Virus record (IMG/VR): IMGVR_UViG_3300042934_000449
Span: 1-39,001 of that record
DNA length: 39,001 nucleotides
Direction: 5' to 3' (one strand)
From: a virus
A program made the translations under genes and the position numbers. The notes beneath the pieces were generated by a model. The model was not told the origin of the DNA. It ran no database searches and saw only the letters and a program-made list of their open reading frames with translations. This document shows positions 1 to 39,001 of this stretch, piece by piece. The first letter of the stretch is position 1; the number at the start of each line of letters is the position of its first letter.

Positions 1-142
1 GGGAAATGTGCATACATGTGAGGCCCTACCAAATGGAGGGCTTTGTGTGTATGTATGTGTAGGGGTGGATGCGGCTATAAAGTAGGGCTTTATTGGTATG
101 GATGAATTGGCATACTCTTTTTGCCCTACCATGTAGATAGGG
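1..142. other. Candidate protelomerase-site (telomere) repeat region
   Basis: No gene is visible here. Two sets of nested inverted repeats each share one centre. Around position 32, CATAC (11-15) pairs with GTATG (49-53) and GCCCT (23-27) pairs with AGGGC (37-41). Around position 105.5, GTAGGGC (82-88) pairs with GCCCTAC (123-129) and GTATG (96-100) pairs with CATAC (111-115). The same two words recur near the other window end (GGTATGCAC at 38971-38979, CCCTA at 38986-38990), beside the protelomerase gene. Telomere resolution sites of N15-type phages are flanked by families of inverted repeats and lie beside the protelomerase gene, so this is probably part of that site. No long perfect central palindrome is visible, so the actual resolution point is not identified. 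Confidence 0.45.
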
Positions 143-360
143 ACGAGGCTTTAGAGTCGTCACAGTCTGCCCATTGGCCAATGCGAACCAAGATGAAAGC
201 GCGCCCACCCAATCGCGCACATACACAAAGGGACAGCCAGAAAGGACCAGCCGCATGCATTAGGCCCAAGGCCCGTATTTACTGGGCCCAAGGCAAGGCT
301 AGAAAGGACCTCCCCCTAGCGGGGGACGCTATTTCCCTGCGGGGCTAAAATCTAAAGCCT
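143..360. repeat. Gene-free par upstream region with short repeats
   Basis: No credible gene is seen. The stretch holds a perfect 12-bp palindrome CATTGGCCAATG (172-183), a direct repeat AGAAAGGACC (239-248 and 301-310), a direct repeat GGCCCAAGGC (263-272 and 285-294, 22 bp apart, about two helical turns), and a hairpin with arms TCCCCC (311-316) and GGGGGA (321-326). It lies just upstream of parA. In type Ib partition systems the centromere usually lies upstream of parA, so these repeats may be part of a centromere or operator. Function is inferred. Confidence 0.4.
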
Positions 361-366
361 GATTTA

Positions 367-400
367 CGCAAAAACGTATTTGCGTCTTTACGTTTTTGCG
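367..400. repeat. Inverted repeat before parA (dispersed repeat, site A)
   Basis: CGCAAAAACGTA (367-378) and TACGTTTTTGCG (389-400) form a perfect 12-bp inverted repeat with a 10-bp spacer. It ends 36 bp before the parA start codon. The same A/T-core words occur at five other places in the window (near 25.97, 28.50, 28.84, 29.13 and 33.14 kb). Its position fits a partition site and/or operator bound by the small ParB-like protein, but nothing in the sequence proves the binding partner. Confidence 0.6.
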
Positions 401-436
401 CATAGAATCCTAGCGAGATAACCAAGGAGCGCTATC

Positions 437-1081
437 ATGGCAGCTAGAGTTTTTGCATTCCTTTGCGAGAAAGGAGGGGCCGGGAAGTCAACCGGAGCAA
501 CGAACGTTGCCTCCTACCTGGCCAGGCAGGGCAAGCGAGTGTTGATCGTAGACCACGACCCGCAAGCCTCCGCATCCACATGGTCTAATTTCACGCATGA
601 GAACGACGGACCTGGGGAAATTGCCGTCATCGTGATGAAGAAGCTACAACGCGACTTGCGAAGCGTTTCGCATGGCTTCGACTACGTCATCATTGACGGC
701 CAGCCGACCACCGACGCAGTCACGGTGGACGCAATCAAGGTCAGCGAGCTCGTGATAATTCCAGTCAGACCGAGCGGCTTTGACGTGTGGGCAGGTATCA
801 ACACCGCAGGGCTCGTAAGAGAGCGCCAGGCCCTCACCGACGGCAAGCCAGAGGCGCGCATCCTCGTCTCGCAAGCGATCGTAAACACCGTCATGGCGCG
901 CGACGTGGCCGAATCGCTCGAAAGCTACGAGCTCCCAATAATGCGCGGCAGAACGCATATCCGAGTTGCCTATACCGAAGTGGCCAGCACAGGCACGAGC
1001 GTTATGGACCTGCCGCCAGGCAACGAAGCACGCCTCGAAATAGAGGCAATAGCCAAAGAGATTTTGGAGGTTCTAGGATGA
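437..1081 (+). CDS. parA: ParA-family partition ATPase
   Basis: This 214-aa P-loop ATPase belongs to the ParA/MinD family. It would position and segregate copies of the prophage plasmid in the cytoplasm. The deviant Walker A motif KGGAGKST is at residues 12-19, with an IVDHDPQAS stretch at about 37-45 and YVIIDGQP as Walker B. It has no N-terminal DNA-binding extension, so it resembles the short type Ib ParA proteins, which depend on a small partner and a centromere upstream of the operon. The start follows AGGAG at a good distance. The stop overlaps the next start (ATGA at 1078-1081), so the two genes are translationally coupled. Family assignment is firm; the subtype is inferred from size and context. 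Confidence 0.93.
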   Translation: MAARVFAFLCEKGGAGKSTGATNVASYLARQGKRVLIVDHDPQASASTWSNFTHENDGPGEIAVIVMKKLQRDLRSVSHGFDYVIIDGQPTTDAVTVDAIKVSELVIIPVRPSGFDVWAGINTAGLVRERQALTDGKPEARILVSQAIVNTVMARDVAESLESYELPIMRGRTHIRVAYTEVASTGTSVMDLPPGNEARLEIEAIAKEILEVLG

Positions 1082-1377
1082 AAAAGGGCGCTATCAGCAT
1101 GCCGCCACAGGCAGAGAAACGTGCCGGCGACATCCGGGCCACAAGAGCCCTCACCGAGGAAAAAGAGGAGAGGATCTATTTCAAAGGCCCCGTTGCCTAC
1201 CAGCAAGGGCTGAACGAGATCGGCAGCCTTGCGCCAAGCAGAGCAACCCATAAAGCGCTGCTCATGGAAGCAATGGACGACCTTTTCAAGAAATACGCCG
1301 CAGGCGAAGGCCGGCAGGAGATACCAGACCTCGACGAGCTCGAGCGGCGGCTACAGAAACTTGGCCTACTCGGTTAA
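1078..1377 (+). CDS. Small ParB-like partition partner (candidate)
   Basis: This 99-aa protein is encoded directly after parA with an ATGA overlap and a GGAGG ribosome site nine bases before the start. The N-terminal third is basic and probably flexible. The middle reads as a helical segment with an SRATHKALLMEAMDDLF stretch, and the C-terminus is charged. Type Ib partition operons encode a small centromere-binding protein of about this size right after a short ParA, often with a ribbon-helix-helix fold and a flexible tail. Position and size therefore suggest that it binds the repeats upstream of parA and represses the operon. No diagnostic motif is visible, so the function rests on context. 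Confidence 0.65.
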   Translation: MKKGAISMPPQAEKRAGDIRATRALTEEKEERIYFKGPVAYQQGLNEIGSLAPSRATHKALLMEAMDDLFKKYAAGEGRQEIPDLDELERRLQKLGLLG

Positions 1378-1397
1378 TCGAGGCGGCAAGTAGAGAT

Positions 1398-1427
1398 GCC
1401 TGGAAGCGGCGGCAACCGCTCCCAGGC
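1398..1427. other. Stem-loop between par genes and small downstream genes
   Basis: GCCTGG and AGCGG on the left pair with CCGCT and CCAGGC on the right, around a CGGCAA loop, with one unpaired base on each side. There is no T-run after it, so it is not a typical intrinsic terminator. It could stabilise or process the mRNA between the par pair and the three small genes that follow. Confidence 0.5.
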
Positions 1428-1458
1428 TGAACAAAGCAAAACCCTGTGAGGTAACACT

Positions 1459-1614
1459 ATGTCCGCTACAGACTATACCATGCTGCTCGCCCTGCCCCTA
1501 AGCAAGATAACCCACCCCGACTACAGGACGTTGGTCGCCCAGTACGCCGGAGAATTCAGCTCCCCCCGATTTGCCGAGGGAATCAAAAAGGCATTGGGGG
1601 AGCGCACGAAATGA
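1459..1614 (+). CDS. Small protein of unknown function (51 aa)
   Basis: A 51-aa reading frame starts MSATDYTMLLALP and ends ALGERTK. An AGGT element lies just before the start. Its stop overlaps the next start (ATGA at 1611-1614), the same coupling seen between neighbouring genes, which is the main reason to accept it. The composition is that of a soluble protein, with no membrane segment or known motif. No function can be given. Confidence 0.6.
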   Translation: MSATDYTMLLALPLSKITHPDYRTLVAQYAGEFSSPRFAEGIKKALGERTK

Positions 1615-2009
1615 GCTCACAACGCACGCAAGCACAGTTCATAGAAGAAGCGGCGCAAGCCCTGGCCGCCTGGCTGGGCGAGGACTTTGGAGCTATTTCA
1701 ATGGTCGACCACTACCTCGGCCGGGAGGCGCCAGCCAGCGAGCGCGCGACCGAGATCGTAGCTCTAGCCGTCGATCTGCTAAACCCTGCGCTTGAGGCCC
1801 TGCGAGAGGCCGACGTCGATCGCGCACTCAAGGACCACCAGCTCGCAAGCCGGCGCAGCGAGTTCACCGCCTTTGCCGACTTTGTACGCTCGATCCCCGA
1901 TCGCATGCCTGAAATAGGGACCCCGCACGACTCACTTGCGTTTCAGGCCTGGCTAAAGCGCGAGCTCTCACAGGCGCCCACAGGCCGCACCGAGAGGGCT
2001 GCCCAATGA
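1611..2009 (+). CDS. Hypothetical protein in the par operon (132 aa)
   Basis: This 132-aa protein is mostly helical and acidic, with many Ala, Glu and Leu residues. It overlaps the 51-aa gene before it (ATGA) and the 41-aa gene after it (start at 2006 inside its last codons), so all three are probably translated together. No signal peptide, membrane segment or recognisable motif is visible. The link to the par genes is positional only: they share a strand and a terminator. Confidence 0.7.
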   Translation: MSSQRTQAQFIEEAAQALAAWLGEDFGAISMVDHYLGREAPASERATEIVALAVDLLNPALEALREADVDRALKDHQLASRRSEFTAFADFVRSIPDRMPEIGTPHDSLAFQAWLKRELSQAPTGRTERAAQ

Positions 2010-2131
2010 ACCATAACTCCAGCGCTGCCGAGAGCTTGCTCGGCATGGCCCTCGAGGGCTTTATCATCGCGGTCATAGTCCTATACCGCCTATTCAAGCA
2101 CTGCGCCCAGCGAGGCAGAAAAAACGCCTGA
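2006..2131 (+). CDS. Small single-span membrane protein (41 aa)
   Basis: This 41-aa frame starts inside the end of the 132-aa gene (AATGA junction). Residues 10-30 (LLGMALEGFIIAVIVLYRLF) form one hydrophobic span, followed by a short basic tail ending QRGRKNA. This suggests an inner-membrane peptide with its positive end in the cytoplasm. It ends ten bases before a strong terminator, as the last gene of the rightward operon. The role is unknown. Confidence 0.55.
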   Translation: MNHNSSAAESLLGMALEGFIIAVIVLYRLFKHCAQRGRKNA

Positions 2132-2140
2132 TCTAAAAAC

Positions 2141-2181
2141 GAAAAAAGGCCCCCACCGCCGCTAGGCAGTGGGGGCTTTTT
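2141..2181. terminator. Bidirectional terminator between par operon and late operon
   Basis: GCCCCCAC (2149-2156) pairs with GTGGGGGC (2169-2176). An A-run precedes the stem and a T-run follows it, so it can stop transcription from both sides. It sits between the convergent ends of the rightward par operon (2131) and the leftward late operon (2181). Confidence 0.88.
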
Positions 2182-3191
2182 CATTCCTTGGGATACGTGG
2201 CGTCGATCGAGCATCGGTAACTCTGCTGGCGACTCCCACTATGGACAACCTTGTCGATCGACCATTTGCTCCTCATGAAAGGCGGCCATGACTCGTCGAG
2301 GTTCAATAGACCCTCAGCGCAAAGGTCGGCATTTCCTGGGCAATCCACCCTAAGTTTGACCGACTCGCGCTCTTGCTTGCGCGCTTGGCCCTCGGCCGCC
2401 GCCCGCGCCTCAGCCTCACCCTGATAGCGCTTGCGCATGCGCTTGAACGGCTCGGCACCCACTTCTACGGTGCATTCCTTTGCGGCCTCTCCGTCCCACC
2501 AGGTCGTGCGGCAACCCTTGAACTTGACCCTCGTATCATCGTCGATGCTGGCCATAACAAAGGCCCGGTCGCCTGGGCGATTATCAGTTGTGACCGACAG
2601 GGTCACAGGCGCCAGATTCTGACCCGATAGGCTCTTAACCTTGCCGCGCCTGGCCAGCACGTAGAGCGAGCCGAGAGGCTTGGCCACCGCGTCATGATCT
2701 CGCGCCAGGCGCGTCAGAAAAGCCATGTCCGTTTCGTTCGACTGGTCGACGTGGGCGATTGGGATCGAGGCCAGATCAGATGCCACGCGCGGCGAAAACC
2801 CATATCCACCGGTCAGCTTTTTGAACAGCGCCCCCAAGGTTGTAGGGCCATGGCTGGCGCTGCGCCTGGCCCTAAACCCGGCACCGTCCGTAGGCGTGAA
2901 AGGCGCCGCTGTAGCCACGATCGACAGCCGAGGCGGGAACAGGTTAGGCGTGCGCCGACTGATTATGAACTCGCCTTTATCAACGAGCCCCGTCTCCTTA
3001 TAGCCAATGCGAATACCGACCTTTGCGCCGGCCTCTGGCAGCGAATCAATGCCCTCCGTGTTGACAGTGAGCTTCAATTGATCCGACTCGATGCCCGCCG
3101 CGTCCGTGTATTCCCAGTCAATGAGCCGCTTATTGATAAGTGCGGCGCCAGCGCCATACACCTCAACTTGCGGCGTAAATCCTACAGCCAT
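2181..3191 (-). CDS. D: P2 gpD-like tail hub / late control protein D
   Basis: This 336-aa protein belongs to the phage late control protein D family. In P2-like tails this protein forms the baseplate hub that joins the tube to the spike (equivalent to gp27 of T4). Visible family features are an early VEVYGAGAALINKRLIDWEYTD segment, a middle QSNETDMAFLTRLARDHDA segment and a C-terminal region ending SIDATYPKE. Length matches the family. It is the last gene of the leftward operon, in the P2 order tape measure-U-X-D. In P2 the transcriptional activator is a separate gene, so the 'late control' name need not mean a regulatory role. Confidence 0.92.
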   Translation of the reverse strand: MAVGFTPQVEVYGAGAALINKRLIDWEYTDAAGIESDQLKLTVNTEGIDSLPEAGAKVGIRIGYKETGLVDKGEFIISRRTPNLFPPRLSIVATAAPFTPTDGAGFRARRSASHGPTTLGALFKKLTGGYGFSPRVASDLASIPIAHVDQSNETDMAFLTRLARDHDAVAKPLGSLYVLARRGKVKSLSGQNLAPVTLSVTTDNRPGDRAFVMASIDDDTRVKFKGCRTTWWDGEAAKECTVEVGAEPFKRMRKRYQGEAEARAAAEGQARKQERESVKLRVDCPGNADLCAEGLLNLDESWPPFMRSKWSIDKVVHSGSRQQSYRCSIDATYPKE

Positions 3192-3200
3192 AAACCACCT

Positions 3201-3413
3201 CTAATCCCATGGCGACACGGGCTTAGCCTTTTGAGCCTTCTCGCTCAACTCAGGCATGGCCACCAGCACCCCTGCCGGCAAGACCGGCCCGTATTCAGCG
3301 AGACCCGGATTGATAAGCCACAGCGCTTCCTCTGCCTCGTCGTCACAGCGGCCGAGCTCGCGATAGAGCAAGACTGCGACCGAGTCCCCGGCGATACTGC
3401 GCACCCTACGCAT
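3201..3413 (-). CDS. X: P2 gpX-like tail protein
   Basis: This 70-aa protein matches gpX of P2 in size and pattern: an early GDSVAVLLYRELG segment, a middle NPGLAEYGPVLPAGVLVAMPE stretch and a short polar C-terminus. Proteins of this family carry a LysM-like fold and help assemble the tail hub. It lies between U and D as in P2 and overlaps the end of U by eight bases. Confidence 0.88.
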   Translation of the reverse strand: MRRVRSIAGDSVAVLLYRELGRCDDEAEEALWLINPGLAEYGPVLPAGVLVAMPELSEKAQKAKPVSPWD

Positions 3414-3789
3414 TGACGAATTCCTTTAGCTCGAGCGTCCAGTCCACCACCATCGCCGTACCGTCATCGATAACGCGCGCCTGGCTCTCACTCAGCCGAT
3501 CGATCCGCCAACGGCCCCAGTTTCGCCCCACGCCGTCAACAAGCACGTAAGGCACCCTGGCATCGACCAGCGCGCGCAAGTCGTCAAGGCGCTCCATTGC
3601 AGGGCCGTACATGGCAGAACCAGACAGACGCAGGGTCTCGAGATCCTGGCCCGTCTGGTGCGACATAGGCTTGCTGGCGATGATGTCCAGATCGACCCAC
3701 CCGCCAGAGGTCTGACGCTCGAGGCGCTCATAGCAGAAGCCCTTGGCCAGCCCGAACACAAACCCACCAATTGCCATTTGCTGGCGCAT
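3406..3789 (-). CDS. U: P2 gpU-like tail protein
   Basis: This 127-aa protein matches phage P2 gpU, a tail component needed for late steps of tail completion. Family features are FVFGLAKG near the N-terminus, an SKPMSHQTGQDLETLRLSG segment, and a C-terminal IDDGTAMVVDWTLELKEF. The gene begins one base into the tape-measure stop region and overlaps X, giving tight translational coupling. Confidence 0.9.
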   Translation of the reverse strand: MRQQMAIGGFVFGLAKGFCYERLERQTSGGWVDLDIIASKPMSHQTGQDLETLRLSGSAMYGPAMERLDDLRALVDARVPYVLVDGVGRNWGRWRIDRLSESQARVIDDGTAMVVDWTLELKEFVNA

Positions 3790-6700
3790 TACGCTGCACT
3801 CCCATCACCTAATGACGCACTACGCCGAACACCCAGCGCATCGCCCGACATCAGGGGCAGGAACTGCGCGCGTAGGTCGGCCATGATTTTCTGCGAAAGC
3901 GCCAGGGTCGTTGCTTGATCCGCACCGTTAACCACCAGATGCGGCGCGAACGTGATTTGCCGATTATCCGAGGCCTGCGCTACTTGCTTTTGCACCTCTC
4001 CGGGCGCCTGCAATCGATCTGCGATGCTGCGCATAAACCCGTCGAGCTTGTCACCCAGGCTACCCAAGAGCTGATCGAGCGAACCAAGAACCCCAGTCCC
4101 TCCCGGGCCCGCAGGAGGCGCGGCAGTGACCGACATGGCCAGCGCCTTAGCCTCTGGTGCCGGCAGTGCTGGCGCCGCACCCGGGAAATTGACCTGTGCA
4201 GCCGTCAGCGCGGGAAGCGCGAAGGGGTCCACCTTGCCCGGAACGGGCTTGGCTTGCGCCATACGCGCTTGATCCGCCTCGTACTGCCCCCGATACCCAG
4301 GCGGCACTAAGTCCGCGCCAGGGAAGCGCACACGGCCCGCAGTAAGCGCCGGCACCACGAATGGACTCTCACCCCCCGGGCCGTATTGCACACCTGGCGG
4401 CGTTACGCCTGTTTGAGCCGCAACCGAAAGCGCCGCCCCGCTCTGCCCTTGATACCCAGGCGCGACCAAGTCAGCACCAGGGAACCGCACCTGCTCGGCC
4501 GTCAGCGCCGGCACGACAAAGGGACTCTCACCGCCCGGGCCGTACTGCACACCTGGCGGCGCTACGCCGACTTGAGCCGCAACCGCAAGCCCCGAGCCGC
4601 TCTGCCCCTGATCCCCAGGCTTGACCAAGCTAGCACCAGGGAACCGCACCTGCTCGGCCGTCAGCGCCGGCACGACAAAGGGACTCTCACCGCCCGGGCC
4701 ATACTGCGCGCCTGGCGGCGCTACGCCGGCTTGAGCCGCAACCGCAGGCGCAGCAGCGGGCTCTTTGACGGCCGCCGCCTTGGGCTCAGGTTTAGACGTC
4801 AGCCAGTCATAGGCCTGCCCACCCTTTTCGCCGAGCCACGAGCCGAGCTCGGACCCGCTCAAGCCACCGACCAAGCCCCCGATGGCGCTGCCAACGGCAG
4901 TGCCAAGGCCTGGCAAGATCAGCGTGCCAATCGCCGCGCCGGCTGCGCCTCCTGCCCAGGCGCCGGCCAGCCCTCCCGCTGCACCACCAACGCCACTACC
5001 GACCGCCTTTGAATCGCCGGCTTGCAAGCCATTGAGCGCCTCGATACCAGATGCAGCCACCGCTAAAGGCACAGCCACACGGCCAGCAACCTTGCCGACC
5101 TTGGCTACTCGAGCGGCCAGGCGCCGCCCGCGCGACTTGCGCCGACCGCCTGGCTCGAGATCCGCGCCACCACCCGGGGCGCCACCCGAGATCCGGGCAA
5201 GCGCAGCATTCAATCGCCCCACGGCTCGATCGGCATTGGTCGCTGTTTGCGCCGTCCGCACGTCCAGTTTTGCCCTGGCCATTCCGGCCTTGTTGAACGC
5301 CTGGCCAACCATCAGGCCCAAGAATTTCATGCCAAGCGCGCCCACCTTGAGCGCAGCCAGGCCGCCCGCTGCCACCGCAATTGCACCAGTGACATTGGGG
5401 AAGGTTTCCCCGGCCCAGCTCAAGGCGTCCACCAGCGCCCCCAGCGGCATCAGCACGGCATTGAGCGCAGGAAGCATGGCGTTGCCGACAACCGTCGTAA
5501 GTCGCGTGAGGCGAGCCGTGAAGGCGTTCCAGCTCGTGCGCGAAGTCTTCGCGACGCCTTCGGCCTCCTGCATCATTGACGCCTGATCGCCCAGCACCGA
5601 TGTCGCATATTTCGACTTGTCGGCGACCATCGCGAAGGCCTGCTCCAGCGGCTCGAGGTTCTCGATAAGCGGCTGAATTGCACCAATCGACTCGGACCCG
5701 AAAAGCGTCGTTGAAAGCGCGGCCTGCTCCTCTTTGGGCGCAGACTTAATCGCAGTCAGCACCCGCATAATTGTCGCGGGGGCGTCTTTCTGCATGTCAG
5801 CCGCAAGTTCTTGCGGGCTAAACCCGAGCTCTTTCCACTGCTCTCTTTTCGCCTTTGGCGCCGAGTCGCCTGCCGTAAGCGCGGCCAAGAAGTTCTTGAA
5901 GCCGGTGCCGGCGATTTCCTTCTCTGTGCCCGGGTTGAGCAGCGCTGTTGTCAGCGCCGCCGTCTGCTCGGGCGCCATGCCCGAGGCCGAGCCGACAGCG
6001 CCGAAGCGCTTAACGACCGCCGCAATATCGGCCGCTTTGGCGTTGAAGTTGTTGCCGAGGTAGTTGGTAGCGTCGGCCAGGTCGAGCGTTTTGCCTCGAT
6101 CCAGCTTCATAGAGGCTTGCCAGCCCGCCATGGTTTCGCCGGCAGTCTGCGCATCGATGTCGAACGCCGCGCCCATGGTGGCGGCATCGCGGGTAAAGTC
6201 CATGATGGCAGCACGGCGACGCTCAGGCGTCTTTTCATCCTTACCTATGCCGCTCTGCCCTGCCGCATACTCGATTTTGGCCAGGTCAACGGCTGTCATG
6301 CCAGCGCTCGCGATCTTGCGATCGCTGGCCATCACCAGGTTATCGGCCGCCATCGACTTGATGCCGGCCGCCTGCTCTTGCTCGTCATCCGAGAACGTCA
6401 GGACCTTGCCGACGTCTGCCATCGCGGTTTCAAGCTGCATAGCCTGATCGATCGGCCGACTCGCCAGGTAGCCAAGCGCGGCCGTCTCGACCATCTTCCC
6501 GCGAAGATCCGCGCGGGCCGCACGGTTCTCGGACATCCGCCCGGACGCCCTGGCGACTGCATCGAGCTTGGCCCTTTGCGCATCGAGCGCCGCCGTCGCC
6601 TGCTTGGTGTCAGCCTTTAGCCGCTCCTGCGCATCGGCCAGCTTGTTTGTGTCGATGCCGGCCTTTCCGAGGGACGTGGCCAGGCTGTCGAGCTGGGCGC

Positions 6701-7187
6701 GCTCCCGCGACTGCGCACGCTCAAGGGACTGGACGCCGGCACGGGCCTTGTCCTGCTGCGTGTCGAGCTTTCGCGTGGCAACCGTGGCGAGATCCAGCTC
6801 CTTACCCAAGCGCTCCTGCTCGAGGCGGGCCCGCGCAACATCATCAGCCGAGGCGTCGGTAGAGGCCTCGAGCGCCTTGGTAGCTGCAACCGCCTTCCCG
6901 TAGGACTGGGCGAGCTCGGCCGCCTTCGCGGTCGCCGTGGCCTGCTCACGACTTAGCCGAGCCTGCTCAGCACGGGCCGACTTTACCGCTTCCTCCGTCT
7001 GCTTGACCTTCAACGTCAGAGCCTCGAAGCCCGACACGTCCTTGGCCTGGCTGTTGAGCTCCCGCAGCGTCGCTTGTTGCGCCTTGATTGAGGCCTTCAA
7101 CCTCCCGGCGCCCTTCTCGAAACTGCCGAACGTGGTCGAAAACCCATCGACGGCCGCCAGCTTCAAGGAATACTTAGACTCGGCCAC
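3789..7187 (-). CDS. T: Tail tape measure protein
   Basis: This 1132-aa protein sets tail length. The N-terminal 220 residues are strongly coiled-coil (long runs of Ala, Lys, Glu and Arg). A phage minor-tail core domain follows at about residues 230-440. Glycine/alanine-rich hydrophobic spans lie at about 580-620 and 720-790, probably membrane-active during DNA entry. Residues of about 815-990 hold three near-identical 53-aa repeats plus a worn fourth copy. The start is GTG at 7187, with AGGAG upstream; the E' frame ends just before it. Position after E/E' and before U is that of P2 gene T. Confidence 0.94.
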   Translation of the reverse strand: MAESKYSLKLAAVDGFSTTFGSFEKGAGRLKASIKAQQATLRELNSQAKDVSGFEALTLKVKQTEEAVKSARAEQARLSREQATATAKAAELAQSYGKAVAATKALEASTDASADDVARARLEQERLGKELDLATVATRKLDTQQDKARAGVQSLERAQSRERAQLDSLATSLGKAGIDTNKLADAQERLKADTKQATAALDAQRAKLDAVARASGRMSENRAARADLRGKMVETAALGYLASRPIDQAMQLETAMADVGKVLTFSDDEQEQAAGIKSMAADNLVMASDRKIASAGMTAVDLAKIEYAAGQSGIGKDEKTPERRRAAIMDFTRDAATMGAAFDIDAQTAGETMAGWQASMKLDRGKTLDLADATNYLGNNFNAKAADIAAVVKRFGAVGSASGMAPEQTAALTTALLNPGTEKEIAGTGFKNFLAALTAGDSAPKAKREQWKELGFSPQELAADMQKDAPATIMRVLTAIKSAPKEEQAALSTTLFGSESIGAIQPLIENLEPLEQAFAMVADKSKYATSVLGDQASMMQEAEGVAKTSRTSWNAFTARLTRLTTVVGNAMLPALNAVLMPLGALVDALSWAGETFPNVTGAIAVAAGGLAALKVGALGMKFLGLMVGQAFNKAGMARAKLDVRTAQTATNADRAVGRLNAALARISGGAPGGGADLEPGGRRKSRGRRLAARVAKVGKVAGRVAVPLAVAASGIEALNGLQAGDSKAVGSGVGGAAGGLAGAWAGGAAGAAIGTLILPGLGTAVGSAIGGLVGGLSGSELGSWLGEKGGQAYDWLTSKPEPKAAAVKEPAAAPAVAAQAGVAPPGAQYGPGGESPFVVPALTAEQVRFPGASLVKPGDQGQSGSGLAVAAQVGVAPPGVQYGPGGESPFVVPALTAEQVRFPGADLVAPGYQGQSGAALSVAAQTGVTPPGVQYGPGGESPFVVPALTAGRVRFPGADLVPPGYRGQYEADQARMAQAKPVPGKVDPFALPALTAAQVNFPGAAPALPAPEAKALAMSVTAAPPAGPGGTGVLGSLDQLLGSLGDKLDGFMRSIADRLQAPGEVQKQVAQASDNRQITFAPHLVVNGADQATTLALSQKIMADLRAQFLPLMSGDALGVRRSASLGDGSAA
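4190..4740 (-). repeat. Tandem 159-bp repeats inside the tape measure gene
   Basis: A block encoding QYGPGGESPFVVPALTAE... recurs with its GACTCTCAC word at 4364, 4523 and 4682, an exact spacing of 159 bp (53 codons). A diverged fourth unit lies at about 4200-4300. The repeat keeps the reading frame. Copy-number change here would alter protein length in 53-residue steps. Confidence 0.9.
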
Positions 7188-7192
7188 CGTGC

Positions 7193-7905
7193 CTACTCCT
7201 GTTTAACACCGAGACGCATTAGCGCGATCTCATAACGGCGCATCGCCTTGTCGACGTCCCACTCCAGAATCTCGGACTCCGTGGCCGAGTAGACCAACGG
7301 GACCACGTCGAGAATTACGTCGGTGTCACGCTCTGAAAGTAGGAAGCCGGGCGATTCAAAAAATCCCCGATGCGCTCCTGCAACAGGTTCCAGTCGGGGA
7401 CCGACAGTGCACGGACGTCATCGACCATCAGGTCGGCGCAATGCGCAGTGATCCACTCGGCGCGCTGATCGGCGTTGGCCAGTTTCTTCATCACCTTCAC
7501 GGCCTTGATCGCTGGCATTTGCAGAGTCAGCGACTCGCGCTCGAGGCCACCCGCCGACAGCGGGATCAACAGCACGGGCCGGTCAGGGTCGACAGGGGCC
7601 GACTGGTACTCGGTCGAGGTCTTGGTCACGTAAACGTGCACGTACCGCGAAAGCGAAACGTAGTCCGGGCGCTTGAGGCAGTCGATAGCCTCAACCGAAA
7701 GACCGGTGGCCAGGATCGCCAAGGCCTCGAAGCGCGCATCGTCGTCGTCATCAGGGATGCCGCGCAGCGCCTGCTTATAGGCACCGTAAGTAAACGGCTT
7801 GAACTCGATTTTCTCGATGGTGGCGGGCTCGGAGCCACTGACCTTCGGGTCTGCCGGAATGGTGATAGGGCACAGCAAGGTATGAACGATCGGAGTCCAG
7901 GACAT
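7193..7905 (-). CDS. E+E': Tail assembly chaperone gpE+E' made by -1 frameshift
   Basis: The downstream E' frame has no start codon of its own before its conserved part. It reads on from gpE if ribosomes slip back one base at T_TTT_TTG. The extended product would be about 237 aa and end in WDVDKAMRRYEIALMRLGVKQE. Stop is at 7193, just before the tape measure start. P2 uses the same heptamer in gene E, and the longer product acts as a chaperone for the tape measure protein. The frame, heptamer and gene position are all seen directly; frameshifting itself is inferred from the family. Confidence 0.85.
7315..7905 (-). CDS. E: Tail assembly protein gpE (unshifted product)
   Basis: This 196-aa product is the non-shifted form of the tail assembly gene. 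It starts MSWTPIVHTLLCPITIPAD. A longer frame opens at 7944, but that region is inside the terminator hairpin, so 7905 is the better start. The C-terminus RIGDFLNRPASYFQSVTPT spans the slip site. It is longer than P2 gpE (about 90 residues), like tail chaperones of Mu- and VHML-like phages. It sits between tube and tape measure, as expected. Confidence 0.85.
   Translation of the reverse strand: MSWTPIVHTLLCPITIPADPKVSGSEPATIEKIEFKPFTYGAYKQALRGIPDDDDDARFEALAILATGLSVEAIDCLKRPDYVSLSRYVHVYVTKTSTEYQSAPVDPDRPVLLIPLSAGGLERESLTLQMPAIKAVKVMKKLANADQRAEWITAHCADLMVDDVRALSVPDWNLLQERIGDFLNRPASYFQSVTPT
7357..7363 (-). other. Slippery heptamer T_TTT_TTG
   Basis: On the minus strand the zero frame reads GAT TTT TTG AAT, giving the slippery heptamer T TTT TTG about 40 bases before the gpE stop (7317-7315). 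A -1 slip moves ribosomes into the E' frame, which stays open to 7193. Confidence 0.85.
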
Positions 7906-7931
7906 CGGGATTTTCTCAGAACCAGAAATAG

Positions 7932-7955
7932 AAAAACCGCCCAAGCGGGCGGTTT
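7932..7955 (-). terminator. Intrinsic terminator after the tail tube gene
   Basis: AAACCGCCC (7934-7942) pairs with GGGCGGTTT (7947-7955) around an AAGC loop. On the minus strand it is followed by a T-run. It sits between tube and gpE inside the late operon, so it may lower expression of tape measure and later genes relative to the tube. Confidence 0.85.
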
Positions 7956-7982
7956 AGAAGGGGGGGCGGAAGGCGAGGCGCC

Positions 7983-8492
7983 TTAGACCATCAGGACGTT
8001 ACGACGAACGCTTTCCATGTAGTCCTTGCCGTTGAACACGAGCTTTTGCGTGCGCGCATCGATGTCGACCACCTCGACGCCGTTCTCGACGCGCGTATAG
8101 GTGCGGTTGGCGATCTCGAGCACAGTGACCGGCTTTTCGCCCATCTTGATCGTCTTTTCTTCCAGCGCCTTCAGTTGCCCGCCGCTGGTGTGGTAGGTCC
8201 AGTAGTCGTTGCCGTTCTGGTCCTTACCACCCTCGCGAACCTGCAAAATCACGTCGTCGCCGATGCGCAGGTTCATTTGCGACAAGATCGGCAGGCCGAT
8301 GCCGTTGAGCGTGATCTTGGTCGACAGGGCTTTCATGCCCTTGGCCATTTCTTCTTCGAGGAAGCGACCGCCCCGCATCGCTTCCATATCGAATTCGAGT
8401 TTCGGCGCATCGAAGTCGTCAATCGTCTCCATCAGCGCCATGCCCTGCAGAGTGCCGGCGATCGCCATGCGTGTACGGTTTTGCTGGCCCAT
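7983..8492 (-). CDS. FII: Major tail tube protein
   Basis: This 169-aa protein is the P2 FII-type tail tube subunit. It stacks in hexamer rings inside the sheath. Family features include an early RMAIAGTLQGMALMETIDDFDAP segment and a C-terminal VDIDARTQKLVFNGKDYMESVR stretch. Length is close to P2 FII (172 aa). It directly follows the sheath gene and is followed by an intrinsic terminator. Confidence 0.94.
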   Translation of the reverse strand: MGQQNRTRMAIAGTLQGMALMETIDDFDAPKLEFDMEAMRGGRFLEEEMAKGMKALSTKITLNGIGLPILSQMNLRIGDDVILQVREGGKDQNGNDYWTYHTSGGQLKALEEKTIKMGEKPVTVLEIANRTYTRVENGVEVVDIDARTQKLVFNGKDYMESVRRNVLMV

Positions 8493-9659
8493 TTAGAGCA
8501 CCTCCTCGAGGAATTCTTCGATGATTTTGTCGGAAGCGTTGAGCATGTAGACCATCGTTTCGTTGGGCGCATAGCGGCCGTAATCGATGCAGATGTACCA
8601 CTTCCCGTTTTTGTAGTTCTCGGTGCTGTTCAACTCGGGATGGAGCCAAACCTTACCGCCCGGGATAGTCTCGTCGGCGACCAACGTTTGCAGCCAATCG
8701 TTGATCCGCTTGAGCTCTTGATCCCAAAAAGACTTGGTCATGTTTCTCGACATGACCTTTTGCGAGCTGGCGATCAGCTTGCGCGACAGCGCGTCCTCAA
8801 GGCCCACGTAGCTGATGAACTTACCGGTGACTGCGCGGTTACCGATCAGCGAGAACCCGCCCAGGCTGGTGCGGGCGTAGTAGCAGATCCCGTAACTGTT
8901 GAGCAGGTCACCATCGGTCGCCGTGTCGAGGATGTTGTAGTTCACAAGCCGCGACACGTCCTCGGCATTGGTCACTTGGTTGCCGGGGCTTTCCCAAGGC
9001 TTGACCGAGGCCATAGCCGCAATGGCCAAAGCACTCGGAGGCAGGAACACGTTTGCCTTTGCTGCCTTGGAGTAGACGCTCGGCATGTTGTGAACGAGCA
9101 GGCAACGGTCGTAACCCAGCGCAGCGCCGCCCAGGGTGTCGCTGTATGCCGTCTGCGCCTCGACTGTGCCGTCGATACCGTCCAGCACGACGCGAGCTCG
9201 AATACGTTTCCCGAACGAGGCGAACTCACTCGCCATAGCCTTACGGCCGGTCCAGCCTGGCGCGCCGATGATGGTCAAATCTTCCGGGGTGCCGGCAAGG
9301 GCTTGCAGGCCGAGCAGGCGGCCGGTTGTTGCATCGCGCCCACCCATAACAGCGTTGAACGTGTCGTCAGCCGTGGCGCCGGCCGGCACTACGACCACGT
9401 AAATTGGCACCGTGACGACTTTCAGAATGTTCTTGACGACCAGGTACAGAGTCCCGGCCTCGGCGCCTGTCGGGTCCAGCAACTCGGCTTGCGTCAGGTT
9501 GCTGATGCGGAACGGGGCGTTGCGAGGAATGCTCATGGCCGCGTTCGGCGCGGTGCCGACCAGGCCTACGACGTTAGGCCCCAAAGGCCCCATGGATTCC
9601 GGGCTTTCGGTGGCATTGAGCAGAATGCCGTTGTGTTCAAATTGCGGGATCTTCGGCAT
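8493..9659 (-). CDS. FI: Contractile tail sheath protein
   Basis: This 388-aa protein is a P2 FI-type tail sheath subunit, the contracting outer layer of a myovirus tail. It begins MPKIPQFEHNG, and the C-terminal part carries family segments such as FWDQELKRINDWLQTLVADE and NETMVYMLNASDKIIEEF. Length matches P2 FI (396 aa). Its start overlaps the stop of the 72-aa gene before it (TAATG). Its presence shows a contractile tail, unlike N15 itself, which has a flexible non-contractile one. Confidence 0.95.
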   Translation of the reverse strand: MPKIPQFEHNGILLNATESPESMGPLGPNVVGLVGTAPNAAMSIPRNAPFRISNLTQAELLDPTGAEAGTLYLVVKNILKVVTVPIYVVVVPAGATADDTFNAVMGGRDATTGRLLGLQALAGTPEDLTIIGAPGWTGRKAMASEFASFGKRIRARVVLDGIDGTVEAQTAYSDTLGGAALGYDRCLLVHNMPSVYSKAAKANVFLPPSALAIAAMASVKPWESPGNQVTNAEDVSRLVNYNILDTATDGDLLNSYGICYYARTSLGGFSLIGNRAVTGKFISYVGLEDALSRKLIASSQKVMSRNMTKSFWDQELKRINDWLQTLVADETIPGGKVWLHPELNSTENYKNGKWYICIDYGRYAPNETMVYMLNASDKIIEEFLEEVL

Positions 9660-9877
9660 TACTTGGACTCCTTGACGGCCTTGGCGGCGCTTTTGGCGGT
9701 TGGCGCTTCGGCCTCGATTTCGCTGGTCAGCTTGAGGCGACCGGCCATGACCCAGGCCGAGGCCTCTACCTCGAGCAGGTCGAGCTCTTGCCCCTCCTCG
9801 GTCCAGTGGCCACCGCCGCGCGGATAACTGACGAGGACGGTGTAGCGTTGGCGTGGATGGTCTTTCTGGTTAGCCAT
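9659..9877 (-). CDS. Small basic protein before the sheath gene (72 aa)
   Basis: This 72-aa protein starts MANQKDHPRQRYTVLVSYPRGGG behind a GGAG ribosome site. A longer frame is open upstream, but it runs through the terminator at 9897-9922. The gene overlaps the sheath start by one base. The middle (EEGQELDLLEVEASAWVMAGRLKL) looks like a compact beta/helix domain, and the tail is Ala/Lys-rich. Similar small genes precede the sheath gene in related phages, but no function is known to me. Confidence 0.75.
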   Translation of the reverse strand: MANQKDHPRQRYTVLVSYPRGGGHWTEEGQELDLLEVEASAWVMAGRLKLTSEIEAEAPTAKSAAKAVKESK

Positions 9878-9896
9878 TTGGCTGATCTCCGGGTAC

Positions 9897-9922
9897 AAAA
9901 AAGGCCGCTGATGGCGGCCTTT
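9897..9922 (-). terminator. Intrinsic terminator after the membrane protein gene
   Basis: AAAGGCCGC (9900-9908) pairs with GCGGCCTTT (9914-9922) around a TGATG loop. On the minus strand a T6 run follows. It overlaps the stop of the 223-aa membrane protein gene and separates the fibre block from the sheath-tube block. Confidence 0.88.
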
Positions 9923-10592
9923 AAGCGATTCGCTTGATTGGGTTGATTTCGCAGGTGAAGCCCTTCCACTGGCGCTGCGTATCGCCCGTATAGTCCTCGA
10001 CCCAGTCGGAGGGCTCGCCCTTAAATCCGATCTGCACGACCAGCGCGCGGCCATTGCCCCACTCATGGACCCAATAAAGGCCGTAGAAGGGCAGCAGCCC
10101 CGAGGTAGCCATAAGAAAGCGCAGCCCGCCCTTTCCAGGGTCGTCCTCTACTTCCTCGCGGCCCCACCAACGGGCCGAGGTGGCCAGCACCGGGCAGCCG
10201 AACAGGCGGGTGAACCGCAAGTTATTGGCAGGATTGCGCAAAGCCAGCCACACCAGCATCGACAGATAGTGATAAGCACCCAGGCCGAACGGTGCGTGGA
10301 CGTGCCACCAGCCGCGCTTGTCGCCGACTGCGCCGTCCCGGTCATTACCCCATGGCCAGGCCCAACGCGGCAGCGTCACAAGCTGCCAATTGCCGGACGA
10401 TTGAGTAAAGGGCGTAGCCGTGCCGGCGTGGTGCTTGCGAAAGAGCAATGCGACGGGCACAACAACGAATCCGGCGAGGATGAAAGCCACCCGCAGGGGC
10501 AGCAAAATAGCCACCTGCAAGAGGAATCCGAGCAGATGTATAGGCAATAGCCAGGCGCGCCAGCCAGAGGCCGGCAGAGCAGTTGCAGTCAT
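9921..10592 (-). CDS. Phage membrane protein of unknown function (223 aa)
   Basis: Two hydrophobic spans (about residues 14-34 and 36-50) anchor the N-terminus. The rest is soluble and rich in Trp, Tyr and Gly. A LALRNPANNLRFTRLFGCPV segment (about 117-136) is reminiscent of a conserved unknown phage protein family. Another short hydrophobic span lies near 160-172. It sits between the fibre assembly and sheath genes and is fenced by its own terminator, as expected of an independently acquired gene. It might alter the cell envelope or block superinfection, but nothing in the sequence proves that. The start follows AAGGA. Confidence 0.75.
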   Translation of the reverse strand: MTATALPASGWRAWLLPIHLLGFLLQVAILLPLRVAFILAGFVVVPVALLFRKHHAGTATPFTQSSGNWQLVTLPRWAWPWGNDRDGAVGDKRGWWHVHAPFGLGAYHYLSMLVWLALRNPANNLRFTRLFGCPVLATSARWWGREEVEDDPGKGGLRFLMATSGLLPFYGLYWVHEWGNGRALVVQIGFKGEPSDWVEDYTGDTQRQWKGFTCEINPIKRIA

Positions 10593-10628
10593 GTTTTTCC
10601 TTGAGGTGTGAGGATGTTGCGAGGGGGA

Positions 10629-11336
10629 TTAAGCGTTTTGCAGGGCCAGCCATACGGCCAGCGCTTCATCGTTGGGGCTGACCGGCCAATCGGCATCAGG
10701 CGGGGCATCAGTGGTGATGTCCAGGCGGTTCAGCTCGACGCGGTAGATCTGCCACGCCTTGAGTGCCTCGACCTCGTCGTCAGTGGCCATATCCAGGGCG
10801 ACGGCATCCTGTAGCGTGCTGATGCGTGCCGTTGCGTACTGGTTGGCCAGCTGCTGCTTGAGATATGCCGCTTTACGCCCCGCCTCGGCAATAGCGTTTT
10901 CGTCGGGCGTCCACTTGTCTCCTTGCCAGGTATCGAACTCCGACTCCGGCGCCTGCAGCGTGTAACCCTCGGGTAGATCGCCCAAGGCCAGCCACTGGCG
11001 CGGATCGCCTGTCACAGTGCTGTAGATCGTGGCGCCACGATGGTCACGGACCAATACCCAGTCACTGGCATCGCGGTTGAGTAGGGCCGCAAACCCCGGC
11101 TCAAGCATCGGAGGCTCAAGCTGGTAACAATGCGCTGGCAGCACCCACACGCCGGGCTCGAGCGGGCTAGGGTCGGCTTGGCCTACGCTGATGTACTCAC
11201 CGGTGCCGCGGTGCACGTTGCATACCCTGGGCACCTCAACACCGGGCAACTCCCACCAGGAGGGCGGCTCGACCACTTCTACCGGCTCAGGCAGGTCTAA
11301 CACTTGCCCCTGCTGGTCGGTTATTTCTTCGCTCAT
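10629..11336 (-). CDS. tfa: Tail fibre assembly protein
   Basis: This 235-aa protein directly follows the fibre gene. It starts MSEEITDQQGQVLDL behind a GAGGT ribosome site; a longer frame lies within the fibre gene. The C-terminal half carries the Tfa chaperone pattern: DKWTPDENAIAEAGRKAAYLKQQLANQYATARISTLQ, then a LKAWQIYRVELNRLD segment. Tfa proteins fold and trimerise the fibre tip and can remain attached to it. Family assignment rests on this C-terminal pattern and on position. Confidence 0.85.
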   Translation of the reverse strand: MSEEITDQQGQVLDLPEPVEVVEPPSWWELPGVEVPRVCNVHRGTGEYISVGQADPSPLEPGVWVLPAHCYQLEPPMLEPGFAALLNRDASDWVLVRDHRGATIYSTVTGDPRQWLALGDLPEGYTLQAPESEFDTWQGDKWTPDENAIAEAGRKAAYLKQQLANQYATARISTLQDAVALDMATDDEVEALKAWQIYRVELNRLDITTDAPPDADWPVSPNDEALAVWLALQNA

Positions 11337-11343
11337 AAGCACC

Positions 11344-14300
11344 TCAATATTTGATGCAAGCCAGATAGGCCCGGTTAGCCATGCGGGTTTCATTGCCGCC
11401 TGCGGCATTGATCGACAGAGCATGCGTGTGGGCGCCGGCAGACGCGGTTGCCGTGTTATTAGTGCCTTCAACAACCTGATCGCCATATACCGCGTTTACA
11501 TTGCCATCGGTCACAGGCGGCACAAATTCACGCAAGTTCGTGATGACGTGCGTGTGCGCACCCGCTGATATCGCTGTGCCTGTATGGCTGTGCGATTCGA
11601 TCTGGCCAGCCTGGGTTGAGAACAGCACACGGCCAGAGTCAGCAGCGTTAAGCCCGTCTGTCCAAGCTCGATCGATCAACTCGCGGTCGTCAGGCACGTT
11701 GAACGTGGTTGAGCCATCGCCGGCACCAAACTTGGTTCCGATTTCCGCGAACAGGTCTGCATAAACAGTGCGCGAATAAGCCGCGCCGTTACGCTTGAGC
11801 CAGCCAGGCGGCGGAGTACTTCGAGCAAAGTGCGCGACCTGGCCCACTGGAGCGGCCATATCAACCTTTTTCTTGACCCAGGCACTGTTGACCGCACGCG
11901 TGCTGTTGTCATCATCAGCCGGCGCGGCAACAGTGGCACCGTGCGCAAATCGCAGCAGCCCCGTAGCGAAGTCCAGCTGGAATGGTCGCAGTGCGTTAAA
12001 GCTACCGTTTGGGTTCCCATTGTCAGTCAACAGCATGTAAAAGCTGCCGCTGTCCACGCGATTGATAAGTCCGTACGACTCCGCATCGTTGATGTAGCGC
12101 AGAACATTCGCGCCCTTTACGGATACTTCTCCCGTAAAGCTGGGCGACTCCAACATGGCAAAAGTGGTCCAGCCGGTGTATGTGCCAGTACCAGTTGCGT
12201 AGCGCACGAAAAGCTTTCTCGCGACATAGTCGGCCGCAATCTGCGTCGGCCGACTGTCGCGCGGCATATGCAGCACTACGCCAGCCGCATCCGTGGGCGC
12301 CCCCGGCGTTTTTACCGCATACATGTACAAGCCGCCCTTCGTCAGGCCTGCAATGTCGCTTACCGCCTCGTTGGCAGGATTCGCGCTGCCAATACCGAAT
12401 AACCCCATTGCCGCCTGGACAAACGCCGTGGTCGCAATGCTGGTATCGTTATCTCCAATAGGCGCGGTCGGTGCGGTTGGGTTGCCTGTTAACGCAGGGC
12501 TGGCTAATCCTGCTTTTTTGGCCAGCTCGTTGACCATGGTGGCGGAGAAGTTCGGATCATTGCCCAGCGCGCTTGCAAGTTCGCTAAGGGTGTCTAACGC
12601 AGCAGGAGACGCGTTTACCAACTGCGCGATAGCGTCCTGAACAAACGCAGTGTTGGCGATTTGGGCCGTTTTAGCTCCTTTGGGCGCTGTCGGCGCCGTG
12701 GGAGTGCCGGTTAGGGCCGGACTGGCCAGATCCGCCTTCAATGCTGCAAGCGCGGCCACAAAGGCGGTGCTAGCTGCTTGGGTTGAATTGGTGCCAGCCG
12801 GCGCAGTAGGTACCCGAGGCGTACCGGTAAAGCTCGGGGAATCCAATGGCGCCAACTCGATTGGGTCGCGCCAAGTTCCATCCTGGTTACTAGCCCGTCC
12901 AAAGAACCGGTCTTTGTAAGGGATGTTGCCAATCTCAAAGCCGCGACTACCTGCGTAGGTCATTCGCTGAACAAAGGCGTAATCAGAGTATGGCGAGATG
13001 GCTTGCGGATAGTAATAGTTACCGGACGGCATAGAAGCCAGTCCGGCCATATTGTCCGGCAACCCTTTGCCGCCATCCGTGGAGCCCAAGCCGAAGCGCG
13101 CAAGCATATTCCTCGCACTGGCCATGGTCGCCAATGTATTCGAGGTATCCGTAGGATCTGCATTAGGTGCAGTGGGCCTGCCTGTAAAGCTAGGGGATTC
13201 AGTAGCGCTGACCTCTCGCCATTCGCAGTAAGTTGCGCTCTGGGAACGCCAGTACAACTTCATGTTCCCTTGTGTCTGCGTAGCAACCCCCACCAGCTGC
13301 AAACATGTCGAAGTCGAGAACTGAATATTGAGCAGCAACAGCGTGCCCACCGCACTAGGGTAAGGCGAACTGTTCGCATTGCCGAAAGCCTTATAAAACC
13401 CTGTGGCGTTCGGCGCATCGAAGTCTGTAATAGTCGGCACGCCCGAACTACCCAGACCGTAGGCCATGATCCCCTGCAACAGCGCCGCCATTGTGGCTAC
13501 TTGCTCGGTGTTAGTACCCGGCGGCGCAGTAGGCGCTGTCGGCTTACCTGCGAAGTTGGGCGAATCAATCTCAGCCACTTCTTTCAACTTACCGCGCCCA
13601 ACAACGAACCAGGCTGAACCCGAAGACGCCAGCTCTGCCCATTCAAACGGTTTGATAGCCATCTGGCCAACGGTCGAGCCGCCGTCGACGATAGAGCCTG
13701 ACGACGCGACGACGACGGTTTGCGTTGCGGTTGCCGAGGGGTTGCGCAGCATTACCGAAGCACCGTTGCCCACGTCTGCCACGGCCGGCAGGGCGAGCGT
13801 TAATGGGCCAGCGTTGAACTGTACGGCGTTGCCCATCTGCGCGGCAGTCAACGTCAGGTTGGTATTCACCCCGATAACGGCCGTCTTGAACTGGCGAGCC
13901 GAAGCGGCTACAGCCGTGGCTAGAGCGCTCATGTTCGCAACTTGCAAGCCGGCACTGCCTGTCGGCGGGGTCGGCGTCTCTGGCGCGCCTGTGAACTTTG
14001 GCGAGGCCAGGTTCGCCTTTTTGGCCAGCTCGTTGAGCATGGTTACAGCGAAGTTCGGATCGTTGTTGATGGCCGCCGCCAACTCGTTCAATTGATCCAG
14101 CGTACCAGGTGCCGAGTTGACCAGCGCCGCAACTGCTTCCGAGATCGCTTTCGAGGTTTCGCCCTTGGTGAAGGCATCGAGGATGCCGAAACCGGACAGC
14201 GTCGTCGGGTTGGAACCACTGGTTACCCGACCCTGGGCATCGACGGTCACTTTTTGATAGGAACCGGCCGCAACGCCCGTACGGCCGTAGAACATGGCGA

Positions 14301-15096
14301 AAGAGATCGCCGTGGTACCCAGGTTAATCGGCGCGTCGGTTTGCACAAACCAGAACGAGTCGCCGTTCGCTGTTCCCTGCTCGACGCCCACCGTGAGCTG
14401 GGGCGTGACCTTGGCACTGGTGTTGGCATCGGGCGACCGCGCCCAGGCACCTGTCGAGGCGATGTAGATGCCGTTCTGACTGGCCACGCTCTGATTCTTC
14501 ACCAAAACGCGGTCACCTGGCACCACCGCTACACCGTCGATCGTCTGCGCACCGCTCAACGTGATGTTTGCCGTGGTCGCTACCAAAACCGACTGCTTGG
14601 CGTCGAGTTTCGCGAGCTCCTGGCCGACATAGTCGACGACCCAAGCCCGGGTTGCCTTGACGATACTTTCGTCGACCTGAATCACCACGTTGGCCGCGTT
14701 GCTGGTCTGGAAAATCGCCTTGAGGTAGAACTCTTTACCCGCGCCGGACGAGGTCAGGACCGGCTTGTAGCTCTCTGGATACTTGAGAATGGCGTACATG
14801 ACGCCCGTGTCAGTCCAGACGGCCGCCTCTCGCACGTAGAAGCCCCCGACCTCGTCCGGCAGGGTCAGCTCAAGAACGAGCCAGGACGGATTGTCGATGT
14901 CCTGCAAAATCGAGTTGATGTCCCCGCGCCATACCTCACGCTTGAGCGCCTTGGCCCGGGCGTCGGGGTTGTAGACCGATCCATTGCCATCACCGACCGA
15001 CATTTTCGTTAACTTGATTGGCAGGCCTTTCGCCTTTCGATCGTTCTCGTAGGCGATGCCGTCGTTCGTGAGGATCGTGTAATACTCAGCGGCCAT
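11344..15096 (-). CDS. H: Tail fibre protein (receptor binding)
   Basis: This 1250-aa fibre begins with a P2 H-type baseplate-attachment domain (residues 1-160, MAAEYYTILTNDGIAYE...). The stalk carries about seven copies of a SPxFTGxPTAPTAPxGT...A module, each beginning near a Leu/Ile-x-Ser-Pro. Residues of about 1083-1250 form a tail-collar domain (APVGQVAHFARSTPPPGW) and a tip with three His-x-His pairs (SHSHTG, AHTHVI, AHTHAL), which in related fibres bind metal ions along the trimer axis. The gene almost completely lacks the hexamer CTCGAG that is common elsewhere, hinting at a separate origin. Position after I and before tfa is that of P2 H. Confidence 0.93.
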   Translation of the reverse strand: MAAEYYTILTNDGIAYENDRKAKGLPIKLTKMSVGDGNGSVYNPDARAKALKREVWRGDINSILQDIDNPSWLVLELTLPDEVGGFYVREAAVWTDTGVMYAILKYPESYKPVLTSSGAGKEFYLKAIFQTSNAANVVIQVDESIVKATRAWVVDYVGQELAKLDAKQSVLVATTANITLSGAQTIDGVAVVPGDRVLVKNQSVASQNGIYIASTGAWARSPDANTSAKVTPQLTVGVEQGTANGDSFWFVQTDAPINLGTTAISFAMFYGRTGVAAGSYQKVTVDAQGRVTSGSNPTTLSGFGILDAFTKGETSKAISEAVAALVNSAPGTLDQLNELAAAINNDPNFAVTMLNELAKKANLASPKFTGAPETPTPPTGSAGLQVANMSALATAVAASARQFKTAVIGVNTNLTLTAAQMGNAVQFNAGPLTLALPAVADVGNGASVMLRNPSATATQTVVVASSGSIVDGGSTVGQMAIKPFEWAELASSGSAWFVVGRGKLKEVAEIDSPNFAGKPTAPTAPPGTNTEQVATMAALLQGIMAYGLGSSGVPTITDFDAPNATGFYKAFGNANSSPYPSAVGTLLLLNIQFSTSTCLQLVGVATQTQGNMKLYWRSQSATYCEWREVSATESPSFTGRPTAPNADPTDTSNTLATMASARNMLARFGLGSTDGGKGLPDNMAGLASMPSGNYYYPQAISPYSDYAFVQRMTYAGSRGFEIGNIPYKDRFFGRASNQDGTWRDPIELAPLDSPSFTGTPRVPTAPAGTNSTQAASTAFVAALAALKADLASPALTGTPTAPTAPKGAKTAQIANTAFVQDAIAQLVNASPAALDTLSELASALGNDPNFSATMVNELAKKAGLASPALTGNPTAPTAPIGDNDTSIATTAFVQAAMGLFGIGSANPANEAVSDIAGLTKGGLYMYAVKTPGAPTDAAGVVLHMPRDSRPTQIAADYVARKLFVRYATGTGTYTGWTTFAMLESPSFTGEVSVKGANVLRYINDAESYGLINRVDSGSFYMLLTDNGNPNGSFNALRPFQLDFATGLLRFAHGATVAAPADDDNSTRAVNSAWVKKKVDMAAPVGQVAHFARSTPPPGWLKRNGAAYSRTVYADLFAEIGTKFGAGDGSTTFNVPDDRELIDRAWTDGLNAADSGRVLFSTQAGQIESHSHTGTAISAGAHTHVITNLREFVPPVTDGNVNAVYGDQVVEGTNNTATASAGAHTHALSINAAGGNETRMANRAYLACIKY

Positions 15097-15104
15097 ATGC
15101 TGCT

Positions 15105-15740
15105 TTACTCCAACGGGTAAACGGTCGTCTTCTCGGTGCCGCAGGTGACCACGACCCGGTAAGTGGGGCTGGCCAGCGTCAAGCCTGGAAGCGAGTAAGG
15201 AAGGATGGTGCAGAGCTCGGAGCAGACCGAGCCGGCACCGATGTAGTGCTTGCCAACGATGCGTTGGCCGATGGTCACGGTGATGGTGTCGCGCTCGCTC
15301 TTGGCGTCTGCGAGGCGCCTGTCGAGCCTCGCGTCCATTTCGGCGCTGTAAGCCCCATCCGCGAAGGCGCGCACCTCGAAACTGTAGGGGCGACCCTTGG
15401 GCTGCAAGTCATACCAAGGCGTGATTTCTGGCGTCAGTTGCAGGCCCCGGACAGCGTTTTCGAGCGCAAGCCCTGTACCGGCCTGGCGCTTGGTTGCCCA
15501 GGACAGCGCCACGGTGTCCCGCTTCTCGATTTCGCTCGCATTCGGGTCCCACTCACTAACGCCACGGTCGGCGGCCAGGTAGGGCAGGAACTCAACCGGC
15601 GTTTCGACCGGGTCCATCAGCTCAGGGAACGGCGGGACAATCCGCTCGAGGAACATGCCGAACCCAATGTCGATCGCCTCCTCGAGGCGCGTGCTCGACA
15701 TCAGCAAGGACCGAGGCAGCTTGTCGACATCGATCGTCAT
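15105..15740 (-). CDS. I: Baseplate protein gpI
   Basis: This 211-aa protein belongs to the P2 tail protein I family, a baseplate wedge part that connects the fibre. It starts MTIDVDKLPRSLLMSSTRLEEAID and has the typical LPYLAADRGVSEWDPNASE segment at about residues 50-70. The start overlaps the J stop, and it lies between J and the fibre gene as in P2. Confidence 0.93.
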   Translation of the reverse strand: MTIDVDKLPRSLLMSSTRLEEAIDIGFGMFLERIVPPFPELMDPVETPVEFLPYLAADRGVSEWDPNASEIEKRDTVALSWATKRQAGTGLALENAVRGLQLTPEITPWYDLQPKGRPYSFEVRAFADGAYSAEMDARLDRRLADAKSERDTITVTIGQRIVGKHYIGAGSVCSELCTILPYSLPGLTLASPTYRVVVTCGTEKTTVYPLE

Positions 15741-16738
15741 AGCGTTCTGACCTCGAGCTCGATGTCGGTGCAGTAGGGCGCTTGGTTGTAGGCTGTGACG
15801 ATCGGTGTGGCCGGCTCGAGAATCTCAAGCCGGACACTGCCCGCCTTGTGTAGCGTGTAGTCGATCCAGCTTGGCTCTACCCGCGCCTCGAGGCGATGGC
15901 AGCTCTCGGCGTAGTCACGTAGCTCCTTGGTGGCCGCTGCCTTGGTCAGGCTCGCATCTGGCCCGGAGTTGATGTAAGCCACGGCGCGGATCTTGTACCG
16001 TTTGATCGTCGCGGCCTGGACGACCACCTCGTCGGTCTCAGGCCGGACGTCGTTGCGAGCGAAATGCCCACGCACGGCCGTGAGCAGCTCCGCAGAAGGC
16101 GTGCCGTCACCATCGCGGCCGAGGACCGTGACGTAAACCCGGCCAGATCCTGGCACCAGGCACCGCGCGTTCCCGTCCTTGACCTTGGCGGCCCATCCAG
16201 CGTCATCGAAGGTGTACGTCACCGTCACCTGCCCCGGGGCGCTCGTGTCGACCTTTACGTCAGCACGGCCGCCCAGCGTCAGCACTTCGCGCCGGTACTG
16301 CATCCGCGAGCCCGCTGCCGGCGCATGCGGCGCCAGGTAGTACCGCAAGCGCGCCGCCTCGTCCGACTCCTCTGTCGGGGCCACTGGCGGGAAGGCGTCA
16401 GGGTCACCCTTGTCGAGGACCTGGCGCTCGAGTCCAACATCGGCCAACCGCGCGTTGAGGTTTGTCCCGGTAGCCCACCACGCAAGACCTTGCTTGATCT
16501 TGGCGTTGTAGTCCCGCGCATGCGTCTGCAAGCGCACGGTGAAAGCCTCAAGCATCACCGTCAGGAGCTCGGACTCGTTCGCGAGGGAAACTTCCAGCTT
16601 GGCCGCCGTGGTCGGGTCCTTGGCGGCCACATACTCGACGAGAAAGGCCTTGAACTGCTGTAGCAGCACCTCGAAGGCCTCGACCTTGACGACTTCCGGC
16701 TCAGCGAGCTGGTTTTGCCCAGGAATAAGCATACTCAC
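15737..16738 (-). CDS. J: Baseplate assembly protein gpJ
   Basis: This 333-aa protein belongs to the baseplate J family (P2 gpJ, T4 gp6-like), which forms the baseplate ring. Visible family features are an RLRYYLAPHAPAAGSRMQYRREVL segment (about residues 130-153) and a C-terminal CTDIELEVRTL. The GTG at 16738 overlaps the W stop (GTGA) and has GAGGTG at a suitable distance; an ATG two codons later is the alternative start. Confidence 0.93.
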   Translation of the reverse strand: MSMLIPGQNQLAEPEVVKVEAFEVLLQQFKAFLVEYVAAKDPTTAAKLEVSLANESELLTVMLEAFTVRLQTHARDYNAKIKQGLAWWATGTNLNARLADVGLERQVLDKGDPDAFPPVAPTEESDEAARLRYYLAPHAPAAGSRMQYRREVLTLGGRADVKVDTSAPGQVTVTYTFDDAGWAAKVKDGNARCLVPGSGRVYVTVLGRDGDGTPSAELLTAVRGHFARNDVRPETDEVVVQAATIKRYKIRAVAYINSGPDASLTKAAATKELRDYAESCHRLEARVEPSWIDYTLHKAGSVRLEILEPATPIVTAYNQAPYCTDIELEVRTL

Positions 16739-17076
16739 GGGGTCATCACCTCGAAGTTCATCGTTCGGTTACGCCAGGTGCCCGATAGCCTAAGTAGCAG
16801 GCCAGGGCCGTCAGTCCGGCGCGTGGCCATGACGACGCTCGGCTCAAAGTCGTCAATGCCGTTGACCGGGTTGTAAAAGGTCTCGATGGCCGCGCTTTGG
16901 GCCAGGAGGAGCGTGTCGTCGCCGAGGTTCTTGGCGAGTAGGTCAACGAGCGTTGTGCCGTACTCAGGCCGCTTTACGCGCGTCCCCTTGGGCGTGGTAA
17001 GTGCCCTCGTGGCGCGCTGTACGAACTGCTGCCAATCGTCTACAGCCGCTCCTGTAGAACGATCAATGCCGATCAT
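16735..17076 (-). CDS. W: Baseplate wedge protein gpW (gp25-like)
   Basis: This 113-aa protein is the P2 W / T4 gp25 type baseplate component. It begins MIGIDRSTGAAVDDWQQF and carries the conserved RVKRPEYGTTLVDLL core, including the invariant Glu-Tyr-Gly. It is coupled to V (TGATG overlap) and J. Confidence 0.94.
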   Translation of the reverse strand: MIGIDRSTGAAVDDWQQFVQRATRALTTPKGTRVKRPEYGTTLVDLLAKNLGDDTLLLAQSAAIETFYNPVNGIDDFEPSVVMATRRTDGPGLLLRLSGTWRNRTMNFEVMTP

Positions 17077-17648
17077 CAGGTGTGCCCTATGTTTACGCCG
17101 TCATGCAGCACCCGGCCGCCGATATGCACGAAGCCCGCAGGCGTCAGCCTGAAACCCACCGCGCCGAACATCACTTCAACGCCGAGCTGGTCGGCCTTGA
17201 TCGAGAACGGCCCGTTTTGCCAGGTGTAGGCGTGGGTCGCGTGGTCGTAGCTACTGGTGGTGCCGTCTGGATACTTCCGGCCGGTGACGTCGGGGTCAGA
17301 AAACGCAGGCGGGAAGGCTGCCGAGCCGATGCCAGGCAGCGCCACGGTCTGCTTGCCGCTGTCGCCGCCGCCGTAGTTCAACAGCAAGCATTGCTCGCCC
17401 TTGGACGGGTGCCTCGACTCGCTCACCTTGCCGGCTGCAGGGTTGAAGTAGGGCACAGAGGGCGTTTTTAGCTCGCCGTGGCTGACAGTGGCACGGCCCG
17501 TAGCCGGGTTCACTTCGTCAAACGTGCCGATGCGGATGGCGCCCTCGCCGCAGCGACGCAAGTCCTCGAGCTCCTGCTCGACCTCGAGCAGGCGGTCGAC
17601 AAGCGGGCCAAGCAGTTTCCTGATGTGCTGGTCGATAAGGTCCATCAT
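17076..17648 (-). CDS. V: Baseplate spike protein gpV
   Basis: This 190-aa protein is the P2 V-type spike that pierces the outer membrane. The N-terminal helix (EVEQELEDLRRCGEG) leads into an OB-fold (AIRIGTFDEVNPATGRATVSHG, then GEQCLLLNYGGGDSGKQTVALPG), followed by a beta-helical spike. It ends GGRVLHDGVNIGHT, just where many relatives continue with a metal-binding His-x-His. The start ATG lies at the end of the preceding gene, with GAGGAGG upstream; a second ATG follows directly. Confidence 0.92.
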   Translation of the reverse strand: MMDLIDQHIRKLLGPLVDRLLEVEQELEDLRRCGEGAIRIGTFDEVNPATGRATVSHGELKTPSVPYFNPAAGKVSESRHPSKGEQCLLLNYGGGDSGKQTVALPGIGSAAFPPAFSDPDVTGRKYPDGTTSSYDHATHAYTWQNGPFSIKADQLGVEVMFGAVGFRLTPAGFVHIGGRVLHDGVNIGHT

Positions 17649-18187
17649 GGCCAGGCCTCCTCGATCGGCTTGTACTGGGCAGGGTCGTCGAGACTGGTGA
17701 CCTCCCAGGCATACGCCACCAGGGGCGAGCCATTCACCTCTGGATCTTCCATGAACGGTTTGCCGACGCTGATCCACTGCGTAAACCGCGTGCACCAGGC
17801 GTCATAACCGCCAGCGCCGACCTGAAACATCGACGGGCTGCTGTGCTGATCCTCGGGTACGCCACATTGCGCACCAGGGAGGCCCCAGCGGTTTTCCTTG
17901 GCCAGGCGCTCGAGGCAGGTGGCCAGGTTGACCGCCTCAAGCGATGAATGCTTGCGCCACCGACCGACCACCGCGTGCAGCGTGACCGACACTTGGTGAC
18001 CGTGCCGGCCATCATTCCCACGCAGAGCCGGCGCCGTGCCCTCGATCTCGATCAGCACCGTGGCGTCTTCGACTTCGCCTGAAAAGTCGTCGTAGTTGCC
18101 TACGACCACGCCCAGGCCGGCGCCCAAGACCGCGTTACCAATCGCAAAGAACAGGTCAGACGGTTTGTTGAGCTCTTGATATGACAT
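17645..18187 (-). CDS. Tail terminator / completion protein
   Basis: This 180-aa protein lies between the gpZ-like and V genes. It starts MSYQELNKPSDLFFAIGNAVL and contains a VLIEIEGTAPALRGNDGRHGHQVSVTLHAVVG segment, as in tail-completion proteins that cap the tail at the neck. Overlaps with both neighbours indicate coupling. Assignment is by position and general pattern. Confidence 0.65.
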   Translation of the reverse strand: MSYQELNKPSDLFFAIGNAVLGAGLGVVVGNYDDFSGEVEDATVLIEIEGTAPALRGNDGRHGHQVSVTLHAVVGRWRKHSSLEAVNLATCLERLAKENRWGLPGAQCGVPEDQHSSPSMFQVGAGGYDAWCTRFTQWISVGKPFMEDPEVNGSPLVAYAWEVTSLDDPAQYKPIEEAWP

Positions 18188-18695
18188 TCCGGGCCTCTTG
18201 CTCGAACAGGTCGACGAAACGCTCCATAGCCCGCTTTTCCCAGCGCTCGAGGACGCCCAGCGCCGGCCCTTCCCAATCCTCGGTTACCCGCTCGAGCGGC
18301 AACCGCTCCCGACCTTTGCGGCGGAAGACCATTTCGGGACCGTTTTTCATCTGGCCGATGAATGCGTCGTCGTAGGTGCGGTGCCTCACAGAGACGCCCG
18401 TTTTGGTTTGCCGAAGCGGCCCCAGGTAGTGAACCGAGATCGGCTGGAGGCCGACCCATACTTTGATTTCACTGCCAGAGGCGCGTGTAAAGACGTTGTA
18501 GCGATGGCGAACCGGGCTTTGAACGACGCCAAGTTGCTTGGCGATTTCGCGGGTACTGTGCGTGCGTAGCCACTGGGCCACCTTGCGCAGCGCCCGAGCC
18601 GCAGCGAGATCAAGATCCCGCTGTAGCCCGTTCAAAATTTCAGGAACCCGATGTATCGCCTCGGTCACGCTTAGGTTGAGTTGGAAGCCAGCCAT
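18156..18695 (-). CDS. Z: Minor tail protein Z family
   Basis: This 179-aa protein resembles the lambda gpZ family of minor tail / neck proteins that prepare the tail end for joining the head. Family features are an early LDLAAARALRKVAQWLRTHSTREIAK helix, then RHRYNVFTR and the VWVGLQPISVHYLG segment. It overlaps both neighbours in the same order as in related phages. Confidence 0.8.
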   Translation of the reverse strand: MAGFQLNLSVTEAIHRVPEILNGLQRDLDLAAARALRKVAQWLRTHSTREIAKQLGVVQSPVRHRYNVFTRASGSEIKVWVGLQPISVHYLGPLRQTKTGVSVRHRTYDDAFIGQMKNGPEMVFRRKGRERLPLERVTEDWEGPALGVLERWEKRAMERFVDLFEQEARNVISRAQQTV

Positions 18696-19062
18696 TTTGT
18701 GCAGGGTCCTTTACGCGCGCCTGGCGGTCACCGTAGGGCACCAGCACCATCAGCGACCGGAGCCGACCGTGGGGCGTAACCTCGGCGATCGAGAACTCAC
18801 GATCGCTCTCGATGACCTTGGCCAAGTGCCAGTCGACGGGAACGTCCTCGTTACTCACTTGCAACATGCGCTGGTTGGCTTTGGCGCGGATCTGCGCGGC
18901 GCCGACGTTGGTGCCCTGGCGCAGCATCAGGCCAAAGGCCGCAGGTTCGCCCCACATGCCCAGGACCTTTGCAGGCTGGCCACCGCCGCTGCCCACAATG
19001 AGCACCTCGCAGCCGAACTCCTCGGGATCGTAGAAATCCGCCAGGTCATCGGCGCCGATCAT
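18640..19062 (-). CDS. Head-tail connector / neck protein
   Basis: This 140-aa protein starts MIGADDLADFYDPEEFGCEVLIVG, which resembles head-tail attachment proteins (lambda FII-like). The middle VLGMWGEPAAFGLMLRQGTNVGAAQIRAK matches the usual beta-barrel part. The start overlaps the stop of the gene before it (ATGA). Position after the capsid gene and before gpZ supports a role in sealing the neck. The family match is by pattern only. Confidence 0.7.
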   Translation of the reverse strand: MIGADDLADFYDPEEFGCEVLIVGSGGGQPAKVLGMWGEPAAFGLMLRQGTNVGAAQIRAKANQRMLQVSNEDVPVDWHLAKVIESDREFSIAEVTPHGRLRSLMVLVPYGDRQARVKDPAQNGWLPTQPKRDRGDTSGS

Positions 19063-19469
19063 GAGCCGGCCTTAGCCGCCTTGGCCTTTTTCTCAAGGCC
19101 AGCCACCTCGGCGACAAGCGCCGTGCGCTTCGCGTCGAGCGCTACGAGCTCGCTCTGTAGCTCGTCGCGCTGCTTGGCGAGGCCTGCGACGACCTCCTGC
19201 GCTTCGTCGCGCTGATCTTCCAGCGCCTTGAGTTGGGCCGACGCAGCCTCGATTGATGCACTGGTTTCATCGGAGGCGACCCCCTCGGCGCCTTGGAACT
19301 GCTGGATTTCTTGCTCGGTCGCATCGCGGGCAACGCCCGCCGCTACCATGGTGTTGCGGTCGTTGCGCGTAACCCGAATCGGGGTATCGCCCGGATAGTG
19401 CTTGCCGGACACGAATGCACCTTGGATCAAGACGACCAGGTACAACGCTGCCGAAATGGCCTGATTCAT
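19059..19469 (-). CDS. Coiled-coil protein after the capsid gene (136 aa)
   Basis: This 136-aa protein begins MNQAISAALYLVVLIQGAFVSGKHYPGDTP. Its first half is a compact domain and the second half (about 70-125) is a long coiled coil (QLKALEDQRDEAQEV...). ATG at 19469 follows GAGAAAG; a GTG one codon earlier is possible. It is the first gene after the capsid terminator. Neck or packaging-related small proteins often lie here. No clear family is recognised. Confidence 0.7.
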   Translation of the reverse strand: MNQAISAALYLVVLIQGAFVSGKHYPGDTPIRVTRNDRNTMVAAGVARDATEQEIQQFQGAEGVASDETSASIEAASAQLKALEDQRDEAQEVVAGLAKQRDELQSELVALDAKRTALVAEVAGLEKKAKAAKAGS

Positions 19470-19486
19470 CACTTTCTCTCGTGAAT

Positions 19487-19507
19487 AAAAAAAGGGGCCG
19501 AAGCCCC
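19487..19507 (-). terminator. Intrinsic terminator after the capsid gene
   Basis: GGGGC and GCCCC form a short stem with a tight CGAA/TTCG loop, followed on the minus strand by seven T residues. It lies between the capsid stop (19530) and the next start (19469). Partial termination here would give much more capsid than neck and tail mRNA. Confidence 0.92.
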
Positions 19508-19529
19508 ATTCATACCCGCAGCGCGACGC

Positions 19530-21416
19530 TTACGAGGACGCGCCCGCTTTGCGCAGCACGTTGAACGACTGCAAGCGGCGCACGTTGGTATCGACGTCTT
19601 GGAAGACGCGCAGCACCAGGCCGTCGCTGCCTGCCAACTTCGCGGTGTCGACGTTGATGTCCATCACACCCCACAGGGCGGTGATGATTTGCGACCAGTC
19701 GCCGAAGATCCAGGCATCGCTAGGCACCTGATTCGTGGCGTAGGCCTTGTAGCCGTTGACGGTGTTGTCGCGGTCCCACAAGCGCTCGCCAGTGTTGGCG
19801 AACACTTGGGTTTTCTTCGCCGAACCGCGCTGGGTCGGGCTGGTCAGGTAGGCCATGCCCGATTCGTCGGCGTTAGCGACTGCGATAGCAGTTTCCATAT
19901 CGACGATATGGCCCCAGTCAACCGAGCCGTCGTAGGTGGCACCTGGCAACCCGATCTGGTTGAGCAGGCCGAGCGGCTGGTTATCCTTACCGCTACCGCT
20001 GATTTGCGCCTTGTCGATGGCAACGGCAATGCCCTCGATCATGTCTTGGCGCATCAGGTTTTCGACCGACATGCTCGACTGCTGGCGCAGACGGCGGGTT
20101 ACAGCCAGCGCGCCGGCAATGGTCTTGGGCGAGAGGGCCATGGTCGAGAAGTCGAAGTCGGAAAAGTCCGGTTCGGCGTTCTCGCTGGCGAGCCAGTAGA
20201 AGTTGGTACCGCTGGTCTTGCGCGGAATGGCCAGGTCGCCTTGCAAACCGCTCAGCACGCGAGCGCCGAGACGGCCGATCATCGCCTTATTGCGCAGCAC
20301 GTCAACGAACTGGTCGACGCGCAGGTCGGTATCGACCAAAACGCCACCCTTGCTCGGGGTTGCCTTCTCGAGCTGGCGCGAGAACACAACCTCGTGCGGC
20401 ACATACAGGCCGCGCGCCTGCTTTTTCGAGGCATCAGCGATGGCCAGCGAGACGCTACGCTCGAAACCGGCTTCTTTCCAGTTGCCGGTGGCCATGGCGT
20501 TGATGGCGCGCATCAGCGAGTAAGACTGAATTTCTTTGTCTTGGAGGCCGAGCTCGCGCATGTTCTGGCCGGGTTGCATGAAGTTTGGCAGCTCACCATT
20601 GCCGCTTGGCGCTGGTGCAGCGCTCAGCGCAGCGCTAGGCGCCAGGTGCGCCAGCAACAGCGAGCGCATGCGGTCAACGCTGGTGCCGTCAGCGATCGCT
20701 TTTTGGGCCAACTCTCGCTGGCCGTGGGTTTCGCCCAGGGCATAAATATCTTGGGCTCGTTGGCGCTCGGCCAGGGCCGGGTCAACGACTTTGGCCGGGG
20801 TGTCACCGGGATTTTCAGCGGACATCGAATTGCCTCGGATAGTAAAGGTGTGTGTGTTTGGTGCGGACCGGCCGAAGCCGATCGTGGGATCAGCGGGCAC
20901 GGAAACGCTGGAAACCTCGTAGGGCTCCCAGGAAACAACGCGGTAGTAGAGAACGCCGTCGATCTCGCGCTCTGGCCTGGCCATATGCGCGAAGTAGGAA
21001 AGCGAAAAGTTCGTGCGGATGCCGTCGACGAGGTCGAGCCAGACCTCCTCGGCTCGAGCGTGGCGTGAGAATCTGATGCGGGCACGTAGGCGCCGATCGT
21101 CCGTAAGCCAGACCGCTTCGACCTTGCCGATTTGGTTGCCTCGGTCGTGGTCCATCAGCAAAGGCGCATCGCGCATGCGGGTGAAAATGATCGAGCTCGC
21201 CGTATGGTCGAGGATCTCGAACCCGAACTCAGTCTCGACTGGGAACTCGCTCGAGATCGAAACCTCGACAGTTCGCGCCTCGAGGTCGATGGTCTGCTGA
21301 TCGACTTCCATCGATCGGCTACCTGGCCCGGCCATCATCGAGCGGCTGTTTTCCCCCATCGCCAGGCTAAGCGGCTTTTGGTCACTCGGCGGTAATGAGG
21401 GCTGCGTCGACTGCAT
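19530..21416 (-). CDS. Prohead protease-major capsid fusion protein
   Basis: This 628-aa protein joins two head functions. Residues of about 45-210 are an HK97-type prohead protease (U35): H90 in LLMDHDRGNQIG and S138 in RTNFSLSYF are the likely catalytic pair. After an Ala/Pro/Gly-rich linker (about 260-300), the rest is an HK97-fold major capsid protein (VPHEVVFSRQLEKATPSKGGVLVDTDLR, then SGSGKDNQPLGLLN). Self-cleavage must release the capsid domain during head maturation. The start at 21416 has AAGGAGG at good spacing and overlaps the portal gene end; a longer frame upstream lacks support. Confidence 0.92.
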   Translation of the reverse strand: MQSTQPSLPPSDQKPLSLAMGENSRSMMAGPGSRSMEVDQQTIDLEARTVEVSISSEFPVETEFGFEILDHTASSIIFTRMRDAPLLMDHDRGNQIGKVEAVWLTDDRRLRARIRFSRHARAEEVWLDLVDGIRTNFSLSYFAHMARPEREIDGVLYYRVVSWEPYEVSSVSVPADPTIGFGRSAPNTHTFTIRGNSMSAENPGDTPAKVVDPALAERQRAQDIYALGETHGQRELAQKAIADGTSVDRMRSLLLAHLAPSAALSAAPAPSGNGELPNFMQPGQNMRELGLQDKEIQSYSLMRAINAMATGNWKEAGFERSVSLAIADASKKQARGLYVPHEVVFSRQLEKATPSKGGVLVDTDLRVDQFVDVLRNKAMIGRLGARVLSGLQGDLAIPRKTSGTNFYWLASENAEPDFSDFDFSTMALSPKTIAGALAVTRRLRQQSSMSVENLMRQDMIEGIAVAIDKAQISGSGKDNQPLGLLNQIGLPGATYDGSVDWGHIVDMETAIAVANADESGMAYLTSPTQRGSAKKTQVFANTGERLWDRDNTVNGYKAYATNQVPSDAWIFGDWSQIITALWGVMDINVDTAKLAGSDGLVLRVFQDVDTNVRRLQSFNVLRKAGASS

Positions 21417-22890
21417 CGGCTGTCGCCTCCTTTTGTTGGGGAGGGAGCAGGCCACGGGCTCGCATTTCCTTTTCCTCGCGCTCGAGCTCCTCCCAGTGGT
21501 CGTCTGGATCAATACCGCCTTGGCGCAGGTAGTAACCTCGCGTCTTGGTGCGGTTGTTGATGCTTTCGGTTGCGGCTTTGGAGTCTTTCAGCGGGTCGAC
21601 CCAGTCCCAGCCGCGCGGAATCCAGCACAGCTCGGAATAGCGATCAGCGTGGCGCGGCGGCAGTTTGAGCGCACCTTTGAGGGTGGCCATGGACAGAAAG
21701 GCGGCTCCAATGTCATCGAGAATGGAGTCGATGACGAACCGTTGTGTGTTCTTGTAGAAGTCGCGCTCGTCGAGCTCACCGCTTCGCAATGACGAGAAAC
21801 TCACGCCCTCGAGGTCGTGCGCCAGGCGGTTGTAACTCGGCCCAAAGCCCGCAGCGATCCCGCGCAAGCTCTGCTTGGTGAAGGGCGCAAACTGCGTCGG
21901 CGAGTTGCTGCTTAACTGCTTGTACTTCAAGCCGTAGGGCACCACCTGCGTAGCGCCGATTTCGATCCGCTCCTCGAGCTCGACGTCTTCCTCGTCATCG
22001 CCTGGGGGCTCCATCCACTCTGCATCCTGCTCGAGCACGCCGGTCAGCTTCGCGCTCATTTCCGACTTGACCAGCTCCGCGTGGCGGTATTCGTCAAGAT
22101 GGTGCAGCTCCGCTGCCGAGGCGTGCGTCCATGTAAAGCCGCGCGACTGGTGCGGTCGCCATGGCTCGAACGTGTGGATCAGCTCGCTGGCCAACACCCG
22201 TTCGTACTGCTCCTCGGGGCGCTGGTAAATGTCCCCCGGGTGTTGCTTGAGGAGCCAATAGGCGACAGGGCGCTCCCATTTGTCGCGCTCTACACCCATG
22301 CGAACGGTGTGGCCGTTATCGAGCAGATTGTTTAGGTCAAGGTCGAGGCGATCGATCTCTAGGATCTGCAAAGCAAAGCCCCACCGGTTCGGCCAGTTGC
22401 GCAACAGCCGCACCATGACTTCACCGTCACGCGCCAGACACTCAACCCACAGTTGCATGAACGTCGTGAAACTGTACGTTCCAGTCACATCGCAGTTGCC
22501 GCGCCTGCAGAACCGTTTCCATTCCTTCTCGATCAAGCGCCGAGACTTGCGGTCAGGCTCACCATTGCCGAGCACCGCCTTAGACTGCAAAGCGATCCCG
22601 TGCGCGCCGATGACGTTTTGCTTGAGCAACCGATAAAACCGCTTGGCATAGGGGCTGTTGATCGATTGCTCGCGCGCCCTGGCTCGCAATGTGGTGTGGT
22701 CGCGGTAGATGTCTTGGTTCGCATCGCCGTGGCTGCTGCGCAAGTCCCAAGAATCAGTCAACCGCCCACGCTTGGCCGCTGTGAAACTTCGCTGTCCGCG
22801 CGCCTTGGACAGCACAGGCTCGACGCGCGCAGGCGGCGCAGGCCTGGGCGACCCGCCCAAAGCCCCTAGTGCTCGCTTGAACAGGTTCAT
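21382..22890 (-). CDS. Portal protein (lambda gpB family)
   Basis: This 502-aa protein is a lambda-type portal, the dodecameric ring through which DNA enters the head. It begins MNLFKRALGALGG. Typical segments are SPYAKRFYRLLKQNVIGAHGI (about 78-98), FTTFMQLWVECLARDGEVMVRLLRNW, and C-terminal FLSMATLKGALKLPPR / CWIPRGWDWVDPLKDSKA. ATG at 22890 lies eight bases after GAGG; a TTG at 22896 is too close to that site. It overlaps the protease-capsid gene. Confidence 0.94.
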   Translation of the reverse strand: MNLFKRALGALGGSPRPAPPARVEPVLSKARGQRSFTAAKRGRLTDSWDLRSSHGDANQDIYRDHTTLRARAREQSINSPYAKRFYRLLKQNVIGAHGIALQSKAVLGNGEPDRKSRRLIEKEWKRFCRRGNCDVTGTYSFTTFMQLWVECLARDGEVMVRLLRNWPNRWGFALQILEIDRLDLDLNNLLDNGHTVRMGVERDKWERPVAYWLLKQHPGDIYQRPEEQYERVLASELIHTFEPWRPHQSRGFTWTHASAAELHHLDEYRHAELVKSEMSAKLTGVLEQDAEWMEPPGDDEEDVELEERIEIGATQVVPYGLKYKQLSSNSPTQFAPFTKQSLRGIAAGFGPSYNRLAHDLEGVSFSSLRSGELDERDFYKNTQRFVIDSILDDIGAAFLSMATLKGALKLPPRHADRYSELCWIPRGWDWVDPLKDSKAATESINNRTKTRGYYLRQGGIDPDDHWEELEREEKEMRARGLLPPQQKEATADAVDAALITAE

Positions 22891-22892
22891 AC

Positions 22893-23402
22893 TCAAAGCC
22901 TCGGATAGATCCGACGCCGCATGGGCCGACGGTTGTTGTGCCTGGCCACTTCGCGCTGGTACTTCGTGCGCAGCGCGTCGAGACGTTCAATGGGAATACG
23001 ATCGAGGCGCATGCCGTCGATTTCGTAGCTCTGCTGGTCCTTGGGGATTCGCTTCTCGAGCGCGGCCTCGATCATGGCCAGCATTCGGCGCGCATGGCCG
23101 GCAGTATCGAGGTCGACCGCCTCGGCAAGATCCTCAGCCACCGAGATTTCGCCTCGGGCCAAGGTGAGCCGCTCCGGGCCCCGCTTGGCGTAACAGGCCC
23201 AGCGGTATATGCCCGCTGAAAGGGTGCCGGATTGCGCGGACGAGACCTCGAACCGATATTCCGGCCCACCTGTCGCGGCTATATCGAGCGACGCCGCCCC
23301 TCGCAGGACGTACAGCAATTCCCAGCCCGCCTCGGGAGGGTAGGCAGCCGCCATCCTCACCCAGGCGACCGAGTCGCCAGCGATCAAGTTTTTTGGTTCC
23401 AT
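22893..23402 (-). CDS. Head-joining protein (gpW-like C-terminus)
   Basis: This 169-aa protein lies between large terminase and portal, where lambda gpW lies. It starts MEPKNLIAGDSVAWVRMAAAYPPEAGW. The N-terminal 100 residues look like a beta domain. The C-terminal part, with DRIPIERLDALRTKYQREVARHN, matches the helical gpW-like pattern. It could therefore stabilise DNA in the filled head or help join the tail. The N-terminal extension is unusual compared with the 68-aa lambda protein. Confidence 0.65.
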   Translation of the reverse strand: MEPKNLIAGDSVAWVRMAAAYPPEAGWELLYVLRGAASLDIAATGGPEYRFEVSSAQSGTLSAGIYRWACYAKRGPERLTLARGEISVAEDLAEAVDLDTAGHARRMLAMIEAALEKRIPKDQQSYEIDGMRLDRIPIERLDALRTKYQREVARHNNRRPMRRRIYPRL

Positions 23403-23406
23403 GGGG

Positions 23407-25506
23407 TCAGAGCTTCCGTTTAACTTTGAAACGCGGGCGCTTCTTGGGCGCCTCAACTACAGGCGGCGGGAGAGCAGGTGTCGAGGAGGGCTCGAGCGTG
23501 GCTGGACTCGAGGCGACCACAGCCGGCTCCTCGAGGGCGTCGCCCTGGGCGACTCTGATAGCCTGCTTGAACTGCGCGAGCGTGAGCGCGCCGCCTTTGC
23601 GGCGATCGAGCTTGTCGCGACGAGCCATGACATATTGCATAGCCTCGCAATCGAGGTAGTGGTTTTCCCCGACCTGGGCGAACTTGCCTTCACCCTCGCG
23701 CCACTCCTCGCCTACCAGTTGCTTGCAGTAGTCGTCGGTGACCTGCTGGTGCAGCACCCAAAACCCCGAGCGATCATCGGGCCGGCCAAAGCGGCTATGG
23801 ACCCACCGTTTAGCCATTGGGGAATCAAACGCCCATCGGGAGTCACCACGCTTACGCACCTTGCCTTGCTTGTTCTGTTCGACGTTCTCTTTTCGGTAGA
23901 ACATCCCGAGCCGTTCACGACCTCGCAAGGCCACCGCGCGGCCCTTGTGGGCATGAATGAAGGCGTAAACCTTGTCGTCGCGATAGCCGATGTCGATCCC
24001 AGTCTCGGAAATAAAGTGCCCGTCGTACTCGCTATCGATCAGCTCGCTTAGCTGCTCCCACACTGCATCCTGATCGGTTTCGCCCCATAGCTCGCCGTGC
24101 TCAATGAGCGCAGAGCTTTCGGCCGCGTACCAGGCGCGCACAACGTAGACGAGTCGGTTCTTTTGCACGTCGATCGTGCAATAGATCCTTAGCGGCGGCA
24201 GCAAGATCGAGCGCTCAGGATAGCCCCAGCGCATCGCCCGTACTTCTTCCCAGCTCGGCACGTCACCCGAGTCGGCATAACACTCACCGAAACCGGTGTT
24301 GTATACGGCCAGTAGCTTCGCTGGGGACCCCGAGAGCTTTGCGGCGAGCAGCTTTTTCGCGAGGAAGCCATACGACTTTTTCACCGCAAACGAGCACAGT
24401 CCCGAGACCCATATCGAATAGGTCGTAAAGCCCGCGGTATCAGCTTCACCGACGATTTTTCCGTCGGCGGTGATGGACTCACCGGGGGAGACGGCAACGC
24501 CGCGCTTATTCATCCAGGGCCGCCATTTGTCTTCGATCTGGCAACCGCTGCCCGGGCATTGCAGCCGAGCATGGCGAAACGCTTCGTCGGGCGTGCATTC
24601 TTCGGGGCTATCTTTCCCAGGCCACCAGAGCAAATGCGATGACGGGATAAAGTACTTGCCACACTTAGGGCAGGGGACCGCCCACTCGTGCCGCGTACCG
24701 CTCTGCCACAACTTCCAGACTGCCGAACCGATCGCCTTGGGGTCACCCACAGACCAGTGATAAAGCCCTGTGCGTGAGTCCTCACGCCGGTCTACTTTGC
24801 CGTGCGTGGGCGTTGCGGTGTAACCGACTTTCGAGTCTGCGTAGGCATCGCCCCGGGCCTCGATAACCTCGGTCGAGTCGCCCTCGCTGGTGTTCACGAT
24901 CCGATCAACCTCGTCGACCATCACCAGGCCGGCAGAGTCTGCCGACATTTCAGTCGGTGAACCTGCCCACACGAAACGGAATTTCGCACCGGCAAACCAC
25001 TTGGTCATTTTGGTGCTGATCGCCTGATCGAGCTTCTTCCACAGCGATGCACACTCGCGGAACATCGCCATAAATTTAGGCTCGATCGTGCTCTCGATCA
25101 GAGGGCGCGTCGGCGCGACGTACAGGCACGGCGTCGGGTCTTCGTCCAGGCGCTGGCCTATGACGTTCTCCATCGTCACCGACTTGCCCATCTGCGTTCC
25201 CATGACAAACACCACCCGGGAAAAGCAGGGTTGAGCGAACGCCCAGGCCACCGGCTTCATATAGGGGTTTGTGTCGGGATCAAACGGGCCGGGAATTGGC
25301 GAGCCTGGCGGCATCACACGCTTGGCGCGCGCCCATTCATCACTCGCCCTCGGCAGCGGCGCATCCACCATCATCGCTTGGTGATGAATCGAAGCCGTCA
25401 ATTTGCGTAGCGAATGCTTGTGCGCGCTGTACAAGGCGGTCGGCAGTAGCTCCCCGGACTCGCCGTGTTTCCTCAAATAGTCTTGCTCGGATTTGGGCAG
25501 GATCAT
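23407..25506 (-). CDS. Terminase large subunit (lambda gpA family)
   Basis: This 699-aa packaging motor has an ATPase and a nuclease domain. The Walker A-like motif GTQMGKS is at 103-109, with Walker B VMVDEVD at 195-201. A typical PY-type segment (NPYMKPVAWAFAQPCF) precedes the ATPase. The CPKCGK zinc-knuckle motif lies near 300, and the nuclease core begins near YCTIDVQKNR. GpA-type terminases cut at cos sites, so virion DNA probably has cohesive ends. The first 45 residues are less typical, and the gene overlaps the small subunit by 167 bases, so a start further in (for example near MMVDAPLPR) is possible. Confidence 0.95.
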   Translation of the reverse strand: MILPKSEQDYLRKHGESGELLPTALYSAHKHSLRKLTASIHHQAMMVDAPLPRASDEWARAKRVMPPGSPIPGPFDPDTNPYMKPVAWAFAQPCFSRVVFVMGTQMGKSVTMENVIGQRLDEDPTPCLYVAPTRPLIESTIEPKFMAMFRECASLWKKLDQAISTKMTKWFAGAKFRFVWAGSPTEMSADSAGLVMVDEVDRIVNTSEGDSTEVIEARGDAYADSKVGYTATPTHGKVDRREDSRTGLYHWSVGDPKAIGSAVWKLWQSGTRHEWAVPCPKCGKYFIPSSHLLWWPGKDSPEECTPDEAFRHARLQCPGSGCQIEDKWRPWMNKRGVAVSPGESITADGKIVGEADTAGFTTYSIWVSGLCSFAVKKSYGFLAKKLLAAKLSGSPAKLLAVYNTGFGECYADSGDVPSWEEVRAMRWGYPERSILLPPLRIYCTIDVQKNRLVYVVRAWYAAESSALIEHGELWGETDQDAVWEQLSELIDSEYDGHFISETGIDIGYRDDKVYAFIHAHKGRAVALRGRERLGMFYRKENVEQNKQGKVRKRGDSRWAFDSPMAKRWVHSRFGRPDDRSGFWVLHQQVTDDYCKQLVGEEWREGEGKFAQVGENHYLDCEAMQYVMARRDKLDRRKGGALTLAQFKQAIRVAQGDALEEPAVVASSPATLEPSSTPALPPPVVEAPKKRPRFKVKRKL

Positions 25507-25912
25507 CTAGTACCGCCAAGTCAGAGGCGCACCGGCTTGGCAGCGAGTCGAGCTGGGTGGCATAGACGGCGGCGATACTGGTGGCCAGGGAGATAACCGC
25601 CTCGATCGGGACGAGACGCCCCCTCGCCGCGTCGATTTCGATCTGTAGCTTTTCCCGGCGCGCACGCTTTAGCAGTCGGTCTTCTGACTTTGCGCTGCCC
25701 GGGGCACCGTCTTCGTCGTCTTCGTCGTCTGTTGTTTCGTGCGCGGCGCGAGCGATAAGCCAGTCGATCGCCTGCTCGCTTTCGATCTGCAGGGGGTTGC
25801 CTTTGCCGCCGCCGCCTGCGACTGGGAGGCCGTCCTCTATGAGTTTGCTAACCCATCGCTCGGACTTTCCGATCAGGTCAGCCAGCTCCTTTCTGCTGAT
25901 AATCTTGCCCAT
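25340..25912 (-). CDS. Terminase small subunit (Nu1 family)
   Basis: This 190-aa protein matches the Nu1-type small terminase, which binds the cos region and recruits the large subunit. The N-terminal winged helix-turn-helix reads ISRKELADLIGKSERWVSKLIEDGLPV (residues 5-31), followed by EQAIDWLIARA and the coiled-coil REKLQIEIDAARGRLVPIEAV. It begins 25 bases after a cluster of dispersed repeats (site B). Its 3' end overlaps the large terminase. Confidence 0.92.
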   Translation of the reverse strand: MGKIISRKELADLIGKSERWVSKLIEDGLPVAGGGGKGNPLQIESEQAIDWLIARAAHETTDDEDDEDGAPGSAKSEDRLLKRARREKLQIEIDAARGRLVPIEAVISLATSIAAVYATQLDSLPSRCASDLAVLDDPAQIRARLFEETRRVRGATADRLVQRAQAFATQIDGFDSSPSDDGGCAAAEGE

Positions 25913-25936
25913 GGAGAAAGGACCTTATCGAGTAGA

Positions 25937-26007
25937 ACGCATAAACGTAAAAACGCTTTTGGTCCTTAGCGTTTTTACGTTTTTGCGCTTTTGCGTCAAT
26001 ACGCAAA
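25937..26007. repeat. Dispersed repeat cluster, site B (before terminase)
   Basis: ACGTAAAAACGC (25945-25956) and GCGTTTTTACGT (25969-25980) form a perfect 12-bp inverted repeat with a 12-bp spacer. Further half-words lie on both sides (ACGCATAAACGT; TTTTGCGCTTTTGCGT; ATACGC). This is the densest copy of the repeat family in the window. It lies in the 178-bp gap between the 87-aa gene and the small terminase, near where a cos site would be expected in a lambda-type packaging region. Confidence 0.7.
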
Positions 26008-26090
26008 GCCGCGCCGCCGTTGGCCTCACGGTCAAGTGGGTCGCCAGGCGGACGGCTCGGGGTATTGAAGAAAGGACTGCAAAAAATCAC

Positions 26091-26354
26091 TCAAACACGC
26101 GCGAATCTCGCGGTGTTTCGCCCCGTGAAGGGGAGGGCGCCCGGGGAGGACCCAAGACGGGCTGGCGCACCAAGACGGTGCATCAGGCCGACCGGGGGAC
26201 GTCGCCCGGGCTGCCCGAGGATCAACCTGTCGGTCGTCTCCTCGAGGACCTGGCGCGCGAGAGACTCGAGGACGCTGTCACGCTCCTCGGGCTCTAGCGC
26301 ATCCAGGGCCGCAGCGGTGGCGGCAGGGATACGACAAAACCACGACAGACTCAC
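26091..26354 (-). CDS. Hypothetical protein before the terminase genes (87 aa)
   Basis: An 87-aa frame starts with a GTG that overlaps the stop of the gene before it (GTGA at 26354-26351). The first half (ALDALEPEERDSVLESLARQVLEETTDRLI) is a plausible helical domain; the second half is Pro/Gly/Arg-rich and low in information. A plus-strand frame overlaps it but lacks coupling to anything. Function unknown. Confidence 0.5.
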   Translation of the reverse strand: MSLSWFCRIPAATAAALDALEPEERDSVLESLARQVLEETTDRLILGQPGRRPPVGLMHRLGAPARLGSSPGALPFTGRNTARFARV

Positions 26355-27028
26355 TCCGATGCCCCCGCATCCTGCGAGCCTGTGCGAATGACTGCTGCCA
26401 TATGATCCCGCACCATTACCGCCACAGTGTCAGCAGGCACCGCCGCATCGACTGTCATTTCCATGCCAATGACCGGACGCTCGAGAGCCTGCCGCGACAT
26501 AAAGCCGCTATGGTCATGACTACCAGCGCTACCGGCCAGCGCGCCGCAATGCATCAGGTGCGGCCCGTTCGCGCAGCGCTGGGGGAGGCTGATGTCATGC
26601 CGATGACGATTCGCCCAAGCCTCAACAGTCATCCGAGGCTCAACAGCCGTCGTTCCAAGAACAGCTCGGATCTGGCTCAGCGCAGCGCTCGCCTTACCGG
26701 TGCTGACCTCGTGAAGCGCTTGCGAAAGGCGGTAGCCCTCATGCTGCCAGATCGCCTCGCGGGCCAGGTCGCGGGCTTTCGAGATAGCCCTTTCTACGCC
26801 GAGCGCCGGGTTGAAGTTCTCGCGGGCAACACAAGCCGCCATACCCGTTGCCAGCACGAAACCGCTCGGCAGGATAGCCACAGCGATAGTGCTGGTAGTG
26901 CCCTCCACGACGCGGGTGCTGTAGGTGACAGTCGCGAGAATCTCCTCGACCATGGCAGGCGTTACCCGAGGGCCTGGCAGGCCCAGGTCGGCGAGCTTTT
27001 CTTCGAGCTTACGATCGGCATCATTCAT
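26351..27028 (-). CDS. Gp49-like (phage N4 gp49 / Sf6 gp66 family) protein
   Basis: This 225-aa protein begins with a domain like the N4 gp49 / Sf6 gene 66 family of unknown role. Typical parts are STIAVAILPSGFVLATGMAACVARENFNPALGVERAISKARDLAREAIWQHEGYRL (about 42-100). The C-terminal half is an extra domain (ANRHRHDISLPQRC..., several His and Cys) of unknown function, ending in DTVAVMVRDHMAAVIRTG. It follows Rz with a short overlap, at the end of the lysis block. Confidence 0.72.
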   Translation of the reverse strand: MNDADRKLEEKLADLGLPGPRVTPAMVEEILATVTYSTRVVEGTTSTIAVAILPSGFVLATGMAACVARENFNPALGVERAISKARDLAREAIWQHEGYRLSQALHEVSTGKASAALSQIRAVLGTTAVEPRMTVEAWANRHRHDISLPQRCANGPHLMHCGALAGSAGSHDHSGFMSRQALERPVIGMEMTVDAAVPADTVAVMVRDHMAAVIRTGSQDAGASE

Positions 27029-27527
27029 GGCCTTTGCCCTCCAATACGGCTTTGGCGTTGCGCTGCCATTCCTGCAAACCGATCAACTGGTTTCGGATGG
27101 CGTTGCAGGTTGTGTAGTTGTCGGCGATGACTTCGGTTGCGGCAGAGAGCGCAACCCGGGCGGGCTCTGCATCAGTAGCCCGGGCGGGTCCGGGAAGCAC
27201 GTTTGCGGCGGCGCTGTCGTGCAGCCGGACAAAGCCGCGAGTAAGAGCGCAGGCAGCATCAGCGGCCGGAGTGACATAAACGGGAACCTCTTTTGTGATG
27301 GTCTTGCCGGTCTTGTAGATGACCCGGTCGCGGTCGACGTATTGGGTAACTACAACGTCCCGGACGGTGCCGAGCGCCTGGCCCTGCTCGAAAGCCTCGC
27401 GCAGTTGCTTGACCTCGGCCGTTTTGGCCTTGTCTTGCTCGCTGGACTTGCCAGAGGCATAGCCAGCGACATAGACCCAGGCGAGAACGGCCACGGCTGC
27501 GACAAAGGCCGAGAGGAATCGAGTCAT
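27021..27527 (-). CDS. Rz: Inner-membrane spanin Rz
   Basis: This 168-aa protein fits the i-spanin that disrupts the outer membrane at the last step of lysis. Residues 4-23 form a single N-terminal transmembrane span (FLSAFVAAVAVLAWVYVAGY), followed by a periplasmic, partly coiled-coil domain. The start overlaps the endolysin stop (ATGA region at 27527-27524). A lipoprotein gene nested in another frame (Rz1) confirms the identity. Confidence 0.88.
   Translation of the reverse strand: MTRFLSAFVAAVAVLAWVYVAGYASGKSSEQDKAKTAEVKQLREAFEQGQALGTVRDVVVTQYVDRDRVIYKTGKTITKEVPVYVTPAADAACALTRGFVRLHDSAAANVLPGPARATDAEPARVALSAATEVIADNYTTCNAIRNQLIGLQEWQRNAKAVLEGKGHE
27083..27277 (-). CDS. Rz1: Outer-membrane spanin Rz1 lipoprotein, nested in Rz
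   Basis: This 64-aa frame lies entirely within Rz in a different frame. A signal peptide ends with the lipobox LSGC (Cys19), followed by a Pro- and Thr-rich mature part, exactly the pattern of Rz1 o-spanins. The mature protein would sit in the outer membrane and join Rz across the periplasm. Fully nested Rz/Rz1 pairs are known from lambda. Confidence 0.88.
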   Translation of the reverse strand: MSLRPLMLPALLLAALSGCTTAPPQTCFPDPPGLLMQSPPGLRSLPQPKSSPTTTQPATPSETS

Positions 27528-28072
27528 AAGCCCACCAGAAAGAGAGACCGCTGTAGCTCGCGGCGAGTTGGGATGCCCTGGCACTTGTTGGCCGGTACGC
27601 GGCAGTCAAGGCCCGCGACATACGTCCAGCGGCGGAACTGGTCAGCAGCCTCGAGCCACTTGCCGGCCTTGGCCAGCCTGTAAAGCGTCGACTTGCGAAG
27701 TGCCGGTGCGCCGAGGTTGTAGACGAAGTCGGCAAGCGCGATCTTTTGCCAGATAGTCGCCTCGGGAAAATGCAGCATGACGTAGTCGACCGCGCCGGCT
27801 AGGTCGCCTCGCAGATAGAGCGCGCATTGCTCCGGGGTTGCTACGTCGCCTCGGCGCACACCCTTTGTATGCCCTGTGCAGATCGTCCAGACGCCGCCCG
27901 TGTCCGGGTAGGCGTTATAGACGGTGCCCTCCATTTCCGGCGTGAGGATCATGAGACCGGCCATGATGGCAGCACGCTCGACCGGGGCCGGAAGGCCGGT
28001 AGAGTTGACGGTGAACCCCGCCGCCGTGAGCGAGAGCGTCACGGTCGCCACGATGCGTTGCACCAGGTTCAT
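27524..28072 (-). CDS. Endolysin, GH24 lysozyme with signal-anchor
   Basis: This 182-aa protein is a phage lysozyme (glycoside hydrolase 24) that cuts peptidoglycan. The catalytic triad pattern is E48-x8-D57-x5-T63 in EMEGTVYNAYPDTGGVWT. The N-terminal stretch (residues 7-21, weakly hydrophobic, rich in Ala, Thr and Ser) fits a SAR signal-anchor, so the enzyme would be exported by the Sec system and released when the membrane loses its potential. The start overlaps the holin stop (ATGA at 28072-28069), and the end overlaps Rz. Confidence 0.93.
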   Translation of the reverse strand: MNLVQRIVATVTLSLTAAGFTVNSTGLPAPVERAAIMAGLMILTPEMEGTVYNAYPDTGGVWTICTGHTKGVRRGDVATPEQCALYLRGDLAGAVDYVMLHFPEATIWQKIALADFVYNLGAPALRKSTLYRLAKAGKWLEAADQFRRWTYVAGLDCRVPANKCQGIPTRRELQRSLFLVGL

Positions 28073-28299
28073 TTGACCCCCTTGCCGCGACGCACCTTGA
28101 TAAGCCGCCAAAGCGGGAATAGCCACTTGCTGCCCACAAAGTGGACGATCAATAAGGCGGAATAGGCAGCGGCCAGCACATAGGCCCATTCCATGGCAGT
28201 GAGGCCACCGATAACCACGCTCGCGGCGAACGGTGCGGCCTTCGCGAACTCGGTGCCAAGCGAGACGTTTGCAGCCGTGGTGACGACTTCCCTGCCCAT
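28069..28299 (-). CDS. Holin or pinholin (two-span)
   Basis: This 76-aa protein is the first gene of the lysis block and of the late operon. Two hydrophobic spans lie at about 23-36 and 38-57, followed by a strongly basic tail (RLIKVRRGKGVK), the typical make-up of a class II holin. ATG at 28299 has GGAGG seven bases upstream, so the longer frame from 28332 is less likely. Paired with a SAR-type endolysin, it may be a pinholin that collapses the membrane potential. Confidence 0.82.
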   Translation of the reverse strand: MGREVVTTAANVSLGTEFAKAAPFAASVVIGGLTAMEWAYVLAAAYSALLIVHFVGSKWLFPLWRLIKVRRGKGVK

Positions 28300-28322
28300 G
28301 TTCGGGCCTCCAGAAACGACAA

Positions 28323-28344
28323 AGCCCCGCACGATGGCGGGGCT
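28323..28344 (-). terminator. Leader hairpin 2 before the holin
   Basis: AGCCCCGC (28323-28330) pairs with GCGGGGCT (28337-28344). On the minus strand it is followed by TTTGTCGTTT, a weak T-rich tail. It lies 24 bases before the holin start, in the leader of the late operon, where it would stop transcription unless an antiterminator is bound. Confidence 0.7.
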
Positions 28345-28385
28345 CAGAAGATAGTGGCCGGGCTTTCCCGGCGTGTAGAAACGCG

Positions 28386-28409
28386 AAAGCCCGCAACATG
28401 GCGGGCTTT
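28386..28409. terminator. Leader hairpin 1 before the holin
   Basis: AAAGCCCGC (28386-28394) pairs with GCGGGCTTT (28401-28409), a 9-bp stem with a six-base loop. On the minus strand TTTCGCGTTTC follows. Together with the 28323-28344 hairpin and a smaller one between them (CCGGGCTTTCCCGG, about 28358-28371) it forms a stacked terminator block in front of the lysis genes. Confidence 0.72.
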
Positions 28410-28429
28410 AATCGGTTTTATGACAGCAT

Positions 28430-28462
28430 GTATATAGTGCGCGATTTATCTAAATTCTGCAA
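28430..28462 (-). promoter_or_regulatory. Candidate late promoter (pR'-like)
   Basis: On the minus strand TTGCAG (28462-28457) could be a -35 box. About 17-19 bases on, an A/T-rich ACTATATAC stretch lies where a -10 box would be. The transcript would start just before the stacked hairpins that precede the holin, as in lambda pR'-tR'. The -10 match is poor, so this is tentative. Confidence 0.4.
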
Positions 28463-28481
28463 TACCCCCGTCCATTTTTTT

Positions 28482-28511
28482 TGCGCTAAAACGTTAACCC
28501 GCTTTTACGTC
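28482..28511. repeat. Dispersed repeat, site C (degenerate)
   Basis: GCGCTAAAACGT and CGCTTTTACGT lie close together. They resemble the repeat family at sites A, B and D-F, but with substitutions. The site overlaps the 3' end of the 99-aa gene just upstream of the candidate late promoter. Confidence 0.4.
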
Positions 28512-28512
28512 T

Positions 28513-28812
28513 TTATTGCAGCTCGAATATGCGCTCCGCGCTTGCTTTATCAGCCAAGAGATAAAGCCTCTCGAGCGCGTCCGCAGGCAGGGCCCCCGCT
28601 ATTGCCAGGCCATCGATAGCACCTATCAAACGCTCAGTGGCCAGCAAGCAATTAGTGATCGTTGCCGCGTCCTCGATCGTGACCAGGTACTTTCGCAACT
28701 CGCGTTCGTAGTCAGCCGGTAGAATCAAGCCTGGGGCGAGACTGCCAGTGCCGCCCTTGTATTTCATGCCCATAAAAAAGCCCATAGTGTGAGTCGCTAC
28801 ACTATAGGCCAT
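28513..28812 (-). CDS. Hypothetical protein (99 aa or shorter)
   Basis: The part from about residue 25 on (PGLILPADYERELRKYLVTIEDAATITNCLLATERLIGAIDGLA...) is a plausible helical domain and clearly coding. The start is unclear: none of the in-frame ATGs (28812, 28785, 28773, 28767) has a good ribosome site, and the first crosses a 22-bp palindrome. It is the last gene before the late leader. No function is recognised. Confidence 0.6.
   Translation of the reverse strand: MAYSVATHTMGFFMGMKYKGGTGSLAPGLILPADYERELRKYLVTIEDAATITNCLLATERLIGAIDGLAIAGALPADALERLYLLADKASAERIFELQ
28784..28805. promoter_or_regulatory. 22-bp palindrome at the start of the 99-aa gene
   Basis: ATAGTGT (28784-28790) and ACACTAT (28799-28805) are perfect 7-bp inverted arms around an 8-bp spacer. 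The site overlaps the possible start codons of the 99-aa gene and includes a TATAG element on the minus strand. This looks like an operator for a dimeric regulator rather than a terminator, as there is no T-run. Confidence 0.45.
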
Positions 28813-28827
28813 TTTTAATTGTTTCTT

Positions 28828-28856
28828 TACGTTTTTGCGTTTTTACGCAAAAGCGT
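28828..28856. repeat. Dispersed repeat, site D
   Basis: The stretch reads ACGTTTTTGCG, then GCGTTTTTACGC, then ACGCAAAAGCG. TTTTGCGT (28833-28840) and ACGCAAAA (28845-28852) are inverted around a TTTT spacer. It lies just upstream of the 99-aa gene, between it and the 78-aa gene. Confidence 0.6.
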
Positions 28857-28868
28857 GCGTGCATGCGC

Positions 28869-29105
28869 TTAGCACACTGGTCGGACAGGGAGAGTTCCGG
28901 GGGAAAGCCTATTTATCCGCACCTGCAACAGATGCGCCTTACCCCGAAGGGTACTGACTTTGGCCCTTATCGGCTCGTAGCACATAGAACACAAACAGAC
29001 TCCGGGCGCCTCAGTAAGGCACCTTATTTTCTTATGCAAGCGCCTGAACCTCGAGAGCATCCAGCGCTTGCGTAGCGAGCGAATCCGCCCATAAATCGAG
29101 AACAT
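28869..29105 (-). CDS. Small basic Cys-containing protein (78 aa)
   Basis: A 78-aa frame with a good AAGGAG ribosome site before ATG 29105. It is very basic (many Arg and Lys) and carries CLCSMCYEP (about residues 37-45), which could be half of a zinc site, plus a final Cys. A small nucleic-acid-binding protein is possible, but no family is recognised. The ribosome site overlaps the edge of repeat site E, so a protein bound there could control the gene. Confidence 0.55.
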   Translation of the reverse strand: MFSIYGRIRSLRKRWMLSRFRRLHKKIRCLTEAPGVCLCSMCYEPIRAKVSTLRGKAHLLQVRINRLSPGTLPVRPVC

Positions 29106-29115
29106 GCAAACTCCT

Positions 29116-29144
29116 TGCGTTTTTGCGTAAATGCGTTTTTACGC
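29116..29144. repeat. Dispersed repeat, site E
   Basis: Direct copies GCGTTTTTGCG and GCGTTTTTACG, plus an inverted pair GCGTAAA / TTTACGC, lie in the 39-bp gap between the 104-aa and 78-aa genes, next to the ribosome site of the latter. Confidence 0.6.
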
Positions 29145-29459
29145 CTATGCGTGCCGGATTTCGCGCATCCACCCAGCGATAGCGCCCTCTAGGCTGGCGT
29201 AACCTGTATCAACGAAACCACAGGCTTTGCAGCCACTACCCCATTTTCCGTCGACTTGGATAAAGCGCGGGTAGGCTCCATTCCGGCAGCCATGGCGGGG
29301 CAGCGTGTCGTCGTTCACGAGCTCCCAGGACATCCGCGCGCGTGCCTCGTGCAAAGCGACGTCGCCCCGAGCCTTACACTCGGGGCAGATCATCATCATG
29401 CGGCTTGTGGCGGTGTCCTTGCGCAGCACAGGAGTGGTGCCGCAATGAATGCAGGCCAT
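29145..29459 (-). CDS. Zinc-ribbon protein, Lar-like (104 aa)
   Basis: The N-terminus MACIHCGTTPVLRK begins a Cys4 zinc ribbon with a second pair in CPECKARG (about residues 25-32), then a third pair CKACGF near 78-83. Cys-rich phage proteins of this layout include restriction alleviation (Lar-type) proteins, which shield phage DNA from host type I restriction. The C-terminal TGYASLEGAIAGWMREIR helix fits that family too. Its ATG overlaps the stop of the 119-aa frame upstream (TGATG), suggesting coupled translation. Confidence 0.6.
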   Translation of the reverse strand: MACIHCGTTPVLRKDTATSRMMMICPECKARGDVALHEARARMSWELVNDDTLPRHGCRNGAYPRFIQVDGKWGSGCKACGFVDTGYASLEGAIAGWMREIRHA

Positions 29460-29818
29460 CAGTCGTAACTACTTGGGCTCGACGAATCGCCTGCCGAGCT
29501 CGAGGACGAGTCCCCGCCCGACCAACTGCCCCCGCAGTCGCCCCAATCGACGCTCGAGCGGGTCAGACCACTCGAGGAGCTCTCGCCAGTCGGTAGGCAT
29601 GGCTCCTGTATCGCAGTCTGCGCAAGACTCTGCGCGAATAGTCCATTCGGATTGGCCGGGTGCAGGGGGTCGAATATCGGTGCACTGGCAGACGTCGAGG
29701 GCGCCCCCTGGGAGGAGCTCGCCGGATATGCGAAGGATGGCGGCCTCTCGGGTTTGGAGGCCGAGACCGGTGCTTTTTTTCGCGCGAATCGCCGCTTGAG
29801 TGCTTGTATCAGATTCAT
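29459..29818 (-). CDS. Ser-rich protein overlapping the Q-like gene (119 aa)
   Basis: This frame lies mostly inside the 3' part of the Q-like gene. It starts MNLIQALKRRFARKKAP, with AGGTG before the ATG. A FDPLHPANPNGLF segment and a Ser/Asp/Gly-rich tail ending SSPSSYD resemble small phage proteins of unknown role that carry NPLNP-like and Ser-rich parts. Its stop overlaps the ATG of the next gene (TGATG), which supports real translation. The Q-like frame is also open here, so one of the two, or both, is used. Confidence 0.5.
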   Translation of the reverse strand: MNLIQALKRRFARKKAPVSASKPERPPSFAYPASSSQGAPSTSASAPIFDPLHPANPNGLFAQSLAQTAIQEPCLPTGESSSSGLTRSSVDWGDCGGSWSGGDSSSSSAGDSSSPSSYD

Positions 29819-30656
29819 CTTCTTCACCTGTAGGACCGACACCTCGGCCGTCGATAACGTAGTCAAAGCTGCCCAGGGCCTTTGCCAGAGCCTCGAGGGC
29901 GTCCCGGTCGAGTCTCTCTACCTGCTCGGCGTAGAGCTTCCACCGGGGCGCCCACTGGACGTCATAGTTGCCGCGCTTCACTTGCAGCAACTGCATTAAC
30001 TTTTCGCTGTCGTGAATCTCACGGCCGCTATTCATGCGCGCTTTTCCGGCTTGAATGGCCAGGTGAGCTAGGGCGCGAATGTTCTTGAGGGTTTTGGCCT
30101 GTACCTTGCCGAACAGCGGCTCGGCACGCTTCCAGAGGGCGACGACGGCACCCTGCTCGTCGTCCCACTGCAACGAGTCGCCATAGGCGTAGCGCAACCA
30201 CTGCCCATACTCAGGGGCCAGGCCACCGATAGCCTTGATGACGTGGGCGTCTTGATAGGCAAACGGGCCGAGGAGAACGGCGCCTTTCTTCTTGGCCCGG
30301 GTCTCGGTCGCGTGCAATCGTGTGGTAACGCGCTTGAGATCCTCGGCACCGCGCGTTTTGAGGTCAGCGTCAGTCAGTCCAGCCGGACGGCAATCGCGTG
30401 TACCTTCGGTCGTATAGGGCGTTGGGCCTGGCCTGTCGCGGTCTTCCGCGAATGACGAGCCGAGGAACGAGGCCAAGACAAGGTCGCGCATCGAGCTGAC
30501 GACTTGAGCGTCAACAGTACGGGGCTTGACCTTCGGCGCCTTGGCGACCGGCCGTGGGCTGGCTGACTCGTCGACCAACACGAACGACGGCCCGCCTTGT
30601 GGCAGGACCGATGCAGGCCCCGACCATCCGATCGACAGCGTTTCACGCACGGGCAT
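29469..30656 (-). CDS. Q-like late antiterminator (candidate)
   Basis: This 395-aa protein is the largest leftward early gene and lies before the late leader, as Q does in lambdoid phages. A central KAIGGLAPEYGQWLRYAYGDSLQWDDEQGAVVALW segment (about residues 140-175), then TLKNIRALAHLAIQAGKAR, resembles phage antitermination proteins. The C-terminal 120 residues overlap another frame and may be a separate domain (CADCD). Q-type proteins bind near the late promoter and let RNA polymerase pass terminators. ATG 30656 is chosen; TTG 30662 is possible. The assignment is by pattern and position. Confidence 0.55.
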   Translation of the reverse strand: MPVRETLSIGWSGPASVLPQGGPSFVLVDESASPRPVAKAPKVKPRTVDAQVVSSMRDLVLASFLGSSFAEDRDRPGPTPYTTEGTRDCRPAGLTDADLKTRGAEDLKRVTTRLHATETRAKKKGAVLLGPFAYQDAHVIKAIGGLAPEYGQWLRYAYGDSLQWDDEQGAVVALWKRAEPLFGKVQAKTLKNIRALAHLAIQAGKARMNSGREIHDSEKLMQLLQVKRGNYDVQWAPRWKLYAEQVERLDRDALEALAKALGSFDYVIDGRGVGPTGEEDESDTSTQAAIRAKKSTGLGLQTREAAILRISGELLPGGALDVCQCTDIRPPAPGQSEWTIRAESCADCDTGAMPTDWRELLEWSDPLERRLGRLRGQLVGRGLVLELGRRFVEPK

Positions 30657-30873
30657 GGACAACCCCGCGACGCTCGGCGAGGCCCTGGCAATCTCTGCAA
30701 AGCGTTACGCCTGGCACGGCCTGCCGGCGAGCAGCAGGAATGTCGGTACCGCACTCGCAGACCTCCGCCGAAACGGCGTGTGCGAGGCGATCCAGTCGGC
30801 CCAGGCGTTCGGCGGTAAACGCATCGGCGGCCTTGAGTTCCATATCAGCAGCGAAGTCGCATTCATCGGCCAC
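30643..30873 (-). CDS. TraR/DksA-family zinc-finger protein
   Basis: This 76-aa protein has the DksA/TraR zinc-finger core: CECGTDIPAARRQAVPGVTLCRDCQ, with Cys39, Cys41, Cys59 and Cys62. Such phage proteins bind RNA polymerase in the secondary channel and change promoter choice. The first Cys pair is Cys-x-Cys rather than the usual Cys-x2-Cys. GTG start with GGAGGG upstream. It overlaps the genes on both sides. Confidence 0.85.
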   Translation of the reverse strand: MADECDFAADMELKAADAFTAERLGRLDRLAHAVSAEVCECGTDIPAARRQAVPGVTLCRDCQGLAERRGVVHARA

Positions 30874-31129
30874 AGTTCAGCCCTCCATGCTTACAAATTT
30901 TTGGCAGGTTGATGACCCACTGCGCGGCCTTATCCATGTCGAGTAAGGCGAAGTTTTTCGCCAGTTCCTCGGGGCTTTTTTGGAAATGCGACTGCACGAT
31001 CTGACGGCCGCGATAGCGCAGCTCAGAACGGATAATCAAATTCGGGGAATCCGGGCTTTCGCCCTGCTCATTGACCAGCACCACAACAGCGCCTGGCGCT
31101 ACCTGAAAGACCTTGAGCCAGTCAGCCAT
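30863..31129 (-). CDS. Hypothetical protein (88 aa)
   Basis: This 88-aa protein starts MADWLKVFQVAPGAVVVLVNEQ behind GAGGTG. A helical segment, SPEELAKNFALLDMDKAAQWVINLP, is followed by CKHGGLNCG. It overlaps both neighbours in the early leftward operon. No family recognised. Confidence 0.7.
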   Translation of the reverse strand: MADWLKVFQVAPGAVVVLVNEQGESPDSPNLIIRSELRYRGRQIVQSHFQKSPEELAKNFALLDMDKAAQWVINLPKICKHGGLNCGR

Positions 31130-31451
31130 GCCACACCTCGGGCAATGCTTCGTGACTGGTCATCGCTGCAAACGCGATCGGGTCACGTTGGCGCAACTCG
31201 AACAGGCGATGGATAGTGTTTGTAATGAGCTCCATTTGCTCGGCATCAGCCTCTTTGCAAATGACGTCGAACTCATTGGCCGTTGCCCCGTACAGTTCGC
31301 CCTTGAACGATCGGGCGCCGAGTTGTTTCGCGCGCTTGGCCTTACGCTCGGAGGCGGCTTTCTGCCGCTTGCGGTCCTGCTCGCGGATGGCGTCAGTACG
31401 CTCCGGGCGCTTGCGCTTTGCTTTGCCTGGCTTGATGTCAGACCCGGCCAT
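31122..31451 (-). CDS. Small basic protein (109 aa)
   Basis: This protein has a very basic first half (KPGKAKRKRPERTDAIREQDRKRQKAASERKAKRAK) and a helical second half (FDVICKEADAEQMELITNTIHRLFELR). GAGGTG lies before its ATG. The charge suggests nucleic-acid or repressor binding. Function unknown. Confidence 0.7.
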   Translation of the reverse strand: MAGSDIKPGKAKRKRPERTDAIREQDRKRQKAASERKAKRAKQLGARSFKGELYGATANEFDVICKEADAEQMELITNTIHRLFELRQRDPIAFAAMTSHEALPEVWHG

Positions 31452-32049
31452 GGAGCACCTCGACGACGCCGCCCAGGGGACCGGTCGGCAGTGTCACGCC
31501 AGCGCCGGCAGCCAGAGCGACCAGCTCGCCGAGGATGGCACCCGCCGCTTCAAAACCCTTCTCGATCATTTCGGCCGCTGCATCACGGTCTTGGCGGCAG
31601 TACCGGCCATCCTGCGCAGGCACGGCCGCAGCCTCGAAGAACTGGCCGCACTCGATCATCACTTGGGCAATCCGCGCGCTGGTCGACTCAACGCCGTTGA
31701 TCGAGCGCAGGGAGGGCCGCAAAACAGGCACCATGCCGGCCATGATTTGCAGATCGTTGACGATCTCGGTGCGATAAGGCTCCGAAACGCAATTTACCCA
31801 CGTCCATTTCCACTCGAGCGGGAAGGGCTGCGCGCCGTTGAAAAGACGATCAACGCGCTGGCGCCATGCCTTGCGACGACGAATGATTTCGTCAGCGCTC
31901 TCAGCAGTGGGCGGGACCTCGATCAAACCTTGGGCCTCGAGAGCAGGAGCAAGGTGCTCGTGCGCGAATCGCTCCATGGACATTTCGGAGTTCTGGAACC
32001 AGTGCGCGGTATGCCCGAGGATGATCTCGGTTTCGGTCTTGCGGCTCAT
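31438..32049 (-). CDS. First leftward early gene, unknown (203 aa)
   Basis: This 203-aa protein is divergent from the repressor, the place of cro/cII-like genes. It starts MSRKTETEIILGHTAHWFQNSEMSMERFAHEHLAPALEAQG. A helical domain of about 60 residues is followed by a stretch with VNCVSEPYRTEIVNDLQIMAGMVPVLRPSLRSING and an Ala-rich C-terminus. No clear helix-turn-helix is visible by eye. The promoter must lie in the 147-bp gap shared with the repressor, so the repressor likely controls it. Role unknown; lytic regulator is possible. Confidence 0.7.
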   Translation of the reverse strand: MSRKTETEIILGHTAHWFQNSEMSMERFAHEHLAPALEAQGLIEVPPTAESADEIIRRRKAWRQRVDRLFNGAQPFPLEWKWTWVNCVSEPYRTEIVNDLQIMAGMVPVLRPSLRSINGVESTSARIAQVMIECGQFFEAAAVPAQDGRYCRQDRDAAAEMIEKGFEAAGAILGELVALAAGAGVTLPTGPLGGVVEVLHGRV

Positions 32050-32196
32050 AGCAGCTTTTTTTCTCGGAATGCGGGGGATGTTGAGTTGTCTACATTCTCG
32101 ATATACAGAGAAAAAATTGCAAGACAATTCCCGTATAGAGAGTGGATGTCGACAGCATCCAGAGCGGACAATATGTGCAAGGAGGACAACGTCCAT
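32050..32196. promoter_or_regulatory. Divergent control region between repressor and early operon
   Basis: This A/T-richer gap must hold promoters for both directions. Repeated words TATACAGAGA (32102-32111) and GTATAGAGAG (32133-32142), a related AATAGAGAGA at 32884 after the repressor gene, and an inverted pair TTGTCT (32086-32091) / AGACAA (32122-32127) are candidate repressor operators. On the minus strand TTGTCT-N16-TATATC is a fair sigma-70-like promoter toward the early genes. Confidence 0.5.
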
Positions 32197-32862
32197 ATGA
32201 GAAAGCCAATTAACATCGGCCCCGCCGTCAAGCGGCGGCGGCAAGCCTTGGGCTGGACGCTGCAACGTGTCTGCGACGAAACCGGGGGCGCGCTGTATAC
32301 CGGTTATCTAAGCGACATCGAAAAGGACAAGTCGAACCCCACCATCGACAAGGCGCACGCCATCGCCACGGTGCTTGGCACGACGATCGATGAACTGATT
32401 CAAGAAAGCACCGGCAGCGACGTCGCCAGGGCGCCAACGGAGCATGCCACCCGCGCGCCCGTTTTGCCGTGGGAAATGGTCGTTGACTGGCTGCAAAACC
32501 CTGATATTTCAAGGCTTCCAGGCGGTACGCCGTGGGAGGTCCCTCTCGACAGCAAGAGCCGACGCGGTTTCTACCTGCGCCTTAATGACGAGTCGATGCA
32601 CGCACCGGCCGGGCCAGCGTTCCCCAACGGGGCGTTGATCTTTGTCGACCCCGAGCTACAACCCCAGGTCAATGACTTCGTCGTCGGCTACTGCGACGAC
32701 CCGACCGCGCCGACCTTTAAAAAGCTGGTCAAGAGTGGGTCGCAGCTCTACTTGCAAGCCCTCAATCCGCAGTTTCCGGTCGTGCAAATCGATGGCAATT
32801 TTCGCGCGATTGGGGTAGTGATAGGCATGGCAATGAGGACGGCACGAGGCCTGATTCGATAA
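32197..32862 (+). CDS. XRE-S24 (CI/LexA-like) prophage repressor
   Basis: This 221-aa protein has an N-terminal helix-turn-helix (residues 8-66: AVKRRRQALGWTLQRVCDETG, LSDIEKDKSNPTIDKAHAIA) and a C-terminal S24 peptidase-like domain with Ser133 (LNDESMHAP) and Lys175 (TFKKLVKSG). It is divergent to the early genes and should keep the lytic genes off. In many relatives this part reads like PxxSWVQAGxW, with the Ala-Gly cut site; here it is PVLPWEMVVDW, with Val95-Val96 in that place. So self-cleavage at the usual bond may be lost. The start has GGAGG 11 bases upstream; an earlier ATG at 32173 lies before that site. Confidence 0.9.
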   Translation: MRKPINIGPAVKRRRQALGWTLQRVCDETGGALYTGYLSDIEKDKSNPTIDKAHAIATVLGTTIDELIQESTGSDVARAPTEHATRAPVLPWEMVVDWLQNPDISRLPGGTPWEVPLDSKSRRGFYLRLNDESMHAPAGPAFPNGALIFVDPELQPQVNDFVVGYCDDPTAPTFKKLVKSGSQLYLQALNPQFPVVQIDGNFRAIGVVIGMAMRTARGLIR

Positions 32863-32902
32863 ACAGACAAAGCGGTTTCACTGAATAGAGAGAAACGGAT
32901 AG

Positions 32903-32931
32903 ACTAGCGCTCGACCGCTAGTTTTCTTTTT
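32903..32931 (+). terminator. Intrinsic terminator after the repressor
   Basis: ACTAGCG (32903-32909) pairs with CGCTAGT (32916-32922), followed by TTTCTTTTT. It lies 40 bases after the repressor stop. Confidence 0.85.
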
Positions 32932-32943
32932 CGCGCAAACGCA

Positions 32944-32974
32944 AAAAGGCCGGGGTTACCAGCCCCGGCCTTTT
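32944..32974. terminator. Second, bidirectional terminator
   Basis: AAAAGGCCGGGG (32944-32955) pairs with CCCCGGCCTTTT (32963-32974), a perfect 12-bp stem with A- and T-runs in its arms. It isolates the repressor region from repA. Confidence 0.85.
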
Positions 32975-33124
32975 CGCTTGATCCACCCCAAAGGATGACC
33001 CCACAACCATCCACCTGTTGTATCGAGATTCCTGTTTTAGCGGGCAGGCATCACGAAAGGCAAACGGCGCAAATACTTCTTCAACGTCGCCAGTTTAGGG
33101 TCATCCGGGAGTGAGTCAAGCTAG
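32975..33124. other. Leader between terminators and repA
   Basis: No gene is seen in these 150 bases, which with the preceding terminators make up the 302-bp gap between repressor and repA. GGATGACCCC (32993-33002) and its partial inverse GGGTCATCC (33098-33106) flank it, so a long-range hairpin is possible. A repA promoter must lie here or at repeat site F. Confidence 0.4.
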
Positions 33125-33154
33125 TGCGTTTTTGCGCTTTTGCGTTTTTACGCA
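33125..33154. repeat. Dispersed repeat, site F, before repA
   Basis: TGCGTTTTTGCGC, TTTTGCG and GCGTTTTTACGCA lie in direct order and end 10 bases before the repA start codon. The site overlaps the ribosome-binding zone, so protein binding here could repress repA. Confidence 0.65.
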
Positions 33155-33164
33155 TAGGGGCAGA

Positions 33165-36100
33165 ATGGACACGAAACACCCGAACGCCTTGGCGGCGTTC
33201 TATCAAGAACGGTTCAACTCCAGACCGGAGGACCTTGTCGACTACTGCTACGCCGAGATCAACGCGGCAGCGGCAGACGTCGGGCTCGATTGGTCGTCAA
33301 TTTGCAATGCCGTGAGATTCACGGCAAACCCAAATTTGTCGCAGTACCGGGGCAAGATCAAACCCACGGAGAAAAAGCACAGGGGCAAGCTGGCTGCCTG
33401 GGCGGACCTGCGCAAGATCCGGCTTAACGACGGTCCCGAGGTCGAGCTCCCGTTCCTTACCTTCAACAACAATAACCACGTCGTCGGCGCCAGCCATTGG
33501 AGCGGCTGGGATGCGCTTCTTAACCTGTACCGCCTACAGGGCGGCATAGTGCCATCGGGCGAGCAGGAGCGCTGGAAGAAACAGCAAGCCGAGAAAGCGG
33601 CCAAGCGCGCCGAGCGCCAGGCGGAGGCCGATCGCTTAGAGCGTGAGAATCACGCTCGCCGCGAATCTGAATTGGCGGCCTTCGAGGCGGCCTGGTTCAA
33701 AGGCGGTCGTCACGAGTTCGGCATTCTCGACCGTAACGGGCGGCCCGCCACTGACGCGGTCGAGGTCCTGGGCGACGAAGACGGAACGGCGCCTTACCTG
33801 CAAAAGAAACAAATCGGGGACGTGGCCAAGCACTGCCGCTTGCAGCGCATGCGCGATCGCATGGGCGAGTTTACGGCCATTCCACTGTTCGACATCCACG
33901 GCAATTTCGGCGGTATCCAGCGGCTCTACGCTGACAAAAAGATGCAGGGTACAGGCGTTAAAATGGACGGTCTCCATTTCATCCTCGGCAGCCTCGAGAA
34001 AGCCGACCGCATCTACAGCGCCGAGGGTTTCGCAACGGGCGCCAGCATCTACCTTGCAGAGCTCGCAGCGAAAAAGAACGTTGCCGTGATTATCACGCTC
34101 AGCGCCGGCAACTTGGTAAAGGTGCTGGCCAAGTACAAGCGCCTTTGCCCAGAGCTCAAGATCATCAACGCCGCCGATAATGACCGGTGGAAGCCTCGGG
34201 CCGGCAACGCCGGACACTTGGTCGCTCTCGAGGTCCACCGCGATTTCGGCTACCACTCTCAAATGCCCGACTTCGTTTACGCGGGCATGACGCCCGAGGA
34301 AGTAGCCGAAGCACTGCGCACCGAGAAAGGTCCGACCGACTGGAACGACTACCACCTGCGACACGGCCTAAAAGCCACGTCCAAGGCCTTGCGCTCGCTC
34401 TGCTCGATAAAGTCCGAGAGCGACTATTTCCTGTACTGCCTCCAGCGCGTTGCCGTGAGCAAGGCCACAGACGAGCGGGCCGCGCTTACGGCCGTGAGCG
34501 CCGGCATGTTGCAGGCGCCTATCAAGTACGGCACGCAGCAAGTTATCGATATGGTCTTGTCCCGCTTGCCGGCTGGCTTTTCGGGCAACGTCTTCAAGAT
34601 CAAGCGCCGGGCGCTCTGGCTGGCCAAAATCAAGTTGAACGAGGCTCAGCAACTGCGCGGCTTTTCACCCGCAGCCCTTGCACGCCCAGGCGTCCGCCAC
34701 ATCAAGATCAAAGGCATCCGTGGTCAGCATGGCGAGACGCTGATCCCCGATCACGTCGCGGACCTGGTCGAGTCCCTCGACGGGTGCATCATCACCCGCG
34801 CGCCGATGGGCAGCGGCAAAACTGAAAAACTGATCGGCCCAGTGATGCGAAACTCAGCGCGCGCCGGTTACCTGGCGCACCGCATCACACTGATGGACGA
34901 CGCCGCGAACCGCCTCAAGATTCGCCACTATCAGGACGTGATGGGCTTCGAGCTGCGCGACGTCACCCACATGGCCTGTTGCGTCAACTCGATTACCAAC
35001 TCCAAGTTCTACAACACCACGACCGAGCGCAACTGGTTTACCACCCTTGAAACCCTTTGCATTGACGAGGCAAGCCAGGTAGTTCGGCATATCACCAGCG
35101 GGCCGGTTGACGGGCCGGTGCGCGTAATGGACACCATGCTCGATGCAATGGCTAAGGCCAAGCGCGTTTTGCTGTGCGATGCCGATGCGAACGACTCCGT
35201 TATCAGCCTGTGCGAGCAGGCATGCCCGGGCACGCCGATCACCATCATCGAAATAGACGGGTGCATGGACCACGTCGAGGTACGCTTCGGCGATACCGAC
35301 GAAGTATGGCAAAAGGCTCTCGAGTTGATAAACGCAGGTGAGCGGGTGCTTGTGGCCAGCGATTCCGCCGAGCAGGCGAAAAAGCTGGCGGTGCTGGCCC
35401 TGGAAAAGGACCCCGAAAAGCGCCTCCTGCTGATCTATCGCGACTCCAAGTCAGACCCGGAGGTCGAGTCTTTCCTCGCAAACCCGAGCGACGAAGCAGT
35501 CAATTATGACGTGCTGATCTACTCGCCTGCGATCAGCTCCGGCGTATCGATGACTACCCCCCATTTCCAGTACCATATCGGGCTTTTCAGCGGAAATACG
35601 GTAGGCCCAAGTGATGCCGTGCAAATGCTTCGCCGCGATCGTACCGCCCGTAAATACTTGCTCGGGATTGGCCACAGTAGCGTGCAGCGCAATACAGACC
35701 GCGAGGCTATCTATCGCGGTCTCCTGGCGGCTGATGACATCTCGTGCGCCTATGAGGAAACCTCTGACGACATCCTTCTCCGGCGCAAGAAAACCGCATT
35801 CGACGAGCTCTACCTCTCGTGCCTGGCCACCGAGAACCTGGCTAAAAACAACTTCGCCAATAATCTCTTGCTGATGCTCTATGCGGACGGCTACAAGGTC
35901 GCACGCATGGCAGGCGACCCCCTGCTGGCAAAGCTCTCGCGCAAAAACCGCAAGCGTGCCGGCGAGCTCGTCTTCACCCAGCGGCTCGCACTGATCGACA
36001 GCGTTACCACTCCGAGCGACGACGAGTTCGTCAGGCTCAACCGGATGGACGTGCGCAGCGAAGCAGAATCAGCCAGGATCGACCGGTACAAGATCGAAAA

Positions 36101-36938
36101 CCAACTCGGTGTTGAGACCATCCGGGCGGATGATGTCGCATTCTACGACGACAACGGTATCCGCAAGGTCATCGCCCTCGAGCTGCTGCAGGCGACCGAG
36201 GCGCAGGCTCTCGCGTTCGATCGCGCCCAGCGCAAGGCAAACACCACCCTTACGAAAACGCGCTTCAAGGCGCCCGCGCGGGCCTTCCTGCGCGATGTCT
36301 TCGAGATCCTGGGCGTTGACCCTATGACCGGCGTGGGCGAGTTCTCCTCGGATGCTTGCCGCCAGGTACTGGCCAAGATCACCGAGACGCAAGCGTCGAC
36401 AGAAATGTACAACGCCCTAAACCTGGGCAAGATCGTGACGCATGGTGCCAAGCGCTGCTGCCCGACAACAGTCGTAAAGTCCATCCTGCAACGCTTGGGC
36501 CTCGAGGTTGGCAAACGCAAGAGCAAGGGCGGATGGCTGCATAGCATCAAGGCCGACGACTGGTCTTTCATCACTGGTTATGTGCGCCAGCGCGCGGCCA
36601 AGGGCGTGCATTCGTTGACTACGCACGAGCACCCATGCCCACACGAGCCGAGGCTCTCTACAGATTCCGCAGCCCCGGCCGTTACCCTCGACGCGAGGGA
36701 TACTTTGCAGTGTGGTGTTATAGAACCAGATGCAAAGTATCCCTCACTCGAGCAACGCGAGCGTATCTATGCCGCTGCCCGCTCTGCCGCCGCACCGCTC
36801 GGTAATTCCTTGTCGAGGTTGATCGAGGAGCTCGAGCCGGAGGTCCGCAACGGGTTTGCGAGTGATGGCGCCGACCGTGCGCACATTCGGTTCATCTTGC
36901 AGCACGTAGACCGGGCGCTCGCCGCGTATCGGGATTGA
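33165..36938 (+). CDS. repA: RepA replication protein (primase-helicase)
   Basis: This 1257-aa multidomain protein resembles N15 RepA-type replication proteins. The N-terminal part has a charged coiled coil (about 150-200), then a Toprim primase domain with the glutamate motif AEGFATG (about 286) and NAADND (about 335). A helicase follows, with Walker A APMGSGKTEK (about 546), Walker B CIDEAS (about 632), and a late motif YSPAISSGVS / QMLRRDRT (about 790-822), as in the plasmid CyRepA1/origin-binding helicase type. In N15 the origin lies inside repA; this may apply here. ATG 33165 follows AGGGG; a longer frame runs back through repeat site F. Confidence 0.93.
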   Translation: MDTKHPNALAAFYQERFNSRPEDLVDYCYAEINAAAADVGLDWSSICNAVRFTANPNLSQYRGKIKPTEKKHRGKLAAWADLRKIRLNDGPEVELPFLTFNNNNHVVGASHWSGWDALLNLYRLQGGIVPSGEQERWKKQQAEKAAKRAERQAEADRLERENHARRESELAAFEAAWFKGGRHEFGILDRNGRPATDAVEVLGDEDGTAPYLQKKQIGDVAKHCRLQRMRDRMGEFTAIPLFDIHGNFGGIQRLYADKKMQGTGVKMDGLHFILGSLEKADRIYSAEGFATGASIYLAELAAKKNVAVIITLSAGNLVKVLAKYKRLCPELKIINAADNDRWKPRAGNAGHLVALEVHRDFGYHSQMPDFVYAGMTPEEVAEALRTEKGPTDWNDYHLRHGLKATSKALRSLCSIKSESDYFLYCLQRVAVSKATDERAALTAVSAGMLQAPIKYGTQQVIDMVLSRLPAGFSGNVFKIKRRALWLAKIKLNEAQQLRGFSPAALARPGVRHIKIKGIRGQHGETLIPDHVADLVESLDGCIITRAPMGSGKTEKLIGPVMRNSARAGYLAHRITLMDDAANRLKIRHYQDVMGFELRDVTHMACCVNSITNSKFYNTTTERNWFTTLETLCIDEASQVVRHITSGPVDGPVRVMDTMLDAMAKAKRVLLCDADANDSVISLCEQACPGTPITIIEIDGCMDHVEVRFGDTDEVWQKALELINAGERVLVASDSAEQAKKLAVLALEKDPEKRLLLIYRDSKSDPEVESFLANPSDEAVNYDVLIYSPAISSGVSMTTPHFQYHIGLFSGNTVGPSDAVQMLRRDRTARKYLLGIGHSSVQRNTDREAIYRGLLAADDISCAYEETSDDILLRRKKTAFDELYLSCLATENLAKNNFANNLLLMLYADGYKVARMAGDPLLAKLSRKNRKRAGELVFTQRLALIDSVTTPSDDEFVRLNRMDVRSEAESARIDRYKIENQLGVETIRADDVAFYDDNGIRKVIALELLQATEAQALAFDRAQRKANTTLTKTRFKAPARAFLRDVFEILGVDPMTGVGEFSSDACRQVLAKITETQASTEMYNALNLGKIVTHGAKRCCPTTVVKSILQRLGLEVGKRKSKGGWLHSIKADDWSFITGYVRQRAAKGVHSLTTHEHPCPHEPRLSTDSAAPAVTLDARDTLQCGVIEPDAKYPSLEQRERIYAAARSAAAPLGNSLSRLIEELEPEVRNGFASDGADRAHIRFILQHVDRALAAYRD

Positions 36939-37040
36939 CCCACCGTCGGTCGGGAGGATTAGCGCCAGCATAGGCGCTGGCCGGGATGCTTAAACCGGCC
37001 GGCGTCTTGCATCTACTCCCGAAGCGTCAAGGGTATTACA

Positions 37041-37056
37041 CTGTATACTCATACAG
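37041..37056. promoter_or_regulatory. LexA (SOS) box overlapping a -10 element
   Basis: CTGTATACTCATACAG fits CTG-N10-CAG and differs from the ideal CTGTATATATATACAG at three central positions. TATACT within it is a good -10 box, so LexA would block the promoter directly. It lies 38 bases before the 93-aa gene. Confidence 0.82.
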
Positions 37057-37093
37057 GCATTACATTGCCACTAGTAGGGAGGGACGACCTATA

Positions 37094-37375
37094 ATGCAAC
37101 CGCTGGATAGAATCGACGGGGCCTCGCAGCTCCTGCGCAGAGTAGATGCAGTATTGGCCATGATGCTTCAGGTTGGCCCGGATGCCCGCCTTGGACAGGT
37201 CATGGAAACGAACGGGCTGATTAGGGACGAGATCGGCAGGGCGCTCGCGATCCTCGAGGGAGGGGACCAAGAAAGCGCCAGCCTAGAAGGGACTGCCGGG
37301 CTAGCGCCTGCGGCAGTAATGCCAGCCCAAGGAGGGGCGGAGGTGTTGCCTCTTAGGCCTTCACTGCGAGGTTAA
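37094..37375 (+). CDS. SOS-controlled small protein, antirepressor candidate (93 aa)
   Basis: This 93-aa gene lies behind a LexA box, between repA and the protelomerase. It starts MQPLDRIDGASQLLRRVDAVLAMM after AGGGAGG. Residues 1-60 look like a helical domain (LGQVMETNGLIRDEIGRALAILEGG); the rest is Ala/Pro-rich. In phages such as 186, a LexA-controlled antirepressor (Tum) induces the prophage. A similar role is suggested here by the LexA box and by the repressor's altered cut site, but no motif proves it. The 3' end overlaps the protelomerase 3' end by 23 bases, on the other strand. Confidence 0.68.
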   Translation: MQPLDRIDGASQLLRRVDAVLAMMLQVGPDARLGQVMETNGLIRDEIGRALAILEGGDQESASLEGTAGLAPAAVMPAQGGAEVLPLRPSLRG

Positions 37376-38954
37376 AGGCCTCACGCGACGCCGCCATACG
37401 GTCTGCATCCTTCGCGGTCGCGACCTCAACCCCATTGATGCTGGCCACTGCAACCCACTCCCCGTCCTCTGCTCGATGCGACGTAATATGGGGCCTGGCT
37501 TTGGCCACCACAGGCGGGACTTTCGCCACTGTACTGACCGCGTGCGCCGGCACAGCCAGCGCGTCAGCCGCGATCTCTAGATACTCCTTGATGTTGGGCC
37601 GGTAGCTGCCCACGTTTACAGATATTGCGCGTTGATTGATCTTCACGAGAGGATCAGCCTCGATCGCCGATTTAACCCACTCATGGATACGCTCGAGCCC
37701 TGCGCGGCCTTTGATTTTCGGGTGCTCGTCAAGAGAATTTAGACCCTCGAGGCGGCTCGCGAACTTGGGCTGATCGACCGTTTCCTCGTCCGTATACTGG
37801 ACCTTGAACTGCTTGTAACTCTCCTGGGTTTCGAGATCCTCATGGCCGAGCATTTCCCGCCAGAACACCTCGGCGCTTTTTTTCGCCCACCGCTGGTCCT
37901 GGGTGAAGTGGGTCTCGAAAACGATTCGAGCCCATATCGCCCGCGTGTCCTTGAAAACCCGTGATTCATCACGGAAAACACGTTTGACAAGGGTATTCAG
38001 GGTTTTGGCTGTGCGGCGGTTCACCTCTGTTGCATCGAGCCCCTGCAACCCCGCACCCTCTGGCAACCGGCGCATGCGATCAACAGCATCGAGGACGATG
38101 TCAGCGGCCACGAGGGTATAGATTCGGTAGCTCGAGTCATAGTCGACGCCCAGGCGCTGTTTAGCCTGGCCGCTGAACTCGAGCTCGAACTCGCCGGCCT
38201 TCTTAAAACGGCCTTGTGTCAGCACCTCGAACGCGCGTCGCCCGGTGACCATGGCGATTCCAAGGGCCAGATGGGAAAAGGTGCTCGATGCGAGCATTTC
38301 GGCGGCTGTGCGCACGTACCAGTGATAGCCGATGTCGATTGTGTTTACCGCCTTGTTTTCGAGAACAGCGGCTGCGTGCTCGGCCATCTGGTCACGAGTC
38401 AACGTCGGCAGGCTCAAATGGCGCATGATCTCGTGATCGATTTTCATCGCCTTTACGTCTAGGTAGGCAGCGTTCGTGCCGCCTCGCTTGATCTTGTTTT
38501 TCAGGTCTCGATACGCCAGGCGCAGGGGAACAATGTCGGTCGTTTCCGCCATTGTCTGGAAGTCCTCGGCGTACTCCGGGTAGTGCTTGGCCATGCGCCG
38601 ACAGGTTTCCTCAATGGAGTGGTGCCGCCAGTTCTGCGCCTGGACAGCGTTGCGCAGCCTGGTCAGGTAGCGGCGGTAGCTCGAGGCCTTGAGCTTATCC
38701 TCGGGAGCCTTGCGACCGTCTTCGTATAGTTTCGTCTTGATCTTCTGCGCCAGGCGCGCGATGCGCTTGGTCTTTTCACCACGACTAATGCTCTCGTCGC
38801 CATCGATCCGTTCGACCTCCTCGATCATGAACGCGATGATGTCATCGAGCACCACCTTTTGCCGTGTCTGCCCTCCATAGTTGCCGTATCCATGATCTGG
38901 CTGATCGAGCGGTGTGCGAGCGACTGCGGTATCACCTTTGGTCTTGCTGGCCAT
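37353..38954 (-). CDS. tel: Protelomerase (telomere resolvase)
   Basis: This 533-aa enzyme cuts replicated telomeres and seals them as hairpins, so that the prophage stays a linear plasmid. It matches the TelN/TelK family in length and layout. The likely catalytic residues are R240 (VTGRRAFEV), K265 (SGQAKQR), R338 (KDTRAIWAR), H371 (MLGHEDLE) and the nucleophile Y380 (QESYKQF). The C-terminal third holds a DNA-binding part (LVKINQRAISVNVGSYRPNIKEYL). The start has AGGGGAGGG upstream and lies 47 bases from the window end, next to the candidate telomere repeats. Confidence 0.96.
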   Translation of the reverse strand: MASKTKGDTAVARTPLDQPDHGYGNYGGQTRQKVVLDDIIAFMIEEVERIDGDESISRGEKTKRIARLAQKIKTKLYEDGRKAPEDKLKASSYRRYLTRLRNAVQAQNWRHHSIEETCRRMAKHYPEYAEDFQTMAETTDIVPLRLAYRDLKNKIKRGGTNAAYLDVKAMKIDHEIMRHLSLPTLTRDQMAEHAAAVLENKAVNTIDIGYHWYVRTAAEMLASSTFSHLALGIAMVTGRRAFEVLTQGRFKKAGEFELEFSGQAKQRLGVDYDSSYRIYTLVAADIVLDAVDRMRRLPEGAGLQGLDATEVNRRTAKTLNTLVKRVFRDESRVFKDTRAIWARIVFETHFTQDQRWAKKSAEVFWREMLGHEDLETQESYKQFKVQYTDEETVDQPKFASRLEGLNSLDEHPKIKGRAGLERIHEWVKSAIEADPLVKINQRAISVNVGSYRPNIKEYLEIAADALAVPAHAVSTVAKVPPVVAKARPHITSHRAEDGEWVAVASINGVEVATAKDADRMAASREAFNLAVKA

Positions 38955-38970
38955 GCTATGCCCTCCCCTT

Positions 38971-39001
38971 GGTATGCACTTTAAACCCTAGCTCCAATTA
39001 T
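38971..39001. other. Right-end half of candidate telomere inverted repeat
   Basis: GTATGCAC (38972-38979) is the inverse of GTGCATAC at positions 8-15, and CCC (38986-38988) faces GGG at 1-3. If the window ends are joined, an imperfect palindrome of about 45 bp forms, with a TAGCTCCAATTAT centre. It also overlaps the promoter zone of the protelomerase gene. Confidence 0.5.

Follow-up and report, generated by a model that had tools for sequence, protein, structure and literature searches.

The window is the entire 39,001-bp IMG/VR record IMGVR_UViG_3300042934_000449, which is classed as linear. It includes genes for a protelomerase, ParA, a large replication protein and P2-like tail proteins. 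The ParA-family partition ATPase (437–1081, plus strand; Pfam AAA_31/CbiA) is 93% identical in the related contigs L010 and L011 and 47% identical to that of Halomonas phage phiHAP-1. The protelomerase (37353–38954, minus strand; 533 amino acids) is 49% identical to that of phiHAP-1 and 45% identical to that of VP882. The tail gene DNA matches both of these phages, and the order of the genes, taken from the ORF map, is that of phiHAP-1 and pNY5520, the latter a Pseudomonas aeruginosa relative in its linear-plasmid form (pNY5520-NR). The likeness in protelomerase, ParA and the P2-like tail genes, together with the shared gene order, makes the window a phiHAP-1/VP882-like (Hapunavirus-like) protelomerase phage. 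When the ends of the record are joined, the order becomes parA, telomere, protelomerase, which phiHAP-1, VP882 and the relatives also have; a telRL site has this location, beside the protelomerase gene. The two ends of the window are very probably the two telomere regions of a nearly complete linear-plasmid prophage, which by our estimate would be about 39.13 kb long when complete.

The protelomerase comprises N-terminal, catalytic, stirrup and small C-terminal domains. It matches the ResT-TelK catalytic domain (PF16684, E-value 6.4e-32) and, at residues 400–468, the C-terminal stirrup DNA-binding domain of TelK (PF20818, 33.1 bits against a cut-off of 27); a match to PF22853 falls just under the cut-off. 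The structure of TelK (2v6e) is matched by profile with an E-value of 4.7e-93 and by fold with a Z-score of 21.2 over 424 residues (rmsd 3.9). The small C-terminal domain (residues ~481–533; 37353–37553, minus strand) is predicted to consist of three strands and a helix. Its fold has a weak likeness to dsRNA-binding domains (Z-score 5.8), and the best Foldseek match (E-value 0.26) is not significant. The ends of TelN and TelK look similar. Homology to these C-termini was considered and is not claimed, because a profile of residues 468–533 did not score them above shuffled controls.

Between the replication and protelomerase genes there is a 129-amino acid ORF (36986–37375, plus strand), which has no Pfam match. 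The TF-smORF lysis modules of linear plasmid phages are found at this place (PMC10432266). Upstream of parA there is an inverted repeat, CGCAAAAACGTA-N10-TACGTTTTTGCG (367–400), which is conserved in L010, L011 and L012 and was not found in more distant relatives. This is a probable par operator or centromere, outside the telomere array. The word AGAAAGGAC is present at 240–248 and 302–310. It also occurs in the ParA arms of many relatives, including pNY5520, at about 301 nt and often also at about 229 nt from the telomere centre; the phiHAP-1 version is AGAAAGGAT.

Repeat units at the ends of the window

An earlier note on this DNA described the first 142 bp as nested inverted repeats of two words, GTATG and GCCCTAC, about exactly shared centres at 32 and 105.5. 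All of the words are found where they were described. CATAC (11–15) pairs with GTATG (49–53) about centre 32, as does GCCCTAC (23–29) with GGAGGGC (35–41), although this inner pair contains one mismatch. About centre 105.5, GTAGGGC (82–88) pairs with GCCCTAC (123–129), and GTATG (96–100) with CATAC (111–115). Both words are parts of one 20-bp unit, which is seen as CATAC-N7-GCCCT at 11–27(+), 37–53(−), 84–100(−) and 111–127(+). The order +,−,−,+ makes one head-to-head pair and one tail-to-tail pair; as the two words stand a constant distance apart in every unit, any two inverted copies automatically have common centres, with the words in swapped order.

The shorter pattern CATAC-N7-GCCC has no match outside these four places in the 39,001 bp scanned. 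Allowing up to one mismatch, CATAC-N7-GCCCT has six matches, of which only the four are exact and the others are at 1085 and 25334. Shuffles of the 142 bp contained 0.001 exact units on average and at most one (20,000 shuffles). Other sampled 142-bp stretches of the window held at most two copies of a 5-N7-5 word pair, compared with four here.

Protelomerase searches provided 46 viral contigs and seven genome contigs (Pseudomonas, Stutzerimonas, Halomonas and one Spirulina assembly) for comparison. A 20-bp matrix was learned from the half-sites of the relatives only, leaving out the two closest that show the ParA-side arm, and was then refined on the flanks of the relatives (consensus TnCATACACCnnTAGCCCTA). 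Over the whole window, the four best matches to the half-site-only matrix are at 9–28, 38971–38990, 36–55 and 109–128.

The ParA-side telomere half-site, lacking its inner end, occupies 1–32 (plus strand), about 11–42 nt from the hairpin centre, as aligned by eye to the half-sites of L005, phiHAP-1 and Pseudomonas. Unit 1 (9–28, plus strand; TGCATACATGTGAGGCCCTA) is the outer part of this half-site and the top match of the half-site-only matrix, scoring 21.0. The other units are satellites. Unit 2 (36–55, minus strand) includes CATAC-N7-GCCC, is the best match in the window with the final matrix (23.7) and corresponds to a unit at 48 nt in relatives. Unit 3 (83–102, minus strand) has a refined matrix score of only 6.0; it contains the exact CATAC-N7-GCCCT (84–100) and has the orientation and order seen in relatives. 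Unit 4 (109–128, plus strand), found by the matrices and by CATAC-N7-GCCC(T), corresponds to the unit at 100 nt in relatives (111–121 nt in arms of five units). A possible degenerate extra unit (54–73, minus strand; CGCATCCACCCCTACACATA) is weak because it scores 13.0 while the best match in ten shuffled 39-kb windows scored 17.3; some relatives have a fifth unit nearby. Measured from the telomere centre derived below, the units lie at 19+, 46−, (64−), 93− and 119+. The window therefore carries flanking copies of the outer half-site motif, of the type known from N15 telRL (L1–L3/R1–R3).

The earlier note also placed the same words at the other end of the window, and this is the case. The unit GGTATGCACTTTAAACCCTA (38971–38990, plus strand) lies beside the protelomerase start and ranks in the top three of the record when scored with the unit matrix derived from relatives. 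It scores 12.4 with the half-site-only matrix and 16.4 with the refined matrix, and is equivalent to the unit at 134− in L005.

Location of the resolution site

In the intact regions of relatives a palindrome centred on TATAC|GTATA is nearly always present. L005 (82% protelomerase identity) is the closest relative that shows the protelomerase-side arm through to the centre, and it begins exactly at the palindrome centre with GTATAGAATGCGGAAATGTGCATACACATGAGGCCC. The window begins with GGGAAATGTGCATACATGTGAGGCCC; aligned to L005, base 1 therefore lies at approximately the 11th base counted outward from the centre. About 10 nt at the inner end of the half-site, GTATAGAATG in L005, are absent from the record, and the resolution dyad TATAC|GTATA is placed by this alignment about 10 nt before base 1, outside it. 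The window shows one half-site from about position 11 outward, and the dyad and the protelomerase-side arm, being absent from the record, are read from relatives, where alone the dyad and the other half are seen. The start of parA is at 442 in the pNY5520-NR record and at about 447 from the derived centre in the window.

At its other end the record stops within the −10 element of the protelomerase promoter (38997–39001, minus strand; ATAAT, with the first T off the record by comparison with L005). The last unit, 12–31 nt from this end, corresponds to 134–153 in L005, so about 122 nt to the hairpin centre are absent. A MAFFT alignment of the left arms and the L005 right arm was uninformative across the array, since all three of the closest ParA-side contigs start past it, at points closer to parA.

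The ends of related contigs point to the same centre. Of the relatives' 30 contigs longer than 30 kb, 14 have an end that lies no more than 450 bp upstream of the protelomerase match (0.36 expected), and most of the ends inspected lie within 35 nt of the centre. L005, L022 and L035 start at the centre or one base off, and ten further inspected contigs run 2–35 nt across it. The Pseudomonas aeruginosa record pNY5520-NR was deposited as a 77,056-bp circle and is an inverted dimer, in which both joints are telomere centres; the two ends of the record agree at 3,000 of 3,000 positions compared and the two sides of the middle joint at 160 of 160. Assembly through two hairpins would give such a dimer as its expected product, and a replication intermediate is a possible alternative.

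The Pseudomonas records NZ_CP096940.1 (L066, L072 and L073), NZ_CP115281, NZ_CP102178 and NZ_AP022474 are 75–79 kb long, and each contains two matches to the protelomerase. In all stretches compared, NZ_CP096940 is an inverted dimer and is therefore probably one hairpin plasmid of ~38.5 kb assembled through its ends. Another contig (L017, NZ_JAIHOM010000047.1), deposited as Spirulina subsalsa, comes from a phiHAP-1-like telomere phage and starts 6 nt before the telomere centre; it probably comes from a companion bacterium in the Spirulina culture. Among the 'linear fragments' and 'circular plasmids' that have been deposited, some are probably complete hairpin plasmids.

These results move the target proposed in the earlier note. 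It took the repeats to be a protelomerase binding array containing the resolution site; they are a protelomerase-associated array beside that site, and centres 32 and 105.5 were rejected as the cleavage dyad because about 50 relatives place the dyad before base 1. What was read as a new central palindrome consists of a half-site and, after it, satellites that copy its outer part. The difference from the TelN and TelK sites, which the note pointed out, reflects membership of the phiHAP-1/VP882 group. The note proposed to map resolved ends; the contig ends and the P. aeruginosa dimer joints adjoin the array and do not fall within it. Comparison with the upstream regions of related protelomerase genes, which the note also suggested, finds the array conserved and the dyad off the end of the record.

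Conservation of the array and its relation to known telomeres

The earlier note made its reading depend on conservation of the repeats in relatives, and they are conserved. The refined matrix finds 197 satellite matches in 9,336 bp of the relatives' flanks, compared with 8.0 ± 1.9 in shuffles, an excess that is in part built in, since these flanks also served to train the matrix. With the half-site-only matrix, a first pass at a looser cut-off gave 163 flank matches. Satellites have fixed positions and orientations on both arms. The ParA arms have units at about 20+, 48−, 72− and 100+ nt from the centre, or in some cases five (20, 48, 71, 95 and 111), and the protelomerase arms have units at about 20+, 65−, 94− and 135−, a few having more. 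Position, orientation and spacing are kept across protelomerases that are ~45–60% identical to that of the window. The ten best unit sites in the whole genome of pNY5520 are all at the telomere, as are all fourteen unit sites listed for phiHAP-1. The same arrays are present in pNY5520-NR and L013/L014; the main text of an account of this phage group does not mention inverted repeats, palindromes or telRL.

The window shares with phiHAP-1 and VP882 the order parA, telomere, protelomerase, related unit words, flanking arrays on both arms and, as read from relatives, the dyad TATAC|GTATA. It differs in its half-site, where the GGG-to-GTGCATA spacing is shorter by one base, in the spacer bases of its units and perhaps in having a ParA arm of the five-unit type; VP882 has GTACAC words and a somewhat different unit order. 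The telRL sites of N15 (with L1–L3/R1–R3) and phiKO2 likewise consist of a palindrome and degenerate flanking copies of the outer motif, but have the core TATACGC|GCGTATA and other words. The N15 palindrome is 56 bp long with at least two degenerate copies on each side (PMC12624138), compared with three ordered copies here. The telRL of Yersinia phage PY54 also has a palindrome with flanking repeats of the outer word, but its sequence is different; in its relative vB_YenS_P840 the flanking repeat is not needed for resolution (PMC10612081). Because N15 has comparable copies, the window array is of a known kind and, judged by sequence, is a new and better-ordered member of it. As far as the literature searched shows, what is new is that about 50 relatives have an ordered array with conserved positions, and that this array co-varies with the half-site and stands in register with the protelomerase promoter.

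The likely binder and the proposed role of the satellites

The unit changes in flavour from phage to phage and tracks the half-site. It is GTATACACC...GCCCTA in Pseudomonas relatives, ...GCGCA in L034, L039 and L060, and GTACAC in VP882-like phages. N15, phiKO2, PY54 and VP58.5 have unrelated words, and their flanks likewise contain copies of the outer half-site. Over 12 groups including these four phages, flanks match their own half-site above those of others (permutation p ≤ 5e-5), the matching being weak or not top-ranked for VP882, L018, L044, L056 and Valp1. The Hapunavirus unit matrix has no convincing matches in N15, phiKO2, PY54, Valp1 and VP58.5, because their words differ. Such co-variation points to one protein reading both sequences. 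As the protein that reads the resolution site is the protelomerase, this enzyme is the likeliest binder of the units.

The units might instead be partition sites for a small ParB-like protein encoded after parA, which would segregate the linear plasmid. A short ParA is encoded 300–430 nt downstream of the array and is followed by a small protein with a weak ribbon-helix-helix match, an arrangement like that of type Ib par loci. However, units are also present on the protelomerase side and within the resolution half-site, their sequence follows the half-site across phages, and the inverted repeat at 367–400 is a better candidate par site. N15 and phiKO2 use a different partition system, of the SopAB type. 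Despite this, both have satellites (PMC12624138), and we regard a centromere role as improbable.

Operators of a transcription factor, such as a phage repressor, acting on the divergent parA and protelomerase promoters are a very improbable explanation: two units do bracket the protelomerase promoter and the unit is of operator-like size, but the strong sites of phiHAP-1 and pNY5520 are all telomeric with none at other phage promoters, unit 1 belongs to the resolution half-site, and the three ParA-arm satellites are well away from parA. That the satellites are non-functional relics, half-site duplications left by faulty telomere resolution or replication, is also very improbable: palindromic telomeres are prone to rearrangement and the copies are degenerate, but position, orientation and spacing persist at ~45–60% protelomerase identity, and 197 matches were found where shuffling gives 8.

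The promoter of the protelomerase gene stands in a constant register with the array. In L005 it is TTGATG-N18-TATAAT, 98–127 nt from the centre. The −35 element of the best sigma-70-like promoter lies within a unit in 35 of 38 protelomerase-side arms, usually six bases in, and a unit follows within 25 nt of the −10 element in 32 of the 38. The −35 overlap alone is modestly informative, since units fill about half of this arm; the constant register is the better argument. As two units bracket the promoter, the array is predicted to mediate self-repression of the protelomerase. A literature search recognised no report of protelomerase self-repression.

We therefore return to the protelomerase, and consider it very probable that bases 1–129 are the ParA-side arm of a linear hairpin phage-plasmid whose satellites are most likely docking sites for this enzyme. 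After replication, the phage protelomerase would bind the palindrome off the end of the record, cut it and rejoin each side as a hairpin. Units 2–4, satellite copies (−,−,+) of the outer half-site following unit 1, would offer extra docking for the same protein, probably through its C-terminal DNA-binding domain or domains. Several protelomerase molecules could thus be gathered at the telomere, which may help resolution and protect the hairpin. Occupation of the array should also lower protelomerase synthesis, since the protelomerase arm has two satellites that overlap the promoter and follow it. What the comparison shows is the layout of the arm, its conservation, the place of the centre and the agreement between array and half-site, and we infer binding, a capping role and self-repression. 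Truncated TelN needed induction for end protection and full TelN did not (PMC12624138), a result that fits a role for C-terminal DNA-binding domains when the protein is scarce.

For protelomerase phages in general, we tentatively suggest that a satellite array co-evolving with the site and keeping its order may be a telomere cap built of protelomerase and, on the protelomerase side, also the enzyme's own operator, with occupancy setting supply. In this scheme the satellites would be recognised by the C-terminal domain or domains, in the way that arm sites are recognised by the arm-binding domain of lambda integrase. Protelomerases and their target sites are used for making closed linear DNA, and how hairpin ends are protected by protelomerases is an open question (PMC12624138). 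The large natural set described here, with fixed satellites that change together with the core, would allow a direct test of recruitment, end protection and enzyme regulation.
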